From assembly GCF_001684965.1 (NCBI RefSeq), contig NZ_MAYG01000001.1, positions 2,666,001 through 2,730,000 on the forward strand: a stretch of 64,000 nucleotides of DNA. Reading direction: 5' to 3'. This DNA comes from Chryseobacterium arthrosphaerae (GTDB taxonomy: Bacteria > Bacteroidota > Bacteroidia > Flavobacteriales > Weeksellaceae). This document shows positions 1-64,000 of this stretch, one piece after another. Below the pieces are notes generated by a model. The model saw only the letters and a list, made by a program, of their open reading frames with translations. It was not told where the DNA came from and ran no database searches. The translations under genes and the position numbers were made by a program. Numbering within the stretch: the first letter of the stretch is position 1; every line of letters begins with the position of its first letter.

Positions 1-788
1 AGATAATTTAAATTATCAAAATAACTCTGTGGTTCTATAATAATCAGGTTAGAAAAGTCTTCTGTTTTGATACCAAAGTCCTGTACCATTTTTCTTGTTC
101 TCGGATGCAAGGCAATGATCACTTTTTCGGGAAGGCTGTTTAAGGCTTTGAAAATTTTTGTAAGTCTTTCAAGATTATCTGTATTATAAGGCCTATGAAT
201 AGTAACGTAATAGTATCCGAAATCAGACTTTTTATCACCGATTTTATTTTCAGCAATAACAAGATTCACCAGATCCTTCATAATATCTCCTACCATAACA
301 GCATCTTTGGAAAGTCCCTCCTGAGAAAGGTTTTCTACAGCAACGTCTGATGTCACAAATAGTTTTGAGGAGATATGATCAGTCAAAATTCTGTTTACCT
401 CTTCTGGCATTTCTTTATTAAAACTTCTCAGTCCTGCCTCTATATGAAATACAGGAATATGTAATTTAACGGCTACCAAAGCTCCGGCCAGAGTAGAATT
501 GGTATCTCCATATACTACTACGCCATCAGGTTTCTCATCAAGAATGATCTTTTCTATATCAATCATCATTTTCCCTGTTTGTTCACCGTGATTCCCACCT
601 CCATTCTGTAAGATATATTGCGGCTTTTTCATATTTAGCTGATCAAAAAATATGGTACTCATATTTTCATCATAATGCTGTCCTGTATGAATGGTGATAA
701 GGTTTATTTTATCTTCAGCTGCTTTTTCAAAAGGAAAATGTTTGATAAACTGAGGTCTCGCTCCAATAATCGCAATTATTTTTTTCAT
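1..788 (-). CDS. wbpI: UDP-GlcNAc 2-epimerase family protein, probable UDP-GlcNAc(3NAc)A 2-epimerase (partial)
   Basis: The reading frame starts at ATG 788 and runs off position 1 after 262 codons, so about the last third is missing. It has the hallmarks of the non-hydrolysing UDP-GlcNAc 2-epimerase family: MKKIIAIIGARPQFIK at the N-terminus, HTGQHYD, YGDTNST, HIEAGLRS and PEEVNR, and an HRPYN motif where WecB proteins usually have HRxEN. WecB converts UDP-GlcNAc to UDP-ManNAc, while WbpI acts on UDP-GlcNAc(3NAc)A. The four preceding genes are wbpA, wbpE, wbpD and wbpB, and only 8 nt separate it from wbpB, so I infer WbpI as the last step to UDP-ManNAc(3NAc)A. A WecB role cannot be excluded from the sequence alone. 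Confidence 0.8.
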   Translation of the reverse strand, partial: MKKIIAIIGARPQFIKHFPFEKAAEDKINLITIHTGQHYDENMSTIFFDQLNMKKPQYILQNGGGNHGEQTGKMMIDIEKIILDEKPDGVVVYGDTNSTLAGALVAVKLHIPVFHIEAGLRSFNKEMPEEVNRILTDHISSKLFVTSDVAVENLSQEGLSKDAVMVGDIMKDLVNLVIAENKIGDKKSDFGYYYVTIHRPYNTDNLERLTKIFKALNSLPEKVIIALHPRTRKMVQDFGIKTEDFSNLIIIEPQSYFDNLNY

Positions 789-796
789 CCTTAATT

Positions 797-1807
797 TTAT
801 TTTAAATGATATATCCTTTCGATAATATCAACAACTTTTAATCCTTCCAAAGCATTAGTTGTAATGGTATTTCTACCTTTTAATACATCCACTACATTTT
901 CAATGATATAATGGTGATTGGCTGCCGAACCTTTATATGCTCCATAGTCATTCCCTGGATTAGTAGGAGGCAACTCTGGCATCACATAGTCTTTAACGTT
1001 ACAAACTTCTACTTTATCCATGTACTGTCCTCCAATCTTTACAGATCCGTTTTCTGCAATAATTGTCATTGAGCTTTCAAGATTTTGGTTCCATACGGAT
1101 GTAGAATAATTTAAAGATCCCATTCCTCCGTTTACAAAATCAAAGCTTATAAACCCGGAATCTTCAAAATCTGTCAGATCTTTATGGTTAAAATCTTCAA
1201 ATTTTGCCTGAATATTAGTTATATCCCCGAATAGCCAGTACATAATATCTATAAAGTGGGAGAACTGGGTAAACAATGTTCCTCCATCCAAATCTTTTTT
1301 ACCATGCCATGATTCAGGCTTGTAATACCTGTCATCACGATTCCAATAACAATTAAGCTGAACCATGAATATTTTACCTAATCTTCCACTTTCTACCATT
1401 TCTTTAATCCATGCAGAAGGCGGGGAATAGCGGTTTTGCATTACAGCAAATACTTGTTTATGCTTATGAAGTGCCTGAAAAATCAATTTTTCAGCATCCT
1501 GCTTATTAAGAGCCATGGGTTTTTCCACAACTACATGTTTCCCAGCATCAATAACTTTGTATGCTTGTTCAAAATGAAATCCATTGGGAGAAGCAATATT
1601 GACTACGTCAATTTCAATACCTGAGTTCAGGAGTTCGTCCAATGATTGGAAAAAAGGGACATTATGGCTTTCAATCCCCAATGTAGATTTCTCTTTTACA
1701 TCTACTAAGGCTACCAATTCACATTCTGCATTTCTGGAGACCATTTCTGCATGTCTTTTCCCGATATGCCCGCAGCCAACAACCGCAAATTTTATTTTTT
1801 CAGACAT
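797..1807 (-). CDS. wbpB: UDP-N-acetyl-2-amino-2-deoxyglucuronate 3-dehydrogenase, Gfo/Idh/MocA family
   Basis: This 336-aa cytosolic protein has an N-terminal Rossmann fold (GCGHIG at 11-16) and the Gfo/Idh/MocA EKP motif (94-96), followed by the WlbA/WbpB-like segment NCYWNRDDRYY (151-161) and GGTLFTQFSHFID with H183 as the likely catalytic histidine. WbpB/WlbA oxidises C3 of UDP-GlcNAcA with tightly bound NAD+, and the family regenerates NAD+ by reducing 2-oxoglutarate to 2-hydroxyglutarate. The product is a 3-keto sugar used by WbpE. The gene is packed between wbpD (10-nt gap) and wbpI (8-nt gap). The assignment rests on the motifs plus the complete set of partner genes. Other Gfo/Idh/MocA substrates are less likely. 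Confidence 0.87.
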   Translation of the reverse strand: MSEKIKFAVVGCGHIGKRHAEMVSRNAECELVALVDVKEKSTLGIESHNVPFFQSLDELLNSGIEIDVVNIASPNGFHFEQAYKVIDAGKHVVVEKPMALNKQDAEKLIFQALHKHKQVFAVMQNRYSPPSAWIKEMVESGRLGKIFMVQLNCYWNRDDRYYKPESWHGKKDLDGGTLFTQFSHFIDIMYWLFGDITNIQAKFEDFNHKDLTDFEDSGFISFDFVNGGMGSLNYSTSVWNQNLESSMTIIAENGSVKIGGQYMDKVEVCNVKDYVMPELPPTNPGNDYGAYKGSAANHHYIIENVVDVLKGRNTITTNALEGLKVVDIIERIYHLK

Positions 1808-1817
1808 CTGTAATTTT

Positions 1818-2390
1818 TTAAATTTTCGAAACTCTATTATTTTCTAATCTGTATTGTTCTTTACTCTCTTCACATATTGCCATTCCCTGTTCATCAAAAT
1901 GAAGGCGATGTCCAAATTCGCTCATCCATCCCATTTGTCGGGCAGGATTACCCACCACCAAGGCATAGTCAGGCACTTCTTTTGTAACTACGGCTCCTGC
2001 TCCTATAAATGCAAAACGACCTATATCATGGCCACAAACAATTGTTGCATTGGCTCCTATAGAAGCCCCTTGCCCTACATGTGTTTTCAGATATTCATTC
2101 TTTCTGTTTACAGCACTTCTTGGATTTATTACATTAGTAAAAACCATAGAGGGCCCTAAAAAAACGTCATCATCACAAGTCACCCCCTCGTAAATAGAAA
2201 CATTGTTTTGAACCTTTACATTCTTACCTAAAATTACTTTAGGCGAGATCACTACATTCTGACCAATATTGCATTTCTCTCCTAAAATACAACCAGGCAT
2301 AATATGCGAAAAGTGCCAGATTTTTGTTCCGGCTCCTATTTGACATCCTTCATCAATAACGGCTGTTTCGTGTGCAAAAAAATCTGACAT
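1818..2390 (-). CDS. wbpD: UDP-2-acetamido-3-amino-2,3-dideoxyglucuronate N-acetyltransferase
   Basis: This 190-aa protein is built almost entirely of left-handed beta-helix hexapeptide repeats (for example IGAGTKIW, IGQNVVIS, LGKNVKVQ, IGANATIV, IGAGAVVT) and ends with the VGNPARQMGW motif typical of sugar-nucleotide N-acetyltransferases. WbpD/WlbB transfers acetyl from acetyl-CoA to the 3-amino group of UDP-GlcNAc(3NH2)A. Asn and His residues in the coils (NRKNEYLKTHVG near 96-107) match the family's active-site region. It follows wbpE by 11 nt in the same operon. Without context it could be another hexapeptide acetyltransferase such as PglD; the flanking wbpE and wbpB make WbpD the best call. 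Confidence 0.87.
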   Translation of the reverse strand: MSDFFAHETAVIDEGCQIGAGTKIWHFSHIMPGCILGEKCNIGQNVVISPKVILGKNVKVQNNVSIYEGVTCDDDVFLGPSMVFTNVINPRSAVNRKNEYLKTHVGQGASIGANATIVCGHDIGRFAFIGAGAVVTKEVPDYALVVGNPARQMGWMSEFGHRLHFDEQGMAICEESKEQYRLENNRVSKI

Positions 2391-2401
2391 ATCTTTTTAT
2401 T

Positions 2402-3526
2402 TTAATTAAAATAGTTCTTAATTTCATCAATAATGACATCCAACACTTCCTGATTGAATTCTGTATGGATGGGTAGAGAAATCACTTCTGAACAAAGTAA
2501 TTCTGTAACCGGAAGTACAAATCCTTCTTCTACATATTGTAAAAAAGCTTCTTGCTTGTAAAGTGGTAAAGGATAATAAACCATACTGGGAATATTTTTT
2601 TCCGCTAGGTATTTCTGCAAACCGTCCCTCATTCCATTTTTTACTCGAATTGTATATTGATGAAATACATGGGTTGAATTTTCTGCTCTTCGAGGGATCT
2701 GAATCTGATCAATACCTTTTAAATTCTGATCATAATAATCTGCCATTTTATTTCTGGCAGCAGAATATTCATCCAGATATTTAAGCTTAACTTTTAATAC
2801 TGCAGCCTGTAAGGTATCCAGTCTAGAGTTACAACCTAATACTTTATGATAATATTTCTTTTCCTGACCATGATTGGCAATCATTCTTATTTTTGATGCT
2901 AATTCATCATTATTGGTCATCAATGCTCCTCCGTCACCATAGCATCCTAGATTTTTTGAAGGAAAGAATGAAGTACATCCAATATCGCCTATGGTTCCCG
3001 TTTTTCTTGTGGTTCCATCAGAAAATGTATAATCTGAGCCAATTGCCTGCGCATTATCTTCTATGACGAAAAGATTATATTTTTTAGCAAACTCAAGAAT
3101 TTTTTCCATATCGGTACTCTGACCGTATAAATGAACCGGAACAATAGCTTTTGTATTGGGAGTAAGATAAGATTCTAATCTCTGAAAATCAATATTGAAA
3201 GTATCTTCATTAACATCTACCATGACAGGCTTCAGTCCTAAAAGTCCAATAACTTCTGCAGTAGCTACGTAAGTAAAAGCCGGGCAAATCACTTCGTCTC
3301 CAGGCTTCAGCTCAAGAGCCATCATCGCAATCTGCAAAGCATCAGTTCCGTTAGCACATGGAATTACATGTTTTACCCCCAGATAATTTTCGAAATTTTG
3401 TTGAAACTCTTTTACTGCAGGACCGTTTATAAATGTTGTATTATCAATAGATTCCTGAATACCGGCATCTATTTCATTCTTTATTTTTTGATATTGACCT
3501 TTAAGATCAACCATTTGGATTTTCAT
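2402..3526 (-). CDS. wbpE: UDP-3-keto-GlcNAcA aminotransferase, DegT/DnrJ/EryC1/StrS family
   Basis: This 374-aa PLP-dependent sugar aminotransferase opens with MVDLKGQYQKIK, has the ANGTDALQIA phosphate-binding segment (58-67), the IEDNAQA cofactor motif with D157, and the PSKNLGCYGDGG motif with the Schiff-base lysine at K191. WbpE/WlbC transfers an amino group from glutamate to C3 of the keto sugar made by WbpB, releasing 2-oxoglutarate, which WbpB in turn reduces. The length is normal for the family. The 41-nt gap to lhgO upstream is the widest inside this part of the operon, but I see no terminator in it. The exact sugar substrate is inferred from operon content. Confidence 0.88.
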   Translation of the reverse strand: MKIQMVDLKGQYQKIKNEIDAGIQESIDNTTFINGPAVKEFQQNFENYLGVKHVIPCANGTDALQIAMMALELKPGDEVICPAFTYVATAEVIGLLGLKPVMVDVNEDTFNIDFQRLESYLTPNTKAIVPVHLYGQSTDMEKILEFAKKYNLFVIEDNAQAIGSDYTFSDGTTRKTGTIGDIGCTSFFPSKNLGCYGDGGALMTNNDELASKIRMIANHGQEKKYYHKVLGCNSRLDTLQAAVLKVKLKYLDEYSAARNKMADYYDQNLKGIDQIQIPRRAENSTHVFHQYTIRVKNGMRDGLQKYLAEKNIPSMVYYPLPLYKQEAFLQYVEEGFVLPVTELLCSEVISLPIHTEFNQEVLDVIIDEIKNYFN

Positions 3527-3567
3527 ATACAGTTTTTATGTTGTGGATATCATTCAGAAATACATAC

Positions 3568-4758
3568 TCAGTTCCCTATTTGCGCACTGATTTTATCTCC
3601 GATAGAGAGACAAGAAGTTGCTGCAGGAGAAGGTGCATTTCTTACATGGATGATATTTCCATTTTTCACGATATCAAAGTCATCAATTAATATACCGTTT
3701 CTATCACAAGCCTGAGCTCTAACTCCTGAACCTCCAGCAATAAGATCTCTTTCTTGTATTTCTGGCAATAATTTTTGTAATGCTTTTGTAAAAGCAGATT
3801 TTGAAAGCGAGCGATGAACTTCACCCATTCCTGTTTTCCCATATTTTGCAACAATTTTTCTAAAACCAGGCCAGGTAAGCGTTTGCATTGTTTCATTAAA
3901 ATCAAAATCAAAGAACTTATATCCTTCTTTTTTAAAAGCCAGCACCGCATTGGGGCCTGCTTCTATGTTCCCATCTATCATTCTTGTAAAATGCACACCC
4001 AAAAAAGGAAAATTAGGATCTGGTACCGGATAAATCAGGTGTTTCACAAGATGCTTTTTCTCATCTTTAATCTTATAATATTCACCTCTGAAAGGAATAA
4101 TGATTACATCATTCTTTTCATTAGTCATTTTTGTTATTTTATCCGAATAAAGACCGGCACAGGAAATCAGTTTTTTGGCTTTAAATTCAGAGTGAATAGT
4201 TTTAATAATGATTTCAGAACTTCTATTGACAATATTCTTTACTTCATGATTAAATTTAACCTCTCCTCCGAGCTCTTCGAAAAGTTCTTTTATTTTCTTT
4301 GCAATACCAGGGTAATCTATAATACCTGTCTGAGGAACTTTAATAGCTCTGACTCCTTCACAATGGGGTTCAATTTCTTGGAATTCTTCCCTGGAAAGAT
4401 ATTGCAAATTTTGAAGTCCGTTTTCTACACCTCTTTTATAGATATTATCCAAAAGAGGGAGCTCTTCCTGTGAAGTGGCAACAATAATCTTACCACAAAG
4501 GTCATATCTGATACCATGTTCTTTGGCAAAGTTAATTATTGAATTATAACCATCGATACAATTCTTTGCCTTAAGACTACCTGGTTTATAATAAATTCCG
4601 CTATGAATTACACCACTGTTATGCCCTGATTGGTGCAGTGAAACGTCATGTTCTTTTTCTAAAACAACAATCTTAGAATCCGGATTTTTAATTTTAACCT
4701 GATAGGCTGTAGCCAGACCTACCAGACCTGCACCAATGATTACAATGTCATAATTCAT
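3568..4758 (-). CDS. lhgO: L-2-hydroxyglutarate oxidase/dehydrogenase, FAD-dependent
   Basis: This 396-aa flavoprotein has an N-terminal dinucleotide motif (GAGLVG, 9-14), the LhgO/L2HGDH-type segment HQSGHNSGVIHSGIYY (42-57), a GVRAQ segment and a C-terminal FAD-contact region ending NAPSPAATSCLSIG. The family oxidises L-2-hydroxyglutarate to 2-oxoglutarate and passes electrons to oxygen or the quinone pool. It starts only 7 nt after wbpA and precedes wbpE, so it is translated within the UDP-ManNAc(3NAc)A operon. WbpB produces 2-hydroxyglutarate as by-product, which gives this enzyme a clear task here (see findings). The family assignment is strong; the link to WbpB is inference. A generic DAO-family oxidase is the main alternative. 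Confidence 0.88.
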   Translation of the reverse strand: MNYDIVIIGAGLVGLATAYQVKIKNPDSKIVVLEKEHDVSLHQSGHNSGVIHSGIYYKPGSLKAKNCIDGYNSIINFAKEHGIRYDLCGKIIVATSQEELPLLDNIYKRGVENGLQNLQYLSREEFQEIEPHCEGVRAIKVPQTGIIDYPGIAKKIKELFEELGGEVKFNHEVKNIVNRSSEIIIKTIHSEFKAKKLISCAGLYSDKITKMTNEKNDVIIIPFRGEYYKIKDEKKHLVKHLIYPVPDPNFPFLGVHFTRMIDGNIEAGPNAVLAFKKEGYKFFDFDFNETMQTLTWPGFRKIVAKYGKTGMGEVHRSLSKSAFTKALQKLLPEIQERDLIAGGSGVRAQACDRNGILIDDFDIVKNGNIIHVRNAPSPAATSCLSIGDKISAQIGN

Positions 4759-4765
4759 TTGTCTG

Positions 4766-6058
4766 TTATAATCTTGCGTCTACTAAATTTCTGTCTAAGC
4801 ATGCTTTAGTATCAAAAACTACAGCATTATCTTTTTTCAGTGTGTTAAGATCCATTTCAAGGAACTCATTATGTGATACAGCAATAATAAGCGAATCATA
4901 TTTTTTACCATCCTGAAGTTTTTCAAGGATTTCAATTCCATATTCATGTTTCACTTCTTCCTTACTTGCCCATGGATCGTAGATATCTACATGGATGCCG
5001 TAGTCAACAAGTTCGTTATAAATATCAACTACTTTTGTATTTCTAACATCCGGACAATTTTCTTTGAATGTAACTCCTAATATAAGGGCATTAGAATCTT
5101 TAATAATCCCTCCTTTCGCAATAAGTAATTTTACCACTTTAGAAGCTACAAATTTTGCAATAGAATCATTCACTCTTCTTCCAGATAATATAACATCAGG
5201 ATGATATCCCAATTGTTCTGCTTTGTGAGCCAAATAGTAAGGATCTACAGAAATACAGTGCCCACCTACTAATCCGGGTTTATATTTAAGAAAATTGTAT
5301 TTTGTTCCCGCAGCTTCCAATACATCATTAGTATCAATACCCACTCTGTCAAAGATCAAAGCCAACTCGTTCACAAAAGAAATATTAACATCCCTTTGTG
5401 CATTCTCAATGGCCTTGGAAGCTTCTGCTACTTTAATACTAGGTGCTTTATGTGTGCCTGCTGTAATAATTGTTTTATACAACTGATCAACTTCTTCCGC
5501 AATATTTTCAGTAGAACCGGAAGTTACTTTTTTTACACTGGTAAGCGTATTTACTTTATCTCCCGGGTTAATTCTTTCAGGTGAATATCCTACAAAGAAA
5601 TCTTCATTAAATGTAAGTCCTGAGTATTTCTCAAGAACAGGAACACACTCTTCTTCTGTACATCCGGGAAAGACAGTTGACTCATAAATAATGATATCCC
5701 CTTTCTTAATAATTTCTCCCAGCATTTTTGATGCTGAAATCAACGGATTTAAATCCGGAGCATTATATTTATCAATAGGGGTCGGTACGGTAACAATGTA
5801 TACATTAGCCTTTGCAATGTCAGCTAACTGACTTGTAGCAACATATCCTATTTTACCTTCTGATTCTTTATATTTTTTTAAGCCTTCATTAAGTTTATCA
5901 ATATCTGCCTCAAGTGTTATATCTAGACCATTATTAAGCTGGTCTACACGCTGAGCATTTATATCAAAACCTAATACAGGATAATGATTTGCAAATTCAA
6001 GAGATAATGGCAAACCAACATAGCCTTGCCCAATAACTGCTATTGTGTATAATTTCAT
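4766..6058 (-). CDS. wbpA: UDP-N-acetyl-D-glucosamine 6-dehydrogenase (WbpA/TviB type)
   Basis: This 430-aa protein belongs to the UDP-glucose/GDP-mannose dehydrogenase family. The Rossmann motif is VIGQGYVGLP (8-17), the substrate-linked segment ESTVFPGCTEEEC lies at 126-138, and the catalytic cysteine is C268 in GGHCISVDPYYL. The AEASKAIENAQRDVNISFVNEL block (211-232) is typical of the WbpA/WbpO/TviB subgroup acting on UDP-HexNAc, not of UDP-glucose dehydrogenases. It converts UDP-GlcNAc to UDP-GlcNAcA with two NAD+, the first step of the pathway encoded by the following genes. It lies just downstream of wzc (3-nt gap). A UDP-GalNAc dehydrogenase role is possible but fits the neighbours less well. 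Confidence 0.88.
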   Translation of the reverse strand: MKLYTIAVIGQGYVGLPLSLEFANHYPVLGFDINAQRVDQLNNGLDITLEADIDKLNEGLKKYKESEGKIGYVATSQLADIAKANVYIVTVPTPIDKYNAPDLNPLISASKMLGEIIKKGDIIIYESTVFPGCTEEECVPVLEKYSGLTFNEDFFVGYSPERINPGDKVNTLTSVKKVTSGSTENIAEEVDQLYKTIITAGTHKAPSIKVAEASKAIENAQRDVNISFVNELALIFDRVGIDTNDVLEAAGTKYNFLKYKPGLVGGHCISVDPYYLAHKAEQLGYHPDVILSGRRVNDSIAKFVASKVVKLLIAKGGIIKDSNALILGVTFKENCPDVRNTKVVDIYNELVDYGIHVDIYDPWASKEEVKHEYGIEILEKLQDGKKYDSLIIAVSHNEFLEMDLNTLKKDNAVVFDTKACLDRNLVDARL

Positions 6059-6061
6059 ATT

Positions 6062-8437
6062 TTATAATCTGTCTTTTATTTTTTCCAACCAGTTTTTTTC
6101 TTTTGTTCCATAACCATAGCCATATTTATTACCATAGCCAAAATAGTTTTTATTTACATCATTGATAACAAAACCAACATTCTTGATTTTCTTCTGACTG
6201 ATATTTGTATTGGCAAAATCCACAAGGGTTTTCTCTGTATATTTGGATCTGGTAACATACAATGTCACATCCGCATAATCAGCTATAAGTAATGTATCGG
6301 TAACCAACATTAATGGCGCAGTATCTAAAATAATGTAATCATACTGAACCTCTAATCCTTTTAACAATATTTCAAACCTTCCATTAGAAAGTAATTCCGT
6401 AGGATTGGGCGGGATCATTCCTGAATAAATTACATCCAGATGAGGATTAAAAGAAGAGGTATGAATAATACTCTCTAACTGAGTATCATCAGAGTATAAA
6501 AACTCGGTAAGACCACTGAGTCCTTTTCTCGCAGGATTATATCTCTGTAACTGAGGATTTCGTATATCTGCACCAATGATAATGACTTTCTTTTTCGGTG
6601 TTGCCATGGTAAGGGCAAGGTTTACAGAAACAAAGGTTTTTCCTTCCCCTTTTACTGTAGAAGTTACATATATCTTTTTCCCACCATTTCTCTTAGGCAG
6701 CATATAGTTCATATTTGTAATCATAATCCTGAAAGCTTCAGCCATAGGAGAAAGATCATTGGTTTGAATCAGATCATGATCTCCTTTTTCAAGACTAGGA
6801 ATCTCACCAATAACTGGTGTATTAGATGAATTCTCCAAATCATGTTTTGTACGAATTTTGTTGTTCAATAATTCGCCTAAGTATACGATGATAAATGGAA
6901 TAAGTAGCCCTACTAAAAGTGCAGATAAAAGAACGAAATTTCTTTTTGGCGCTACCGGACCAGTGGTATAGGCTGCATCTAAAATTTTAGCTTTCGGTGC
7001 AGTAATTGACTCGGCAATTGCAGTTTCCTCTCTTTTTTGTAATAAGAGAATATATAAATTTTCTTTGATTTGTTGCTTCCTCTCTATTCCTCTGAATATT
7101 TTTTCGATAGATGGAAGTTTTGAAATTTTATCTGAAATTTTATTTTGCTCACCCAAATATTCATTTCTTGCAAGCTCTAATCCAGCCTTGCTCCTTTGAA
7201 GACTTTGTATAACGGATGAACGCATAGAGTTTATCTGTCTTGTAACATCAATAACTGCCGGGTTTTCTGGAGTTGCTGATTCCAATAATCGACTTCTTTG
7301 AGCAATAAGCTGATTATAAACTGATATTTCAGAACCTGCTTCTGCATTATTTAATCCGACATTCACAGGAAGTACCTGGTATTGTCCTTGTTTAGATACA
7401 AATCCTAGCAATGAGTTTGTTAATTCCAATTGGGCGTCAAGCTCTAATTGTTTTGATCTTGCAGCAGCTGCACCTTCAAGGCTTATTTTTGCTTCTACTT
7501 CTATATCTGAAAGGTTATTTTTTGATTTGAAACCTTCTTTTTCATTTTCTACCTGGCCAAGTTCTACAGAAAGTTTAGCAATCCTGTCTTCAATAAAATC
7601 TAATGTTTTCTTTGATTCAGAATTTTTATCTGTGATAGCATCATAATTATAGGCTGTAATCAGATCATTAATAATATCCTGTGCTTTATCAATCTGAGGA
7701 TATCTCATCATTAATCTAAGAACTGTTGCATCTTTATTTACAAAATTCACATTCAACCCTCCTAATAATCCACCTACTTTTGCATCTACAGAAGCAATAT
7801 CAAGAATAAGATTATTGTAGTCTATTCCAGGTAATGCCTTAGGGTCAAAGTTTTTATTTTTAGTAATGATGATATTGGCAAAAGGCAAGCCTATTGTTTT
7901 TCCAAACCCTGTTACTATTTCTTTTTTGGATTTACCTACATTCAATGTAAGTTTATCTTTATTAATATTCAACTTAACAGGATCTCTTGTTGGGCTGGGC
8001 TTATCATTAATAACAGTTACAATAATCGGAGATGTTTCTTTGTAAAGTTCTATATTGGTAAATTTACCTTCTCCAAAAATATTCGTTTGAAGGTTTTTCT
8101 TAATAACAACCTCTTTCATCAAACGTTTAGACTTCAGGATTTCTATCTCATTAGCAATACTATTGGTTTTAAGACCTCCAAATGTACTTAAATCCGGAAG
8201 TATACCCAATTCGTTACTGGATGGAGTTGAATTATTACTTGCGTCTTTAATAAGAATTGTAGACTGTACATTGTATACAGTTGTCATATATTTAAGTGAA
8301 ACAAAACCTATAACAAGAGCTGCTATTGCAAAACCTACAAACAAAGGCCATTTCCTTAAATACGGCTTAATTATTTCGTTAATTTTAATGTTATTATTTT
8401 CCGACTCGAAAAACTGTGAAGAATTTTGATTATCCAT
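6062..8437 (-). CDS. Wzc-like polysaccharide co-polymerase with BY-kinase domain
   Basis: I start this 791-aa inner-membrane protein at ATG 8437; a TTG codon immediately upstream could extend it by one residue. Order of parts: TM helix about 32-49, a large periplasmic Wzz/GNVR region with helical stretches around 280-470, TM helix about 500-520, then a cytoplasmic bacterial tyrosine kinase domain. The kinase has Walker A GEGKT (597-601), Walker A' IIGADIRNP near 618-628 and Walker B YIILD (701-705). The C-terminus carries a tyrosine cluster ([13 protein letters not shown], 765-777) suited to autophosphorylation. Such proteins set chain length and couple polymerisation to export with the Wza partner encoded just upstream (7-nt gap). 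Confidence 0.92.
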
Positions 8438-8444
8438 CAATCTT

Positions 8445-9266
8445 TTATTTCTTATTAAATAAACTAAATACTAATGCGATGGCAGTAACACCAATCGAAA
8501 TTGCCGTCAAGTAAAGTCCTGTATTGGGGTTTTGTTTTGCTGTAACGTCTTTTGTGTTGTTAGAAGCAACAATGATGGCATCTCCCTGCTTTAAATTATA
8601 AAAAGGAGAGTTAATAAGATTAGCATCTTGAAGATTGATTCGTCCGTGAGTAACTGTTCCATTCTCTGTTCTTATAATAAGAACCTGGTCTCTTTTCCCA
8701 TACATCGTCAAATCTCCAGCCATTCCTAATGCATTAAGAATAGTTCCTTGTCCGTTTGATATAAAATAGTCTCCCTGACGGTTTACCTCTCCTAATACAG
8801 TAACTTTAAAGTTGGCTAAACGAACATTCACTGTAGGGTTAATAACATATTTAGTCATTTTCCCTCTCAATTCATCTTTAAACTCGGTTAATGACTTATC
8901 TTTTGTATTTATTTTTCCTAAAATCGGAAAATCAATATTTCCATCTGCATCTACAATATAAGTAGGTCCTGTAATCACACTTACTCCTTGGCTGGGAGTA
9001 TTTCCTCCTGCACTGGTATTAGTCTGGATAGATTCTGATGAAGAATAATTTTGGTTAAAAGGTTTTACAACATCCATATCTTTTGCTGTAATCAAAATAA
9101 CAAGCTGATCTCCTACTTGAATCGTATTATTAGAATTTTTAGCCGATGCATCTATAGCCACTTGTTCTATATTTTGCATATAGTTCAATTCATTTTTAGC
9201 ACTAGGATTTACTTTACAGGAAACCAATAAAGAAATCAATGCTATTGCTAATATTTTTCCTTTCAT
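8445..9266 (-). CDS. Wza-like polysaccharide export lipoprotein (Poly_export and SLBB domains)
   Basis: This 273-aa lipoprotein has a lipobox LLVSC with the modified cysteine at about residue 17, a Poly_export domain (roughly 45-155, with GQVILVQ-like strands and FPILGKI), one SLBB domain ([16 protein letters not shown] onward) and a hydrophobic C-terminal helix (about 252-270) ending FNKK. E. coli Wza is longer, so this is the short flavobacterial form. It should form the outer-membrane exit channel for the polysaccharide and dock with the Wzc-like protein encoded next. The upstream 38-nt gap contains a -7-like box (9284-9291), so it may have its own promoter besides read-through from the dehydratase gene. 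Confidence 0.9.
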
Positions 9267-9283
9267 TATATTTTTAAATTGTG

Positions 9284-9291
9284 CAAATATA
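9284..9291 (-). promoter_or_regulatory. -7 promoter box (TATATTTG) before the wza-like gene
   Basis: The minus strand reads TATATTTG, an exact match to the Bacteroidota TAnnTTTG box, 18 nt before the ATG of the export lipoprotein. I found no TTG at the usual -33 spacing and the leader would be only about 11 nt, so this is a tentative internal promoter. Confidence 0.35.
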
Positions 9292-9304
9292 CATTTATAT
9301 TTTA

Positions 9305-11233
9305 CTATTTATCTAACGCCTCGTAGATAGAATTATTACTTCTAAATTCAGGTACAATTGTTTTTAGAATTTTTACTACTTCCACCTTATCTCTTCGTAA
9401 AGAGGCTTTGGTTATCTGTTTTGTCAACAGATCTATTTCTTCAAATCCCATTGACGGATCTTTGGAAACCATAATCTTTTCATTATGAGTCGGAAGTGTT
9501 TTAGCATTATCACTTAACAGCTCTTCATAAAGTTTTTCTCCTGGCCTCAGCCCTGTATAAATAATCTTAATATCTATATTCGGCTCAAGCCCAGAAAGTT
9601 TTATCATTCGATTGGCAAGGTCCAGAATCTTAACAGGCTCTCCCATATCAAAAACAAAAATTTCTCCTCCTTCCCCCATTGTTCCTGCCTGAAGAACAAG
9701 CTCGCAAGCTTCAGGAATAGTCATGAAGTATCTCACAATATCAGGGTGAGTAATAGTTACCGGACCTCCTGCTTCAATTTGTCTTTTAAAGTGAGGAATC
9801 ACTGAACCGTTAGACCCTAATACATTTCCAAATCTTGTAGTAATAAACTTTGTGGTATTACCTTCTACATTCTGAAGAGATTGTACAAACAATTCTGCAG
9901 CACGTTTAGAGGCTCCCATTACATTTGTTGGGTTCACTGCTTTATCAGTAGACACCATAACAAATCTATTCACTTTATATTTACTTGATAGTCTTGCAAC
10001 AATTTTCGAACCTAATATATTGACAAAAATGGCCTCGTGAGGATTTTCTTCTACCAAAGGAACATGCTTGTAAGCAGCCGCATGATATACCATAGAAAAA
10101 TTATACATCTGAAATAAAGATTCCATTCTATGCTGGTTTGAAACATCACCTAAAACAAACTTAAATGCAATATGAGGGAATTTCTCTCTCATTTCAAGCT
10201 CAATTTCGTAAAGCGGTGTTTCTGCCTGGTCCAAAACAACAATCAAAGATGGATTTACCAATGCAACCTGTCTTACAATTTCGCTACCAATAGAACCAGC
10301 ACCACCTGTAACCAATACAGTTTTATCAAAATGTCTGCTTTGAATTTTTTCATTCTGAATTTTAATGGGCTTCCTATTTAATAAATCTTCAATCTGAAGA
10401 TTTTTAATTGATCCGCCTAAATCGCTGTCTCGCAGTTTTTGTACAGAAGGAGCCTTGAAAACATTCAAATCTTTTTCCAGAAATAAATTCACCCAACTAT
10501 TCATTTCATCCCTGGCCATCATTTCCTTAACGATGAGGACTCCATCAATGATCAGATCATCTTTTGAATTTTCTTCAATCTTTTGTTTCTCATATATGGG
10601 TTTTCCAAGCAGTGAAGCTCTTTTAGAATCCGTTCTTTGTGTAAGAAACCCTACTACCTGATAAGGTAAACTTGGATTATCCAAAATAGCACGGGCAATG
10701 GCTATAGATTGTTCATCAATTCCTAATACTAAAATTCTTTTTTTCAGTGCACTTCTTCTATATTCTCTTACGATATGAAAAAATTCTTTAACATAGAGCC
10801 TAAAAAGAAACAGTCCCATAAAAGAGATAACAAAATACAGGATCAGGTAAGGTGTAAGAATAAATTTGCTCCCGCTTGTCCAGAAATAAAACATATTAAT
10901 GGTCCCGATAGTAAACATCGTACAGAAGCAGGATACCAACAATTTAAAAAGGTCTATAAATGTTGAGTGTCTTATAATTCCTGCATAGGTCTTAAAAAGA
11001 TACATAAAGACTGTGTTTACTACAATAATAAAAGCAAAAACAGTACTTTTATCATCATGGTAAATAAACTCTTTTTGTGTAATTTTTTCAATAATGTAAG
11101 TTGAAAGGAACAGAGAGATGACCAGAATAATAATATCTATTATAAGTATTATCCATCTGGGAAGATATCTTACGTCTGAGAGATTGACAACATTATCTCC
11201 TCCAAATATTGTTTTCCTAAGAGAATTATACAT
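9305..11233 (-). CDS. Membrane-anchored UDP-HexNAc 4,6-dehydratase (WbpM/PglF/CapD family)
   Basis: This 642-aa protein has four predicted TM helices (about 26-48, 66-82, 98-118, 127-148), a linker Rossmann-like domain (about 165-290) and a C-terminal extended-SDR domain starting TGGAGSIG (309-316). The SDR active site has methionine in place of tyrosine, NVMGASK (M439, K443), with STDKAVNP nearby. This is the SMK pattern of WbpM/PglF UDP-GlcNAc C6 dehydratases. It would make UDP-4-keto-6-deoxy-HexNAc, the precursor of QuiNAc or FucNAc-type sugars, often the first sugar of a repeat unit. It is the first gene of the operon seen here, with 600 nt of gene-free DNA upstream. Confidence 0.88.
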   Translation of the reverse strand: MYNSLRKTIFGGDNVVNLSDVRYLPRWIILIIDIIILVISLFLSTYIIEKITQKEFIYHDDKSTVFAFIIVVNTVFMYLFKTYAGIIRHSTFIDLFKLLVSCFCTMFTIGTINMFYFWTSGSKFILTPYLILYFVISFMGLFLFRLYVKEFFHIVREYRRSALKKRILVLGIDEQSIAIARAILDNPSLPYQVVGFLTQRTDSKRASLLGKPIYEKQKIEENSKDDLIIDGVLIVKEMMARDEMNSWVNLFLEKDLNVFKAPSVQKLRDSDLGGSIKNLQIEDLLNRKPIKIQNEKIQSRHFDKTVLVTGGAGSIGSEIVRQVALVNPSLIVVLDQAETPLYEIELEMREKFPHIAFKFVLGDVSNQHRMESLFQMYNFSMVYHAAAYKHVPLVEENPHEAIFVNILGSKIVARLSSKYKVNRFVMVSTDKAVNPTNVMGASKRAAELFVQSLQNVEGNTTKFITTRFGNVLGSNGSVIPHFKRQIEAGGPVTITHPDIVRYFMTIPEACELVLQAGTMGEGGEIFVFDMGEPVKILDLANRMIKLSGLEPNIDIKIIYTGLRPGEKLYEELLSDNAKTLPTHNEKIMVSKDPSMGFEEIDLLTKQITKASLRRDKVEVVKILKTIVPEFRSNNSIYEALDK

Positions 11234-11833
11234 TGTCTATATTGGTATTCATATGTTAATTAATACGGTACTAATCTTGGTTACTAATTTAATTGCTTTA
11301 AAAGCATTCATGCAAAATTAAAATAAAATATCATCTATATTCTAGATTTCAAAAAAATAAAATTAATTTCTGGATTGTATCTCCAGATTCCTTATCCTAT
11401 TCTTTTTCATCATTTAAATTTAGTACCAATAATAAATACTGACTAGGGTCAAAAAGCATACCATAAATATTAATTGTAAAAAAATGTTTTTTTTCTAAAC
11501 AACACTTATTTTCAATAAGATTCTGACTTTTAGAGTATTTTATTAAAATTTCTTTTAAATTTTTCTTTTTAATTATTCCTTTATTATTTCATTCTATTGT
11601 GACTGTATTTAATGAACTGTTCGTTTTAACAATTGCTTCTTTTTTATCAAAAGCAGCAGATACTACAAAAAGTAGCAATTAAATCTTAATGTCAAAAATG
11701 TCTTAAATTCATCAGTATTGATTTAGTGAGAATATCAGCTTAACATTAATGTATTATGAACATATTCCTATTTGTTCTTTATGTTGTGCTGATGATGTTT
11801 AATTTTTTCTTCCAATATTCCTGTGTTTAATTT
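11234..11833. other. 600-nt AT-rich gene-free region upstream of the polysaccharide operon
   Basis: I find no convincing gene on either strand. The stretch is very rich in A and T, with long T runs. On the minus strand TAATTTTG (11313-11320) matches the TAnnTTTG -7 box about 80 nt before the dehydratase ATG, but no TTG lies at the right -33 distance. A small inverted repeat TCTGGA/TCCAGA sits near 11370-11390. No clear terminator for recX (which ends at 11834) is visible. This is most likely the regulatory head of the polysaccharide operon. Confidence 0.5.
11313..11320 (-). promoter_or_regulatory. -7 promoter box (TAATTTTG) for the polysaccharide operon
   Basis: This is an exact match to TAnnTTTG on the minus strand, which would give an untranslated leader of about 73 nt before the dehydratase ATG at 11233. 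No matching -33 element was seen, so the call rests on the -7 box and its position alone. Confidence 0.35.
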
Positions 11834-12292
11834 TTAGTCAAAAATATCATTTATTTTCTCATATTCAAAGCCTCTGCTCATGAGATATTTTATAGTTTTT
11901 GATTTTTTTTGATATTCCTGTAATCCTTTCTGTTTAGAAGAGTAATCCTCATAAATTCTTTTGATGGTTTTGATGTAGTCATCTTCATATATTTCATCAA
12001 AGCACGAGTTGATCAGTTTTTCGGATATCTGCTTCTGTTTCAGATGCATTCTGATTTTATTCTTCCCCCAATGCTTGATGTAAAATTTACCTCTGATATA
12101 ACTCCTTGTAAAGCGTTCTTCATTTAAGTAGTTTTCTTTGAGGAGATACAGGATAATTTCTTCTCTCGCTTCATCAATCAGCAGGAATTCTTTCATCTTC
12201 TGCTCTACTTCTGCATGACACCTGTCCTGGTAAACACAATAGCTGACCAGTTTCTGCTTGATTTCCTCGAAAGTAAAAGATTTTTTTTCCAT
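11834..12292 (-). CDS. recX: Regulatory protein RecX
   Basis: This is a small basic, helical protein of 152 aa from ATG 12292 (MEKKSFTFEEIKQKLVSYC). The RecX pattern is visible: an N-terminal CVYQDRCHAEVEQKM repeat (the usual L...R.hs..El..KL), then YLNEERFTRSYIRGK and KHWGKNKIRMHLKQKQIS, then a third repeat toward the C-terminus. RecX binds and inhibits RecA filaments. An in-frame ATG ten codons upstream (12322) lies inside the glyA terminator stem, so I prefer the MEKK start, where the family homology begins. It follows glyA on the same strand with an intervening terminator, so its expression either needs read-through or an unseen promoter. Confidence 0.85.
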   Translation of the reverse strand: MEKKSFTFEEIKQKLVSYCVYQDRCHAEVEQKMKEFLLIDEAREEIILYLLKENYLNEERFTRSYIRGKFYIKHWGKNKIRMHLKQKQISEKLINSCFDEIYEDDYIKTIKRIYEDYSSKQKGLQEYQKKSKTIKYLMSRGFEYEKINDIFD

Positions 12293-12297
12293 TGTAT

Positions 12298-12327
12298 AAA
12301 AAAAGAATGAGCTTACGCCCATTCTTT
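12298..12327 (-). terminator. Rho-independent terminator after glyA, abutting recX
   Basis: On the minus strand the stem is AAAGAATGGGC / GCTCATTCTTT with loop GTAA and one mismatch, followed directly by a run of seven T. The T-tract ends 6 nt before the recX ATG. Confidence 0.8.
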
Positions 12328-12347
12328 GTATGATATTATAATGCCTG

Positions 12348-13613
12348 TTAGTAATTGAACAGCGCTTTACCTTCCATTAATTCATTCACTTTCTTTCTTA
12401 CAGATGCAAGAACTTCTTCATTTTTGATATTATCTACCACCTCAGAGATCAGCCCTGCAATAGTATCCATATCATTTTCTTTAAGCCCTCTGGTGGTAAT
12501 GGCAGCAGTTCCCAATCTGATACCAGATGTAGTGAACGGAGATTTATCATCAAAAGGAACCATATTTTTGTTACAAGTAATATCAGCAAGTACCAGTGCT
12601 TTTTCTGTTTCTTTACCGTTTACTCCTTTGTTTCTAAGGTCTACCAACATCAGGTGGTTGTCTGTACCTCCACTTACGATATCAAAACCTCTGTCGATCA
12701 TCGCTTTTGATAACGCCTGTGCATTAGCTTTAACCTGTTTTGCGTAAGTTTCGAATTGTACGTCCAATGCTTCACCGAAAGCCACAGCCTTACCGGCAAT
12801 CACATGCTCCAGCGGACCTCCCTGGATACCCGGAAATACAGCACCATCCAATACCTGGCTCATCATTTTGATTTCTCCTTTTGGCGTTTTGTGACCATAA
12901 GTATTTTCAAAATCTTTCCCCATCATGATCATTCCTCCTCTAGGACCTCTTAAAGTCTTGTGGGTGGTAGTGGTCACTACATGGCAGTGTTCGAATGGAG
13001 AATTCAATAATCCTTTTGCTACCAGACCTGCAGGGTGTGCAATATCTGCCCAAAGCGTTGCTCCGATCTCGTCAGCCACTTCTCTGAATTTAGCATAGTC
13101 AAGGTCTCTTGAATAGGCAGAGAAACCTGCAATCATCATTTTCGGTCTTTCTCTGAGAGCTACTTCTCTCATCTGATTGTAATCGATAAGACCGGTTTCT
13201 CTCTCTACTCCGTAAGAAACCACTTCATATTGGATTCCTGAGAAGTTAACAGCAGAACCGTGAGTAAGGTGCCCTCCCATTGAAAGGTCCATTCCCATGA
13301 TCTTATCTCCTGGTTTCAAAACGGCAAGATAAATGGCAGCATTCGCCTGAGAACCGGAATGGGGCTGTACGTTCACATAATCTACTCCGAAAAGTTCTTT
13401 TGCTCTGTTGATAGCCAGTGTTTCAACCTCATCTACTACTTCGCATCCTCCGTAATATCTTTTTCCGGGGTATCCTTCAGCATATTTGTTTGTCAGTACA
13501 CTTCCCATTGCTTTCATCACATTTTCAGAAACAAAGTTTTCTGATGCGATAAGCTCTAATCCATGGGTTTGTCTTTGTCTTTCCTTTTCAATCAGGTCGA
13601 AAATAATATCCAT
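12348..13613 (-). CDS. glyA: Serine hydroxymethyltransferase
   Basis: This is the full-length (421 aa) PLP enzyme that interconverts serine and glycine and loads one-carbon units onto tetrahydrofolate in the cytosol. Clear markers are LIASENFVS near the N-terminus, [37 protein letters not shown], and the PLP-lysine motif [14 protein letters not shown]. The C-terminal [10 protein letters not shown] and [10 protein letters not shown] segments are also present. It has a -7 box 30 nt upstream and its own terminator, so it is probably transcribed alone. Confidence 0.98.
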
Positions 13614-13643
13614 TTTACTTTTAGTTTTTGAAATTTATCCCCC

Positions 13644-13651
13644 CAAATGTA
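13644..13651 (-). promoter_or_regulatory. -7 promoter box (TACATTTG) of glyA
   Basis: The minus strand has TACATTTG, an exact TAnnTTTG match, 31 nt before the glyA ATG, giving a leader of about 24 nt. No consensus -33 TTG was found at the expected distance. Confidence 0.5.
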
Positions 13652-13764
13652 CGGATTTTTCACCGAGATTCCGGTATTAAAAAAATGATTTTTAAACACC
13701 AAAAAGGGAAGTCTGAAAAGTAGATTTATTATTCCTGCTGATTTTATTTTCCCCAAAAAACACA

Positions 13765-14670
13765 TTAAAATGCTTCATCAGAAAGCTCTTTATTCACCAT
13801 AGCTCCTGCAAAATTTCCTTGTGCTACAGCATTGGCTACGGATCTCATCATGGTTACGTTATCACCACAGGCAAAAACTCCGGGAACATTTGTTTTCTGC
13901 ATAAAATCTACTTTGATAAATCCTTGCTCCGTCAGTTCACAGCCAAGGTTTCCCGATGCATCAATATTCTGCTCAAAAGGAATCTTGGCATACAGGGCCT
14001 GTAATGATACGGTCTCTCCATTTTTAAAGATTATCTGCTGAATATAGCCATCTGCATGTTCAATTTTTTCAATTTCATTTTCATTAAGACTGATTGTATT
14101 CTGCTTCAGCTTTTCAATCTGATCGTCAGAAAGAACTGCTTTTCCGTTGGTAAACAAGGTCAGGCTTTTGGTCATATTAAAAATCAGTTTGGAAAATTCA
14201 AAAGCCATTTCTCCGTTGGAAAGAATTCCCGTCACTTCATTTTTTACTTCATAGCCATGACAGTACGGGCAATGCAGCACAGAAATCCCCCAACATTCTG
14301 CAAAACCTGGAATATCCGGCATGACATCCTTCACCCCGGAAGCCAGAATCAGTTTTTTAGCAGAAAATATGTCACCGGAAGCTGTTTCGACTGCAAAACC
14401 GGAATTGCTTTCTGACATTTTGATAACCGTTCCGTTATAGAAATGAACGGTATCATATTTTTCAACATCTTTTTTAGCCAGGTGTGAAATTTCCTTTGGA
14501 GTTTTCCCGTCATGGGTAATAAAATTATGAGAATGCGGAGTCTGCCTGTTACAGGGTTTTCCGTTATCAATCACCAGAACATTTCGCAGAGATCTTCCCA
14601 AAGCCATTGCTGCGGATAATCCGGCGTAACTGCCTCCTGTAATGATGACATCGAAGTTTTTATTTTGCAT
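13765..14670 (-). CDS. Thioredoxin-reductase-like NAD(P)/FAD-dependent oxidoreductase
   Basis: This 301-aa two-domain flavoprotein has an FAD-binding N-terminus (VIITGGSYAGLSAAMALG), a CPYC dithiol motif in HCPYCHGYEV near residue 130, and the C-terminal FAD motif GVFACGDNV. The layout matches thioredoxin reductase, but the active site reads CPYC, not CATC, and the second nucleotide-binding site is degenerate (GILSNGEMAFEFSK), so the partner may not be thioredoxin. Related short flavoproteins often act in redox or drug detoxification in Bacteroidota; the substrate here is unknown. It stands alone, with a promoter whose -33 element overlaps an inverted repeat, so it is probably controlled by a repressor or activator encoded elsewhere. 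Confidence 0.82.
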   Translation of the reverse strand: MQNKNFDVIITGGSYAGLSAAMALGRSLRNVLVIDNGKPCNRQTPHSHNFITHDGKTPKEISHLAKKDVEKYDTVHFYNGTVIKMSESNSGFAVETASGDIFSAKKLILASGVKDVMPDIPGFAECWGISVLHCPYCHGYEVKNEVTGILSNGEMAFEFSKLIFNMTKSLTLFTNGKAVLSDDQIEKLKQNTISLNENEIEKIEHADGYIQQIIFKNGETVSLQALYAKIPFEQNIDASGNLGCELTEQGFIKVDFMQKTNVPGVFACGDNVTMMRSVANAVAQGNFAGAMVNKELSDEAF

Positions 14671-14690
14671 AGCTTTAATGATTTAAAATA

Positions 14691-14719
14691 CAAATGTAAA
14701 GCAAAAAACACTAATGCAA
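14691..14719 (-). promoter_or_regulatory. Bacteroidota promoter (TTG - 18 nt - TACATTTG) with overlapping inverted repeat
   Basis: On the minus strand TTG (14717-14719) and TACATTTG (14691-14698) are separated by 18 nt, close to the consensus TTG-N17/20-TAnnTTTG. An inverted repeat TGCAA-N5-TTGCA (14715-14729) overlaps the -33 element. The start codon lies 21 nt downstream of the -7 box. This is the best complete promoter in the window. Confidence 0.65.
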
Positions 14720-14772
14720 CTATATTGCAATAATGTTTTTTATTTTATTTCCCTTGACTTTATATTGAAAGC

Positions 14773-16302
14773 TCACTTTTTCCAGCGATCTCTTGTCTCA
14801 TCAATTTCGTCCTGAATTCTTTTATTGATATCTGTTTTCGCTCCCTGTAAACTGAAAACAGCGGTTCCCCTTTCTCTTGCATACGGATTGGCAATAGAAT
14901 CTTTCAATCCTGAAAGTTCAAAAAAAGGACCGGATTCTTTGAGTTCTTTTCCAGCTTCAGAGGCATCTTTAACCCTGATCACATTTTTATATTTTTTGCT
15001 CAGATCTATCCAGTTGATATAATCAGCATTCAATGATATCGCTTTTACACCAATTTCTGAATAATAATTAATTGCACCTGCCTGTCCGTAATTGTCACAG
15101 AGCACCAATGTATTTCCTGATTTCGACAGTTGGGAATATTGTTTATCTACTTTTTGGGCCAGTTCTCTCCATCCCTGCATATCGGCAAAATCCTGAGGTA
15201 AAGAATGGTCTTTTCCGTCTTCCCAGCGCAGCAATCCGATTTTCCTGTACTGATCCTGATGAGTCTCAATATATTCAGGGCTTTTATTCGGGAAGGCCAG
15301 ATTATATAATGGGAGAAATAACAGGACAGGGATGCTGATACTGACGGGTTTCAAAAATCTTTTCCAGCCATTTTCAAAAATATTTCCGAGAAAAACAGAT
15401 CCAAAAGCAATATATACCGGATAAAGCCCTATTGCATAATAATCTTTTGCTTTAAAAAACAAAAACAGGGTAATTGTGATGATATAACTCCAAAAGAAGA
15501 CCCTGAACTTTTCAAAAGGTTTATACAACAGTAAAGCGCCCCACCCTGCGATCATCACAAAAAAGACTCCAACGAAAAATAAAGCCTGAGATTTCATAAA
15601 CTCAGCACTGCTGACATGCACCAGCTGTCTTTCCGAAAGCTCTTTCATGTGATGAATGACCGGAAACTGATTCTGGTACTGCCAAAGAAGATTAGGGGAA
15701 ATAATAATTAAAGCTAAAAGTGCTGCCCAATATAGATGAGGCTGCATAAAAATCTTTCTCTGTTCTGTTAATAACAGGGCAGGAACAAGTCCTAATAAGG
15801 AAAAAGCAATATTGTATTTATTCAATATTCCTATTCCGAAAATGACAGCTCCTATGTACAGCCATTTTACTTTTCGGGAATTAAAATATCTGATCAGACT
15901 GAAATACAGGAACAGCCAAAGAAAAATCTCCAGGGAAGTGGGCTGAAACAGCATATTGACCCGAAGGAGCACCGAAAACAAGATTCCCAGAGAGGCGAGT
16001 ATTTTAGCAAACAGGCTTCCATTGAGCTCTTCAACTGTTTTCCATGTAAGCACTATTGTTAAAGCTCCGAACAAAGCCGGAAAAAATTTGACCCAGAATA
16101 CAGTATTACCCAATTCCTTGATTAACCATGCCAACCAAGAATTGACAGGCGGTACTGAAAGGTATCCCCAAGCTAAGTGATTTGCCTGATCAAGGTGCAG
16201 GTATTCATCTCTGTGAAGCTCATATTCCGGGCTTATCAGTGAATACTGAAGTATAAATTTAGCAAGAACAAAAAGGACAAGAACCCAATAGTTTTTTTTC
16301 AT
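14773..16302 (-). CDS. GT39-type membrane glycosyltransferase (ArnT/PMT-like)
   Basis: This 509-aa protein has about ten TM helices in the first 350 residues and a soluble C-terminal domain. The first extracytoplasmic loop contains HRDEYLHLDQANHLAWGY, the acidic GT-C motif of the PMT/ArnT superfamily, followed by VPPVNSWLAWL. Such enzymes move a sugar from a polyprenyl phosphate carrier to a lipid, protein or glycan on the periplasmic side of the inner membrane. The acceptor cannot be read from the sequence and no sugar genes lie nearby. A -7 box is found at 16418-16425, more than 100 nt upstream. Confidence 0.78.
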   Translation of the reverse strand: MKKNYWVLVLFVLAKFILQYSLISPEYELHRDEYLHLDQANHLAWGYLSVPPVNSWLAWLIKELGNTVFWVKFFPALFGALTIVLTWKTVEELNGSLFAKILASLGILFSVLLRVNMLFQPTSLEIFLWLFLYFSLIRYFNSRKVKWLYIGAVIFGIGILNKYNIAFSLLGLVPALLLTEQRKIFMQPHLYWAALLALIIISPNLLWQYQNQFPVIHHMKELSERQLVHVSSAEFMKSQALFFVGVFFVMIAGWGALLLYKPFEKFRVFFWSYIITITLFLFFKAKDYYAIGLYPVYIAFGSVFLGNIFENGWKRFLKPVSISIPVLLFLPLYNLAFPNKSPEYIETHQDQYRKIGLLRWEDGKDHSLPQDFADMQGWRELAQKVDKQYSQLSKSGNTLVLCDNYGQAGAINYYSEIGVKAISLNADYINWIDLSKKYKNVIRVKDASEAGKELKESGPFFELSGLKDSIANPYARERGTAVFSLQGAKTDINKRIQDEIDETRDRWKK

Positions 16303-16417
16303 AGGTTATCGTTTGGATTACTATTAAGACAATTTAAGTTCCTCTTATGTGACATCCCTCAATCTTCTGCTCTAAAAACAACTTATTCTATCTGATGATT
16401 TCGGATTTACCTAAGTT

Positions 16418-16425
16418 CAAATGTA
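16418..16425 (-). promoter_or_regulatory. -7 promoter box (TACATTTG) for the GT39 gene
   Basis: An exact TAnnTTTG match on the minus strand, 116 nt before the start codon, with no matching -33 element. It lies between the efflux-operon terminator and the gene, the only place a separate promoter could sit. Confidence 0.35.
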
Positions 16426-16460
16426 GGAATTATTTGGTTCCTGATAATGAGCAGATAATA

Positions 16461-16490
16461 AAAAGATCCCGGAGAAATATTCCTCCGGGA
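16461..16490 (-). terminator. Rho-independent terminator of the ABC efflux operon
   Basis: A perfect 8-bp stem TCCCGGAG/CTCCGGGA with an 8-nt loop, followed on the minus strand by TCTTTTTATTA. It lies 32 nt past the stop of the adaptor gene. Confidence 0.85.
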
Positions 16491-16521
16491 CCTAACAGTT
16501 TAGTAGTTTATAGTGAGTTTA

Positions 16522-17733
16522 TTATTTGGCCTTAGACTTTTCTTTCAACTCTTCTTTATCTTTATCAGACGGGTTCCATACTTTTATTTCAGAATCTTTT
16601 GTAATCTCAGACCCCGGAAGAATCTGAACATTGATTCCATCGCTGGCGCCCAGTTTCATATATACTTTTTTAAATTTGCCGTCTTTCTGTTTTACTTCTA
16701 CAAAAGGAACATCTTTTCCCTGTTTCTTCTCATACTGAACTAAGGATTCGTCCATCAATAAAGCATTTTTCTGAGAGCTTAATACAATTTCACCATTCGC
16801 TGAGAAACCAGCTCTGATGTATTCATTATTAGGATTGTCCACATTTCCTTCTACCGGAAATTTAATGGTCCCTGCATTATCTTTTCCTTTAGGAGCGATC
16901 ATCGTAAGTTTCCCGGGGAAGGTTTTATTCTGTAAGGCACCGATCACGATGTTCATATCCATCCCCTGTCTCAGTTTTCCAGCCTGAGCTTCATCAATTT
17001 CACCTTTAAAGATAAGAGAGTTCAGATCGGCTACGGAACAGATCGTTGTACCGGCATTGAAGTTATTGGCCTCAATCACCTGGCTACCTAATTTCACAGG
17101 AACTTCAAGAACGGTTCCTGAAGCTTTGGAACGGATTTGTGTAGTCGCCAGTCCCTGCCCCTGAAGTTCAGGTGTAGCACCGGTTTTGGCAATCTGTAAT
17201 CTTTTCTGGGCGGTATTCAACTGCTGCTGGGAATTTTTAAGGGTCTGCTGCTGGGAGTACAGCTGCTGCTGTGAGTTCAGGTATTCCTGTTTAGAAGCTA
17301 CTCCCTGCTTATAAAGCTTTTCCTGCATCTCAAACTGCTTCTGCATATTAGCAACATTCAGCTGTGCATTGCTGATCTGAAGCTGAGCATTCTGAACTTC
17401 CTGCTGAGCGGCGTTTACTTCAGAAATACTCGGTACGATTTTCACCGTAGCGATAAGCTGCCCCACTTCTACTTTATCTCCTTCTTTCACTAAGATTTTA
17501 TCGATGATCCCTGTAATGTTGGGCTTAATTTCAATCTCTTCCTTCGGTACAATTTTCCCGGTAGCCATCACCTTATCATCCATATTCTGAATGGTAGGTT
17601 TACGGGTAAGGAAAGCCTCACTTTCCTTAGAGTTTGATTTTATAAGATAGCCAATCCCTGAGAACAATGCCACTGCAAAGAAAAGCCCCAATACTATATA
17701 AATGGCTTTTTTCCAAGTGAATTTCTTTTTCAT
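16522..17733 (-). CDS. HlyD/MacA-like periplasmic adaptor of an ABC efflux system
   Basis: This 403-aa protein has an N-terminal TM anchor (about 10-28), a lipoyl-like half (GKIVPKEEIEIKPNITGIIDKILVKEG), a long Gln-rich coiled-coil hairpin (about 115-190, many NAQL/QQQL repeats), the second lipoyl half (TQIRSKASGTVLEVPVKLG) and a beta-barrel domain (FKGEIDEAQAGKL). This is the membrane-fusion protein layout of MacA. It would link the inner-membrane permeases encoded upstream to an outer-membrane TolC-type channel, which is not encoded nearby. The C-terminus is lysine-rich (DKDKEELKEKSKAK). It is the last gene of the operon before a strong terminator. Confidence 0.88.
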   Translation of the reverse strand: MKKKFTWKKAIYIVLGLFFAVALFSGIGYLIKSNSKESEAFLTRKPTIQNMDDKVMATGKIVPKEEIEIKPNITGIIDKILVKEGDKVEVGQLIATVKIVPSISEVNAAQQEVQNAQLQISNAQLNVANMQKQFEMQEKLYKQGVASKQEYLNSQQQLYSQQQTLKNSQQQLNTAQKRLQIAKTGATPELQGQGLATTQIRSKASGTVLEVPVKLGSQVIEANNFNAGTTICSVADLNSLIFKGEIDEAQAGKLRQGMDMNIVIGALQNKTFPGKLTMIAPKGKDNAGTIKFPVEGNVDNPNNEYIRAGFSANGEIVLSSQKNALLMDESLVQYEKKQGKDVPFVEVKQKDGKFKKVYMKLGASDGINVQILPGSEITKDSEIKVWNPSDKDKEELKEKSKAK

Positions 17734-17837
17734 ATGTATAGTTTATTTTTTAATTAAAAGGTTGAAAGATTTAAGTTTAAAAGACCAATCCGTGTTGTCT
17801 CCCGTTTCAAATTTTCAAATAATATCATTTAAATTAA

Positions 17838-19109
17838 TTACTCTGTTCTTAATGCCTCAATCGGTTTAATCTTCACTGCTCTCTGCGCGGGAATCATTCC
17901 GATGATCAATCCTAAAACCACCATCACTGCCATTGCTGCAAATACATTCCCATAATTAACAGTCGGGTTATAGAATGGAAATGAATCCTGGCCCTGGGTA
18001 GCAATATTTAAGATCATAAGTACAAAAATCCCGGACATAAATCCCAAAAGCCCTGAAGAAAGGGTGATCACAACACTTTCAAGCAGAATCTGATTTCTTA
18101 CTTCCGCAGGTTTTGCTCCCAAAGCCCGTCTGATCCCGATCTCTTTTGTTCTTTCTTTTACGGTGATCAAAAGAATATTGGAGATTGCAATTACCCCTGC
18201 AAGGATTGTAAGGGTTCCCACGATGATGGTCAGCAGCTGCATCCCGGAAAGAAACCCTGTCAGCTTTTTAAATTCTTTCTGTACGTTGGCACTTCCGAAT
18301 GCATTGGTATCTTCAGGGGAAACCTTATTTTTAGTTTTTAAAATCTGTTTTATCTGATCTTCCACCACATTAAGGTCTGCAGTAGGCTTTCCGACAATAG
18401 CAAACAGATCAACCTGGTCTCCTGCATTATACATCTTGGTATAGGTGGAAAGGGGAATAAAGGCCGACTGGTCACTTTCAAAGCCTCCTCCTTTCTTGAC
18501 CCGGAAAACTCCGATCACATTAAAGAATAATCCTTTGATATTAACAGATTTTCCGATTGGGTTTTCATTTTTCTTGGCATCAAAAAAGTTCTTATAAATT
18601 TCTTCCCCGATCACGACCACATTTTTGTTACCTGCAACATCTGCATCATTGATGTAACGTCCGAAGATCAGTTTCTTTTCTGAAATTTTGTTTCCTACGG
18701 AATAGTCTCCCGTAAGGGCATAAGTAGCATTTTTCCCGTTTCTTGACATGGCTTCACCGGGACCTCCCGTAAAGCTTCCTCTTGAATTTTGCGGCGAGAT
18801 ATAATCAATATCCGGTATTTTCTTTTTCAGCACCTCCATATCGGACAGGTTCAGATGAACATCCCTGCCTTTAGGAAATCCTTCGTAAGGAATAGATGTT
18901 TTCTGCGCCCACAAAAAGATCGAATTGGTTGCAAAACCGGAAAACAGTTTATCAAAACCATTTTCCATTCCTTTTGCTGCTCCAAGAAGGCTTACATACA
19001 AAAACATCCCCCATCCTACGCCGATCATGGTAAGAAATGTACGGAGCTTATTATTCCTCAAAGAATAATAGATCTCCTGCCAAGTATCTTTTTTAAATAT
19101 GATGTTCAC
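17838..19109 (-). CDS. MacB-like ABC transporter permease (FtsX family), second of two
   Basis: This 423-aa protein has one TM helix near the N-terminus (TFLTMIGVGWGMFLYVSLLGAA region), a large periplasmic MacB_PCD domain, and three C-terminal TM helices (about 285-415) with the FtsX motif VKERTKEIGIRRALGAKP. It ends AVKIKPIEALRTE, typical of MacB permeases. The start codon is GTG at 19107-19109; no upstream ATG is in frame, and the GTG start aligns it with the paralogue upstream (DTWQEIYYSLR against DRWQEIFSSIR). With its neighbour it probably forms a heterodimeric MacB-type mechanotransmission pump or exporter. The substrate is unknown. Confidence 0.88.
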   Translation of the reverse strand: MNIIFKKDTWQEIYYSLRNNKLRTFLTMIGVGWGMFLYVSLLGAAKGMENGFDKLFSGFATNSIFLWAQKTSIPYEGFPKGRDVHLNLSDMEVLKKKIPDIDYISPQNSRGSFTGGPGEAMSRNGKNATYALTGDYSVGNKISEKKLIFGRYINDADVAGNKNVVVIGEEIYKNFFDAKKNENPIGKSVNIKGLFFNVIGVFRVKKGGGFESDQSAFIPLSTYTKMYNAGDQVDLFAIVGKPTADLNVVEDQIKQILKTKNKVSPEDTNAFGSANVQKEFKKLTGFLSGMQLLTIIVGTLTILAGVIAISNILLITVKERTKEIGIRRALGAKPAEVRNQILLESVVITLSSGLLGFMSGIFVLMILNIATQGQDSFPFYNPTVNYGNVFAAMAVMVVLGLIIGMIPAQRAVKIKPIEALRTE

Positions 19110-19205
19110 TTCTCTGTTATTATAAATTATTTAATCATAGCCCATCCGAACTGTGATGGTTTTTATTAGGCTAAATTTTCAAATTATTCTGCTTTCAGGT
19201 TACTG

Positions 19206-20435
19206 TTATTCTGTCCTCAAGGCTTCAATCGGTTTAATTCTCGAAGCTCTGTATGCCGGAACAAAACCTGCTACCAGTCCCGAAAAGACCAGTGCAATGA
19301 ATGCCATAAAAATAGTTCCCCATCCTACACTTGGGTTTTTAATGAAAAATTCTTCAAGACTATCGCCGAGCAGGTTGAGTGTAAGGACTCCTATTCCTAC
19401 GCCTACAAATCCGGAAATCACTGTAATCACAACGCTTTCCTGTACAATAAGAGCAACAATACCTCCCGGCTTAGCTCCAATTGCTTTCCGTACTCCAATT
19501 TCTCTGGTTCTCTCTTTTACAATATAAACCATGATATTACTGATCCCGATAATTCCGGCCAACAGGGTCCCAAGCCCGATAAATCCGACAATGGCTGTAA
19601 GAACCGCCATAAATGTAAAGGTATCGTTCATGTTTTTGGCATTATTCCAGACACGGACTCCATTTTCATCATCCGGAGAAACATTTTTTCTGGCTTTTAA
19701 TTTATCTTTCAGCTCATCCCCATATTTGATGGCCTGCTCAGGGGTAAGTTTTTCATTGTAAGCGATATAAGCTATATTAACAGTATCAGATCCTTTTTTC
19801 ATCTGTTGCAAAGTGGTAATAGGAACGGTGATATGTCTTTCATCCCTGTCACCTCCGTCATCAGAGAACACTCCCACTACTTTAAACATGGTTCCGTTGA
19901 TATCTAGCTCCTTTCCTATAGATCCTCCGTTTTTTATGAGGTCTCTCTGTACCATTCTTCCGATTACAGCAACATTCTGTTTTCTTTCCAGATCAAAAGA
20001 GTTGATATAACGGCCGTCAATTACTTTTCTGTTCTCAATAACCTGTTCCCCCGGCTCTGCACCATGCACCTGATAAAGGCCGCTTTCCTTTCCGTATTTC
20101 ACCATCAGGTTGGTGGCATATCTGGGGCTGGACGCTCCTACTTTTTCTTTATCTGTATTCACAAGGAAATCGTAGTCACTGTTAGTCATGGTCACATTTC
20201 TGTCAGACTGCAGTCCTTTATAGCCCAAAGTGGTTTTCCCGGTATAAATGGTGATCAGGTTTTTGGCATCTCCTGCAAACCCTTCTGAGAAAGCATTCTG
20301 CAGGCCTTTTCCGATTCCAAAAAGTACAATAAAAATAAACAGCCCCAGGGCCACTGTAAACCCTGAAAGTACCGTCCGAAGTACATTACTGCGGATAGAA
20401 CTGAATATTTCCTGCCAACGATCTAGGTCAAACAT
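19206..20435 (-). CDS. MacB-like ABC transporter permease (FtsX family), first of two
   Basis: This 409-aa paralogue of the following permease has the same plan: N-terminal TM (VLSGFTVALGLFIFIVLFGIG), periplasmic MacB_PCD domain with GRYINSFDLERKQNVAVIG, then three C-terminal TM helices with VKERTREIGVRKAIGAKP and the ending RIKPIEALRTE. The two permease copies point to a heteromeric transporter, as is usual for Bacteroidota versions of this system. It follows the ATPase gene by 77 nt, an AT-rich gap that contains the repeated motif TTTTCAAATT. Confidence 0.88.
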   Translation of the reverse strand: MFDLDRWQEIFSSIRSNVLRTVLSGFTVALGLFIFIVLFGIGKGLQNAFSEGFAGDAKNLITIYTGKTTLGYKGLQSDRNVTMTNSDYDFLVNTDKEKVGASSPRYATNLMVKYGKESGLYQVHGAEPGEQVIENRKVIDGRYINSFDLERKQNVAVIGRMVQRDLIKNGGSIGKELDINGTMFKVVGVFSDDGGDRDERHITVPITTLQQMKKGSDTVNIAYIAYNEKLTPEQAIKYGDELKDKLKARKNVSPDDENGVRVWNNAKNMNDTFTFMAVLTAIVGFIGLGTLLAGIIGISNIMVYIVKERTREIGVRKAIGAKPGGIVALIVQESVVITVISGFVGVGIGVLTLNLLGDSLEEFFIKNPSVGWGTIFMAFIALVFSGLVAGFVPAYRASRIKPIEALRTE

Positions 20436-20512
20436 TTTTATTAGTATTAAAAGATTGAAAAATTAAAATCATTTAATTTTCAAATTATCTCATTTTCAAA
20501 TTTTCAAATTGT

Positions 20513-21202
20513 TTAAAGTACAATCTGCTTTATAAACTCATCACTTTCAATGATCCCATCCTTCAGCACTACATTTCTTTTGGTCTGTGCGGCAACATCC
20601 GGTTCGTGGGTTACTACAATGATGGTTTTGCCTTCATTGTTGATATCCTGAAGAAGTTTCATAATGTCATGGGTGGTTTTCGAATCCAAGGCTCCGGTAG
20701 GTTCATCCGCCAGTACTACTTTTGGATTGGTAATCAGTGCTCTTGCAATGGCCACCCTCTGTTTCTGCCCTCCTGAAAGCTCGTTAGGCAAATGGTTTGC
20801 CCATTGTCCCAACCCTACTTTTTCAAGATATTCCAAAGCTTTCTGATTCCGTTCCTTTCTGGGTACATTCTGGTAATAAAGAGGTAACGCTACGTTTTCC
20901 AGTGCCGTTTTGTAACTGATAAGGTTAAAAGACTGAAAAATAAATCCTAAAAACTTACTTCTGTATTCAGCAGCTTTTATCTCTGATAAGTGCTCGATAG
21001 GAACTCCATCCAATTCATAGGTACCGGAATCTTTTTCGTCCAGAATACCAATAATATTAAGAAGGGTAGATTTTCCGGAACCGGAACTTCCCATAATAGA
21101 TACAAACTCGCCCTCTGAAATATTCAGATTAATTCCTTTGAGAACGTGAAGCTTGCTTTTTCCCGTATCGTATGACTTATGTAAATCCTGAATTACTAAC
21201 AT
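20513..21202 (-). CDS. ABC transporter ATP-binding protein (MacB/LolD type)
   Basis: This 229-aa ATPase has Walker A GSSGSGKST, Q-loop FQSFNLI, signature LSGGQKQRVAIARAL, Walker B VVLADEPTGALD and the switch histidine in VVTHEP. It is in the LolD/MacB subfamily, which powers FtsX-type permeases. It is the first gene of a four-gene operon (ATPase, permease, permease, adaptor) transcribed leftward from the 425-nt intergenic region shared with nrdB. Roles in macrolide, peptide or lipoprotein export are all possible for this family. Confidence 0.92.
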   Translation of the reverse strand: MLVIQDLHKSYDTGKSKLHVLKGINLNISEGEFVSIMGSSGSGKSTLLNIIGILDEKDSGTYELDGVPIEHLSEIKAAEYRSKFLGFIFQSFNLISYKTALENVALPLYYQNVPRKERNQKALEYLEKVGLGQWANHLPNELSGGQKQRVAIARALITNPKVVLADEPTGALDSKTTHDIMKLLQDINNEGKTIIVVTHEPDVAAQTKRNVVLKDGIIESDEFIKQIVL

Positions 21203-21627
21203 TAAGTGATGTATGTTTTATACCCAATAAGTAGGCGAGATTTTCAAATTGTTACAAGAAAGAAAATTTATTCAAATATTTTTTTGTTTAACTCATTAAA
21301 CCTTTATTTATAGTATTTTATGTTTAATTGTTTAACTGTAACTTCAGATTTGTATCCTTTTACCCTCAATATTCCCTTCCAGCCTATTATTCGAGCCTGT
21401 TTCATGTAAATGTGGAAAACTTTTCAGGCTAAAAGTCAGCCTATTAGTATTTACCTCTTTCAAAATCAGTTCTTTTTTTCGAACTTTGTATCTAGTTCTT
21501 TACAAGAAATACGAAACTGAAAAAGTGAATAACTTCTATTCACAACCCTCAGAAAAACAAAAGCTTAAGTATTTCCGGGACGTTATCCACAGAGATCTAA
21601 ATTATTTTAATTATAAAGATATTTAAT
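21203..21627. other. 425-nt divergent regulatory region between the ABC operon and nrdB
   Basis: No gene is seen here. The region contains a TTTTCAAATT motif (21241-21250), an inverted repeat GTTTAA-CTCA-TTAAAC (21286-21301), two copies of CAGCCTATTA (near 21380 and 21450), a TGTGGAAAA (21411-21419) that is one mismatch from an inverted DnaA box, and an exact DnaA box at 21583-21591. I see no pair of NrdR boxes and no perfect TAnnTTTG for nrdB; GAACTTTG near 21480 is one mismatch off. Confidence 0.5.
21583..21591 (+). promoter_or_regulatory. DnaA box (TTATCCACA) upstream of nrdB
   Basis: An exact match to the DnaA-box consensus TTATNCACA, 36 nt before the nrdB start. DnaA is known to regulate nrdAB in E. 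coli. A single 9-mer can arise by chance, so the role is inferred. Confidence 0.5.
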
Positions 21628-22602
21628 ATGGGAATTTTTGATAAAAGAGTAAGTTATAAGCCATTTGAATACCCGGAGGTTCTTCAATTTGTAGAGGCAA
21701 TCAACAAATCGTTCTGGGTACATTCGGAAGTGGACTTTACTGCAGATGTTCAGGATTTTCATTCGCAGTTGGAACCACATGAAAAGCACGCTGTGAAAAA
21801 TGCGCTGTTAGCCATTGCACAGATCGAGGTGTCTGTAAAGACATTCTGGGGAAATCTATACAATCACCTGCCGAAACCGGAATTCAATGGATTAGGATCT
21901 ACTTTTGCAGAATGCGAATTCCGTCATTCTGAAGCCTATTCCCGTTTATTGGAGGTATTGGGATATAATGATGAATTCCTTAACGTAATTGAAATTCCTG
22001 CCGTAAAAGGAAGAATCGAATTTCTTGGAAATGCTTTGAAACATGCTAATTCCGCAACGCCTAAAGAGTACGTTTCAGCATTGTTATTATTCAGTATTCT
22101 TGTAGAAAATGTTTCTCTTTTCTCTCAATTTGCCATCATCCTCTCTTTCACGAGATTCAAAGGATTCATGAAAAATGTTTCCAATATCATTGCATGGACT
22201 TCCGTAGATGAACAAATTCATGCCAATGCAGGAATCTACCTGATCAATAAAATCCGTGAAGAACAACCGGACCTGTTGACAGAAAGTGACATCGAAGATA
22301 TCTATACTCTTGTAGACGAATCCATCGCAAAAGAAGGCGATATCCTGAGCTGGATCTTTGAACTGGGTGAAATCGATAACGTATCTAAAGAAGACCTGTT
22401 AAACTTCATGAAATACCGTGTGGATGACAGCCTTAAGAAAATCAATATGAAAACAAGATACAACATCACTCCGGAACAATACAGACCAATGGTATGGTTC
22501 GAGGAAGAAGTTTTCGCCAATTCATTGGATGATTTCTTTGCAAAACGACCTGTGGATTATACAAAACACGATAAGAGTATTACAGCCAACGATTTGTTCT
22601 AA
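21628..22602 (+). CDS. nrdB: Ribonucleotide reductase small subunit, class Id-like NrdB
   Basis: This 324-aa ferritin-like protein houses the dimetal site of class I RNR. Likely metal ligands are E67, E97, H100, E160, E195 and H198 (ECEFRH and SVDEQIH motifs). Tyr104 lies four residues after H100, at the position of the E. coli radical tyrosine. The same residue number and short form are found in the Flavobacterium johnsoniae enzyme, described as a dimanganese class Id protein whose tyrosine is not the radical. There is no N-terminal ATP-cone. The C-terminal tail ending NDLF should dock NrdA. It is the first gene of nrdB - small gene - nrdA. The metal type is inferred from remembered homology. 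Confidence 0.93.
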   Translation: MGIFDKRVSYKPFEYPEVLQFVEAINKSFWVHSEVDFTADVQDFHSQLEPHEKHAVKNALLAIAQIEVSVKTFWGNLYNHLPKPEFNGLGSTFAECEFRHSEAYSRLLEVLGYNDEFLNVIEIPAVKGRIEFLGNALKHANSATPKEYVSALLLFSILVENVSLFSQFAIILSFTRFKGFMKNVSNIIAWTSVDEQIHANAGIYLINKIREEQPDLLTESDIEDIYTLVDESIAKEGDILSWIFELGEIDNVSKEDLLNFMKYRVDDSLKKINMKTRYNITPEQYRPMVWFEEEVFANSLDDFFAKRPVDYTKHDKSITANDLF

Positions 22603-22610
22603 TGCGGGGC

Positions 22611-22626
22611 GCGAGCGAAGCGAGCG
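22611..22626. repeat. GC-rich mirror repeat after nrdB
   Basis: GCGAGCGAAGCGAGCG reads the same in both directions on one strand (a perfect 16-nt mirror repeat) and stands out as GC-rich in an AT-rich gap just after the nrdB stop. It is followed by a tandem AGCTTATG duplication at about 22667-22682. It may be a fragment of a dispersed intergenic element. Confidence 0.5.
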
Positions 22627-22730
22627 TCAAAGCAGATAGTATCAGCGCAGTCATTCTGAAAATAAGCTTATGAGCTTATGAGAAACATATGACACTAAGT
22701 TTTTACATACAACAGGCACAAATATAAAAG

Positions 22731-23021
22731 ATGATTAATGTAATCGTAACCTATACGGTAAATCCCGGATTCGTTCCCAGCAATAAAGCGAATATTCAAA
22801 AATTCCTGGAGGATTTTAAAAAATTAGATCCCTCTACTTTTGAATACAAAGTTTTTGTAAAGGAAGATGGCGTTACTTTTGTACACTATTCAAACTATAG
22901 TAATGAAGAAGTTCAGCATGAAGTTTTGAATGTACCGTCTTTTAAAGAATTTCAGAAATTAAGGGACGAAAGCGGATTGAACGGTTCCCACAAAGTAGAA
23001 TTTTTACAATCAATATTATAA
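22731..23021 (+). CDS. Small protein between nrdB and nrdA, possible dimeric alpha/beta-barrel fold
   Basis: This 96-aa protein has no signal peptide or TM segment. The pattern of a first strand (INVIVTYTVNPGF), a helix (NKANIQKFLEDFKKL), a strand (FEYKVFVKEDGVTFVHYSNY) and a final helix/strand (SFKEFQKLRDESG, HKVEFLQSI) resembles ABM/EthD-type dimeric ferredoxin-like barrels, but I cannot name a family with certainty. It lies in the middle of the RNR operon on the same strand, which suggests co-expression; it could also be an unrelated passenger. Its function is unknown. Confidence 0.7.
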   Translation: MINVIVTYTVNPGFVPSNKANIQKFLEDFKKLDPSTFEYKVFVKEDGVTFVHYSNYSNEEVQHEVLNVPSFKEFQKLRDESGLNGSHKVEFLQSIL

Positions 23022-23029
23022 AAAAACAA

Positions 23030-23060
23030 AATTCCGGGGTGGTTATCTCATCCCGGAATT
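23030..23060. promoter_or_regulatory. 9-bp-stem hairpin in the nrdA leader
   Basis: Perfect arms AATTCCGGG and CCCGGAATT with a 13-nt loop sit between the small gene (stop 23021) and nrdA (start 23077). There is no U-run on the plus side, so it is not a classic terminator; on the minus side A/T-rich sequence follows, but no minus gene is present. An attenuation, processing or mRNA-stability element is possible. Confidence 0.45.
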
Positions 23061-23076
23061 CGAAAATATAACATCT

Positions 23077-24735
23077 ATGGAAGAGCAAAATTCAAATATA
23101 TGGTGGCTCAACGAAGAGTCTGAGCAGATGTTGAACAGAGGATATCTGTTGAAAGGTGAAACGGTAGACGGAGCTATCGACAGAATCACCACTGCTGCTG
23201 CAAAAAGGTTATACAAGCCGGAACTTCAGCCAGCTTTCAAAGAAATGATCACAAAAGGATGGATCAGTTTCTCTTCTCCCGTATGGGCTAATATGGGAAC
23301 AGAGAGAGGTCTTCCGATCTCTTGTTTCAACACCCACATTCCGGACAGCATTGAAGGAATTACCCATAAAATGGGTGAAGTGATCATGCAGACAAAAATC
23401 GGAGGTGGTACTTCAGGCTATTTCGGAGAGCTTAGAAACAGAGGAACAGCTGTAACGGATAACGGAAAATCTTCCGGAGCTGTTTCATTTATGAAGCTTT
23501 TTGATACCGCAATGGATGTTGTTTCACAGGGAGGTGTAAGAAGAGGGGCTTTTGCTGCTTACTTAGATATTGACCACGGAGATATTGAAGAATTTTTATC
23601 CATTAAAGATATCGGTAGCCCGATTCAGAACCTGTTCACCGGAGTATGTGTTCCGGATTACTGGATGCAGGATATGATTGACGGTGATATGGACAAGCGT
23701 AAAGTTTGGGCAAGAGTATTGGAAAGCCGCCAGCAGAAAGGACTTCCTTATATTTTCTTTACCGATAACGTCAACAGAAACAAACCTCAGGTATATAAAG
23801 ATTTAGGAATGACGGTAAACGCAAGTAACCTTTGTTCTGAAATCATGCTTCCATCCACAATGGAAGAATCATTCATCTGCTGTCTGTCTTCCATGAACCT
23901 TGAATTATATGATGAGTGGAAAGATACAGATGCGGTAAAATTGGCAGTATACTTCCTTGATGCCGTATTATCTGAATTCATTGATAAAACGGAAGGAAAC
24001 TACTACTTACAGGGAGCAAGAAACTTCGCAATGCGTCACAGAGCCCTTGGATTAGGAGTTTTAGGATACCATTCGTACCTGCAGAAAAACATGATCCCAT
24101 TTGAAAGCTTTGAAGCGACTCAGTTCAACGCAAGAGCATTCAGACATATTAAAGAGCAGGCTGAGCAGGCTTCAAGAGAACTGGCTAACATTTACGGAGA
24201 GCCGGAAGTACTGAAAGGGTACGGATTAAGAAATACCACTACAATGGCTATTGCTCCTACCACTTCCAGTTCTGCAATCCTGGGACAGACTTCTCCGGGA
24301 ATTGAACCTTTCTCTTCCAACTATTATAAAGCAGGTCTTGCAAAAGGAAACTTTATGCGTAAGAACAAATACCTGGCAAAACTATTGAAAGAAAAAGGAC
24401 TGGATAACGAAGAAACGTGGAGAACAATCATGCTGAACCATGGTTCTGTACAGCACCTGAACGAGCTTACTGCTGAAGAGAAAGCAGTATTCAAAACATT
24501 CAAGGAAATCTCTCCGATGGAGATCATTTCTCAGGCAGCACAAAGACAGCAATACATTGACCAGGCACAGTCTCTGAACCTTCAGATCCCATCTACAATG
24601 CCTGTAAAAGATGTAAACTACCTGTATATTGAAGCATGGAAAAAAGGGGTAAAAACACTTTACTACCAAAGAAGTTCTTCCGTTTCGAAAGAAATGATGG
24701 TGAACTTTGTATCATGCTCAAGCTGTGAAGCATAG
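23077..24735 (+). CDS. nrdA: Ribonucleotide reductase large subunit NrdA, short form without ATP-cone
   Basis: This 552-aa catalytic subunit reduces ribonucleoside diphosphates. Active-site elements: C83 (LPISCFNTH), N251/C253/E255 in NLCSEI, a second-helix cysteine C268/C269 (ICCLSSMNL), the radical-path tyrosine pair Y529-Y530 (LYYQRSS) and a C-terminal CSSC (547-550) for re-reduction by thioredoxin. E. coli NrdA is about 760 aa and begins with an ATP-cone; here the protein starts close to the barrel domain, so the usual overall-activity site is absent. The gene is downstream of nrdB, the reverse of the enterobacterial order, and is followed by a strong terminator. Confidence 0.95.
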   Translation: MEEQNSNIWWLNEESEQMLNRGYLLKGETVDGAIDRITTAAAKRLYKPELQPAFKEMITKGWISFSSPVWANMGTERGLPISCFNTHIPDSIEGITHKMGEVIMQTKIGGGTSGYFGELRNRGTAVTDNGKSSGAVSFMKLFDTAMDVVSQGGVRRGAFAAYLDIDHGDIEEFLSIKDIGSPIQNLFTGVCVPDYWMQDMIDGDMDKRKVWARVLESRQQKGLPYIFFTDNVNRNKPQVYKDLGMTVNASNLCSEIMLPSTMEESFICCLSSMNLELYDEWKDTDAVKLAVYFLDAVLSEFIDKTEGNYYLQGARNFAMRHRALGLGVLGYHSYLQKNMIPFESFEATQFNARAFRHIKEQAEQASRELANIYGEPEVLKGYGLRNTTTMAIAPTTSSSAILGQTSPGIEPFSSNYYKAGLAKGNFMRKNKYLAKLLKEKGLDNEETWRTIMLNHGSVQHLNELTAEEKAVFKTFKEISPMEIISQAAQRQQYIDQAQSLNLQIPSTMPVKDVNYLYIEAWKKGVKTLYYQRSSSVSKEMMVNFVSCSSCEA

Positions 24736-24766
24736 GATCAAGTAATAAACACACTATATTATTTAC

Positions 24767-24792
24767 AAAAGCACGCCGAAAGGGGTGCTTTT
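24767..24792 (+). terminator. Rho-independent terminator of nrdA
   Basis: The stem AAAAGCACGCC / GGGGTGCTTTT has a GAAA tetraloop and one internal mismatch, 31 nt after the nrdA stop. It ends in TTTTCTTG. Confidence 0.8.
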
Positions 24793-25038
24793 CTTGTTTC
24801 TGCTAAAGAAATAGGTTTAAGCTAAGCCAATGGAGTAATTTTATATTTAAAAACAGACTGAAGCCGTTCCTGTTGAATTCGTTTTCGGTGATACTTTTTA
24901 ATTTAATATAGGGATCAGTGGAAAACGATTTATACATTATTAAAATCTATTTATTTCAAAAAAAGATATTATATTTACACGATAAAATTGTACAGCAAGG
25001 GATTTGTAAACAATCTTATATAACCTAAAAACTCAAAT
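24793..25038. other. Leader region of the secreted LRR protein gene
   Basis: No gene is seen. TATATTTA at 24970-24977 is one mismatch from TAnnTTTG and would give a leader of about 55 nt. The rest is AT-rich sequence without obvious repeats. Confidence 0.3.
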
Positions 25039-27183
25039 ATGAAAAAAATTTTTCTTACCTTATGTGTAAGCGGATGTTCTATCGCTTACGCTCAGCATCT
25101 TAATTTTTCTGATGCAAAATTTAAAGCTTTACTTCTAAGTTCCAATGCCACGAACCACATTGTACAGGACTTTAACGGAAACTCTATTGCTATAGACACG
25201 AACGGAGACGGAGAAATCCAGCTTTCAGAAGCACAGCAGGTGAAAGTTCTGACAATCAGAATGGATCCTGACCAGGCATACATTAATCCTGGCGGCAATA
25301 CATCTGATCCTGCTAACATAAAAACAGCCTATTACAACAGCCACCTGCCGGACGGAATTTCAGATGCACAGCTTTTCCCCAATCTTGAAGAACTTTATTT
25401 CTGGAATACCAAAACGGCTAACATCAGCTTTAGCAATAATTCTACAATAAAAAAAGTACAAGGAAGACCTTTTTATTATGATTTATCACAAGGAGGCCAA
25501 TATATAGCTTCTCCTATTAATCTGTCCTTTGATAACTGCCCGGGAATTCAGAACATTGCAGACGTTATCGCTTATCAGATTTCCGGTAATCCATGGTCTC
25601 CTGATGAAAATAGTTTAAGGATCAAAAACTGTCAGCAAATTAACGGTAATGCATTGATCAGTTCTGCTGAACTGAGGGAACTGTATATTGAAAATTCCAG
25701 TATTCAAACGATAACTTTTGATTCCTGTAAGTTTTTGGAGAAGATTACTGTTCCTCATCTGAATACACTCACAAAAATTGCGATCACAGGGGGATATTTT
25801 CCTTCCACTACAGCCAACTCTAACCAGAATATCGAACTGATTGCCAATAATTGTACCAACCTTCAGGAAGTCATTGCTGATACAGATCACTACGATTCAA
25901 ACGGATCCTATTTCTCTGCGATAAACCTTAATGGCTGTTCATCTTTAAAGAAAATAAAAGGTCTAAACACTCCAACTGTTGATTTCAGTGCTGCAGGGTT
26001 GACCAATCTTGAAGAATTAGACTGCGCTTTCTATAACAGGTATGTATATTATACCACTTCAGGAGTCTATTTCGGAAATGTCAATACATTAAATCTTGCA
26101 GGGCTTCCCAAGCTTAAAGTTTTAAAAGCTTTCAATCAGAAAATAGCCAATAATGTAAATTTCAGTGCTGCACAAGCGCTGGAAAATATTGATGTCACCA
26201 ATACCTGTGGATATATGAATACAGTGGATGTGAGTAACCTTTCACTTCTGCATACTTTAAAAACAGATCGTTTTATGACCGGCAATACACAGGGACCGGC
26301 AAATCTTCAAAATATTGTTGCTAAAAACTGTATCACACTCACCAATTTTGAATTTGGCAACAATCAGGATTTAAGAAAACTGGATCTGGAGAATTGCCCG
26401 GGACTGCAAAACTTATCCATCGGATATATGTTCTCCAATTTAGAAAATATCAACCTCAGCCAATGTACCGGTTTTAAAGATATTAAGGTAAGCAATACAA
26501 AAATAACATCTCTGGATACCAAAGACTGTGTGGCACTGCAATCCTTGAATCTCTATGAAAACAGCCTTCTCAATTCAGTCAATATGACAAACAATACCAA
26601 TTTGGAATTTTTATCATTGGCAGATCTGCCATTGCTGGCTCAGGTGAATACTTCTGATAATATTAATCTAAGCAATGTACGTGTTCATAGGTGTCCTCAG
26701 ATTCATCAGCTTGACTTTTCCACATCATCACATCTGGAATCTGTTGTATTATCGGATATGACTAATCTTGCTTCTGTTAATCTGAGAAACGGCTCCATAG
26801 AAGAGTTCGTTGATCTTAACAATAACAATTCGAATGTATCAGTTTGTGTGGATGATGCCCAGCTCAGCGATCTTCAGACCATGTATCCGGATATTACATT
26901 TACTACCAACTGCGGAAATTCTTTCCTGAAAATTGATACTGCAAAAATCAATACAAAACAGATCAGAGTTTTCCCTAATCCGGTGAAAGATATATTACAG
27001 GTAAGCTCTGATACTCCCATAAAGAACATACAGCTTATCGATTCCCAGGGAAGAATTATTCTCAACAGAGATGTTAACCGGGATATTGTAAAAATTGATC
27101 TTTCGGGCTATCCTACGGCTGTTTATTTTATAAAAGTGACAACCGATAAAAAACAGGTTACTGAAAAAATTATAAAAAAATAA
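25039..27183 (+). CDS. Secreted EF-hand/leucine-rich-repeat-like protein with T9SS type A sorting domain
   Basis: This 714-aa protein has a signal peptide (residues 1-19, ending AYAQ), then an EF-hand-like calcium loop DTNGDGEIQLSE (53-64), then many irregular LRR-type repeats with recurring patterns such as NLEELDC, LPKLKVLKA, LRKLDLENCPGLQNLSI and NINLSQCTGFKDI. The last 75 residues (IRVFPNPVKDILQV ... VYFIKVTTDKKQVTEKIIKK) are a type A C-terminal domain that targets proteins through the type IX secretion system. It should be released or anchored at the cell surface. Ligand and role are unknown. It is transcribed alone, flanked by terminators. Confidence 0.85.
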   Translation: MKKIFLTLCVSGCSIAYAQHLNFSDAKFKALLLSSNATNHIVQDFNGNSIAIDTNGDGEIQLSEAQQVKVLTIRMDPDQAYINPGGNTSDPANIKTAYYNSHLPDGISDAQLFPNLEELYFWNTKTANISFSNNSTIKKVQGRPFYYDLSQGGQYIASPINLSFDNCPGIQNIADVIAYQISGNPWSPDENSLRIKNCQQINGNALISSAELRELYIENSSIQTITFDSCKFLEKITVPHLNTLTKIAITGGYFPSTTANSNQNIELIANNCTNLQEVIADTDHYDSNGSYFSAINLNGCSSLKKIKGLNTPTVDFSAAGLTNLEELDCAFYNRYVYYTTSGVYFGNVNTLNLAGLPKLKVLKAFNQKIANNVNFSAAQALENIDVTNTCGYMNTVDVSNLSLLHTLKTDRFMTGNTQGPANLQNIVAKNCITLTNFEFGNNQDLRKLDLENCPGLQNLSIGYMFSNLENINLSQCTGFKDIKVSNTKITSLDTKDCVALQSLNLYENSLLNSVNMTNNTNLEFLSLADLPLLAQVNTSDNINLSNVRVHRCPQIHQLDFSTSSHLESVVLSDMTNLASVNLRNGSIEEFVDLNNNNSNVSVCVDDAQLSDLQTMYPDITFTTNCGNSFLKIDTAKINTKQIRVFPNPVKDILQVSSDTPIKNIQLIDSQGRIILNRDVNRDIVKIDLSGYPTAVYFIKVTTDKKQVTEKIIKK

Positions 27184-27208
27184 TATTTACGGTACTATTA
27201 TTTTCACC

Positions 27209-27238
27209 AAAAATCATAGAACTTTCTATGATTTTTTT
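27209..27238 (+). terminator. Rho-independent terminator of the LRR protein gene
   Basis: A 12-bp stem AAAATCATAGA.. / TCTATGATTTT.. with a 4-nt loop and a run of seven T. The T-run is followed immediately by the -7 box of the next gene. Confidence 0.8.
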
Positions 27239-27242
27239 GGTT

Positions 27243-27250
27243 TATATTTG
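27243..27250 (+). promoter_or_regulatory. -7 promoter box (TATATTTG) of the DUF72 gene
   Basis: An exact TAnnTTTG match 33 nt before the ATG at 27283, right behind the terminator of the upstream gene. No -33 TTG was found. Confidence 0.5.
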
Positions 27251-27282
27251 TGTTTATTGTTTAATGCTATAACACAACAGAT

Positions 27283-28173
27283 ATGAAATTCGGACAAGTA
27301 GAAGACCCGTCAAAAATAGATTTCACCCTTCCTCAGGATCATCCCAGAACCAAAGAAATTTTAAGCCAGAATAAAAAAGGACTGGAAAATATCTCTATAG
27401 GATGTGCCAAATGGAATAAAACAGACCTTAAAGGTTTTTATCCCAAGGGAACGAAAGACGAACTGACCTATTACGCCACACAATTCAATTCTATTGAGCT
27501 GAATGCCACTTTCTACGGAATGCCTACCCCTGACCAGGTAAAAACATGGAAAGAGAAGACTCCGGAAAATTTTAAGTTTTTCCCTAAGATCACCAATACC
27601 GTTTCCCATTTCAGAAGACTGATTGATGTGACAGATCCTGTTACCCAGTTTGCTTCAGCAGTCATTAATTTTGATGAGAAATTAGGAATGGCCTTCCTTC
27701 AGCTTCATGATAATTTTAAACCTAAAGATTACGACAGATTAGAGAAATTTGTGAAAGAATGGCCCAAAGAAGTTCCTTTGGCGATAGAGCTCAGAAATAC
27801 GGAATGGTTTACAGATGAAGAAATCCTCAATACAACCTGTGAACTTTTTGAAGCCCACAATATCACCAACATTATTGTAGATACTGCCGGAAGAAGAGAT
27901 ATGCTTCATATGCGCCTTACCACTCCCAATGCCTTTATCCGCTATGTAGGAGCCAATGCGGAAAGTGATTATGAAAGACTGGATGACTGGATGAAACATC
28001 TGACAAAATGGAAAAAGGAAGGTCTTCAGAATATCTACTTTTTTGTTCATCAGAATATAGAAAAGGCATCTCCCCTTCTGTCCGCATACTTTATCAAAAA
28101 GCTGAATGAGGATTGGAAAACTGATCTTCACATTCCACAAATGGCAACGGAAAATACGGGAACCCTGTTTTAA
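27283..28173 (+). CDS. DUF72 (YecE-like) family protein
   Basis: This 296-aa cytosolic protein with the DUF72 TIM-barrel pattern has IGCAKWNKTDLKGFYP early on, YATQFNSIELNATFYGMP, FKFFPKITNTVSH, FLQLHDNF, PLAIELRNTEWF and IRYVGAN. The family is widespread (E. coli YecE) but its biochemical role is not established, so I assign none. Length and motif order are normal. It has its own -7 box and no close neighbours on the strand. Confidence 0.9.
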   Translation: MKFGQVEDPSKIDFTLPQDHPRTKEILSQNKKGLENISIGCAKWNKTDLKGFYPKGTKDELTYYATQFNSIELNATFYGMPTPDQVKTWKEKTPENFKFFPKITNTVSHFRRLIDVTDPVTQFASAVINFDEKLGMAFLQLHDNFKPKDYDRLEKFVKEWPKEVPLAIELRNTEWFTDEEILNTTCELFEAHNITNIIVDTAGRRDMLHMRLTTPNAFIRYVGANAESDYERLDDWMKHLTKWKKEGLQNIYFFVHQNIEKASPLLSAYFIKKLNEDWKTDLHIPQMATENTGTLF

Positions 28174-28308
28174 ATCCATTAATGTTTGCAGGGATTATTC
28201 AAAAGCTAACAATTATTCAAGCTTAAAAAAATTAAATAGACTCATTTTAATTTAGTCTTACAAAAGCTACAAACCCTTTTCATAACAGATTTTTTCTTAC
28301 ATTAGAGT

Positions 28309-28332
28309 ATACCGTAATTCACTAAACGGTAT
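28309..28332. promoter_or_regulatory. Inverted repeat ATACCGT-N10-ACGGTAT before a small gene
   Basis: Perfect 7-bp arms with a 10-nt spacer, ending 17 nt before the ATG of the 76-aa protein. The position over a promoter/leader region suggests an operator. No regulator is encoded beside it. Confidence 0.4.
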
Positions 28333-28349
28333 GTATAAAAAAATTAGAC

Positions 28350-28580
28350 ATGGAAAAGGAAATTTGTAAAATCAGTATCGCGAGCAACTGGCTCGGTGAT
28401 GAATATATCTTTTATGAGAATCACAAAATCAAAAGAGTATTCGATAATCACAGCTTGAATTCCAATAAAGTTGAATGGCTGGAACCCGGCCAGATCAGCA
28501 AACAAAATAAAGATAAATTAGTCAGGAGCTGTCCTGAAGAATTTAAAGAGCGAATCATGCAGATCCTGGATTATCCCTGA
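28350..28580 (+). CDS. Small protein of unknown function
   Basis: This 76-aa soluble protein (MEKEICKISIASNWLGDEYIF ...) is charged, with one central KVEWLEPGQISKQNKDKL segment and no recognisable motif. The frame is supported by isolation between an upstream inverted repeat and a downstream bidirectional terminator, and by base use like its neighbours. I do not recognise the family. Confidence 0.65.
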   Translation: MEKEICKISIASNWLGDEYIFYENHKIKRVFDNHSLNSNKVEWLEPGQISKQNKDKLVRSCPEEFKERIMQILDYP

Positions 28581-28591
28581 TCCGTAAAATA

Positions 28592-28632
28592 AAAATAATG
28601 AGCCGTTGATTTTCAATGGCTCATTTATTTTT
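28592..28632. terminator. Bidirectional terminator between convergent genes
   Basis: The stem AATGAGCCGTTGA / TCAATGGCTCATT (one mismatch) is flanked by A-rich and T-rich runs on both sides. It serves the plus-strand small gene (stop 28580) and the minus-strand membrane protein gene (stop 28642). Confidence 0.75.
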
Positions 28633-28641
28633 ACAGGATCT

Positions 28642-29241
28642 TTATGCAGTTTTATTTTTTTTCAGAAGCAACACCAGGTTCAGAAACAACAGCAGAAAAT
28701 CTAATGTAATCCAGATCCCCAGCTTTACATTTTCATAATTATAGGCATCTACCTGTTTTTTTGCCGCATCAGAAAGCTTCATACTCTGATTGATATAGTT
28801 CTGTACTTCTACAATCTGATCAATATTTTTATTGGGTACAGAATGCTGTGAAAAATAGACCAGATTTTTTTTTCCGAGATATCCGGCGATCCAGTATTCA
28901 TCAGACTTATCCATTTTCAGGTATTCTATTCTGTAATATTCCGGCCGTATCTTTCCGATATGCTTAGGTTGAAGGATAACATTATTATCTGCTTTGTTTA
29001 CATTGATCAGATAGAAATCCAGCGTCTGAGGAAGCTTATTGATCACCTGAAGACCCACGGAATTGTCTACAAACGCCACCGCACTTTTCTTGATAAACCA
29101 ATAGGTGAAAACAGAAATAGAAGAAACCACCGTTACGATACGAAACAGTTTTGCCCATTTCGCCATTCCTCCGGATTTTACCTTAAACAGGACCAAAGAA
29201 AGAACAGAAGCCAGAAATATTATAAAAATAATGAGTGTCAT
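28642..29241 (-). CDS. Membrane protein of unknown function
   Basis: This 199-aa protein has three predicted TM helices (about 2-20, 33-52, 170-192) and a 115-residue loop between the second and third that is probably extracytoplasmic. The tail is basic (LLKKNKTA). No family is recognised. It is divergent from the outer-membrane protein gene at 29310, sharing an intergenic region of about 70 nt. The function is unknown. Confidence 0.7.
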   Translation of the reverse strand: MTLIIFIIFLASVLSLVLFKVKSGGMAKWAKLFRIVTVVSSISVFTYWFIKKSAVAFVDNSVGLQVINKLPQTLDFYLINVNKADNNVILQPKHIGKIRPEYYRIEYLKMDKSDEYWIAGYLGKKNLVYFSQHSVPNKNIDQIVEVQNYINQSMKLSDAAKKQVDAYNYENVKLGIWITLDFLLLFLNLVLLLKKNKTA

Positions 29242-29275
29242 ATTTTACAAAGATACTTCTTCTCTGTATTTTATC

Positions 29276-29283
29276 TATATTTG
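29276..29283 (+). promoter_or_regulatory. -7 promoter box (TATATTTG) of the outer-membrane protein gene
   Basis: An exact TAnnTTTG match, 26 nt upstream of the ATG at 29310. It supports the choice of 29310 over the more upstream in-frame ATG at 29235, which would be outside the transcript. Confidence 0.5.
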
Positions 29284-29309
29284 CCACCGAAATTTTAACT
29301 CAAATAACC

Positions 29310-30542
29310 ATGAAAAAAGCATTGACAGGCTTCTTTTCCTTCTTCATTATTGCCATCTGTGCACAGATTAAATTTGAAAAAGGCTATATCATCAGCAGTG
29401 ATAACACTAAAAAAGAAGTATTCATCAAAAATCTGGGATGGGTAAGCAATCCTAACAGCTTCGTTTATAAGACAGATGAAAAATCTGCTGAAACCACAGG
29501 AACTCCATCCGTCATTAAAGAATTCGGGATTTACAATGATGTAAAATACGTTACGTACAACGGGGATATCGATTATTCATCTGATAATATCACAGATCTT
29601 TCTTCGGGCAAGGAACCGGAATTAAGAAAAGCATCCGTATTTTTAAAAGAAATCGTAACCGGTAATAAAAATCTATATTCTTATCAGGGAGAAAATGTCA
29701 TAAGATATTTTTATGCCGATGCAGATTCTTCTATTCAGCCGCTAATCTATAAAAAATATTTTTTCAACGGGAACAGTTCTCAGATCGCCGTAAACGAAGA
29801 GTATATTGATCAATTGAAAACAATCTTCCCTGACGACAGTAATGTGCAGATACAAGCTGGAAAAACGAAATATACCGGCAGTGACCTTAAGAAAATTTTC
29901 AGGGCATACAATGCTAAGGTTTCGGGAACTTCCTATGAACAGTCGTTCTCTGATTCCACAAAGAAATCAAAATTCAACTTAAATATCAGGCCGGGACTTA
30001 ATTTCTATTCTCCGGTAGACATCGCCGGGGCTTATCGTAATGATGGTCTTCCTTCAAAAACAGGATTCAGGATAGGAGCTGAAGCAGAGCTGGTATTACC
30101 ATTTAACAGAAACAAATGGTCGGTTGTGGTTGAACCTACATTCTCTCTTTACAACAATAAGGCAACAATCAGGACTTCTGACGACCTTTATAATATGCAT
30201 GTGGATAATTATTCATTTATCAGTATTCCGCTAAGTATAAGACATTATATGTTTATCAATGATAAATCTAAAATCTTCATCAATGCCGGTATTAACTTCC
30301 TTACGCTGAAAACCAGTTCGTCTAAAGATTATGCAGTAGACTATGACGGTTATGTATTTGACAGATTGAAATTGTCATCATCCCAAAGTTTCAAAAGTGC
30401 TGTTTTTGGAATAGGATTCAATTATAACAACAAATACAGTATAGAAGCAAGATATAATACCAGCATTAATATGTTGGAGGAAAAAGGGCCTTATGCCGAT
30501 CTGAAATATACTTCCTTAATTATAGGATACAATATTTTCTAA
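29310..30542 (+). CDS. Outer-membrane beta-barrel protein (PorT/OmpW-like)
   Basis: This is a 410-aa protein from ATG 29310. The upstream in-frame ATG at 29235 is rejected because MKKALTGFFSFFIIAICAQ is a standard signal peptide ending in AQ and a -7 box lies just before it. The first 230 residues are a soluble region with repeated Ser/Lys/Tyr stretches. From about 235 on, alternating amphipathic strands (LNIRPGLNFYSP, GFRIGAEAELVLPF, WSVVVEPTFSLYNN, YSIEARYNTS) form a barrel ending in aromatic F, as expected for outer-membrane insertion. The exact family is uncertain. Its stop overlaps the convergent HD gene by 4 nt. Confidence 0.75.
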   Translation: MKKALTGFFSFFIIAICAQIKFEKGYIISSDNTKKEVFIKNLGWVSNPNSFVYKTDEKSAETTGTPSVIKEFGIYNDVKYVTYNGDIDYSSDNITDLSSGKEPELRKASVFLKEIVTGNKNLYSYQGENVIRYFYADADSSIQPLIYKKYFFNGNSSQIAVNEEYIDQLKTIFPDDSNVQIQAGKTKYTGSDLKKIFRAYNAKVSGTSYEQSFSDSTKKSKFNLNIRPGLNFYSPVDIAGAYRNDGLPSKTGFRIGAEAELVLPFNRNKWSVVVEPTFSLYNNKATIRTSDDLYNMHVDNYSFISIPLSIRHYMFINDKSKIFINAGINFLTLKTSSSKDYAVDYDGYVFDRLKLSSSQSFKSAVFGIGFNYNNKYSIEARYNTSINMLEEKGPYADLKYTSLIIGYNIF

Positions 30543-31183
30543 TCTACATTCCACTCTTTATAAAACTGGTCGAGGAAATTCATCATATAATTGTGTCTTT
30601 CTTCGGCCATTTTTTTTCCCTGTTCTGTATTCATGAGATCTTTCAGAAGGAGTAATTTTTCGTAGAAATGATTGATGGTTGTACCATTGGACTTTTTATA
30701 TTCTTCTTTGGACATTCCTAAATTGGGCTGAACCGCAGGATCATACATCGGATTATTTTTAAAGCCTCCGAAATTGAACGTTCTGGCAATTCCAATCGCT
30801 CCAATGGCATCGATGCGGTCTGCATCCTGTACTATTTTAAGCTCAACCGGTGGATTTTCCGGGGCCTGACTTCTGTTCTTAAAGGAAATATTTTCAATCA
30901 CAAATAAGACCTTTTCTATTGTTTCTTCAGAAACTTCCTGACTTTGGAGAAATTCTCTGGAAATCTTCGGAGCTATGGTTTCATCACCGTTATGGAATTT
31001 GGGATCTGCAATGTCATGAAGAAGTGCTGACAGCTCTACTACGTCTTTATCACAATCTTCGGTTTCAGCAATTTTAGTTGCCAGTTTCCAGACTCTTTCA
31101 ATATGGAACCAGTCATGTCCTGCTTCAGCTCCTTCTAACTTTTCTTTTACAAATTTTACGGTGTTATCAATCGTACTTTTCAT
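30539..31183 (-). CDS. HD-domain phosphohydrolase
   Basis: This 214-aa cytosolic protein has the HD-superfamily metal motif: H in HDWFHIERV (about 20), HD in LSALLHDIADPKF (about 53) and the distal D in VQDADRIDAIGAIGIART. It resembles the YedJ/YpgQ group of HD phosphohydrolases acting on nucleotides or related phosphate esters. Its start overlaps the stop of the alpha/beta hydrolase gene by one nucleotide (TAATG), so the two are translationally coupled. The substrate is unknown. Confidence 0.85.
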   Translation of the reverse strand: MKSTIDNTVKFVKEKLEGAEAGHDWFHIERVWKLATKIAETEDCDKDVVELSALLHDIADPKFHNGDETIAPKISREFLQSQEVSEETIEKVLFVIENISFKNRSQAPENPPVELKIVQDADRIDAIGAIGIARTFNFGGFKNNPMYDPAVQPNLGMSKEEYKKSNGTTINHFYEKLLLLKDLMNTEQGKKMAEERHNYMMNFLDQFYKEWNVD

Positions 31184-32025
31184 TAATCTATCAGTTCATT
31201 TAATATAATATCCCAGAGTTTACTGTTATAACTTCTAAAAAAATTAATATGTCCGATTTCTTTTTTATCAGATTCGGAAGTTTTCACCAGTCTGTACTTA
31301 GGTTTAAGATTAGGATAGGTATTGTTCAGTAAGCTCAATACGCCTTTTTCCGTCAGCCATACATCATCTTCGGCACGAATGACAAATACATTCTGTGTTA
31401 ATTTTTTAGAATAGTCCTCAATTTTTTCCAACAGTCTGTTGGTGGATTTCCTGTTTAAAATTAAGGTTCTCCAGTCATATGCACAATTTTTTGGAAGACT
31501 TTCTCCAAGTCCGAACCAATGTGCCGGGAAATATCCTAATAATGAAGTGGTTAATGGCTGAACAATTCCAAAGCCCAGATAGGCTTCAATTTTTGTTTTT
31601 GGTCTCAGGTTACCAACAAAAGCATTTTGTGTTCCTACAAAAACAAATTCATCAAACATTTTGGAATCTTCATTCATCCCTAAAATCAATGCCCCTACAG
31701 AATGTCCCAGGCAGTATTTCCGGTATTCCGGGAAATTTGTTCTGATGTATTGCGTCAGTGTTTTATAGTCTCTGGAACCCCATATTCTCATAGAGCTGTG
31801 GAAGCCCCTCATATCTTTTGGTTTGGAGAGTCCTATTCCCCGATAGTCATAGGTAATAACCGTGAATCCCTGCTCAGAAAAATAGCTGGCAAAAGAAAAA
31901 TATACCTGCTGTTTAACTCCTGTTGCCGAGTTGATGAGTAATAATTTTCCGTTGCTTTTTTCCGGCTTAAAAAGGTGGACAGCGAGCGAAGCATGGTCTT
32001 CTGTAGTAAGTATTAGTTTTTCCAT
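31183..32025 (-). CDS. Alpha/beta hydrolase (serine aminopeptidase S33-like)
   Basis: This is a 280-aa protein from ATG 32025 (MEKLILTTEDHASLAVHLF); an ATG twelve codons further upstream exists, but the family begins here. The nucleophile elbow is GHSVG (GxSxG) in YCLGHSVGALILGMN, with the oxyanion strand TYDYRGIGLSKP before it. A late Asp (RAEDDVWLT) and His (GHINFF) complete a plausible catalytic triad. It is in one transcription unit with the HD gene. The substrate (a lipid or peptide ester) cannot be told. Confidence 0.85.
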   Translation of the reverse strand: MEKLILTTEDHASLAVHLFKPEKSNGKLLLINSATGVKQQVYFSFASYFSEQGFTVITYDYRGIGLSKPKDMRGFHSSMRIWGSRDYKTLTQYIRTNFPEYRKYCLGHSVGALILGMNEDSKMFDEFVFVGTQNAFVGNLRPKTKIEAYLGFGIVQPLTTSLLGYFPAHWFGLGESLPKNCAYDWRTLILNRKSTNRLLEKIEDYSKKLTQNVFVIRAEDDVWLTEKGVLSLLNNTYPNLKPKYRLVKTSESDKKEIGHINFFRSYNSKLWDIILNELID

Positions 32026-32113
32026 AGCATAAAAGAAAAAATCCACTATAAAAGTGGACATTTTAAGTATATCTTTATGTTAAGTTTCATACTTTTGATA
32101 TGCCGTAAATAGC

Positions 32114-33004
32114 TTAAGAAAGAAAATCTGAGATTCTCGGTAATCCTGTCTGGGATCCTTTACCTCCGGAAACCCTTGATGACACTTCATTTCCAAACTT
32201 CACACATTCCTCGATAGAATTTCCATGGCAAAGTGCTATGGCAAACCCTGAGGTGAATGCATCTCCCATTCCCATCTTGTAAACTGTCTCGTCTTTATCG
32301 TTCCTGTAATATTTCATCTCTGTTCCATCAAAATAAATGGTAGAATTGGTATCGTCTCTTACAAATACTTTGTTGAAATATTTTTTAAGAACATCTTCTC
32401 TCTTCTCTTCCCCAAAAATAGTATACAGCTCGCTGCTTTTGGCCACAATGAAGTCTACCTGCTCTAAAATCTCTTCGCTCACCCTCATTGCAGGAGAAGC
32501 ATATAATCCTACTTTTTTACCATATTTCTTGGCTTTTCTGACGGTATATTCTACAACTGCCATAGACACTTCAAGCTGTACAAGTATAAGATCTGCGGTG
32601 TGAAAATATTTATCCGCCTCGTCAATATGGTCGTTATTGAGGTATTTATTGGCTGCCGGAACTACAACAATAGCTGCATTTCCGTCGGAGGTGGTTACAT
32701 AAGCTGTTCCTGTTGATTCTTTATCTGTCTCATGAACAAAGCCTACGTTTACATTTTCACTTACCAGATTCCTCATGATCTGCTGCCCAAGAGGATCCAT
32801 CCCCACACATCCTATAAAATAAACGCTTGCCCCTAGTCTGGCAGTTCCTACCGCCTGATTAGCTCCTTTTCCTCCAAAATAGCTGTCTGAATTAACAGCT
32901 AAAACCGTTTCATTGGGTAAAGGAAGTTTTTCAGTTTCCAGGACCAGGTCTATTGATGAACTACCTACAACGATAATTCGGGGTTGTTCTGATGAGAAAT
33001 TCAT
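32114..33004 (-). CDS. rbsK: PfkB-family sugar kinase, probable ribokinase
   Basis: This 296-aa protein has the first PfkB signature (SYFGGKGANQAVGTARLGA near residues 41-59) and the second (YKMGMGDAFTSGFAIALCHG) with the catalytic Asp in GMGD, where most kinases read GAGD. Ribokinase markers are GSSSIDLVL at the N-terminus and GKGSQTGLP near the end. It would phosphorylate D-ribose at O5, but no ribose transport genes adjoin, so another sugar or nucleoside is possible. The gene is 88 nt upstream of the hydrolase gene on the same strand. Confidence 0.82.
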   Translation of the reverse strand: MNFSSEQPRIIVVGSSSIDLVLETEKLPLPNETVLAVNSDSYFGGKGANQAVGTARLGASVYFIGCVGMDPLGQQIMRNLVSENVNVGFVHETDKESTGTAYVTTSDGNAAIVVVPAANKYLNNDHIDEADKYFHTADLILVQLEVSMAVVEYTVRKAKKYGKKVGLYASPAMRVSEEILEQVDFIVAKSSELYTIFGEEKREDVLKKYFNKVFVRDDTNSTIYFDGTEMKYYRNDKDETVYKMGMGDAFTSGFAIALCHGNSIEECVKFGNEVSSRVSGGKGSQTGLPRISDFLS

Positions 33005-33072
33005 TGTGTTTTATATTGGCATTAAAGTTTAATATTTCTAAAAAATAGCAGATCAAAAATAACTATTTTTAA

Positions 33073-33708
33073 TTAACTTATTTCAATAAATTCAGTAATT
33101 ATCTTTACCGGTAACTGATCCTTGTCATAAGCAATATAACTGGCATAAAAACCTTCTCCGTATCCTGTCTCAAATGCAAATATAGTTCCGGGATGATCTT
33201 TTGCCGGCTTCAGAAAAGCGTACTGATCTATAGCTCCGTTTTCATCAAAGAAATAATCATGGAAAAATTCTTCATAGATTCCCATGAAATCTCCTCCTTT
33301 ATTCTGATAGAGTTTTTGTTCCAGCACATTGAGACTGTTCTGCGTATCCACATCCATGAAACATCCCATACCGCTTTCTACCGGATATCCAAAGACTTCC
33401 CCTTCTGCCAGCTCCTTCAGATTTTGTCCCGACGTAGTTGCCAGCTTCCAGTCTTTTATTTCAGCATGACTGAATATAATTTCGGCATAGGCCACGCAAT
33501 TACTTTCTCTTTCCTTATGCAGCATTACAGAAAAGTCTCCTTTGGGAAATTCTGTAGTAAAAGGAAGCATATCATTGGTGATCAGCGGATCACAGGCTAC
33601 CAGTTTTCCACTGGAAAGATAGATTTTTCCTACTTCAAAACTTTCCAGTAACGGGTTTTCCACAAAATCCCTTGAGAATAGTTTTTTTATGTTTTCTATA
33701 TGTTTCAT
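33073..33708 (-). CDS. DUF4241 family protein
   Basis: This 211-aa soluble protein has the DUF4241 pattern: GKIYLSSGKLVACDPL, FPKGDFSVMLH, GFPVESGMGCFMD-like block (VFGYPVESGMGCFMDVDT) and the C-terminal FETGYGEGFYASYIAYD. The family has no established function; members sometimes occur near toxin or immunity genes, but here the neighbours are a kinase and valS. It may be co-transcribed with valS across a hairpin at 33730-33765. Confidence 0.8.
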   Translation of the reverse strand: MKHIENIKKLFSRDFVENPLLESFEVGKIYLSSGKLVACDPLITNDMLPFTTEFPKGDFSVMLHKERESNCVAYAEIIFSHAEIKDWKLATTSGQNLKELAEGEVFGYPVESGMGCFMDVDTQNSLNVLEQKLYQNKGGDFMGIYEEFFHDYFFDENGAIDQYAFLKPAKDHPGTIFAFETGYGEGFYASYIAYDKDQLPVKIITEFIEIS

Positions 33709-33729
33709 TTTATTTATTCTTTAAACCAT

Positions 33730-33765
33730 CAGGCTGGATACAAGTATTCATCTGTATCCAGCCTG
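33730..33765. terminator. Strong 13-bp hairpin between valS and the DUF4241 gene
   Basis: Perfect arms CAGGCTGGATACA and TGTATCCAGCCTG with a 10-nt loop lie 36 nt past the valS stop on the minus strand. No T-run follows on the minus side, so it could be a weak terminator, a processing site or a leader element of the DUF4241 gene. Confidence 0.5.
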
Positions 33766-33801
33766 AGATTATGACAAAATTAATAATTGTCTATGTTTTT
33801 A

Positions 33802-36417
33802 TTACAAACTTTTCAGCTTCTCTTCCAGGATCGCAATCTTGTCAAGAGCATCTTTTTGCTTTTTATGCTCCACTTCCACAATTTCAGGTTTTGCATTAGC
33901 AACAAACTTTTCATTGGAAAGTTTTTTATCTACTGAAATTAAAAATCCTTTCAGATATTTCAGTTCTTCTTCAGTTTTGGCTTTTTCTTCCCCTAAATCT
34001 AAGTTTTCACTTAAAGGAATAGAAACTTCGGTAGCTCCCACCAGGAATGTAAAGCTTGGTTTATCTGTTTTCTGTCCGAAATGTATTTCAGAAACATTCG
34101 CCAGCTTTCTTACGATCGCCTCATTGGCAAATTCAGAAGCATTGGTATAAACTTCTACTGCTTCTCTTGGTGAAATTCCTTTGGTCTGACGGTAGTTTCT
34201 AACGCCTGAAATCAATTCTGCAGTGATTTCAAAGTTTTTAATGATCTCTTCATTAAAGTTGTCTGCATTCTTCTGCTGAGCGATCACAAGTGCTTCATCA
34301 ATACTTCTTTCCGAAATCAATTGCCAGATCTCTTCAGACTGGAAAGGCATAAACGGATGAAGCAGTTTCATCAGCTCTTCAAAGAAATATACTGTTTTGT
34401 CATATACTTCCTTAGAAATACCTTCTCCGTAATTAGGCTTGATTGCCTCAAGATACCAACCACAGAAATCATCCCAGATCAATTTATAGATCAGGTGCAA
34501 TGCATCAGAGATTCTGAATTTCTCAAACTGATCATTGATTTCAACAATTGTTTTATTCAATTTATTTTCAAACCATTCGATTGCCTGGTTATCTGTAGCA
34601 GCAGCCGGCTTATCTTCGTGGTTCCACATATTGATCAGGCGGAATGCGCTCCAGATTTTCGTCATGAAGTTTCTTCCCTGAAGCATTAAATCTTCGTCAA
34701 AAAGAAGGTCATTTCCAGCCGCAGAGCTTAATAAGATCCCTACACGTACTCCATCTGCCCCATATTTTTCCATCAATTCGATCGGATCCGGAGAGTTTCC
34801 TAATGATTTTGACATCTTTCTTCTCTGCTTATCTCTTACGATCCCTGTAAAGTAAACGTTTTTGAACGGAACTTCTTTTTTGTATTCCAATCCGGACATG
34901 ATCATTCTCGCTACCCAGAAGAAAATAATATCCGGTGCCGTAACAAGGTCTGAAGTAGGATAGTAATAGTTGATATCTTTATTATCAGGATCCAAAAGTC
35001 CTTCAAATACAGACATTGGCCATAGCCATGCGGAGAACCAGGTGTCTAATGTATCCTGATCCTGTCTAAGGCTTTCTGTCGTCAATTCATTGTTTCCTGT
35101 CTTCTGCTTTGCCAGTTCCAGAGCTTCTTCAGCAGTTTCTGCCACTACGAAATCTTCATCTCCGGTTCCATAATAGAATGCAGGTATCTGCTGCCCCCAC
35201 CACAACTGGCGTGAAATATTCCAGTCACGGATGTTTTCCATCCAGTGCTTATAGGTATTTTTAAATTTCTCAGGATAGAATTTCACCTCATCATCCATTA
35301 CTACGTCCAGAGCAGGCTTAGCCAGTTCAGACATTTTCAGGAACCACTGTACTGAAATCTTAGGTTCGATCACAGCTCCTGTTCTTTCAGAAGTTCCTAC
35401 TTTATTTACATAGTCTTCTGCTTTTAGCAAAAGATCTTTTTCCTCTAATTCTTTAGCGATCTGCTTTCTTACCTCAAATCTGTTTTTTCCGGCATAGTGA
35501 AGACCGTGCTCGTTCAGATTTCCGTCATCATCTAAAGCATCGATCATTTTCAGCTGATGCTTCTGTCCGATTTCGTAGTCATTGATATCGTGTGCCGGGG
35601 TAATTTTTAATGCTCCCGTTCCAAATTCAATATCCACATATTCGTCTTCAATGATAGGAACTACCCTGTTTACAATCGGAACGATTACGTTCTTCCCTTT
35701 CAGGTGTGCATATCTTTCATCATTAGGATTGATACATACCGCAGTATCCCCGAAAATGGTTTCAGGACGTGTAGTAGCAACCGAAAGGAATTCTTCTGAA
35801 CCTTCAATTTTATATTTAAGGAAATACAATTTCCCGTTTTGTTCTTTGAATATTACCTCTTCGTCTGAGATATTGGTTTTTGCTTCAGGATCCCAGTTGA
35901 CCATTCTGTATCCTCTGTAGATCATCCCTTTATTATAAAGATCAACGAAACTGATGATCACCTGCTTGGAAAGGTTATCTTCCATCGTGAAGCGGGTTCT
36001 GTCCCAGTCGCATGAACATCCCAGCTTTTTTAGCTGCTCAAGGATAGTTCCTCCGTATTTGTGAGTCCAGTCCCAGGCATGTTTTAAGAACTCCTCACGG
36101 GTAATATCTGACTTATTGATCCCTTCAGACTTCAGTTTAGCAACAACTTTAGCTTCGGTAGCAATGGAAGCGTGATCTGTTCCCGGAATCCAACAGGCAT
36201 TAAACCCCCTCATTCTTGCACGACGGACCAGAACATCCTGAATGGTATTATTCAACATATGCCCCATGTGTAAGATCCCCGTTACGTTTGGCGGAGGAAT
36301 TACCACAGTATATGGTGGTTTATCATTCGGCTCTGAATGGAAATACTTGTTTTCTAACCAGTATTTGTACCATTTCTGTTCTGTTTCCTGTGGATTATAT
36401 TTTTCTGAAATCTGCAT
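33802..36417 (-). CDS. valS: Valyl-tRNA synthetase
   Basis: This 871-aa class I aminoacyl-tRNA synthetase charges tRNA-Val. The HIGH-like motif is in PPPNVTGILHMGHMLNN (about residues 41-57), the KMSKS motif at 534-538 (RKMSKSLGN), and the WWGQQIPAFYYG and CWIPGTDHASIATE blocks are typical of ValS. The editing domain is present (ATTRPETIFGDTAV). The C-terminal coiled-coil arm is complete (EEKAKTEEELKYLKGFLISVDKKL). Length is normal. A -7 box lies 29 nt upstream. Confidence 0.98.
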   Translation of the reverse strand: MQISEKYNPQETEQKWYKYWLENKYFHSEPNDKPPYTVVIPPPNVTGILHMGHMLNNTIQDVLVRRARMRGFNACWIPGTDHASIATEAKVVAKLKSEGINKSDITREEFLKHAWDWTHKYGGTILEQLKKLGCSCDWDRTRFTMEDNLSKQVIISFVDLYNKGMIYRGYRMVNWDPEAKTNISDEEVIFKEQNGKLYFLKYKIEGSEEFLSVATTRPETIFGDTAVCINPNDERYAHLKGKNVIVPIVNRVVPIIEDEYVDIEFGTGALKITPAHDINDYEIGQKHQLKMIDALDDDGNLNEHGLHYAGKNRFEVRKQIAKELEEKDLLLKAEDYVNKVGTSERTGAVIEPKISVQWFLKMSELAKPALDVVMDDEVKFYPEKFKNTYKHWMENIRDWNISRQLWWGQQIPAFYYGTGDEDFVVAETAEEALELAKQKTGNNELTTESLRQDQDTLDTWFSAWLWPMSVFEGLLDPDNKDINYYYPTSDLVTAPDIIFFWVARMIMSGLEYKKEVPFKNVYFTGIVRDKQRRKMSKSLGNSPDPIELMEKYGADGVRVGILLSSAAGNDLLFDEDLMLQGRNFMTKIWSAFRLINMWNHEDKPAAATDNQAIEWFENKLNKTIVEINDQFEKFRISDALHLIYKLIWDDFCGWYLEAIKPNYGEGISKEVYDKTVYFFEELMKLLHPFMPFQSEEIWQLISERSIDEALVIAQQKNADNFNEEIIKNFEITAELISGVRNYRQTKGISPREAVEVYTNASEFANEAIVRKLANVSEIHFGQKTDKPSFTFLVGATEVSIPLSENLDLGEEKAKTEEELKYLKGFLISVDKKLSNEKFVANAKPEIVEVEHKKQKDALDKIAILEEKLKSL

Positions 36418-36445
36418 AAATTCTATTTCTTTGGCTTACAATTTG

Positions 36446-36453
36446 CAAAAATA
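36446..36453 (-). promoter_or_regulatory. -7 promoter box (TATTTTTG) of valS
   Basis: An exact TAnnTTTG match on the minus strand, 29 nt before the valS ATG. It is divergent from the DUF1573 promoter 50 nt away. Confidence 0.45.
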
Positions 36454-36495
36454 GTCTAAAGAAAAAAATTTTTAAGCATGAATTAAAATAATTTT

Positions 36496-36503
36496 TAACT
36501 TTG
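36496..36503 (+). promoter_or_regulatory. -7 promoter box (TAACTTTG) of the DUF1573 gene
   Basis: An exact TAnnTTTG match 43 nt before the ATG at 36546, giving a leader of about 36 nt. It rules out the longer in-frame start at 36501, which lies inside the box. Confidence 0.55.
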
Positions 36504-36545
36504 TTTCACAAAATTTATCTAACAAACATATTAACATTCAAGAAT

Positions 36546-37007
36546 ATGAAGAAATTAATCGCAGGAATTGCATTATTCGGAACATTTGCCCTGGCATCTG
36601 CACAAACTATTACGTTTGATAAAACTACTTTTGATTACGGTACAATCAAGCCAAACGCTGATGGTACAAGATTCTTTACAGTAACTAACTCAGGTGACAA
36701 ACCTTTGATCCTTTCTAATGTAAAACCTTCTTGTGGATGTACGACTCCTGAATTTAGCCAGGATCCGATCATGCCAGGAAAATCTGCTAAAATCAAAGTA
36801 GGATACAACACAGCGATTGCAGGACCATTCAACAAAATGATTGAGGTTTTCTCTAACGACCCTGCCAATAACAGAAGCGTAATCTATATCAAAGGTAATG
36901 TAGATGCTAATGCGCCTGAAAAAGTATTGACTCCTGCAGAGCAAAAAGAAGCTGCTAAAGCTGAGAAAAAAGCTGCAAAACTAGCTAAAAAGGCTGCTGC
37001 AAAGTAA
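36546..37007 (+). CDS. Secreted/periplasmic DUF1573 protein with a Lys/Ala-rich tail
   Basis: This 153-aa protein starts at ATG 36546. Residues 1-20 (MKKLIAGIALFGTFALASAQ) are a signal peptide. The mature part is one Ig-like DUF1573 domain (FDKTTFDYGTIKPNADGTRFFTVTNSGDKPL, SCGCTTPEFSQDPIMPGKS, IEVFSNDPANNRSVIYIKGNV) with the conserved CGC motif. It ends in a tail of about 25 residues built from KEAAKAEKKAAKLAKKAAAK, strongly basic and helical. DUF1573 proteins are common in Bacteroidota envelopes; their function is not established. The transcript is monocistronic, with its own promoter box and terminator. Confidence 0.85.
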   Translation: MKKLIAGIALFGTFALASAQTITFDKTTFDYGTIKPNADGTRFFTVTNSGDKPLILSNVKPSCGCTTPEFSQDPIMPGKSAKIKVGYNTAIAGPFNKMIEVFSNDPANNRSVIYIKGNVDANAPEKVLTPAEQKEAAKAEKKAAKLAKKAAAK

Positions 37008-37025
37008 TCTTTACTCAAAAAAATA

Positions 37026-37057
37026 AAAAAACCGTCTCCTTCGAGACGGTTTTTTTA
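37026..37057 (+). terminator. Rho-independent terminator of the DUF1573 gene
   Basis: The stem AAAAACCGTCTC / GAGACGGTTTTT has a CTTC loop and is followed by a T-run. Confidence 0.9.
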
Positions 37058-37173
37058 TTATATTTATGTTAGGTATTAAGATGAATGAGGGAAATACTGC
37101 CTGCTGATTTTTAAGCTTGGGTTAAAGCCAATATTCAATTTTACCACAACATAATCTATAATCTAAAAAATAT

Positions 37174-38043
37174 ATGGACACCAATTTCTCAGACGATTTT
37201 CAGATCAACGGAAAATTCTCCATCAAGAAATCATCTACTGCTTATAATGGAAAACTTACTAAAGAAGAAGGAGTACAATTATTAATTAAGGAAAAAGAAA
37301 AGCTTCGTGAACTTCAGGAAAAGCTGTATGCTGACGGAACCCAATCTCTGCTCGTTGTACTTCAGGCGATGGATGCTGCCGGAAAAGACAGTCTGATAGA
37401 ACACGTTTTTGGAGGGGTAAACCCACAGGGATGTAATGTTACAAGTTTTAAAACACCTAGTTCTAAAGAATACTCCCATGATTTCCTGTGGAGACATTAT
37501 CTTGCGCTGCCTCAGAAAGGGATGATCGGAATTTTCAACCGTTCCCATTATGAGAGTGTTCTGGTATGCAAAGTACATCCGGAATATAATTTAAGCGAAA
37601 AAACATGGTCTTCTGTAAAAGATTTTGATGATAAATTCTGGGAAAACCGCTATGAGAGCATCCGTAATTTCGAAAAACACCTTTCTGACAACGGAACTAC
37701 CATTATCAAGATCTTTTTGAATGTGTCTAAGGATGAACAGAAGAAGAGACTTCTGGACAGAATCAATGAACAGGAGAAAAACTGGAAGTTTTCTGCAGGA
37801 GATCTTCCGGAAAGGGCTTTATTTGGTCAGTATATGACGGCTTATGAAACCGCCATTAACGAAACTTCAAAAGATCACGCTCCATGGTATGTACTTCCTG
37901 CCGACAATAAGTGGTTTGCCAGACTTGCCGCGATTCAGATCATCATTGAAACACTGGAAAAAATGGATCTTAAATACCCCACTCTTTCAGAAAAAGAAAA
38001 ACAAAGCCTCGTTGATGCCAAGAACAGCCTTGAAAATGAATAA
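37174..38043 (+). CDS. ppk2: Polyphosphate:nucleotide phosphotransferase, PPK2 family
   Basis: This 289-aa cytosolic kinase uses polyphosphate to phosphorylate nucleotides. The Walker A motif is DAAGKDS (67-73), followed by GGVNPQGCNVTSFKTPSSKE and FLWRHYLALPQKGMIGIFNRSHYE with the Walker B-like strand, and the lid segment FLNVSKDEQKKRLLDRI. The length and single domain fit the PPK2 classes that act on nucleoside mono- or diphosphates; class III enzymes use both AMP and ADP, but I cannot fix the class by eye. It is transcribed alone, with a terminator just after the stop. Confidence 0.93.
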   Translation: MDTNFSDDFQINGKFSIKKSSTAYNGKLTKEEGVQLLIKEKEKLRELQEKLYADGTQSLLVVLQAMDAAGKDSLIEHVFGGVNPQGCNVTSFKTPSSKEYSHDFLWRHYLALPQKGMIGIFNRSHYESVLVCKVHPEYNLSEKTWSSVKDFDDKFWENRYESIRNFEKHLSDNGTTIIKIFLNVSKDEQKKRLLDRINEQEKNWKFSAGDLPERALFGQYMTAYETAINETSKDHAPWYVLPADNKWFARLAAIQIIIETLEKMDLKYPTLSEKEKQSLVDAKNSLENE

Positions 38044-38046
38044 TAC

Positions 38047-38083
38047 AAAAATCCTCAGACCATTGATCTGAGGATTTCTATTT
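38047..38083 (+). terminator. Rho-independent terminator of ppk2
   Basis: The stem AAATCCTCAGA / TCTGAGGATTT has a 7-nt loop and is followed by CTATTTTAT, immediately after the ppk2 stop. It also faces the convergent rnpB gene. Confidence 0.8.
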
Positions 38084-38127
38084 TATCTGACGCTTGCTTC
38101 TGCAGGTCTTCTGACAGTAAAAAAATC

Positions 38128-38450
38128 ACGAGAAAATCTATAAGCCGGATTCTGTACTTCCGAAGAAGTGCCTGTTATTTATCTACGCTTTACATTGCTG
38201 CAAAACTTGAGCTGATTACCCCTCGGTTTTCAGGACGAGCCGCCCCTATTTCCATTACTGAAAAGAACCGATATACTTACCATTGCACCGCAAAGAGTTT
38301 ACCTGGTTTCACTACAGCCGAACTGTACCTGCTTTCTGTTGCACTTGTCCTACCCTCACGGGTGACGGATGTTATCCGCTTTGCTGCTCTATGGTGTCCG
38401 GACTTTCCTACCTCCCGTAAAACGGGAAATCAACAGGCCGATTTTCTCGC
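38128..38450 (-). ncRNA. rnpB: RNase P RNA
   Basis: This is the catalytic RNA that matures tRNA 5' ends, about 323 nt on the minus strand. Diagnostic sequences on the minus strand are GAGGAAAGTCCGGACACC-like near the 5' side (GGTAGGAAAGTCCGGACACC), and ACAGAATCCGGCTTATAG at the 3' end. The 5' and 3' ends pair as helix P1 (CGAGAAAAT with ATTTTCTCG), which fixes the ends at about 38450 and 38128. A T-run follows P1 at the 3' side as a terminator. A TATCTTTG -7 box lies 5 nt before the predicted 5' end, agreeing with the transcription start. Exact ends may differ by a few nucleotides. Confidence 0.95.
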
Positions 38451-38455
38451 AGGTG

Positions 38456-38463
38456 CAAAGATA
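38456..38463 (-). promoter_or_regulatory. -7 promoter box (TATCTTTG) of rnpB
   Basis: An exact TAnnTTTG match on the minus strand, 5 nt before the RNase P RNA 5' end inferred from helix P1. The two lines of evidence are independent and agree. Confidence 0.65.
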
Positions 38464-38642
38464 CATAAATTTTACGGTAAAATATAAGGTTGGGAGCCGG
38501 CAGCCAGAAGCCGGAAGTTATTTGCGGGAATACCATCTGTAATAACAGCCTTACAATCTGATCAGAATTATCTTTCATGATTTGCTCTTATTCTTCTTCT
38601 CCAATTAGCACTTTATTATTATCTTCGTGCCATTATATATCT

Positions 38643-39134
38643 ATGAATTCCAGAGAAAAAGAATTTGCACAGCTTATCAAGGATAATCAGGGCCTGATTA
38701 TTAAGGTATCCCGTCTGTACACAAATTCTCTGGAGGATGAAGAGGATCTTTTCCAGGAAATTGTGTTGCAACTCTGGAGAAGTTACGATTCATTCAAAGG
38801 AAACTCTAAAATTTCCACATGGATGTACCGTGTAGCACTCAATACAGCCATTACTCTTTTTAGAAAAAAAAGCAAAAGTCTGCCAACGAACGAACTGGAT
38901 ATCAACCACAAGGATTTTGTGGAAGATGATGATGAAAAGCAGCAGCAGATATCGCTTTTGTATACTGTAATCAAGACTCTTCCTAATATAGAAAGAGCCA
39001 TTGTCATGATGTATCTTGACGATCTGCCTTACAAGGATATTGCAGAAAACCTCGGAATCACCGAAGTTAATGCACGTGTAAAAATGAACAGATTAAAGAA
39101 AACCCTTAAAGAACAGATGGAAAAATATGCCTGA
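38643..39134 (+). CDS. ECF-type RNA polymerase sigma factor
   Basis: This is a 163-aa protein from ATG 38643 (MNSREKEFAQLIKDNQG). An in-frame ATG at 38577 would add an unrelated hydrophobic stretch and is rejected. Region 2 is visible as DEEDLFQEIVLQLWRSYDSFKGNSKISTWMYRVALNTA and region 4 as LPNIERAIVMMYLDDLPYKDIAENLGITEVNARVKMNRLKKTLKE. This is the sigma-70 family group IV (ECF) layout; it would direct RNA polymerase to a small regulon. Its stop overlaps the next gene by 8 nt, and that gene encodes a membrane protein that is a natural candidate for the anti-sigma partner. Confidence 0.9.
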   Translation: MNSREKEFAQLIKDNQGLIIKVSRLYTNSLEDEEDLFQEIVLQLWRSYDSFKGNSKISTWMYRVALNTAITLFRKKSKSLPTNELDINHKDFVEDDDEKQQQISLLYTVIKTLPNIERAIVMMYLDDLPYKDIAENLGITEVNARVKMNRLKKTLKEQMEKYA

Positions 39135-39801
39135 ATTTGATTTAGATAGCTTTAAAAAAACATGGCAGGAACAGCCTGTCCAGCCTAAATATGACAACCG
39201 TGAGATTCTTCAGATGTTGAATAGAAAGTCACGCAATTATGTGAAATATATTTTCTGGATCAGTGTTGTAGAATTCTTGTTCTTCTCTGTTTTAGGCCTG
39301 TTCTACTTCTTTCAGGAAGAAGAATCAGACAGTTTCCGTAAGGTGCTGGAAAGACTGGGTGCCCAGGAAGCTCCGGAAGTGGAAAATAATTTCGGACATG
39401 CTTATCTGGCTATAAAAATCATGAGCTTATTGATTACGGCTTATTTCGTCCTGAAATTTTATCAGAATTACCGCAGGATCAAAATTGAGGAAAACCTTAA
39501 AGGGCTTATCACCCGGATTATCAAATTCAAAAAAACCGTCAACGCATTTATCCTGATCAGCATTGTATTGCTGCTTACCTTTACTTTTGTGCTGATTTCT
39601 TTTATATTTTACACATTAAGTTCTCAGAATATACAGCCTACCAATGCCAACCTTACGATCATTATTGCAGGAATTACCATCAGTACACTGCTTGCAGTAT
39701 CTATGATCTGGGTTTATTACAGACTGGTATACGGAAGCATTATTAAAAAGCTTGATAAAAACCTTAAACAGCTTAAAGAAATAGATTCTCAGGAAAATTA
39801 A
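39127..39801 (+). CDS. Four-TM membrane protein overlapping the sigma factor gene, candidate anti-sigma factor
   Basis: This 224-aa protein has a cytosolic N-terminus of about 35 residues (DLDSFKKTWQEQPVQPKYDN...), four predicted TM helices (about 37-61, 90-112, 138-163, 172-198) and a basic C-terminal tail. The 8-nt overlap with the sigma gene implies co-translation. I see no zinc-binding HxxxCxxC anti-sigma domain, so the role as an anti-sigma factor is inferred from position only. Family unknown. Confidence 0.72.
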   Translation: MPEFDLDSFKKTWQEQPVQPKYDNREILQMLNRKSRNYVKYIFWISVVEFLFFSVLGLFYFFQEEESDSFRKVLERLGAQEAPEVENNFGHAYLAIKIMSLLITAYFVLKFYQNYRRIKIEENLKGLITRIIKFKKTVNAFILISIVLLLTFTFVLISFIFYTLSSQNIQPTNANLTIIIAGITISTLLAVSMIWVYYRLVYGSIIKKLDKNLKQLKEIDSQEN

Positions 39802-39861
39802 CATCCATAGGCTATAGTTCGGGATATTATTGTTAATTTTATTTCGCCAAATCTTTTTACT

Positions 39862-41481
39862 ATGCCTTTATCATACGTTTATGGGACCTCTGAGGTTCCA
39901 TTATTAGGACAGACTATTGGTGGAAACCTTAAAAGTACTGTCGAAAAATACCCCCATCAGGAAGCGCTTGTCTGCGTTCACCAGGACTACAGAGCTACTT
40001 ATCAGGAATTTTACAATCAGACCACTGCAGTTGCCAAAGCCCTAATTTTTTTAGGAGCAAAAGCCGGTGACAGAATCGGAATTTGGGCCTCCAACCGTTA
40101 TGAATGGGTACTGCTGCAATATGCCACCGCCAGAATAGGAACGATCCTGGTCAACATCAACCCGGCCTACAGAACCCATGAATTGACCTATGTACTCAAT
40201 CAGTCTGAAGTACGCTTCATTTTTTCTGCTTTAAGCTTTAAAACAAGTAATTACAAGGAAATGGTAGAATATGCTAAAGAAGTATGTCCTACACTTGAAC
40301 ATGAGATTTTCTTTGATGACAACTGGGAAGACTTTGTCAATAACGGACAGGATATTTCGGATGAAGTTTTACACAGCTTCGAGGAACATGTACAGTTTGA
40401 CGATCCGGTAAACATCCAATATACTTCCGGCACAACCGGATTTCCAAAGGGAGTGACACTCTCCCATCATAATATCCTGAACAACGGCTATTTTATTGGG
40501 ATCAGGTTAAAATATACAGAGAAAGACCGTGTCTGTATCCCCGTTCCTTTTTACCACTGTTTTGGAATGGTCATCGGCAATATGTGCTGTACCGCTCACG
40601 GAGCCTGTATGGTAATTCCCAATGACAGCTTTGATCCGGAAATAACTTTAAAAGCAGTTTCTGATGAAAAATGTACTTCATTGTACGGCGTACCTACGAT
40701 GTTCATTGCGGAGCTGGCTGTAAAAGATTTCGATCAATATGATTTTTCAAGCTTAAGAACAGGAGTAATGGCAGGCTCAGTATGCCCTCCTGAAATTATG
40801 AAGAAAGTAGAAAGCCTGATGAACATTAAGGAAATGAGCATCTGCTATGGAATGACAGAAACGTCTCCCGTATCTACACAGACGCTGATCGGAACTCCAC
40901 TGGAAAAGCAGGTCAGCACCGTAGGAACCGTTCAGGATCATCTGGAAATAAAGATCGTGGATGAAAACGGAAGAATCCTTAAACGTGGGGAACATGGGGA
41001 ACTCTGTACCAGAGGATATTCCGTCATGCTGAAATACTGGAATGACCATGAAAACACCAAAAAGGTATTGGATGACGCACGTTGGATGCATACCGGGGAT
41101 ATGGCCGTAATGGATAAAGACGGGTATATTACCATTTCGGGAAGAATCAAGGACCTTATTATACGGGGTGGAGAAAATATATCCCCAAAAGAAATTGAAG
41201 ACTTTTTATATACGTATACCAACATTCTGGATGTTCAGATCATCGGTGTTCCCAGTGAGAAATTTGGGGAGGAGGTTATGGCCTGGGTAAAAGTGAGAAA
41301 AGGATTTACAATCACCGAAGAAGAACTCCAGGAATACTGTAAAGGAAGAATTGCCCACTATAAGGTCCCGAAATACTGGAAGTTTGTGGATGAATTCCCA
41401 ATGACCATTTCCGGAAAAATAAGGAAGGTGGAAATGAGGGAAATTTCGATGAAGGAACTGGGGTTGGAAAGCAGAGCTTAA
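39862..41481 (+). CDS. AMP-binding fatty-acyl-CoA ligase
   Basis: This 539-aa member of the adenylate-forming enzyme family has the P-loop YTSGTTGFPKG starting at Y187, YGMTETSPVS in the A5 region, MHTGDMAVMDKDGY in A7, and the C-terminal GRIKDLIIRGGENISPKEIE and PMTISGKIRK with the catalytic lysine. This set is typical of medium/long-chain acyl-CoA synthetases that activate free fatty acids with ATP and CoA before degradation or lipid synthesis. No other beta-oxidation gene adjoins. Chain-length preference cannot be read off. Confidence 0.92.
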   Translation: MPLSYVYGTSEVPLLGQTIGGNLKSTVEKYPHQEALVCVHQDYRATYQEFYNQTTAVAKALIFLGAKAGDRIGIWASNRYEWVLLQYATARIGTILVNINPAYRTHELTYVLNQSEVRFIFSALSFKTSNYKEMVEYAKEVCPTLEHEIFFDDNWEDFVNNGQDISDEVLHSFEEHVQFDDPVNIQYTSGTTGFPKGVTLSHHNILNNGYFIGIRLKYTEKDRVCIPVPFYHCFGMVIGNMCCTAHGACMVIPNDSFDPEITLKAVSDEKCTSLYGVPTMFIAELAVKDFDQYDFSSLRTGVMAGSVCPPEIMKKVESLMNIKEMSICYGMTETSPVSTQTLIGTPLEKQVSTVGTVQDHLEIKIVDENGRILKRGEHGELCTRGYSVMLKYWNDHENTKKVLDDARWMHTGDMAVMDKDGYITISGRIKDLIIRGGENISPKEIEDFLYTYTNILDVQIIGVPSEKFGEEVMAWVKVRKGFTITEEELQEYCKGRIAHYKVPKYWKFVDEFPMTISGKIRKVEMREISMKELGLESRA

Positions 41482-41504
41482 CTCACAAGAAAATTTAAAC
41501 TGAA

Positions 41505-41606
41505 AGATTAACCACAAAGTCACAAAAGTTTTTTAACACTTAAGTTATTTGAAGTGACAAGCTTTGCGTATAGAAGTACACGTAAGTCTTGAAAATCTCT
41601 GATTTT
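41505..41606. repeat. 102-bp direct repeat, copy 1
   Basis: The first of two gap-free copies 156 nt apart, differing at only two positions (41514 and 41582). Each copy starts AGATTAACC and ends CTCTGATTTT. It lies in the noncoding gap between the acyl-CoA ligase gene and rpoN. The AAAGTCACAAAAG core resembles dispersed intergenic repeats of Chryseobacterium. Confidence 0.85.
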
Positions 41607-41660
41607 CTTGGATGCTAGCATAAGATTATAGCCGATTACTCTTGTGGAGGAAAGGATGGA

Positions 41661-41762
41661 AGATTAACCGCAAAGTCACAAAAGTTTTTTAACACTTAAG
41701 TTATTTGAAGTGACAAGCTTTGCGTATAGAAGTACACCTAAGTCTTGAAAATCTCTGATTTT
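41661..41762. repeat. 102-bp direct repeat, copy 2
   Basis: The second copy, aligned with 41505-41606 without gaps and with two substitutions (A to G at 41670, G to C at 41738). A 54-nt unrelated spacer separates the copies. No transposase remnant or target-site duplication is visible. Confidence 0.85.
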
Positions 41763-41845
41763 TGTGATACTGCAAATATTTCCTCCTCTGGAGGGAGGCA
41801 AATTGAAAATCTGACAGGGTGGTTTTCACAACCTATCATAAAAAC

Positions 41846-41875
41846 AAAAAAGCATTTCAGATGAAATGCTTTTTT
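41846..41875. terminator. Bidirectional terminator at the end of rpoN
   Basis: A 14-bp perfect stem AAAAAGCATTTCA / TGAAATGCTTTTT with a tiny GA loop, A-rich on one side and T-rich on the other. It serves rpoN (minus, stop 41881) and may also stop plus-strand transcripts from the ligase gene. Confidence 0.88.
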
Positions 41876-41880
41876 ATGTT

Positions 41881-43344
41881 TTAAAGTTCTTTTCTTAACC
41901 TTGCTACAGGAATATTGAGCTGCTCCCGATATTTTGCAATCGTCCGTCTCGCAATATTATAGCCCTGTTCTTTTAAGATCACTACCAGAGCGTCATCCGT
42001 TAGTGGCTTTCTCTTGTTCTCTTTACTGATAACCTCCTGAAGATGGGTTTTAATCTCTTTCGTAGAAACTTCTTCCCCGTCATCGTTGGTCAGGCTGTCT
42101 GAGAACAGGTCTTTAAGGTAGACGATACCATTAGGAGTATCGGCATATTTACTTTTTACCACCCTTGAGATCGTAGAGATATCAAAACCTGTAATATCAG
42201 CAACATCTTTCAGAATCATCGGCTTCAGAGACTTTTCATCCCCTGTAATGAAATAATCCTTCTGGAATTTCACAATAGCGGTAATCGTCTGCAACAGGGT
42301 ATTCTGGCGCTGGTTGATGGCATCAATATACCACTTTGCGGCATCCAGTTTCTGTTTGATGAATAATGCTGCCTGTTTATGCTCTGATGAATTTTTATCG
42401 TGAGAATAGGTAGACAGAATATCTTTGTATTCCTCAGAAACTCTTAATGTGGGAGCATTTTTGCTGTTAAGCATAGGAATTACCTGGCCATCTTTTACCT
42501 GAATCACAAAATCCGGAATAATCTCCTGGTTGATGGTGATCGTCTGGGTATCAAAATTCCCTCCTACTTTAGGAGAAAGCTTGGAAATTTCATCCAACGC
42601 ATCTTTCAGATCATCTTCTTCAATATCATACTTCTGAATGATCTTATTATAGTGCTTGTTTGTCAAGGCATCAAACTGATGTCTTAAAATATTTGCGGCT
42701 AAAGAAACCGCTTTATCTGAACTGACCTTCTTTTCGATCTGCAGCAGCAGGCATTCCTGAAGGCCTCTTGCTCCTACTCCCGGCGGATCAAGCTTCTGAA
42801 TATAGTTTTCAAGGATATCTTCTACTTTTTCTTTGGTGGTATACACGCCCTGGGAGAAAGCAAGATCATCCACGATAGATTTAATCTCTCTTCTTAAATA
42901 TCCATCCGTATCCAGATTCCCGATAAGGTATTCTGCAATTTTCAGGTCCTCTTCATTGATGTTTACCAGATGAATCTGTTCCATCAGATAATCGTACAAT
43001 GACTGTCCTTCCGTCAGAAGGCTCTCATTATCAAATTCTTCATCATCCGGAGAATAGTTGCTGGATGCGGTTTTATAGCTTGGTTCGTCGTCATAAAGAT
43101 ATTCATTGACGTCAAAATCTGTTTCAATGCTTTCCGTACCCTCATCCTGATAAGCGTCTTCCAAAGAAGAATATTCATCCTCCTTAGAATCCTCTTTCGC
43201 AATTTCCAAAGCAGGGTTTTCCTCTAACTCTCGCTCCAACTCCTCTTCAAATTCAAGAGTATGAAGCTGAATAAGCTTCATCAACTGGATCTGCTGAGGG
43301 GCCAGCTTCTGCCCTAATTTGAGTTGTAAGTGTTGTTTAAGCAT
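41881..43344 (-). CDS. rpoN: RNA polymerase sigma-54 factor
   Basis: This 487-aa protein has the Q-rich activator-interacting region I at the N-terminus (LKQHLQLKLGQKLAPQQIQLMKLIQL), an acidic linker (about 50-105), the core-binding region (LDPPGVGARGLQECLLLQ), the HTH region and the RpoN box ARRTIAKYRE at 465-474. Sigma-54 needs AAA+ activators for open-complex formation; none is encoded in this window. Length is normal. It ends at a strong bidirectional terminator. Confidence 0.97.
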   Translation of the reverse strand: MLKQHLQLKLGQKLAPQQIQLMKLIQLHTLEFEEELERELEENPALEIAKEDSKEDEYSSLEDAYQDEGTESIETDFDVNEYLYDDEPSYKTASSNYSPDDEEFDNESLLTEGQSLYDYLMEQIHLVNINEEDLKIAEYLIGNLDTDGYLRREIKSIVDDLAFSQGVYTTKEKVEDILENYIQKLDPPGVGARGLQECLLLQIEKKVSSDKAVSLAANILRHQFDALTNKHYNKIIQKYDIEEDDLKDALDEISKLSPKVGGNFDTQTITINQEIIPDFVIQVKDGQVIPMLNSKNAPTLRVSEEYKDILSTYSHDKNSSEHKQAALFIKQKLDAAKWYIDAINQRQNTLLQTITAIVKFQKDYFITGDEKSLKPMILKDVADITGFDISTISRVVKSKYADTPNGIVYLKDLFSDSLTNDDGEEVSTKEIKTHLQEVISKENKRKPLTDDALVVILKEQGYNIARRTIAKYREQLNIPVARLRKEL

Positions 43345-43462
43345 ATTCTTATTTGCGTTTTAACATAACATATTCTACGAATTTAATAAATTTATTTGAT
43401 AAAAAATACATTTAGCATGATTTTTGCATTATACATCCTAACATAATAAACTATTAAGAAAT

Positions 43463-43497
43463 AAAAAAAGCCTTAACTTTTGATTAAGGCTTTTTTT
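43463..43497 (-). terminator. Rho-independent terminator of asnS
   Basis: A 14-bp stem AAAAAAAGCCTTAA / TTAAGGCTTTTTTT with a 7-nt loop, 7 nt past the asnS stop. The symmetric A/T runs would let it act on both strands. Confidence 0.88.
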
Positions 43498-43503
43498 ATT
43501 GTT

Positions 43504-44952
43504 CTAGAATTCAGCGCTTTTCGGCGTTCTAGGGAAAGGAATTACGTCTCTGATATTCGTCATTCCCGTTACGAAAAGAACAAGTCTTTCCAGTCCTAAA
43601 CCGAAACCTGCATGCGGTACAGAACCGAATTTTCTGGTATCAAGGTACCACCAAAGCTCGTGCTCATCTACATGCATATCTGCCATTTTCTGTTTTAATA
43701 CGTCTAATCTTGCTTCTCTTTCTGATCCGCCGATGATCTCACCGATTCCCGGGAACAGAACATCCATAGCTGCAACGGTTTTGTTGTCATCGTTCAGTTT
43801 CATATAGAACGCTTTGATCTCTTTCGGGTAATCAAATAATACTACCGGGCTTTCAAAATGTTTTTCCACAAGATATCTTTCGTGCTCAGACTGAAGATCA
43901 GTTCCCCATTCTTCTACCGGATACGCAAACTTACCTTTTTTGTTCTCTTTAGAGTTCAATAAGATTTCGATAGCTTCTGTATAGCTTACACGTTTGAAAC
44001 GTTTAGCCACTACGTTCTGAAGTTTTTCTATCAGTCCTTCTTTTGCTCTTTCTTTTTCAGGTTTTGTCTTTTGCTCTTCTGCAAAACGTTTGTCTAAGAA
44101 GTCAAGATCGTCTTTACAGTTATCCAATACATACTGAATCACATATTTTAAGAAATCTTCCGCAAGGTCGATGTTATCTTCAAGGTTGTTGAATGCCACT
44201 TCCGGCTCAATCATCCAGAATTCTGCAAGGTGTCTCGTTGTGTTTGAGTTCTCAGCACGGAATGTAGGTCCGAAAGTATAGATTCTTCCCAATCCCATTG
44301 CTGCAGTTTCTCCCTCCAGCTGACCTGAAACGGTAAGGTTCGTTTTTCTTCCGAAGAAATCCTGTGAAAAATCAATCTCTCCTTCTTCAGTTCTCGGCAT
44401 GTTGTTCAGGTCAAAGTTTGTAACTCCGAACATTTCTCCTGCTCCTTCTGCATCTGCACCGGTAATCACAGGTGTGTTGATATAGAAGAACTGGTTTTGG
44501 TTGAAGAATGAGTGTACAGCAAAGCTCACAGCATGACGCACTCTGAACACCGCTCCGAAGAGGTTGGTTCTGAATCTTAAGTGTGCCTGCTCACGAAGTT
44601 TCTCCAGGCTGTGTTTCTTAGGCTGAAGAATTGTGTTCTGAAGTTCTTCTGTGAAGTTATCTCCTAAAATAATGATCTTTTTAGCGATAATTTCCACAGA
44701 TTGTCCTGCTCCCTGGCTTTCCACTACTTCTCCTACCACTTTCAGGGAAGAAGCCGTACTGATATTCTTGATGATTGCTTCGTCAAAATTTTCGAAATCA
44801 ACAACTATCTGCAAATTATTAATCGTAGAACCATCATTAAGCGCAATAAAGCGATTAGCACGGAAGGATCTTACCCATCCGTAAACTGTAATGTCATGAT
44901 GTAATACTTTCTTGTAATCCTTCAGGATTTCTTTGATCGTTTGCTTTTTCAT
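43504..44952 (-). CDS. asnS: Asparaginyl-tRNA synthetase
   Basis: This 482-aa class II synthetase charges tRNA-Asn. The N-terminal OB-fold anticodon-binding domain ([30 protein letters not shown]) is followed by motif 2 ([24 protein letters not shown]) and motif 3 ([15 protein letters not shown]). [16 protein letters not shown] is the AsnS-type substrate loop. Complete and normal in length. The promoter box at 44992-44999 adjoins the terminator of the upstream region. Confidence 0.98.
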
Positions 44953-44991
44953 TTGTTGATGATAAATTTTTTATATAAAAATTAATGTCTG

Positions 44992-44999
44992 CAAAGTTA
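44992..44999 (-). promoter_or_regulatory. -7 promoter box (TAACTTTG) of asnS
   Basis: An exact TAnnTTTG match on the minus strand, 39 nt before the asnS ATG. The terminator stem at 45001-45032 occupies the place of the -33 element. Confidence 0.5.
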
Positions 45000-45000
45000 C

Positions 45001-45032
45001 AAAAAAACAGCGCAACTTCATGGTTACGCTGT
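45001..45032 (-). terminator. Minus-strand rho-independent terminator upstream of asnS
   Basis: The stem ACAGCGTAAC / GTTGCGCTGT (one mismatch) with a 6-nt loop is followed on the minus strand by seven T. The nearest annotated minus-strand gene upstream ends 590 nt away, so it may end a long 3' UTR or a small unannotated transcript. Confidence 0.75.
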
Positions 45033-45041
45033 CTTTAAAAA

Positions 45042-45107
45042 TCATTTATCAAGTATTAAAACTTTCAGTTCAAGAAAACCCAGTCTTCTTCCGTGTGTCT
45101 TTTTCAT
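45042..45107 (-). other. Possible 21-aa small ORF directly before a terminator
   Basis: ATG 45107 to TGA 45042 encodes a 21-residue basic/hydrophobic peptide beginning MKKTHGRRLGFLELKV. Its stop lies 10 nt before the terminator stem on the same strand. Frames this short arise often by chance; only the placement between a G-rich stretch and the terminator makes it worth recording. Confidence 0.2.
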
Positions 45108-45544
45108 TTTTTAAGTTTCATATGCCCCCCAATATGACCTTGAACTTTGATAAAATCTGCATTGATCTGAACTAAAAACTGATCCATCTTTATCACGTGA
45201 AGGATAATGAATATCCTGAGTTTTTATGGTTTAGTTTTATAATGTATAGAAAATGGTTATTAGTTTTAAATGATAAGATTCTCTGTTTTATTTTTAGTTC
45301 ATCTTAACCATTGCGGATCTTCTCAAGGTATATTGTTTTTAATTACTTCATAAATTCTTTTTTAAATGATCACTAATCTCTACGTTCCTAACTTTACTGT
45401 TTCACTCCCTCATCTCTGAGTTTCTCAAATTCATTTTTTTTGTATTTACATTTTGTTCTGTGGAAGCGCAAAATATAAAAGAGTTGTGTTTTTACCTCTG
45501 GAGCAAAGATGCTATAAAGAAGAATGATCATGCAAGCAAATACT

Positions 45545-45588
45545 CTATAGATTCATAAATTTATATAACTAAAATCATGAATCTATAG
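45545..45588. repeat. 12-bp inverted repeat after the TPR-AraC gene
   Basis: Perfect arms CTATAGATTCAT and ATGAATCTATAG with a 20-nt AT-rich loop, starting 32 nt past the stop of the regulator gene. It could act as its terminator hairpin, although no T-run follows. Confidence 0.55.
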
Positions 45589-45620
45589 AATTTAAAATAC
45601 TGAATATCAATAAAATAAAC

Positions 45621-47342
45621 CTAAATTGATTTCATATTTTCAATTTCCTTCAGGTAGACGGAAAGGGGCGTTCCGGTTCTCTTTTTGAACGCTAAAGTGA
45701 AAGCCTGTTCATTATTATACCCTAATTCTTCGGCAATAAAAGGGAGCTTGTAGGATCTGAATTTCCTGTCATTGACCAGTCTGTTGATGGCATAGTCAAT
45801 TCTGAGATCATTAAGATAAGTGGCAAAATTTTTCCCTTTGTAGGTATTGATAATTTCCGACAGGTATCTGGAATTGGTCTTGATTTTTTTTGCCAGACTG
45901 CCCAGTGTAATTCCTTTATTTAAAAACTGCTCTTTGCTTTCAAAGATTTCAAGTTCTTTTAAAATGGTCTGAACGACATCTTCAGAAATTATCTTAGCAG
46001 GTTTGTCTCCTGTATTTTCTACCGGGAGATCCTGTGATACTGATTCATGTCGTAATTCATCTTCCCGGGCCACCTTATCTTCATTGACAGACTGAATTAA
46101 GTCCTGCGCAATTTTTTTGTATTTCTTTTCCGTTCTTTTATACTTAAAATATACATTGATAAAAAGCAGATGAGAAATCAGCAGACAACTGAGAACGATA
46201 TAAAAAAGATTTTTCCTGCTTTGAAGTTCGGCAATAATCGATTCTTTTTCCTGCTGCAGATTCAAAGCATCATACCGCCTTGGCACTTCCCTGGAGATAT
46301 ATCTGAACTGAGTATCCAGCACATGATCTGCCTCTAAAAACCGTTCAACATAATACAGCTGTTTTTCCTTGTCATTATTTTCTTTATAATAACGGATAAG
46401 ATAAGTATAGACTTCCTTCAGCTCAGGAAAAACAGAACCCGTTTTCTGAACCAGAGAATCGAGTTTGGAAAAATATCCTATTGCTTTCTCCTTATCCTGC
46501 AAACCTGCATAGGATCTTCCTAAGTTTAAAAGTGTATAATTCTGAGCTCTTTTGCTGTACTCCTTTGTTTTGAAAAAAAAGTTTTCGCAGGGAGCCAGGT
46601 TGTGAATAGCGTCGTTGTATTTTTTCTGTTTTACATAATAGTACCCAAGCAATCCCATATTCTGATAACGGCCATAATGATTTTTGTTTTTTTCAGAGGT
46701 CTTTAACCCTTCCTGAATCAATATATAGGCAGAATCCATTTTATTGATCTCTATATAAGTGTCTGCCAGGTTTAATTTAAGAAGTTGACGCTCTTCCGGA
46801 TTCATATAGTCCGCATTATAAGCGTAATACCTGAGTGTCTTTGCTGTTTCGGCATGTTTTCCAATATAATTATTCAGATAAGCGATACTTATGTTGGCCA
46901 TAGCGATCTGCCTTTTATTCTTTTTCTCTTTGGCATATTTCAGACCCAGTATATAATTATTCAAAGCTGCCTGGGGATTGTCTGACCGGTAATAAAGGTT
47001 TCCTCTTAACAGATAGGTCCTGGCAGGATAATAATCTTCTTCAGAATTTTTTGTAATGGATTGTAAACTGTCAAGATATTGTAAAGCTACCGGTAAAGGT
47101 TTGTCAAAGTGCAGCATGACATATGCTTCGGCAATCCGGGTATTATTTTTCTCAGATTTGGCTTTTTTAAGGTAATATTCTGCGATTTTTTTACTTCCTG
47201 CATCACCGATCCCGGAGTTATAGACCCTCTCCTCCATTTCCTGATAGGTCATTTTCTCCAGAGGGTGGTCATCAACTTTATTCATCTGTGCATAGAGCAC
47301 ATTACAAACAGTCAACAACAGTATCAAAAATTTTATTTTCAT
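45621..47342 (-). CDS. TPR-containing membrane regulator with C-terminal AraC-type HTH
   Basis: This 573-aa protein has a signal peptide/anchor (MKIKFLILLLTVCNVLYAQ), about 340 residues of TPR-like helical repeats (for example AYVMLHFDKPLPVALQYLDSL, RTYLLRGNLYYRSDNPQAALNNYILGL), one TM helix near 380-400 (NLFYIVLSCLLISHLLFINVYF), a short coiled linker, then an AraC-type DNA-binding domain in the last 100 residues (SRYLSEIINTYKGKNFATYLNDLRIDYA ... FIAEELGYNNEQAFTLAFKKRTGTPLSVYL). A periplasmic sensor joined directly to a cytosolic DNA-binding domain is a one-component design common in Bacteroidota. The signal sensed is unknown. A -7 box lies 21 nt upstream. Confidence 0.88.
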   Translation of the reverse strand: MKIKFLILLLTVCNVLYAQMNKVDDHPLEKMTYQEMEERVYNSGIGDAGSKKIAEYYLKKAKSEKNNTRIAEAYVMLHFDKPLPVALQYLDSLQSITKNSEEDYYPARTYLLRGNLYYRSDNPQAALNNYILGLKYAKEKKNKRQIAMANISIAYLNNYIGKHAETAKTLRYYAYNADYMNPEERQLLKLNLADTYIEINKMDSAYILIQEGLKTSEKNKNHYGRYQNMGLLGYYYVKQKKYNDAIHNLAPCENFFFKTKEYSKRAQNYTLLNLGRSYAGLQDKEKAIGYFSKLDSLVQKTGSVFPELKEVYTYLIRYYKENNDKEKQLYYVERFLEADHVLDTQFRYISREVPRRYDALNLQQEKESIIAELQSRKNLFYIVLSCLLISHLLFINVYFKYKRTEKKYKKIAQDLIQSVNEDKVAREDELRHESVSQDLPVENTGDKPAKIISEDVVQTILKELEIFESKEQFLNKGITLGSLAKKIKTNSRYLSEIINTYKGKNFATYLNDLRIDYAINRLVNDRKFRSYKLPFIAEELGYNNEQAFTLAFKKRTGTPLSVYLKEIENMKSI

Positions 47343-47362
47343 CGTGGGTCCTAGCTATATTA

Positions 47363-47370
47363 CAAAAATA
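47363..47370 (-). promoter_or_regulatory. -7 promoter box (TATTTTTG) of the TPR-AraC gene
   Basis: An exact TAnnTTTG match on the minus strand, 21 nt before the ATG, with no -33 match. Confidence 0.4.
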
Positions 47371-47472
47371 TTATTTTAATCAGTACCTCACCAGCCTTTT
47401 AACTTTTCCATTCATATAAAAGTGGTAATTTCATACAAAGAATCTGCAGATTCCAGACCGTGATCCTTTGCA

Positions 47473-48114
47473 TCACCTCCACTCTACTTTGCCTTCCATA
47501 TAATAGACTTTACCATTATTTTCGTAAAGAAGATCATATCCCTGATCTGTCAGATAGAAATGGCAGACTTTTACTTCCCCGCCCCGGTCTTTAAACGTAA
47601 GGACTGCAGGACATAATTTTGCTTCATTCATCTTTACCACGATCAGATCATAATCTTTAAGGATATTCTTTTTGCTGTACATAGAAAGCATCCGGTCATT
47701 GATCAGCCGTATATACTTGAGAGATGAAAGGGGATATGTAATCAGTGCCCATGGCTTTCCGGCTGCTCTGGCTGCATTTTCATTATAAAAATTAGTGATG
47801 GCGATACTGTCTTTGGTGATATTCTTTACGATATTTGTTTCATATCTTTTTCCATCAGTAAATTCCATGCTGTAGATGGCTTCCATTCTTACAGCAAAAC
47901 CTTTTTTAGCAGCTTTTAAGTCTTTAAGATCTATAAATTGTTTTCCTTTTTTAATGACAATCAAAACATTTCCTTCACCATAATCACAGTCATAATATTG
48001 TTGATACGCAATAGAATCGTCAATAGCTGCATTCAGACTGTCATTTTTAGCCTGTTGTGAAAAAAGCCATGTTGGCAGCATCAGTAAGAGTGATATCAAT
48101 TGATAATTTTTCAT
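47473..48114 (-). CDS. Secreted protein of unknown function
   Basis: This 213-aa protein has a signal peptide ending LFSQ (residues 1-20). The mature part is soluble, rich in beta strands and lysine, with YDCDYGEGNVLIVIKKGKQF and a C-terminal LTFKDRGGEVKVCHFYLTDQGYDLLYE segment. I recognise no family. It lies 56 nt downstream of the desaturase gene and probably belongs to the same minus-strand unit. Confidence 0.72.
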   Translation of the reverse strand: MKNYQLISLLLMLPTWLFSQQAKNDSLNAAIDDSIAYQQYYDCDYGEGNVLIVIKKGKQFIDLKDLKAAKKGFAVRMEAIYSMEFTDGKRYETNIVKNITKDSIAITNFYNENAARAAGKPWALITYPLSSLKYIRLINDRMLSMYSKKNILKDYDLIVVKMNEAKLCPAVLTFKDRGGEVKVCHFYLTDQGYDLLYENNGKVYYMEGKVEWR

Positions 48115-48170
48115 GATTCAATTATTTTAAGTTATAGGTGGTTTCTTTTTTATCAGAAAATAAATTCTGA

Positions 48171-49247
48171 TCATTTGCTAAGTTTCCTGAGATATTGATA
48201 ATGGGAAAGAACAGCGTTCACAATACTTTTTTCATGATACGGAAAGTTATTTCTTACCGCAGCTTTCTTTATTGCCGGGGTAATAATGGTGTATACCGTA
48301 TGAGGCAAGCCCGGGAAAAGATGATGGGCCGCATGGGAGTTGAATCCTCCGAAAATCCAGTTGGCAAGCCTGCTCGTGGGATGATAATCCAGCGATACGG
48401 CTAACTGATGTTCATAATAATCATAAGGGAGATAGCCATTTTCATCAGCTTTTGGAAAATCAGTCTCCAGACTTAAATGAGAAATGATCAGCGTCAGTAC
48501 AAAAAACAGGGAAATAGTGAGATGCATCACCAGGAAGGCCATTAGAATCGTCAGTACCGGAATATCAGTAAGAATTACAGGCAGGATCAACATGTATGTG
48601 AAATACGCTAATTTCAAAATGACAACCTCTGCAACAGACATCCAGGAATGGCTTTGATTTCTGAGATTCGCCAGTTCTTTTTTTCTCACATAAATAAAAT
48701 CTTTTATCAAAATCCAATGAAGGGTGTAAAAACAATACAGTACCGTAGCATAAAGGTGTTGATAGCTATGCATTTTCCTTTTAACCTGACTGGCAGACAG
48801 CCTGATAAAAATATTATCATCAATATCTGCATCACAACCGTCTACATTGGGAAAAACATGATGAGAAGCAATATGTCTCTTTTTCCACAGCCTTGCATTC
48901 ACTCCCTGCAGGTTGAAAGTGATATAATAGATGATCCGGTTAATTTTTTTATATTTTGAAAATGTATTGTGTACACAGTCATGGGAGCAATTAAATGCCA
49001 GTAATATGCCTGTAAGCCCCAGCAGTATATAATTCAGTATGACGGCCCAACCTTTATTTTCCATATAAGGATTAAAGAAAATATTGGCATACAGAACCAG
49101 GAAAGCAAGAGAATAGGATACAAACTTCAGGATCAATAATCTACCGGCTTTTCTAATAACGTCATCAGTCAGTAATATATTTACCTCTTCACGCAACTCC
49201 GAATAAAAGGGAGAAACGGCTTTTTTGAATTTAATTTTGGATTTCAC
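48171..49247 (-). CDS. Membrane fatty acid desaturase (acyl-CoA/lipid type)
   Basis: This 358-aa integral membrane di-iron enzyme has the three histidine boxes HDCVH (89-93), HIASHH (125-130) and HAAHH (305-309), with four TM segments arranged around them. It introduces double bonds into acyl chains using oxygen and reduced electron carrier; the box types match the linoleoyl-CoA/delta-6-like bacterial group. The start codon is GTG at 49245-49247; no upstream ATG is in frame and the next ATG would cut the protein. It sits between a surface-repeat protein and an unknown secreted protein, suggesting envelope remodelling. Substrate and regiospecificity are unknown. Confidence 0.88.
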   Translation of the reverse strand: MKSKIKFKKAVSPFYSELREEVNILLTDDVIRKAGRLLILKFVSYSLAFLVLYANIFFNPYMENKGWAVILNYILLGLTGILLAFNCSHDCVHNTFSKYKKINRIIYYITFNLQGVNARLWKKRHIASHHVFPNVDGCDADIDDNIFIRLSASQVKRKMHSYQHLYATVLYCFYTLHWILIKDFIYVRKKELANLRNQSHSWMSVAEVVILKLAYFTYMLILPVILTDIPVLTILMAFLVMHLTISLFFVLTLIISHLSLETDFPKADENGYLPYDYYEHQLAVSLDYHPTSRLANWIFGGFNSHAAHHLFPGLPHTVYTIITPAIKKAAVRNNFPYHEKSIVNAVLSHYQYLRKLSK

Positions 49248-49313
49248 GATGCTTCTTTTTAAATTTTAAAAACGGTATTCATTCCAAACCACAGATGATT
49301 GTAAAAGGATTTT

Positions 49314-49964
49314 TCATAATGCTTTTTTATGCATCTGTCTTTTAAAGTTCCAGTTGATCAGCGGTAATTTTCTTTTCCCGTTCTCATTCCACATTCCGAT
49401 CTGTATTCCTCTGAAATCATTGCACCTGTTGTACAAGCCGATCTGAATTCCCCGGCATTTCATACCTACATTGGCCAATGGCGCTACAGAAACGCCTTTC
49501 ATCTCGTGATGCAGATTAAAGAAGGGGGAAACAGAAACTCCGTTGATTACGGCATACGTGCTGATATTACTGGAGACATTGACCTCCAGGCCATTCGTTA
49601 CTGTAGGCTCCATATTGATCAGTGACAACTGCAATCCGTTGATCTTATTCATTTTTTCTCTGGGAATAATAATGTAATCATCATCAAGACTCCAGTCACC
49701 AATAGATGGTAATCCGAAAAACAGCAACGGCGGAAGAAAAATGCCCAGAAAACTGAACCCCATTCCTATCCCGTTTACTTTTTTAGGCTTAAAATGGTCT
49801 TCTTCATCATAATACTTAAAAAGAACTCCGTTGATATTTCTGACATTCTTTGAAGGAGAAACGGCAATAAACCCAGGCTTTAAAGAATCAACTCTTAATG
49901 TGTCTGATGCATACACCAGGCTACCGGATAGAAGAACTGCTATTAATAAGATTCGTGCTTTCAT
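49314..49964 (-). CDS. LA_2272-type surface-repeat protein
   Basis: This 216-aa protein has a signal peptide (MKARILLIAVLLSGSLVYA). A hydrophobic segment lies around 70-90 (GMGFSFLGIFLPPLLFFGL). The C-terminal half is a run of short repeats of the form NGVSVSPFFN, KGVSVAPLAN, RGIQIGLYN, RGIQIGMWN, the pattern of LA_2272 surface repeats. Function is not established for the family; a cell-surface or outer-membrane location is likely. It is the first gene of the minus-strand unit with the desaturase and lies divergent from a regulator gene with operator-like repeats between them. Confidence 0.78.
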   Translation of the reverse strand: MKARILLIAVLLSGSLVYASDTLRVDSLKPGFIAVSPSKNVRNINGVLFKYYDEEDHFKPKKVNGIGMGFSFLGIFLPPLLFFGLPSIGDWSLDDDYIIIPREKMNKINGLQLSLINMEPTVTNGLEVNVSSNISTYAVINGVSVSPFFNLHHEMKGVSVAPLANVGMKCRGIQIGLYNRCNDFRGIQIGMWNENGKRKLPLINWNFKRQMHKKAL

Positions 49965-49989
49965 AACTCATTATTTTAAAATTATATTT

Positions 49990-49997
49990 CAAAATTA
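49990..49997 (-). promoter_or_regulatory. -7 promoter box (TAATTTTG) of the surface-repeat/desaturase unit
   Basis: An exact TAnnTTTG match on the minus strand, 26 nt before the ATG at 49964. Confidence 0.5.
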
Positions 49998-50049
49998 TCA
50001 GCAGAAACCGCAGTTCCGAATGTGAAAAAAAATTAAAAAAAATATTCCG

Positions 50050-50066
50050 TTTGTGAAAATCGCAAA
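50050..50066. promoter_or_regulatory. Operator-like site 1 (TTTGTGAAAATCGCAAA)
   Basis: A near-perfect copy (one base different) of the palindromic site at 50199-50215, placed about 52 nt upstream of the -7 box of the divergent surface-repeat gene. Confidence 0.45.
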
Positions 50067-50194
50067 AGCCAGAACGGGGAAGTTGAAGAAAGGGGCTAAA
50101 GTCTACTCTTCACAACCTTCATTACTCCTCTTCTTCCAGCTTCCATCTTCCATCTTTTTAATCATTCCTTGTAAAACTCCTTCTCAAAAAACAC

Positions 50195-50202
50195 TACATT
50201 TG
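50195..50202 (+). promoter_or_regulatory. -7 promoter box (TACATTTG) of the HTH regulator gene
   Basis: An exact TAnnTTTG match 17 nt before the ATG at 50219. The predicted leader is only about 10 nt and is fully covered by the palindrome at 50199-50215. Confidence 0.5.
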
Positions 50203-50215
50203 TGAAAATCACAAA
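50199..50215. promoter_or_regulatory. Operator-like site 2 (TTTGTGAAAATCACAAA)
   Basis: Perfect arms TTTGTG/CACAAA around AAAAT, overlapping the -7 box and the presumed transcription start of the HTH regulator, ending 3 nt before its ATG. The layout suggests autoregulation by this regulator. Confidence 0.5.
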
Positions 50216-50218
50216 ACT

Positions 50219-51148
50219 ATGCACCAGGAAACTTTACTGAAGGAAATCCGGAGAAAAATCGGTGAAAGGTCCTTAAATGATGAGATCGCCAACATCCTTA
50301 ATATCAGTTATGATGCAGCCCACAGAAGAACTTCCCTGAAAGCCAGATTCAGCTTTGAAGAAGCTCTGGAACTGGCAAAATATTATCAGATTTCGCTGGA
50401 TCAGTTTCTCGGAACAGAAAATCAGCTGGTTGTGAAAAGAACGCAGCCTGTAAAAACCACTGAAGATCTTTTAAATTATTTTGAAAACTCATTAAAGATT
50501 TTAAATGTTTTCCAGGACATTACGCATTCTAAAGTATTTTATTCTGCGAAAGACATTCCTTTTTTCTATACCATTTCAGATTCAATCCTCTCCCGTTTTA
50601 AATTTTACGTCTGGATGAATTTACTGAATCAGGATAAGTTTCTGAGCCCGTTCCATGATTTTAAAATGGAATATCATTCTGTAAAAAATGAAATGCTGAA
50701 AGACCTGTACGACAAGCAGAATGTAACGGAAATATGGAATGACACCACCATCATGAGCGCTCTGAGACAGATTTCTTTTTATTATGAAATGGGACTGGTC
50801 AGGAAAAATGATACAGATCTGATCCTTGATGACCTGAGAAAATTACTGGAAGGGCTGGAAAGCAAAACCCTGGAAAAAACTAATTTTCAGATCTATGTGA
50901 ATGATCTGGTCATTTTAAACAATAGTATTTTATTTAAAAATGATCAGCAGTGCTCCTTTTTTGTTCCTTTCAGCATGTTCGGGTATATGATGACCAATGA
51001 TAAACTGACGTGTGAAGATTCCCTGAGCTATTTTGAACATCAGATCAAAAACTCAAGATCGCTGAACGAATCCGGAAACAGGGAAAGGAAAGTGTTTTTT
51101 AATAAAATGTATGAACAGATTGAACGTTTAAAACAGCATTTATCATGA
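50219..51148 (+). CDS. HTH transcriptional regulator with large C-terminal effector domain
   Basis: This 309-aa cytosolic protein has an N-terminal HTH of XRE/BetR type at about 14-66 (NDEIANILNISYDAAHRRTSLKARFSFEEALELAKYYQISLDQFLG). The remaining 240 residues are mostly helical, with no known enzymatic motif. Such proteins are common and uncharacterised in flavobacteria. It overlaps the next AraC gene by 4 nt (ATGA), so the two regulators are co-translated. The palindrome over its own start region makes autoregulation likely. Confidence 0.82.
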   Translation: MHQETLLKEIRRKIGERSLNDEIANILNISYDAAHRRTSLKARFSFEEALELAKYYQISLDQFLGTENQLVVKRTQPVKTTEDLLNYFENSLKILNVFQDITHSKVFYSAKDIPFFYTISDSILSRFKFYVWMNLLNQDKFLSPFHDFKMEYHSVKNEMLKDLYDKQNVTEIWNDTTIMSALRQISFYYEMGLVRKNDTDLILDDLRKLLEGLESKTLEKTNFQIYVNDLVILNNSILFKNDQQCSFFVPFSMFGYMMTNDKLTCEDSLSYFEHQIKNSRSLNESGNRERKVFFNKMYEQIERLKQHLS

Positions 51149-51951
51149 ACAGTCTCCGTAACGGCGAATATTTTGGTGAAACCAATCAAATAATCAATTT
51201 TGAAGGATTGACCATCACAGATACTGAATACACCCACCCTTATGTGGACTGGCACTATCACGAAAATGCTTATTTTACATTTCTTCTTCAGGGTAATATG
51301 ACAGAAGGAAACAAAAGGGAAACATACGGATGCTCAGCAGGAACATTATTGTATCATCATTGGGAAGATCCGCACTATAATATTAAACCGGATGTTTTTA
51401 CCAGAGGCTTCCATATAGAAATCACTCAAAATTGGTTTGAACGGTTTGATATTCAGAAAAACAAAGTTGAAGGAAGTTTCAATATAAAAAATCCGGCCTT
51501 CAAATTACTGGTACATCAGATTTTTAAGGAAACGAAAACCAATGACAGTTCTTTCGAAATGGCTGTCAATCAGTTATTATTACATCTTTTCAGTCAATTA
51601 ACCCGTGAAAGGGAAATCAAAGATAAAAAACCTCTGTGGGTAAACCAGATTCATGAGATCTTATATGAAAACATTGCTGAAACCCTGAACCTGACAGAAC
51701 TTTCCAAAATACTGAATATTCATCCTGTTCACCTGAGCAGGGATTTCCATAAATATTTCCATTGCAATTTGGGAGAATATTTCCGGAAATTAAAGGTTAC
51801 CCAATCAATGGAACTTCTCCATTCGTCTTCTTCATTAACGGATATTGCGCTGGAATGTGGTTTTGCAGATCAAAGTCATTTTATCCGGTGCTTCAAAGAA
51901 AATATCGGAATTACCCCATTGAAATACAGGAATCTCCTGAAAAACCGCTGA
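51145..51951 (+). CDS. AraC-family transcriptional regulator (cupin sensor)
   Basis: This 268-aa protein has an N-terminal cupin-like sensor (DWHYHENAYFTFLLQGNMTEG, GTLLYHHWEDPHY) and a C-terminal double HTH (about 165-265: LNLTELSKILNIHPVHLSRDFHKYFHCNLGEYFRKLKV, LTDIALECGFADQSHFIRCFKENIGITPLKYR). It is co-translated with the preceding HTH regulator. A tandem 20/21-bp direct repeat right after the gene, in front of the SDR gene, is the spacing AraC proteins usually bind, so the SDR is a likely target. Confidence 0.9.
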   Translation: MNSLRNGEYFGETNQIINFEGLTITDTEYTHPYVDWHYHENAYFTFLLQGNMTEGNKRETYGCSAGTLLYHHWEDPHYNIKPDVFTRGFHIEITQNWFERFDIQKNKVEGSFNIKNPAFKLLVHQIFKETKTNDSSFEMAVNQLLLHLFSQLTREREIKDKKPLWVNQIHEILYENIAETLNLTELSKILNIHPVHLSRDFHKYFHCNLGEYFRKLKVTQSMELLHSSSSLTDIALECGFADQSHFIRCFKENIGITPLKYRNLLKNR

Positions 51952-51969
51952 AATATTTCCGAATACAGT

Positions 51970-52010
51970 CATCATTCACGATTTGGATACATCATTCCCC
52001 GATTCGGCTA
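51970..52010. promoter_or_regulatory. Tandem 20/21-bp direct repeat, candidate AraC binding site
   Basis: Copy 1 (51970-51989) and copy 2 (51990-52010) share CATCATTC, CGATT, GG and TA at matching positions. Head-to-tail half-sites two helical turns apart are typical for AraC activators. It lies 62-102 nt upstream of the SDR start, an activator position. Confidence 0.5.
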
Positions 52011-52071
52011 CATTTTCCCTGCTGTAAGTTTTCATCTTTGTACCATCATTTAAACAAAAAAATATTTAAAA

Positions 52072-52911
52072 ATGGAAACAAAAAAAGTATGGTTCGTGAC
52101 AGGAGCTTCAAAAGGCTTAGGATTCGAATTGGTGAAAAAATTATTATCCGAAGGATTTCAGGTGGCTGCCACCAGCCGTACCGTTGAGTCCCTCATTTCT
52201 TCTATTGGAGAAACTTCAGAAAATTTCCTTCCGCTTGGTGCCAACATTACAGATAACAATGATATCAAATCTGCGATTGACAAAACCGTGGAACATTTTG
52301 GAAAAATTGATGTGGTTGTCAACAATGCCGGTTATGGACAGATCGGAACACTGGAGGAACTTACCGATGAAGAAGCAAGGGAAAATTATGCGGTGAATGT
52401 TTTCGGAACCTTAAATGTGATCAGAAATGCCATGCCTTATCTGCGTGAGCAAAGATCAGGAAACATCTTCAATATCTCTTCTGTCGGTGGATATTCTGCT
52501 AATTTTCCGGGTTGGGGAATTTACTGCTCAACAAAATTTGCCGTTGCCGGATTTACGGAAGCATTGGCCGAAGAAGTAAAGGATTTCGGAATTCATGCCA
52601 CAGTTGTTTATCCTGGATATTTCCGTACAGATTTCTTACAAAAAGATTCTGTGAAAACGCCTTCAAATCCTATTCAGGCCTATGAAGCCGCAAGGAATTC
52701 TGAGCAGGCTCACCTTAATGAAATCAATGGGAATCAGCCTAATGATCCGGTGAAAGCTGCTGATGTCCTGATCCAGATCAGCAAAGAGAAAAATCCTCCT
52801 GTTCATTTATTATTGGGGGTAGGAACGATCGAATTTCTCAACAATAAAATTGATATTTTAAAGAAAGATGCTGAAAAATGGGAAAGCCTCACCGTTTCAA
52901 CAGCGATCTGA
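52072..52911 (+). CDS. Short-chain dehydrogenase/reductase (SDR) family oxidoreductase
   Basis: This 279-aa classical SDR has the cofactor motif TGASKGLG (10-17), the NNAG motif (84-87), catalytic S136/S137 and YxxxK with Y151 and K155 (YCSTK). An Arg after the second strand (TSRTVE, 34-39) favours NADP(H). The C-terminal extension resembles the group often placed next to AraC regulators in soil bacteria. The substrate is unknown. It is flanked by AraC genes on both sides and ends at its own terminator. Confidence 0.92.
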   Translation: METKKVWFVTGASKGLGFELVKKLLSEGFQVAATSRTVESLISSIGETSENFLPLGANITDNNDIKSAIDKTVEHFGKIDVVVNNAGYGQIGTLEELTDEEARENYAVNVFGTLNVIRNAMPYLREQRSGNIFNISSVGGYSANFPGWGIYCSTKFAVAGFTEALAEEVKDFGIHATVVYPGYFRTDFLQKDSVKTPSNPIQAYEAARNSEQAHLNEINGNQPNDPVKAADVLIQISKEKNPPVHLLLGVGTIEFLNNKIDILKKDAEKWESLTVSTAI

Positions 52912-52920
52912 TGATATCAT

Positions 52921-52963
52921 AATATCCCTCAGCTTTATTCAAAATGAAGCCGAGGGATTTCTT
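52921..52963 (+). terminator. Rho-independent terminator of the SDR gene
   Basis: The stem TCCCTC.GCTT / AAGC.GAGGGA (one bulge on each side) is followed by TTTCTTATA, 10 nt past the stop. Confidence 0.7.
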
Positions 52964-52999
52964 ATACTATATAATACAAAAACAATTAACTTAGCGATT

Positions 53000-53914
53000 A
53001 TGAAACAGCCAGTGCGTTTTAATTCTATTGCCGATTTTCATGCTTTCTGTGGTCTTTCCCATCCTGATCATCCCCTGATCAGTCTTATAGATTACAGCAA
53101 AGTAAATTATATTGTGGAGGATGAAGAATTGAAATGGATCCAGAATTTTTATTCGATCGGGTTGAAGAAAAACGTCTATCCCAAATTCAACTATGGGCAG
53201 CAGCAATATGATTTTGATTCAGGAGTATTGTGCTTTGTGTCGCCGCAGCAGTTTTTAAGTCTGGAAATAAAACAGGGGATCCAGGTACAGCCCACAGGAT
53301 TTTTGTTATTGATTCACCCTGACTTTCTTTGGAACACATCATTAACCAAAAAAATAAAATCTTACGACTTCTTCAGCTACCAGGTAAAAGAAGCTCTTTT
53401 CCTCTCAGATAAAGAAGAGAAAATCATTGTTGAAATTCTGAAAAATATTGAACGGGAATATCTGTCAAACATTGATAAATTCACACAGGAACTGATTATT
53501 GCACAGATCGAATTATTGCTGATTTATTCTGACCGCTTTTATGAGCGCCAGTTTTTTACCCGGAAAAAATCAAGTCATGAACTGCTTCATAAATTTGAAG
53601 AGATCCTTACCGGATATTTTGAAAACGGAAGCCTTATGGAAAATGGCATTCCCACTGTAAAATGTATAGCCGAACAGATGAATATTTCCCCCAATTACCT
53701 GGGGACCCTGCTTCGTCTCCATACCCGGCAAAATACACAGCAGCATATTCAGAATAAATTAATTGATTCTGCAAAAGAACGTCTGAGCACTACAAGTTTA
53801 TCCGTGAGCGAAATTGCCTATGAACTCGGTTTTGAACATCCGCAGTCTTTCAGTAAGCTGTTTAAACAAAAAACAAGTCAGTCTCCGGGAGAATTTAGAA
53901 AACGGTTCAATTAG
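53000..53914 (+). CDS. AraC-family transcriptional regulator
   Basis: This is a 304-aa protein from ATG 53000 (MKQPVRFNSIADFHAFCGL). The frame is open upstream to 52868, but that part lies within the SDR gene and its terminator, so it is excluded. The N-terminal part is a sensor domain without known signature; the C-terminal 100 residues carry the double HTH (VKCIAEQMNISPNYLGTLLRLHTRQNTQQHIQNKLI, SVSEIAYELGFEHPQSFSKLFKQKTSQSPGEFRKRF). The target is unknown; the adjoining SDR or serine hydrolase genes are candidates. Confidence 0.9.
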   Translation: MKQPVRFNSIADFHAFCGLSHPDHPLISLIDYSKVNYIVEDEELKWIQNFYSIGLKKNVYPKFNYGQQQYDFDSGVLCFVSPQQFLSLEIKQGIQVQPTGFLLLIHPDFLWNTSLTKKIKSYDFFSYQVKEALFLSDKEEKIIVEILKNIEREYLSNIDKFTQELIIAQIELLLIYSDRFYERQFFTRKKSSHELLHKFEEILTGYFENGSLMENGIPTVKCIAEQMNISPNYLGTLLRLHTRQNTQQHIQNKLIDSAKERLSTTSLSVSEIAYELGFEHPQSFSKLFKQKTSQSPGEFRKRFN

Positions 53915-53978
53915 GATACCCCAGTGATTTTCAAACAGTAATGTTAATCTCATTCTATTTTTCTGCAAAGAAGTTTAT

Positions 53979-53986
53979 TATTTTTG
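53979..53986 (+). promoter_or_regulatory. -7 promoter box (TATTTTTG) of the serine hydrolase gene
   Basis: An exact TAnnTTTG match 17 nt before the ATG at 54004. No convincing -33 element was found. Confidence 0.4.
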
Positions 53987-54003
53987 TTTAGATACTTCTT
54001 GTC

Positions 54004-55656
54004 ATGAAACCCGTTCTATTATCGATCTTTATTTTGACCTTTTATCTCTGTCCCGGGCAGGATCATAATATACTGACACCGGAAAAAAACGAATACCAGA
54101 TCCGGAAAAAACATCCGGGAAAAATAATTTTTCTCAGCAAAAAGCTTTCTCCTGAAAACATAAAGGAATCAGATATTCTTACTTCAACGCTGTTGCAGGA
54201 GGATCAGGATCTGGACATCCATGCTTTTTTTGACAATTCTCTGGTCAATTACCTTCACCAGATTGATCCGGTTATAAATGCAGATGAATTGCTTAAAAAC
54301 GGGAATTATCAATTTTCATTTTACGTTGATAAAAAACTGATCTATCAGGAAAATATACATCCGGGAGCCGGTACTCCGGAAAATAAAAAATTCAAAACTA
54401 CGCTTAGAATTCCTCTTATCAGCAGCAGTAATGAAGATTCCTGGGGAAGATATCTGTGGAAGCGTTTTTATCTGGGACATGACGGAATTGATGCCCTGTC
54501 TAACGGAAAGCATATGCTGACAATAGAAATCCGGCCTTACCTGAAAACACCGGATGTAAAGACCGGCCCCGTAATGGCAGAAGGAGAAATCACTCTTACC
54601 ATTCCCCAAAAGAATATTTCTGAGCAGCAGATTGCCATTCAGCCTGTTCAACCCAACAGTGGATGGATAAGCTCCACCGATAATTTTGATACCGGAACAA
54701 TCAGAAATTTAAATAAAAAGATTGCTGAAAACAGATTCAGAAATATTACCGGTATTGCTGTTATCAAAAACGGAAAGCTGCTTCTGGAAGAATATTTCAA
54801 TGGCTCCGGAAGAGATTCTTTACAGGATACACGGTCTGTAGGAAAGTCTTTTTCTTCAGCTTTAACAGGTATTGCAATACAGGAAGGCTTCTTAAAAAGT
54901 GAAGAGCAGAGCCTGAGAGAGTTTTATGATCTGAAAGCATTTAAAAATTATTCCTCTAAGAAAGGAAATGTCACCATCAAAAGTTTATTGACCATGAGTT
55001 CCGGGTTTGATGGAAATGACGACAATTATGAATCTCCGGGAAATGAAGAAAATATGTACCCTACAGATAACTGGGTGAAGTTTACCCTGGATCTGCCCAT
55101 GACAGAAAATGCTATGGGGGAAACTTGGAGCTATTTCACCGCAGGAGTTGTGGTAAGCGGTGATATTCTGGACAAAGCGGTTCCCGGCGGTCTGAAAAGT
55201 TATGCTGATCGGAAATTATTTCAGCCTCTTGGTATTACAGATTATCAATGGCAGCTGACTCCTCAGAAAAAGCCTTCACTGGCAGGAGGATTAAGGATGA
55301 AAGTTTTGGATTTTGCCAGATTCGGACAGCTTTATAAAAATAACGGGGTCTGGAATGGGAAAACTATATTGGATAAAGTCTGGATCAAGAAATCTTTTAC
55401 CAATTATTTTGCTGATCATAAGGACTTTGAAGGTTATGGTTATTTATTCTGGAGAAAAGTGTATAAGGCCGGGAATAGAAATTTTGAGGCTTACCAGTGC
55501 AGCGGAAATGGAGGAAACAAAATCATTGTATTTACAGAAATCCCTGTTGTCATAGTGATTACCGCAACGGCATACAATCAGCCTTATGCCCATTCACAGG
55601 CAGACAAAATTGTACAGGAATATCTCTTACCCGCTTTGAAAATGGGTAATGAGTAA
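54004..55656 (+). CDS. Secreted serine hydrolase of the beta-lactamase/penicillin-binding fold
   Basis: This 550-aa protein has a signal peptide (about 1-19, LTFYLCPGQ). The first 210 residues are an extra domain with beta structure; the catalytic domain follows, with the SxxK motif S278-V-G-K281 (TRSVGKSF), Tyr377 of the YxN-like motif (SYFTAG) and GNGGN near the end in the place of the KTG-like motif. This is the class C beta-lactamase/EstB-type family, which includes esterases, peptidases and PBPs; true beta-lactamase activity cannot be claimed. It is a single gene, convergent with rimM. Confidence 0.85.
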   Translation: MKPVLLSIFILTFYLCPGQDHNILTPEKNEYQIRKKHPGKIIFLSKKLSPENIKESDILTSTLLQEDQDLDIHAFFDNSLVNYLHQIDPVINADELLKNGNYQFSFYVDKKLIYQENIHPGAGTPENKKFKTTLRIPLISSSNEDSWGRYLWKRFYLGHDGIDALSNGKHMLTIEIRPYLKTPDVKTGPVMAEGEITLTIPQKNISEQQIAIQPVQPNSGWISSTDNFDTGTIRNLNKKIAENRFRNITGIAVIKNGKLLLEEYFNGSGRDSLQDTRSVGKSFSSALTGIAIQEGFLKSEEQSLREFYDLKAFKNYSSKKGNVTIKSLLTMSSGFDGNDDNYESPGNEENMYPTDNWVKFTLDLPMTENAMGETWSYFTAGVVVSGDILDKAVPGGLKSYADRKLFQPLGITDYQWQLTPQKKPSLAGGLRMKVLDFARFGQLYKNNGVWNGKTILDKVWIKKSFTNYFADHKDFEGYGYLFWRKVYKAGNRNFEAYQCSGNGGNKIIVFTEIPVVIVITATAYNQPYAHSQADKIVQEYLLPALKMGNE

Positions 55657-55719
55657 TCGGTAATAAAGTAATAGTAATGTAGAAAAGTGAGAAAGAATAG
55701 CTTATTGCTTGTTGCAAAA

Positions 55720-56262
55720 CTATTCGTCTTTTTTGGATGGAACCAGAAAAACATCAATAAGTCCTTCAGGAAGTTCCATTTTGATCGTTCTTTCTTCTCT
55801 GTCAACGTCAAGAATCCAGTCTTTGATCATAGGAATCACCACTTCTTTTCCATCCAGATTGGTAATGAAATATACCTGTGCCGTCTGATCGTTTACAGAT
55901 CTGATTACTCCACAGTTGTTACCATCCTGGTCAAAAATCTCAAATCCGATGATTTCGTGGTAATAGAATTGTTTGCCTGTAAGTTTTGGAAGAGAGGCCA
56001 ACGGAAGGTAAACACTTTTACCTAAAGTCTGGTCTACCATAGCCTCAGAAGAATTTTTGAAGGCAAGGTTCAGAGCATCTAATTTGCTCCATGATGATTT
56101 TTCAATAAAAAATGGAACCAATAATCCGTTGATTTCAACGAATATTGATTCCAATTTATTGTAAAGCTCGGGTTGGTCGGTATCCAGTTTAAGGATCACG
56201 TTACCCGCAAGTCCGTGTCTGCGTGTGATTTTCCCTAAAAAATAGCAATCTTCTTTACGCAT
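55720..56262 (-). CDS. rimM: Ribosome maturation factor RimM
   Basis: This 180-aa protein has two domains: an N-terminal beta-barrel (KEDCYFLGKITRRHGLAGNVILKLDTDQPELY) and a C-terminal PRC-barrel (GFEIFDQDGNNCGVIRSV, GKEVVIPMIKDWILDVDREERTIKMELPEGLIDVF). RimM binds S19 and helps fold the 30S head. It follows rpsP by 15 nt, the standard gene pair. Length normal. Confidence 0.96.
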   Translation of the reverse strand: MRKEDCYFLGKITRRHGLAGNVILKLDTDQPELYNKLESIFVEINGLLVPFFIEKSSWSKLDALNLAFKNSSEAMVDQTLGKSVYLPLASLPKLTGKQFYYHEIIGFEIFDQDGNNCGVIRSVNDQTAQVYFITNLDGKEVVIPMIKDWILDVDREERTIKMELPEGLIDVFLVPSKKDE

Positions 56263-56277
56263 AACAGGGGTTTGTTC

Positions 56278-56841
56278 TTAAGCTTCAGTGTTTTCTTCAG
56301 TTTCAGCAGCAGGAGCTTCTCCTTCTGTAGCTTCAGCAACTTCCTCAGCAGGTGCATTTGCAGCTTCTTCAGCAGCTTTAGCATCAGCTTCAGCTTGTGC
56401 AGCAGCAGCGATTCTAGCTTCGTTTACTTTTACTTCAGCTTCTAAAGCAGCTTTCTTAGCATCAGCTTTAGCAGTAGCTAAACCATCTACTTTACCTTGT
56501 ACTTTAGACTCTTTAGCCTCTACCCAAGCGTTGAATCTCTTCTCAGCTTCAGCTTCGTCAAAAGCACCTTTAGCTACACCACCTTGTAAGTGTTTTTTGT
56601 AAAGGGCACCTTTGTAAGAAAGGATAGCTCTAGCAGTATCAGTAGGCTGAGCACCGTTGTTTAACCACTGTACAGCAGAATCAACGTTCAATTCGATAGT
56701 TGCCGGGTTAGTAATTGGGTTGTAAGTTCCTAGTTTTTCGATGAATCTACCATCTCTTCTAGCTCTAGAATCTGCAACCACGATGTGGAAAAAAGGCTTT
56801 CCTTTTTTACCGTGTCTTTGTAATCTGATTTTTACTGACAT
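56278..56841 (-). CDS. rpsP: 30S ribosomal protein S16 with long Ala/Glu-rich C-terminal extension
   Basis: This 187-aa protein has a complete S16 core in its first 85 or so residues (MSVKIRLQRHGKKGKPFFHIVVAD, RFIEKLGTYNP, WLNNGAQPTDTARAIL). Usual S16 is 80-90 aa; the remaining 100 residues are first a mixed charged helix (NAWVEAKESKVQGKVDGL), then an Ala/Glu-rich tail (about 130-187) that ends strongly acidic. Such tails are known from flavobacterial S16 but their role is not. It is in an operon with rimM. A small hairpin (GGGA/TCCC) and a -7 box are in the upstream region. Confidence 0.97.
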   Translation of the reverse strand: MSVKIRLQRHGKKGKPFFHIVVADSRARRDGRFIEKLGTYNPITNPATIELNVDSAVQWLNNGAQPTDTARAILSYKGALYKKHLQGGVAKGAFDEAEAEKRFNAWVEAKESKVQGKVDGLATAKADAKKAALEAEVKVNEARIAAAAQAEADAKAAEEAANAPAEEVAEATEGEAPAAETEENTEA

Positions 56842-56889
56842 AATGTTTGAATTTTACGGGAACTCGTCCCAGTTAAATATTTAAGAGTG

Positions 56890-56897
56890 CAAAGATA
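56890..56897 (-). promoter_or_regulatory. -7 promoter box (TATCTTTG) of rpsP-rimM
   Basis: An exact TAnnTTTG match on the minus strand, 49 nt before the rpsP ATG, leaving a leader of about 42 nt with a 4-bp hairpin (56858-56870). Confidence 0.5.
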
Positions 56898-56948
56898 AAA
56901 TAAATTTTTCAATTAGATGTTTTGAAATCAATATATTTTCTTATTTTT

Positions 56949-57533
56949 TTAAGTAAGCAAGATAAATGGTAGAAGCGTTGAGATAACTACAGAAATAAAA
57001 ACAGCCAGAAACACAATAAGATTATCCCTTGTTTTTCCTGTTATTCCATAAATAACAAAATAGTTTATAATATAGACCGGCATCAGCAAAAAGAATGAAA
57101 ACCGGCCGGTAATTTGGATAATAGCTTTTAGAAAAAGAAGTCCGGTAACAGAAGCTATTATGGCACCTAAAATGCTTTTATAAATTGTTTTTTTATCTAT
57201 TGTATTATTCTCTTTTATTTTTGAAAACTGTTCATATTTTTCAAGAATAAAAATCTTCAACTCACCACTTTCCATGATTTCTGAAGAAATATTTTCAAGA
57301 ATAAGGTTTATATTCTCTCCCTTATTTACCCTATTGTGAACTTCAAACGAAATCCTGCCTTTTTCTTTAATTAAAACTTTCCTATGCTCGGCTTTCTTTA
57401 CAAATTCATTATAATTAAATTTCTGATTGATCGCTTCACGCATTTCATCATTGATTTTGCCTGTATGATCAATCATATAAAGATAAGCAACCTGCAAATC
57501 TTCTTCATTATAATTTCTGTATATGTTGTTCAT
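56949..57533 (-). CDS. Membrane protein of unknown function
   Basis: This is a 194-aa protein from ATG 57533 (MNNIYRNYNEEDLQVAYLYM). The in-frame extension upstream lies inside the nitroreductase gene and is rejected. The N-terminal 115 residues are soluble and charged; four TM-like segments follow (about 118-188). It begins one nucleotide after the nitroreductase stop (TAATATG), so it is coupled to it. No family is recognised. Confidence 0.7.
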   Translation of the reverse strand: MNNIYRNYNEEDLQVAYLYMIDHTGKINDEMREAINQKFNYNEFVKKAEHRKVLIKEKGRISFEVHNRVNKGENINLILENISSEIMESGELKIFILEKYEQFSKIKENNTIDKKTIYKSILGAIIASVTGLLFLKAIIQITGRFSFFLLMPVYIINYFVIYGITGKTRDNLIVFLAVFISVVISTLLPFILLT

Positions 57534-57534
57534 A

Positions 57535-58044
57535 TTACACCATTCCCATATAAAAAAGTCCCAGACACTTCTGGTTTTCTTCAATCGTCAGTGAATCCTT
57601 CAGATGGTCTACAATTTTAGGCGAACTCCAGTAGCACCCTACATTATTGGCTGTACAGGTAAGGTACATATTCTGAACGGCCATGGAGACAGCCGCAATT
57701 TCTTCCCATTCAGGAACCATTCCGCTGAAATTGACTACAATGGATACCACAACATCTGCTTTGTTGATTTTAAAGCCAATATCATTGTACTTTTTCTCCA
57801 GGAAAAGCTGTTCAGGCTGGGTTGCTTTATAGATGGCCTGCATTTCTGAAGCCAGTTTTGCTTTTTCTTCCCCTTTGAAGATCCTGAAACGCCAGGGTTT
57901 TGTTCTTTTATGATTCGGGGCCAGTGTTGCTGAATGTAAAATTTCATCAATGACCTCCTGAGCTATTTCTGTATCTGTATAATCTTTCGGAAAAATACTT
58001 CTTCTCTGCTCTATGATTTCTTTTAAAACTTCTGCTTTATTCAT
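57535..58044 (-). CDS. Nitroreductase family FMN oxidoreductase
   Basis: This 169-aa FMN enzyme of the nitroreductase fold has RRSIFPKDYTD near the start (phosphate-binding RRS), TLAPNHKRTKPWRFRIF, VQNMYLTCTANNVGCYW and a short C-terminus ending CLGLFYMGMV. It reduces nitro compounds, quinones or flavins with NAD(P)H; the physiological substrate cannot be told. TAAATTTG (58050-58057, minus) matches the -7 box only 6 nt before the ATG, which would give a nearly leaderless transcript. Confidence 0.88.
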   Translation of the reverse strand: MNKAEVLKEIIEQRRSIFPKDYTDTEIAQEVIDEILHSATLAPNHKRTKPWRFRIFKGEEKAKLASEMQAIYKATQPEQLFLEKKYNDIGFKINKADVVVSIVVNFSGMVPEWEEIAAVSMAVQNMYLTCTANNVGCYWSSPKIVDHLKDSLTIEENQKCLGLFYMGMV

Positions 58045-58159
58045 AGCTGCAAATTTACAATATGGAATTCAATCTGTTCCATTTAAAATCATTGAAGTTT
58101 TCAAAAAGTTTCATGGTAAAAACAGCACCTGGTTTTTGCCGGAAAGCTCTGCAACCTGA

Positions 58160-58795
58160 TTAAGTATTCAGTACCGGTTTTCTATTTTTATAAGCTTTAT
58201 AATTACTGAAAACAAAAGTCAGCACAATACCTACCCCCAATATGATACTCAACCATTTTTCATAGATGTTTCCTTTGACAGGATCAAGCATATACAAAAC
58301 GATACAACTTACAGCATATATCATTCCGGCAATGATCCAGACAGGTTCCGGATCAGGATATTCCTTTACCATACTTGCTTTATTATAATTGAAAACCGGA
58401 AGCAGTTTATGTTTGTCCCAGATCAATAATATAAGGACAGCAACCATCATTAAAGAGGTTATGATCCAGGTTCCTTTGAAGGAAAGGCTGATCGTAATGA
58501 TCCAGATATTGGTTAATATCGTTAAAAACATCAATGCCCCCAGGGTGGCGTAACGTTGTGTCATCAGTAAAATTCCTGCAGAGATCTGTGCCAGTCCCAG
58601 AAAATTCCAGTAGAATCCGGACTGGTACAGGGCTTCAAAGAAATAGCCGATCGGATCGTCTGTTGAGAGTATTGTGAATCTGTTTCCCATGAGCTTTACC
58701 AGCCCTGACGGAAAAAATGCAAATCCCACCAGATAACGGAGATGAATTATTATCCATTGGTTGAGCCTGCCTGTTCTTAATTTTTCAAATTTCAT
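58160..58795 (-). CDS. DoxX-like membrane protein
   Basis: This 211-aa protein has about six TM helices (LRYLVGFAFFPSGLVKLMG first; then FYWNFLGLAQISAGILLM, LGALMFLTILTNIWIITISL, WIITSLMMVAVLILLIW, WIIAGMIYAVSCIVLYML, WLSIILGVGIVLTFVFSNY). The FPSGLVKL and AQISAGILL segments match the DoxX/DoxD family of small quinone-linked or unknown membrane proteins. The role is unknown. A perfect 20-bp palindrome lies 69 nt upstream. Confidence 0.75.
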   Translation of the reverse strand: MKFEKLRTGRLNQWIIIHLRYLVGFAFFPSGLVKLMGNRFTILSTDDPIGYFFEALYQSGFYWNFLGLAQISAGILLMTQRYATLGALMFLTILTNIWIITISLSFKGTWIITSLMMVAVLILLIWDKHKLLPVFNYNKASMVKEYPDPEPVWIIAGMIYAVSCIVLYMLDPVKGNIYEKWLSIILGVGIVLTFVFSNYKAYKNRKPVLNT

Positions 58796-58863
58796 GTATT
58801 GGTGAAGGTTTATGGGATTAGTTGCTCACCATAGGTTAATCGTTACAGGCTAAACTTTATAGT

Positions 58864-58883
58864 ATCAGGTCAGCTGACCTGAT
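58864..58883. promoter_or_regulatory. Perfect 20-bp palindrome ATCAGGTCAGCTGACCTGAT
   Basis: A gap-free palindrome between the DoxX-like gene (start 58795, minus) and the stop of the GreA-like gene (58920). No T-run follows on the minus strand, so a regulator-binding site is likelier than a terminator. Confidence 0.5.
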
Positions 58884-58919
58884 TTTCTTCTTCCATCAAT
58901 ACACGAAATCCGTTTTTCT

Positions 58920-59369
58920 TTACAGCACCTCCACAATTTTCTGGTGAATCTTATTCAGGGTAAATTCATCTCCGGATTTCATTCCCATCATTTTTCTGGC
59001 CATAGGACTTTCAGGGGAAATGGCATAGAAACGGTCGCCTTCAAAAAAGAACTCACCTAATGAAACTGAAATATAAAAACGGGCTTTATTGGTAATCACC
59101 AGTGATCCCAGCTGTACTCTTTCTGTAGCAGTATTGAGGACTTTTGCCATATTCCGTCTCAGATCATTCAATGCACCGAGCTGGCGCTGCATCTGATAGA
59201 TCTCTTCCTGCATCTCTTCCCTCATGCTGTCATACTTCGGAGTTTTTTTGATGTCACGGCTGGCTTCCAGAGTAAATTCGATAAAATTTTTAAGTTTCTC
59301 AATTTTCTCTGCAATGGTGTTTTTTACAAAATCCCTGATATCACTTTTTTCAAATACAATCTTCTCCAT
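58920..59369 (-). CDS. GreA/GreB-like transcription factor with altered tip
   Basis: This 149-aa protein has the Gre layout: an N-terminal antiparallel coiled coil (about 1-75) and a C-terminal FKBP-like domain with VQLGSLVITNKARFYISVSLG and SPMARKMMGMKSGDEF, the latter close to the Gre signature SPIARAL.G...GDEV. In GreA the coil tip reads DLSENAEY, with two acidic residues needed for RNA cleavage. Here the aligned stretch is DIKKTPKY (39-46), with Lys in place of E44 and E47. It probably binds the RNA polymerase secondary channel without full cleavage activity. The separate canonical greA is expected elsewhere. Confidence 0.78.
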   Translation of the reverse strand: MEKIVFEKSDIRDFVKNTIAEKIEKLKNFIEFTLEASRDIKKTPKYDSMREEMQEEIYQMQRQLGALNDLRRNMAKVLNTATERVQLGSLVITNKARFYISVSLGEFFFEGDRFYAISPESPMARKMMGMKSGDEFTLNKIHQKIVEVL

Positions 59370-59443
59370 ACAATCGATTCTTTATATAAAGATAATATTT
59401 TTAGAATAATAATTTATATTTTCGTCACTTCATAAAAAAACTA

Positions 59444-59890
59444 ATGATCCATAGAATTTTAAATCAGTTTTCCTTCAAAGGAAGAATCACCAGAGGGCAG
59501 TATGTGGTTTCCCTTATTATCTTTTACGTATTCGTATATCCTTTAACGTTGATTGAAAAGCATTACGAACTGTCAGAAGACGGAAAAGGAATCGTAGGGC
59601 TTTTTATAATCCCTTTTATTATTTTTATTTTAGTGAAAGGCGCAAGAAGATGCCATGACAGAGGCAACAGCGGATTGTATCAGTTTATTCCGGGTTATTT
59701 TTTCTTTATGGTATTTGGCGACAGTGATTACGGAGTCAATAAATATGGTCCCAATCCGAAAGGTGAAGGTAATGATACCTTCAACACCACTACAGATCAG
59801 TTTCAGAATGCATTAATGAGTACTATGCTGCACAGCGATCACTGCAGACATTGCGGGCATCAGCACTGCAGCTGTAATAAAAGAAGGTAA
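59444..59890 (+). CDS. DUF805 membrane protein with Cys/His-rich C-terminal tail
   Basis: This 148-aa protein has the DUF805 core (FSFKGRITRGQYVVSLIIFY, VKGARRCHDRGNSGLYQFIPGYFFFMVFGDSD, NKYGPNPKG) with two to three TM helices. After residue 125 comes an unusual tail, LHSDHCRHCGHQHCSCNKRR, holding five His and four Cys within 15 residues, suited to bind zinc, copper or another soft metal. The DUF805 family has no firm function. A strong terminator follows. Confidence 0.85.
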   Translation: MIHRILNQFSFKGRITRGQYVVSLIIFYVFVYPLTLIEKHYELSEDGKGIVGLFIIPFIIFILVKGARRCHDRGNSGLYQFIPGYFFFMVFGDSDYGVNKYGPNPKGEGNDTFNTTTDQFQNALMSTMLHSDHCRHCGHQHCSCNKRR

Positions 59891-59902
59891 CCTGTTTCCC
59901 AT

Positions 59903-59930
59903 AAAAAAGACTGCTTTCAAAGCAGTCTTT
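59903..59930. terminator. Rho-independent terminator between convergent genes
   Basis: The stem AAAAGACTGCTTT / AAGCAGTCTTTT has a minimal loop and runs on both sides, 12 nt past the DUF805 stop. It also faces the SRPBCC gene. Confidence 0.85.
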
Positions 59931-59959
59931 TGTTATATAATAAGTTCAGGAAATACTTT

Positions 59960-60484
59960 TTATTTCTCTGCAATTTTCTTGAGATCATTCAATCCCTGGC
60001 CGAACATTTTATCCATATTACTGTTCATCATAGGCTTCATCACTTTCATCATGGTGGTCAGTTCGTTATCAATCATCCAGGTTACTTTGGTTCCGCTTCC
60101 TTCGGGTGTCAGTATAAAATTACATTTAGCCATTCCTTCAAATGGTTTAATGAAATGAAGCTGAGTCCCCATTTTTTCATTCGGAACGATCTCAGTAATG
60201 GACTGTTCACCTTCACTGTCATCACCTTTCCAGTGGTAAGAATCTCCTATCTTATCGCCTTCCCCGGAATAAATGACGGAAAAGTTTTTTATTTCTTTAG
60301 AAAAAGGATCCCAGGTATTGTATGCCTTTAAAGAGCCTACGTGCTGCCATACTTTCTCTTTCGGAGCATTGATGACGATGGATTTTTCATAGTGGTAATC
60401 TTTACTGAAAGCCAGCATGGCAATTACGGCATATATTACCACCAGCAGAATGATGGCACCAATGATTTTTAAGAGTGTTTTCAT
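59960..60484 (-). CDS. SRPBCC-domain protein (polyketide cyclase/START-like)
   Basis: This 174-aa protein has an N-terminal TM helix (LLKIIGAIILLVVIYAVIAML, about 3-24) and an SRPBCC lipid-binding domain (YHYEKSIVINAPKEKVWQHVGSLKAYNTWDPFSKE, ILTPEGSGTKVTWMIDNELT). The fold binds hydrophobic ligands; this group is common in bacteria with unknown ligands. It is single and membrane-anchored, facing the periplasm or cytosol (not determined). Confidence 0.85.
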   Translation of the reverse strand: MKTLLKIIGAIILLVVIYAVIAMLAFSKDYHYEKSIVINAPKEKVWQHVGSLKAYNTWDPFSKEIKNFSVIYSGEGDKIGDSYHWKGDDSEGEQSITEIVPNEKMGTQLHFIKPFEGMAKCNFILTPEGSGTKVTWMIDNELTTMMKVMKPMMNSNMDKMFGQGLNDLKKIAEK

Positions 60485-60697
60485 AGTCTATTGATTTAAG
60501 GTTGTATTTAAAATGATCAATATATCGATATCTGTTTTCAAAATTAAATATTCCTGCATCACTCCCACTTTCCATATGACAAGATTATATAAAGATAAGG
60601 TATTTTTGTCATACCCTGATATTCGGGCATTATTTTTGAGCATTTCAGTTCTGATTCCCGATGAATCATTAAATTTACCTTATATAAAAATTGAAAA

Positions 60698-62716
60698 ATG
60701 AATATTTTAACAGAGAAATTCAATACACCATACCATTCAGCACCATTCGATACTATCAAAAATGAAGATTATCTTCCAGCTTTTAAGGAATTGATCCAAC
60801 AATCGGAAGCAGAAATTGATGCCATTGTCAATAATCCTGAAGCGCCCACTTTTGAAAACGTGATTGAGGCTCTGGCTTATTCCGGAGAACAGCTGGACAT
60901 CGTATCCAATATATTCTTCAATCTGAATTCTGCAGAGACCAGTGATGAGATCCAGCAGATCGCACAGGAAGTTTCCCCGATCCTGACAGAATATTCTTCA
61001 AAGATCTCGCAAAACGAAGCCCTTTTCAGTAAAATCAAAAAAGTATATGATGAAAAGGAAAAATACAACCTCAATGAAGAGCAGGAAATGCTTTTGAATG
61101 AAACGTATAAAGGTTTTGTAAGAAGCGGTGCTTTACTCAATGAAGAAGATAAGGAGAAATTAAAGAACATCAGCATGGATCTTTCTTTAAAATCGTTACA
61201 GTTCGGACAGAATGTACTGGCCTCTACGAATGCTTATTTTAAGCATATCACCAATAAAGAAGACCTTGCAGGAATTCCTGAAGCCATTATTGAGCAATAT
61301 GCCGAGGAAGCCAAAGAAAGAAATCTTGACGGCTGGGTTGTCACCTTACAATATCCAAGCTATATCCCGTTCATGACTTATGCTGAAAACCGTGAACTGA
61401 GAAAGGAACTTGCACTGGCTAACGGTAAAAAATCTTTTGACGGCGGAGAATATGACAACCAGAATATGATCAAGGAGCTTCTGAATTTAAAACAACAAAA
61501 AGCAGTTCTTTTAGGATATAAAGATTATGCAGATTTTGTTCTTGAAGAAAGAATGGCCAAATCTCCGGTAAAGGTTTTCGATTTCCTGAACGAGCTTTTA
61601 ACCAAAGCAAAACCTTATGCTGATAAAGAAATTGAAGAATTAAAATCCCTGGCAAAGGCCGACGGTATTGAAGATATGCAGAGCTATGACCATGCCTTCT
61701 ATGCTGAAAAGCTCCGTAAGCAAAAATTTGACCTGAATGATGAAGAACTGAAACCTTATTTCCCACTGAACCAGGTTCAGGATGCCGTTTTCGGACTGGC
61801 CGGAAAGCTTTTCGGATTGACTTTTGAAGAAAGGAATGATATTCCGAAATACCACGAAGAGGTAAAAGTTTATGAGGTAAAAGAGAACGGCACTTATAAG
61901 GCACTGCTGTATGTTGACTATTTTCCGAGAAAAGGGAAAAGAGCCGGAGCATGGATGACCAGCTATAAAAATCAGTACAAAAAGAACGGTGAAAATTCAC
62001 GTCCGCATATTTCTATTGTCTGCAACTTCAGTAAACCGACAAAAGATACGCCTAGCCTGCTGACCTTCCAGGAAGTAACGACCTTATTCCATGAATTCGG
62101 GCATGCTCTTCACGGAATGTTGGCTGACACTCAGTATCCTACTCTTTCCGGAACTTCTGTAAAATGGGATTTTGTGGAGCTTCCGTCTCAGTTCCTTGAA
62201 AACTTCTGCTATGAGCCTGAGTTCTTAAAGACTTTTGCGAAGCATTATAAAACGGGAGAAGTTCTTCCTGACGAAAAAATAGAAAAGATCGAGCAGTCTA
62301 AAAACTTTATGGAAGGCTACCAGACTCTAAGACAGTTAGGTTTCGGGCTTCTGGATATGAATTACCACACAAAAGCTGGAGAACTGGAGCACGAAAGTGT
62401 GAAAGACTTCGAGGATAAATATACCAAAGCTACTGCACTTTATCCTACCAATCCGGAAACAGCAATGAGCCCCAGTTTCTCTCATATTTTCCAGGGAGGT
62501 TATTCTGCAGGATATTATTCTTACAAATGGGCGGAAGTATTGGATGCCGATGCCTTCCAGTACTTTAAAGAAAACGGAATCTTCAATCCTGAAATTGCGG
62601 CAAAATATAAAGTACTGCTTTCTTCGGGAGGAACCAAAGATCCTATGGAACTCTATAAAAACTTCAGAGGAAGCGAGCCTAAAGTGGAGAGTTTGTTGAA
62701 AAGAGCTTTTGGATAA
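60698..62716 (+). CDS. M3 family metallopeptidase (peptidyl-dipeptidase Dcp/oligopeptidase type)
   Basis: This 672-aa zinc peptidase has the catalytic HEFGH (465-469) in TLFHEFGHALHG and the third ligand region VKWDFVELPSQFLENFCYE, with the Dcp-type substrate segment YSAGYYSYKWAEVLDADAF. It has no signal peptide, so it is cytosolic, degrading small peptides. Dcp and OpdA are both of this size; the tyrosine-rich SAGYYSYKW motif is common to both. Two -7-like TATTTTTG boxes lie upstream (60601 and 60631). Confidence 0.93.
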   Translation: MNILTEKFNTPYHSAPFDTIKNEDYLPAFKELIQQSEAEIDAIVNNPEAPTFENVIEALAYSGEQLDIVSNIFFNLNSAETSDEIQQIAQEVSPILTEYSSKISQNEALFSKIKKVYDEKEKYNLNEEQEMLLNETYKGFVRSGALLNEEDKEKLKNISMDLSLKSLQFGQNVLASTNAYFKHITNKEDLAGIPEAIIEQYAEEAKERNLDGWVVTLQYPSYIPFMTYAENRELRKELALANGKKSFDGGEYDNQNMIKELLNLKQQKAVLLGYKDYADFVLEERMAKSPVKVFDFLNELLTKAKPYADKEIEELKSLAKADGIEDMQSYDHAFYAEKLRKQKFDLNDEELKPYFPLNQVQDAVFGLAGKLFGLTFEERNDIPKYHEEVKVYEVKENGTYKALLYVDYFPRKGKRAGAWMTSYKNQYKKNGENSRPHISIVCNFSKPTKDTPSLLTFQEVTTLFHEFGHALHGMLADTQYPTLSGTSVKWDFVELPSQFLENFCYEPEFLKTFAKHYKTGEVLPDEKIEKIEQSKNFMEGYQTLRQLGFGLLDMNYHTKAGELEHESVKDFEDKYTKATALYPTNPETAMSPSFSHIFQGGYSAGYYSYKWAEVLDADAFQYFKENGIFNPEIAAKYKVLLSSGGTKDPMELYKNFRGSEPKVESLLKRAFG

Positions 62717-62742
62717 AATACATTCAGATATACTTCAAACCA

Positions 62743-63126
62743 ATGAACAGCATATCGCAAAGACTTGAAAACGTTAAAAAGCTTCAGGCTAAAAGGTGGC
62801 AGAATGAAGACCACTGGGATACTTTAAATGATCTTCTGATTAAAGAATTGGATGAAATTTTACTTATTGAGCCTGAGAATACCTCTGCACTCATCAATAT
62901 CGGCGCTATTTATTCTGATATGGGAGAAAATGAGAAAGCGCTGGAATATTTAAAAACGGCACTGAAACTGGGCTCAGAAGATAAAAATCTTTTTGTAAAC
63001 CTGGCTATTGTTATGATTTATATGGAGAAGCATCAGTCGGAATATTTAGAGTATCTTGAAGAAGTGGAAGATAAAGTGGAGAACCCTCTTACCTTTAAAG
63101 CGCATTTTGAACCGCAATCCCGTTAA
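62743..63126 (+). CDS. Small TPR protein
   Basis: This 127-aa soluble protein has at least two tetratricopeptide-like repeats (NTSALINIGAIYSDMGENEKALEYLKTALKLG and KNLFVNLAIVMIYMEKHQSEYLEYLEEVEDK). It follows the peptidase by 26 nt and precedes another small gene by 26 nt, so all may form one unit. It probably mediates protein contacts. Confidence 0.72.
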   Translation: MNSISQRLENVKKLQAKRWQNEDHWDTLNDLLIKELDEILLIEPENTSALINIGAIYSDMGENEKALEYLKTALKLGSEDKNLFVNLAIVMIYMEKHQSEYLEYLEEVEDKVENPLTFKAHFEPQSR

Positions 63127-63152
63127 GAAATTTCGGAGAATATCTTTTTTAA

Positions 63153-63566
63153 ATGATAACAGAAAACATATATAAACTGGCAGCAGCTTTTAATGAGTCA
63201 TTAAAAGCTGCTCTTGACAATATCGATACAGAAACAATCGGTAAAATATTAGACAACAGGGATTCTTCCACATTTTCAGATGTATGGATGGAGGCCTACC
63301 AGGCAGTTGAAGATAAAGTAACGGATGAAGAAACTGAAGACAAGATCAGTGATATCCGAAAAGAGATTTTTGTATCTATATTCAGATCTACAGGATCATC
63401 AGACTTGCCGGCTTATATTTCCGATGATTTCGGACTGATCAGTTCTTATTATATTCACGGTATCGAAAATAAATGGGTAACCAATTTACTTTTTACCTAT
63501 CTTAATCATCAGATTCCTCAGGGAGAGCTGATGGAAACGGATAAAACAATAGAAGAACTGATTTAA
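63153..63566 (+). CDS. Small acidic protein of unknown function
   Basis: This 137-aa acidic soluble protein (MITENIYKLAAAFNESLKAAL...) has no recognised motif, no signal and no TM. Codon use matches its neighbours and the gap to the preceding gene is 26 nt. The function is unknown. Confidence 0.65.
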   Translation: MITENIYKLAAAFNESLKAALDNIDTETIGKILDNRDSSTFSDVWMEAYQAVEDKVTDEETEDKISDIRKEIFVSIFRSTGSSDLPAYISDDFGLISSYYIHGIENKWVTNLLFTYLNHQIPQGELMETDKTIEELI

Positions 63567-63612
63567 AGAGCAAAGCTGAAAAAATTACCTGTAATTTTCA
63601 AAATAGCAGACC

Positions 63613-64000
63613 ATGACAACGATTGAACAACTTTATCAAACCCTGGATCAACGCCGCCGTCCCGAAGACGTCGCAGAAATGATTGTGGAGTTGATGAAAG
63701 GTCAGTTAGCTATTCATGAACTGGCAACGTTGAGTAAAGCTGCCAACCGTTCCCTGAAGAACAGTGTCTACGGATATACCTCAATGCTTGAAACATTTGG
63801 AAAAGCAGTGGGTGCAGAAAAGCAGATCAAAAAAGCCATTGAAATCTTCAGGATCAGCGAAAAAGAAAGTTCTTACCATACGGCAGATGGCATTGAAACA
63901 TTTCTGAATGAAGTTTCTCCCCTCATTCACAAGGATGTCGGGCAAAATGATTTCAGAAGCGACCGTCTGAATAAAGATCTGAGAAAACTGGCCGGGCTGG
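63613..64000 (+). CDS. Protein of unknown function (partial, runs off the window)
   Basis: An open frame from ATG 63613 with no stop before 64000 gives 129 codons (MTTIEQLYQTLDQRRRPEDVAEMIVELMK...). It looks helical, charged and soluble, with no signal. It follows the preceding small gene by 46 nt. I do not recognise the family from this N-terminal part. Confidence 0.6.
   Translation, partial: MTTIEQLYQTLDQRRRPEDVAEMIVELMKGQLAIHELATLSKAANRSLKNSVYGYTSMLETFGKAVGAEKQIKKAIEIFRISEKESSYHTADGIETFLNEVSPLIHKDVGQNDFRSDRLNKDLRKLAGL

Follow-up and report, generated by a model that had tools for sequence, protein, structure and literature searches.

Pseudomonas aeruginosa of the O5 type possesses the WbpA-B-E-D-I pathway together with an acetamidino modification system comprising WbpG, HisH2 and HisF2, and its D-2-hydroxyglutarate dehydrogenase PA0317 is, we presume, encoded away from the wbp genes. 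In strain PAO1, PA0317 (D2HGDH) is coupled to the wbp sugar 3-dehydrogenase WbpB and restores 2-oxoglutarate; WbpB is reported there to form D-2-hydroxyglutarate and to be inhibited by it, and deletion of the dehydrogenase to result in less O antigen (PMC8651671). An enzyme for the L isomer, LhgO, is known from the csiD-lhgO-gabDTP systems of glutarate/lysine catabolism in Escherichia coli and Pseudomonas, where it returns L-2-hydroxyglutarate to 2-oxoglutarate (PMC6265302, PMC8206213; the csiD-lhgO setting also appears in PMC3234257). These accounts identify CsiD as the enzyme known to supply L-2-hydroxyglutarate in lhgO operons and quinone as the recipient of electrons from E. coli LhgO (PMC6265302), and name csiD/gab genes or lhgR as the neighbours of lhgO, with polysaccharide and UDP absent from the text (PMC8206213). 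Our search of the open-access literature listed no report that places lhgO in an operon of wbp or other polysaccharide genes.

The locus studied here lies in a 64,000-nucleotide stretch of the Chryseobacterium arthrosphaerae genome (hereinafter the window) and has features of both systems. As in PAO1, it combines a wbp sugar 3-dehydrogenase with a predicted 2-hydroxyglutarate dehydrogenase restoring 2-oxoglutarate; unlike in PAO1, where the D isomer is handled, that enzyme is an LhgO, which belongs to an unrelated, L-specific family and is encoded inside the operon, and the WbpB is Bordetella/Chromobacterium-like, i.e., of another WbpB family. The LhgO family is the same as that of the csiD-lhgO-gabDTP systems, but the genome has no CsiD match and the neighbours of lhgO are wbp genes. 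While 2-hydroxyglutarate recycling in O-antigen synthesis is known, here the enzyme is of an L-specific family placed inside the operon, alongside a different WbpB family.

The wbp operon and its LhgO

The genes of the operon, in 5' to 3' order on the minus strand, are the following:

9305-11233, minus strand: wbpM/CapD-like UDP-GlcNAc 4,6-dehydratase (TIGR03589, 189 bits, below the cut-off of 407.75)
8445-9266, minus strand: open reading frame in a conserved position, which we take from the appearance of its sequence to be a wza-like polysaccharide export lipoprotein
6062-8440, minus strand: open reading frame in a conserved position, presumably, on the same grounds, a wzc-like chain-length/export tyrosine kinase
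4766-6058, minus strand: wbpA, UDP-GlcNAc 6-dehydrogenase (TIGR03026, 395.9 bits, above the cut-off of 189.8)
3568-4758, minus strand: lhgO, open reading frame for a predicted FAD-dependent L-2-hydroxyglutarate oxidase/dehydrogenase of 396 amino acids
2402-3526, minus strand: wbpE, PLP aminotransferase (PF01041, 388 bits)
1818-2390, minus strand: wbpD, hexapeptide N-acetyltransferase (PF00132)
797-1807, minus strand: wbpB, UDP-GlcNAcA 3-dehydrogenase of the GFO/IDH/MocA family (PF01408/PF22725)
3-788, minus strand: wbpI, UDP-sugar 2-epimerase (PF02350, 227 bits), cut by the window start

The original prediction had placed lhgO between wbpA and wbpE on one strand, with wbpD, wbpB and wbpI following. 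The open reading frames, the intergenic gaps of 7 nt (wbpA-lhgO) and 41 nt (lhgO-wbpE) and the family matches bear this out, the strand being the minus strand; the plus strand has 10 stops across 3568-4758, leaving the lhgO reading frame on the minus strand alone. WbpA scores 523.5 bits against NF011729, below its cut-off of 592. With wbpA, wbpB, wbpD, wbpE and wbpI all together, the gene set is that of a UDP-ManNAc(3NAc)A operon; its WbpD is 53-57% identical to those of six Pseudomonadota wbp loci, and its WbpE is presumed to convert glutamate to 2-oxoglutarate. The wbpI gene runs off the window from position 788 and continues into the next 16 kb, which encode two sets of WbuX/WbpG-like amidotransferase, HisH and AglZ/HisF2-family acetamidino-modification proteins, along with an FnlA-like dehydratase. 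This content is consistent with a route like that of P. aeruginosa O5, leading to ManNAc(3NAc)A and its acetamidino derivative, which we take to be the function of such a gene set. The five synthesis genes and the downstream modification genes thus parallel the WbpA-B-E-D-I pathway, from which the operon differs by the extra lhgO between wbpA and wbpE. A scan of positions 3000-6500 gave 22 promoter-like sites against 15.5 expected and three terminator-like sites against 1.8.

The assignment of the 3568-4758 product to the LhgO/L2HGDH family, likewise part of the original prediction, is upheld by several lines of evidence. It scores 542.8 bits against NF008726, for which the curated equivalog cut-off is 299, and its AlphaFold model (pLDDT 92.4) has Drosophila L2HGDH (8w7f) as its best PDB match with a TM-score of 0.96, all of the top 12 matches being Drosophila L2HGDH chains (query TM-scores 0.93-0.96). 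The residues reported to contact 2-oxoglutarate in the Drosophila enzyme are Ser88, His92, Tyr289, Leu299, His302 and Arg393 (PMC10726252), and all six recur in the window's protein as S48, H52, Y243, L253, H256 and R347. Of 103 different LhgO rows, 101 preserve all six residues, among them every wbp-linked row that is complete at these sites; the exceptions are L143, in which a contig end cuts the row after the third site, and L254, a row not linked to wbp, in which alanine replaces the leucine. By score, predicted fold and active-site residues the gene is thus identified as lhgO, with a predicted L-specific activity. Purifying selection on the gene is also strong, as seen in the copies of five close relatives (omega 0.02-0.04 over ten pairs; dS is saturated in pairs that include the window's copy).

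Linkage within Weeksellaceae and recurrence beyond it

We surveyed 197 genomes of the window's family, calling lhgO at E-values up to 1e-60 and a window-type wbpB at 75% identity or more, a threshold set after the data were seen. A single lhgO copy is present in each of 31 genomes and a window-type wbpB in 32, which include all 31 with lhgO; conversely, none of the 165 genomes without a window-type wbpB has an lhgO at that E-value limit (Fisher 2e-35, uncorrected for shared ancestry). The two genes lie on one contig within 6 kb in 30 of the 31 (start-to-start 1.9-5.5 kb), and in G271, where they fall on different contigs, lhgO still adjoins wbpA. In all 30 lhgO loci of the family other than the window's own, wbpA is immediately upstream, overlapping lhgO by 4 nt in G256 (L121) and G268 (L119), and wbpE follows in 28 of them, albeit as a remnant in G415. 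No wbpE match adjoins lhgO in G271 and G329, lhgO being retained without an intact wbpE alongside in these two and G415 (3/31). It is likewise retained in G012, in which wbpD has been swapped for a pyruvate-dehydrogenase-E1-like protein and a NeuD-like acyltransferase. G327 has at the wbpD place open reading frames sized as the G012 substitutes.

The position of lhgO after wbpA is constant while the genes downstream of wbpB vary. The sole genome with a window-type wbpB and no lhgO, G339, is also missing wbpE and wbpD between wbpA and wbpB. Fifteen further genomes of the family carry a more distant WbpB (50-73% identity) and neither lhgO nor a PF02913 protein, the D-2-hydroxyglutarate dehydrogenase type; since no wbpA match was found within 19 kb at any of the ten such loci inspected, another sugar may be made there. 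Within the window's family lhgO is tied to the wbp pathway, and the gene order is not a product of chance.

The original prediction had called for a count of such adjacency across Bacteroidota, and in the phylum as a whole the enrichment is weak. Among 247 Bacteroidota genomes (lhgO at E-values up to 1e-60, WbpB up to 1e-40), 100 have lhgO, 43 have WbpB and 28 have both, i.e., lhgO accompanies 28 of 43 WbpB-positive and 72 of 204 WbpB-negative genomes (Fisher 5e-4, uncorrected for shared ancestry). The two share a contig at a distance of up to 10 kb in just four genomes of the window's genus (G000, G210, G012 and G095) and in G026, and are 20-23 kb apart in G038 and G100. We accordingly gave up the idea that lhgO is broadly enriched in the vicinity of wbpB in the phylum, as adjacency outside the genus amounts to one of 39 WbpB-positive genomes, many of the assemblies being drafts in which it can go unseen. 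In 219 Pseudomonadota genomes, WbpB is found in 16, LhgO in 36 and both in ten, LhgO being present in 10/16 with WbpB and 26/203 without (Fisher 1.7e-5, again uncorrected for ancestry), with adjacency in two, G443 (the locus L212) and G475 (the locus L220). Genome-wide co-occurrence is therefore moderate in both phyla sampled.

A scan of named genomes for Chromobacterium-type WbpB, covering the best 80, mostly from Pseudomonadota, of at least 587 confirmed relatives, uncovered four loci (4/80) in which LhgO is encoded downstream of the wbp genes in the same orientation, against a chance expectation of roughly 0.05-0.08 (from the Pseudomonadota LhgO frequency, with genomes assumed to be 3-5 Mb). 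The source of each is a metagenome assembly. The gene order is wbpA-B-D-E-I-lhgO in L143 (Sterolibacteriaceae) and in L168 (Legionella-assigned) and wbpA-B-D-E-lhgO in L212 (Mariprofundaceae); in L201 (Gammaproteobacteria) a stretch of about 0.8 kb to which no gene is assigned separates wbpB-D-E from the lhgO that follows. Their LhgO proteins are 31-36% identical to that of the window, and the three scored (L168, L201 and L212) reach 323-342 bits against NF008726. The other 76 of these best 80 of at least 587 have no LhgO in their flanks, 51 of the 80 loci being longer than 18 kb and the remaining 29 shortened by contig ends. L220 adds a fifth case outside Weeksellaceae; its cluster also holds a second flavoprotein, which is glycerol-3-phosphate dehydrogenase-like. 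Within Bacteroidota, G026, from another class of the phylum, has two lhgO copies, one ending a run wbpI-B-D-E-glycosyltransferase-lhgO (L109) and the other elsewhere, adjoining a PF02913-type protein.

In a tree of 84 LhgO rows, built after near-identical family rows were thinned, the AU test rejects a single clade uniting the 18 wbp-linked rows included (p-AU 2e-68). A quick tree gave four changes; the corresponding four separate recruitments were dropped, as AU tests do not reject a common clade of the five Pseudomonadota rows (p 0.60), nor one that joins L109 to the 12 Weeksellaceae rows (p 0.63). The rejection of the overall clade, set beside these two unrejected sub-clades, indicates that the lhgO-wbp pairing arose at least twice.

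WbpB families and the handedness of 2-hydroxyglutarate

The Bordetella and Chromobacterium enzymes are not known to require 2-oxoglutarate. We take the structure 3oa2 to be P. aeruginosa WbpB, and 3q2k and 3q2i to be the WlbA proteins of B. pertussis and C. violaceum; a stretch of 3q2i matches Chromobacterium contigs at 96-97%. The window's WbpB scores 185.6 bits against 3q2k and 178.7 against 3q2i (residues 3-334 aligned) versus 47 against 3o9z, and 3oa2 is absent from the best 60 of its 97 PDB matches. It is 34% identical over 336 columns to a WbpB of the Chromobacterium type and 28% over 210 columns to one of the type represented by 3oa2 and 3o9z (PA/Tt type), two members of which, L289 and L290, score 342-415 bits against those structures. 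It thus falls outside the PA/Tt type and has its nearest solved relatives in WlbA, as do the WbpB of L220 and the lhgO-linked WbpB of L109. Given an identity to WlbA of only about 30-34%, however, the window's protein may represent a third family.

This placement bears on the isomer. The one WbpB that we found with its 2-hydroxyglutarate product determined is that of P. aeruginosa, which reportedly makes the D isomer (PMC8651671), and Drosophila L2HGDH is described as inactive on D-2-hydroxyglutarate (PMC10726252). According to PMC10622841, P. aeruginosa WbpB follows a ping-pong mechanism with 2-oxoglutarate and shares 49% identity (PAO1) with the Thermus enzyme, whereas the B. pertussis and C. 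violaceum enzymes are sequential. As the window's WbpB is in another family, which may make the other isomer, the clash between a D product and an L-specific oxidase is no direct contradiction; by the same token, direct evidence for 2-hydroxyglutarate formation by this WbpB also falls away. The premise of the original prediction that WbpB re-oxidises its tightly bound NADH with 2-oxoglutarate was drawn from the P. aeruginosa enzyme, a D-isomer maker of the other family, and does not carry over as it stands.

We also gathered ten PA/Tt-type loci through their wbpD, two being assigned directly to 3oa2/3o9z and the remainder through their 57-76% identity with the L289 protein. None of the ten has an LhgO within 10 kb; the idea that LhgO is confined to Bp/Cv-type WbpB was nevertheless dropped, the numbers (0/10 against 4/80 from the best 80 of at least 587) being too small. 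A residue marker in WbpB for an L-forming enzyme was abandoned too, as the WbpB proteins of L143, L168 and L212 are 77-83% identical to that of a locus without LhgO.

PF02913 is a broad family that also includes glycolate and lactate enzymes. The C. arthrosphaerae genome (99.94% complete) has no match to it, the control being positive in 11 of 14 genomes, and none to CsiD (PF08943), for which the E. coli control was positive; its only other LhgO match is weak (29%, E 4e-7). Across the family sample PF02913 occurs in 11 of 197 genomes, in none of the 31 with lhgO and in none of the 15 with the more distant WbpB. Elsewhere, it was found in 12 of 14 further genomes, the two with none being the Legionella-assigned wbp-lhgO genome and G017. 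Its presence in three of the four genomes of the L143, L168, L201 and L212 set indicates that the need for LhgO in these genomes does not stem from a lack of PF02913 proteins. A PF02913 protein used as query gave no match close to WbpB in any of the 80 named loci (the best 80 of at least 587), while in a later locus set L269, a 37% WbpB relative with no adjoining wbpD or wbpE, has a PF02913 match within 10 kb. Substitution between lhgO and a D-2-hydroxyglutarate dehydrogenase was dropped as an explanation, as the 15 distant-WbpB genomes have neither.

A proposed role for LhgO and its alternatives

We propose that LhgO is an accessory enzyme devoted to the WbpB/WbpE step in UDP-GlcNAc(3NAc)A/UDP-ManNAc(3NAc)A synthesis, returning L-2-hydroxyglutarate to 2-oxoglutarate, a proposal that we consider about evenly poised. 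More specifically, WbpB would oxidise C3 of UDP-GlcNAcA with NAD, and WbpE would aminate the 3-keto sugar from glutamate and release 2-oxoglutarate. With this 2-oxoglutarate and the NADH of WbpB arising in one place, the simplest way to join them would be reduction to the L acid by WbpB or a bystander dehydrogenase. We infer that this takes place here, most likely through WbpB, either as its outlet for NADH or as a side reaction, and that FAD-dependent LhgO would oxidise the product back to 2-oxoglutarate, passing the electrons to quinone or oxygen. In consequence, product inhibition would be relieved, the unfavourable C3 oxidation pulled forward, and 2-oxoglutarate/glutamate kept available. 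Such a loop is held most likely because the 2-oxoglutarate contacts are complete, lhgO was recruited at least twice and is found in none of the 165 family genomes without a window-type wbpB, and the C. arthrosphaerae genome has neither CsiD nor PF02913 matches. A more specific version, which we regard as tentative and rather doubtful, has Bp/Cv-like WbpB itself making L-2-hydroxyglutarate in the LhgO lineages, such that the respiratory chain would drive C3 oxidation through a 2-oxoglutarate shuttle, in a mirror image of the P. aeruginosa D system, LhgO having been recruited to the shuttle separately at least twice.

Several observations weigh against the loop. The 76 LhgO-less loci among the 80 named ones (the best 80 of at least 587) suggest that the majority of WbpB clusters do without it; 15 distant-WbpB genomes of the family have neither enzyme type, adjacency outside the genus is 1/39, and 3/31 lhgO genomes have no intact wbpE alongside. 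Moreover, the P. aeruginosa product is reported to be D, the Drosophila enzyme to be inactive on D, and the nearer WbpB family to be sequential (PMC8651671, PMC10726252, PMC10622841). Hence, of the original idea of an operon-borne repair loop, the lhgO-wbp link, its recurrence and the lack of CsiD and PF02913 matches speak for it, while the WbpB chemistry was borrowed from P. aeruginosa; a loop through the L isomer is a viable prediction but not an established one.

The alternative that survives best, although in our view unlikely, keeps the repair of the L acid and alters its source: other enzymes would form it, with a promiscuous dehydrogenase joining the NADH of WbpB to the 2-oxoglutarate of WbpE and WbpB making none. 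Malate dehydrogenase is one such promiscuous source of L-2-hydroxyglutarate. A reduction of 2-oxoglutarate by WbpB would be unnecessary, and the reading agrees with the sequential mechanism that PMC10622841 reports for the nearer WbpB family and with LhgO-type enzymes being specific for the L isomer (PMC10726252). However, such promiscuity should demand LhgO regardless of wbp, and the 0/165 count speaks against this.

Quite improbable is the possibility that lhgO is a passenger, picked up by a mobile polysaccharide locus and spreading along with it while serving a housekeeping function that has nothing to do with the sugar. Polysaccharide loci recombine in blocks, such that a few events could give the family pattern, and G339 lacks lhgO together with wbpE and wbpD. 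Yet the pairing recurs in another phylum with an unlike LhgO, purifying selection on the gene is strong, and its place after wbpA is constant while the genes downstream of wbpB, and wbpD in G012, have been swapped. We give still less credence to an LhgO that merely resembles an L-2-hydroxyglutarate oxidase and acts on a different hydroxy acid or a sugar nucleotide: the lhgO-linked WbpB proteins of the window, L220 and L109 are nearest a family not known for 2-hydroxyglutarate, and the related L220 cluster has its second flavoprotein, but the fully conserved 2-oxoglutarate contacts, the TM-score of 0.96 to Drosophila L2HGDH and an NF008726 score far above the cut-off all argue otherwise. Least probable of all is a switch of handedness by which wbp-linked LhgO oxidises D-2-hydroxyglutarate made by WbpB, for although the only WbpB product found determined is D (PMC8651671) and the C. 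arthrosphaerae genome has no PF02913 match, the six contacts are intact in every complete wbp-linked row, as in LhgO from other settings, and the known D enzyme is described as having another fold (PMC10726252).

If LhgO does serve the WbpB/WbpE step by recycling the L acid, bacterial LhgO would gain a biosynthetic role besides lysine/glutarate catabolism, and the pairing would account for the way in which an unfavourable oxidation of a nucleotide sugar is pushed forward without being inhibited by its product. Should Bp/Cv-like WbpB make no L acid, LhgO would work with a different partner, or on a different substrate, in a sugar pathway that has been well studied; should it make the L acid, the two WbpB families would be using opposite-handed versions of one redox trick.

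Altered wbpD and wbpE positions in loci with lhgO

In one genome of the window's family (locus L114), a family scan placed a fused pyruvate dehydrogenase E1 alpha-/beta-like protein and a NeuD-like acyltransferase in the position of wbpD, a replacement by which the 3-amino sugar likely bears a different acyl group. ORFs of equal sizes occur in L122 of a second genome, the family scan having covered L114 alone. In G415 (L115), wbpE is reduced to a remnant, and lhgO, wbpD and wbpB appear intact.

L114:9744-12822, +, genes replacing wbpD
L115:10893-11201, -, wbpE remnant, about 103 aa

Other settings of lhgO and an additional flavoprotein

In the wbp-lhgO cluster of the pseudomonadotal genome G475, a gene for a second flavoprotein, glycerol-3-phosphate dehydrogenase-like and only 358 aa long, separates wbpD from wbpE. 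A diverged LhgO (42%) is encoded close to the start of a polysaccharide locus in both L110 and L112, with wbpB 20-23 kb away; in L110, an epimerase-type gene precedes it.

L220:9379-10452, +, glycerol-3-phosphate dehydrogenase-like flavoprotein (G475)
L110:5503-6747 and L112:5457-6701, +, diverged LhgO

In several genomes of group f23, one lhgO copy adjoins a gene whose product weakly matches (25-27%) a PF02913 protein (L240, L241, L242, L244), unlike in L243, where the two lie a few kb apart; the PF02913 family itself was checked for these neighbours in G026 only. Given this adjacency, the two genes may constitute one pair for both 2-hydroxyglutarate isomers.

WbpB relatives and acetamidino-type genes

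Three close WbpB relatives of 469 aa (P0021, P0022, P0026), two of them named Chryseobacterium arthrosphaerae, combine dehydrogenase Pfam matches with additional ankyrin-repeat ones. In L269, a PF02913-like match lies <10 kb from a 37% WbpB relative, which no wbpD or wbpE adjoins.

L269:3-2402 and 8121-9227, +, the two genes of this pair (WbpB relative, PF02913-like match; in either order)
L260:3627-6151 and 11307-13842, -, two sets of WbuX/WbpG-like amidotransferase, HisH and HisF2-family genes, beyond the window start

As the two sets of L260 are distinct and share a single locus, their presence suggests two acetamidino-type modifications.
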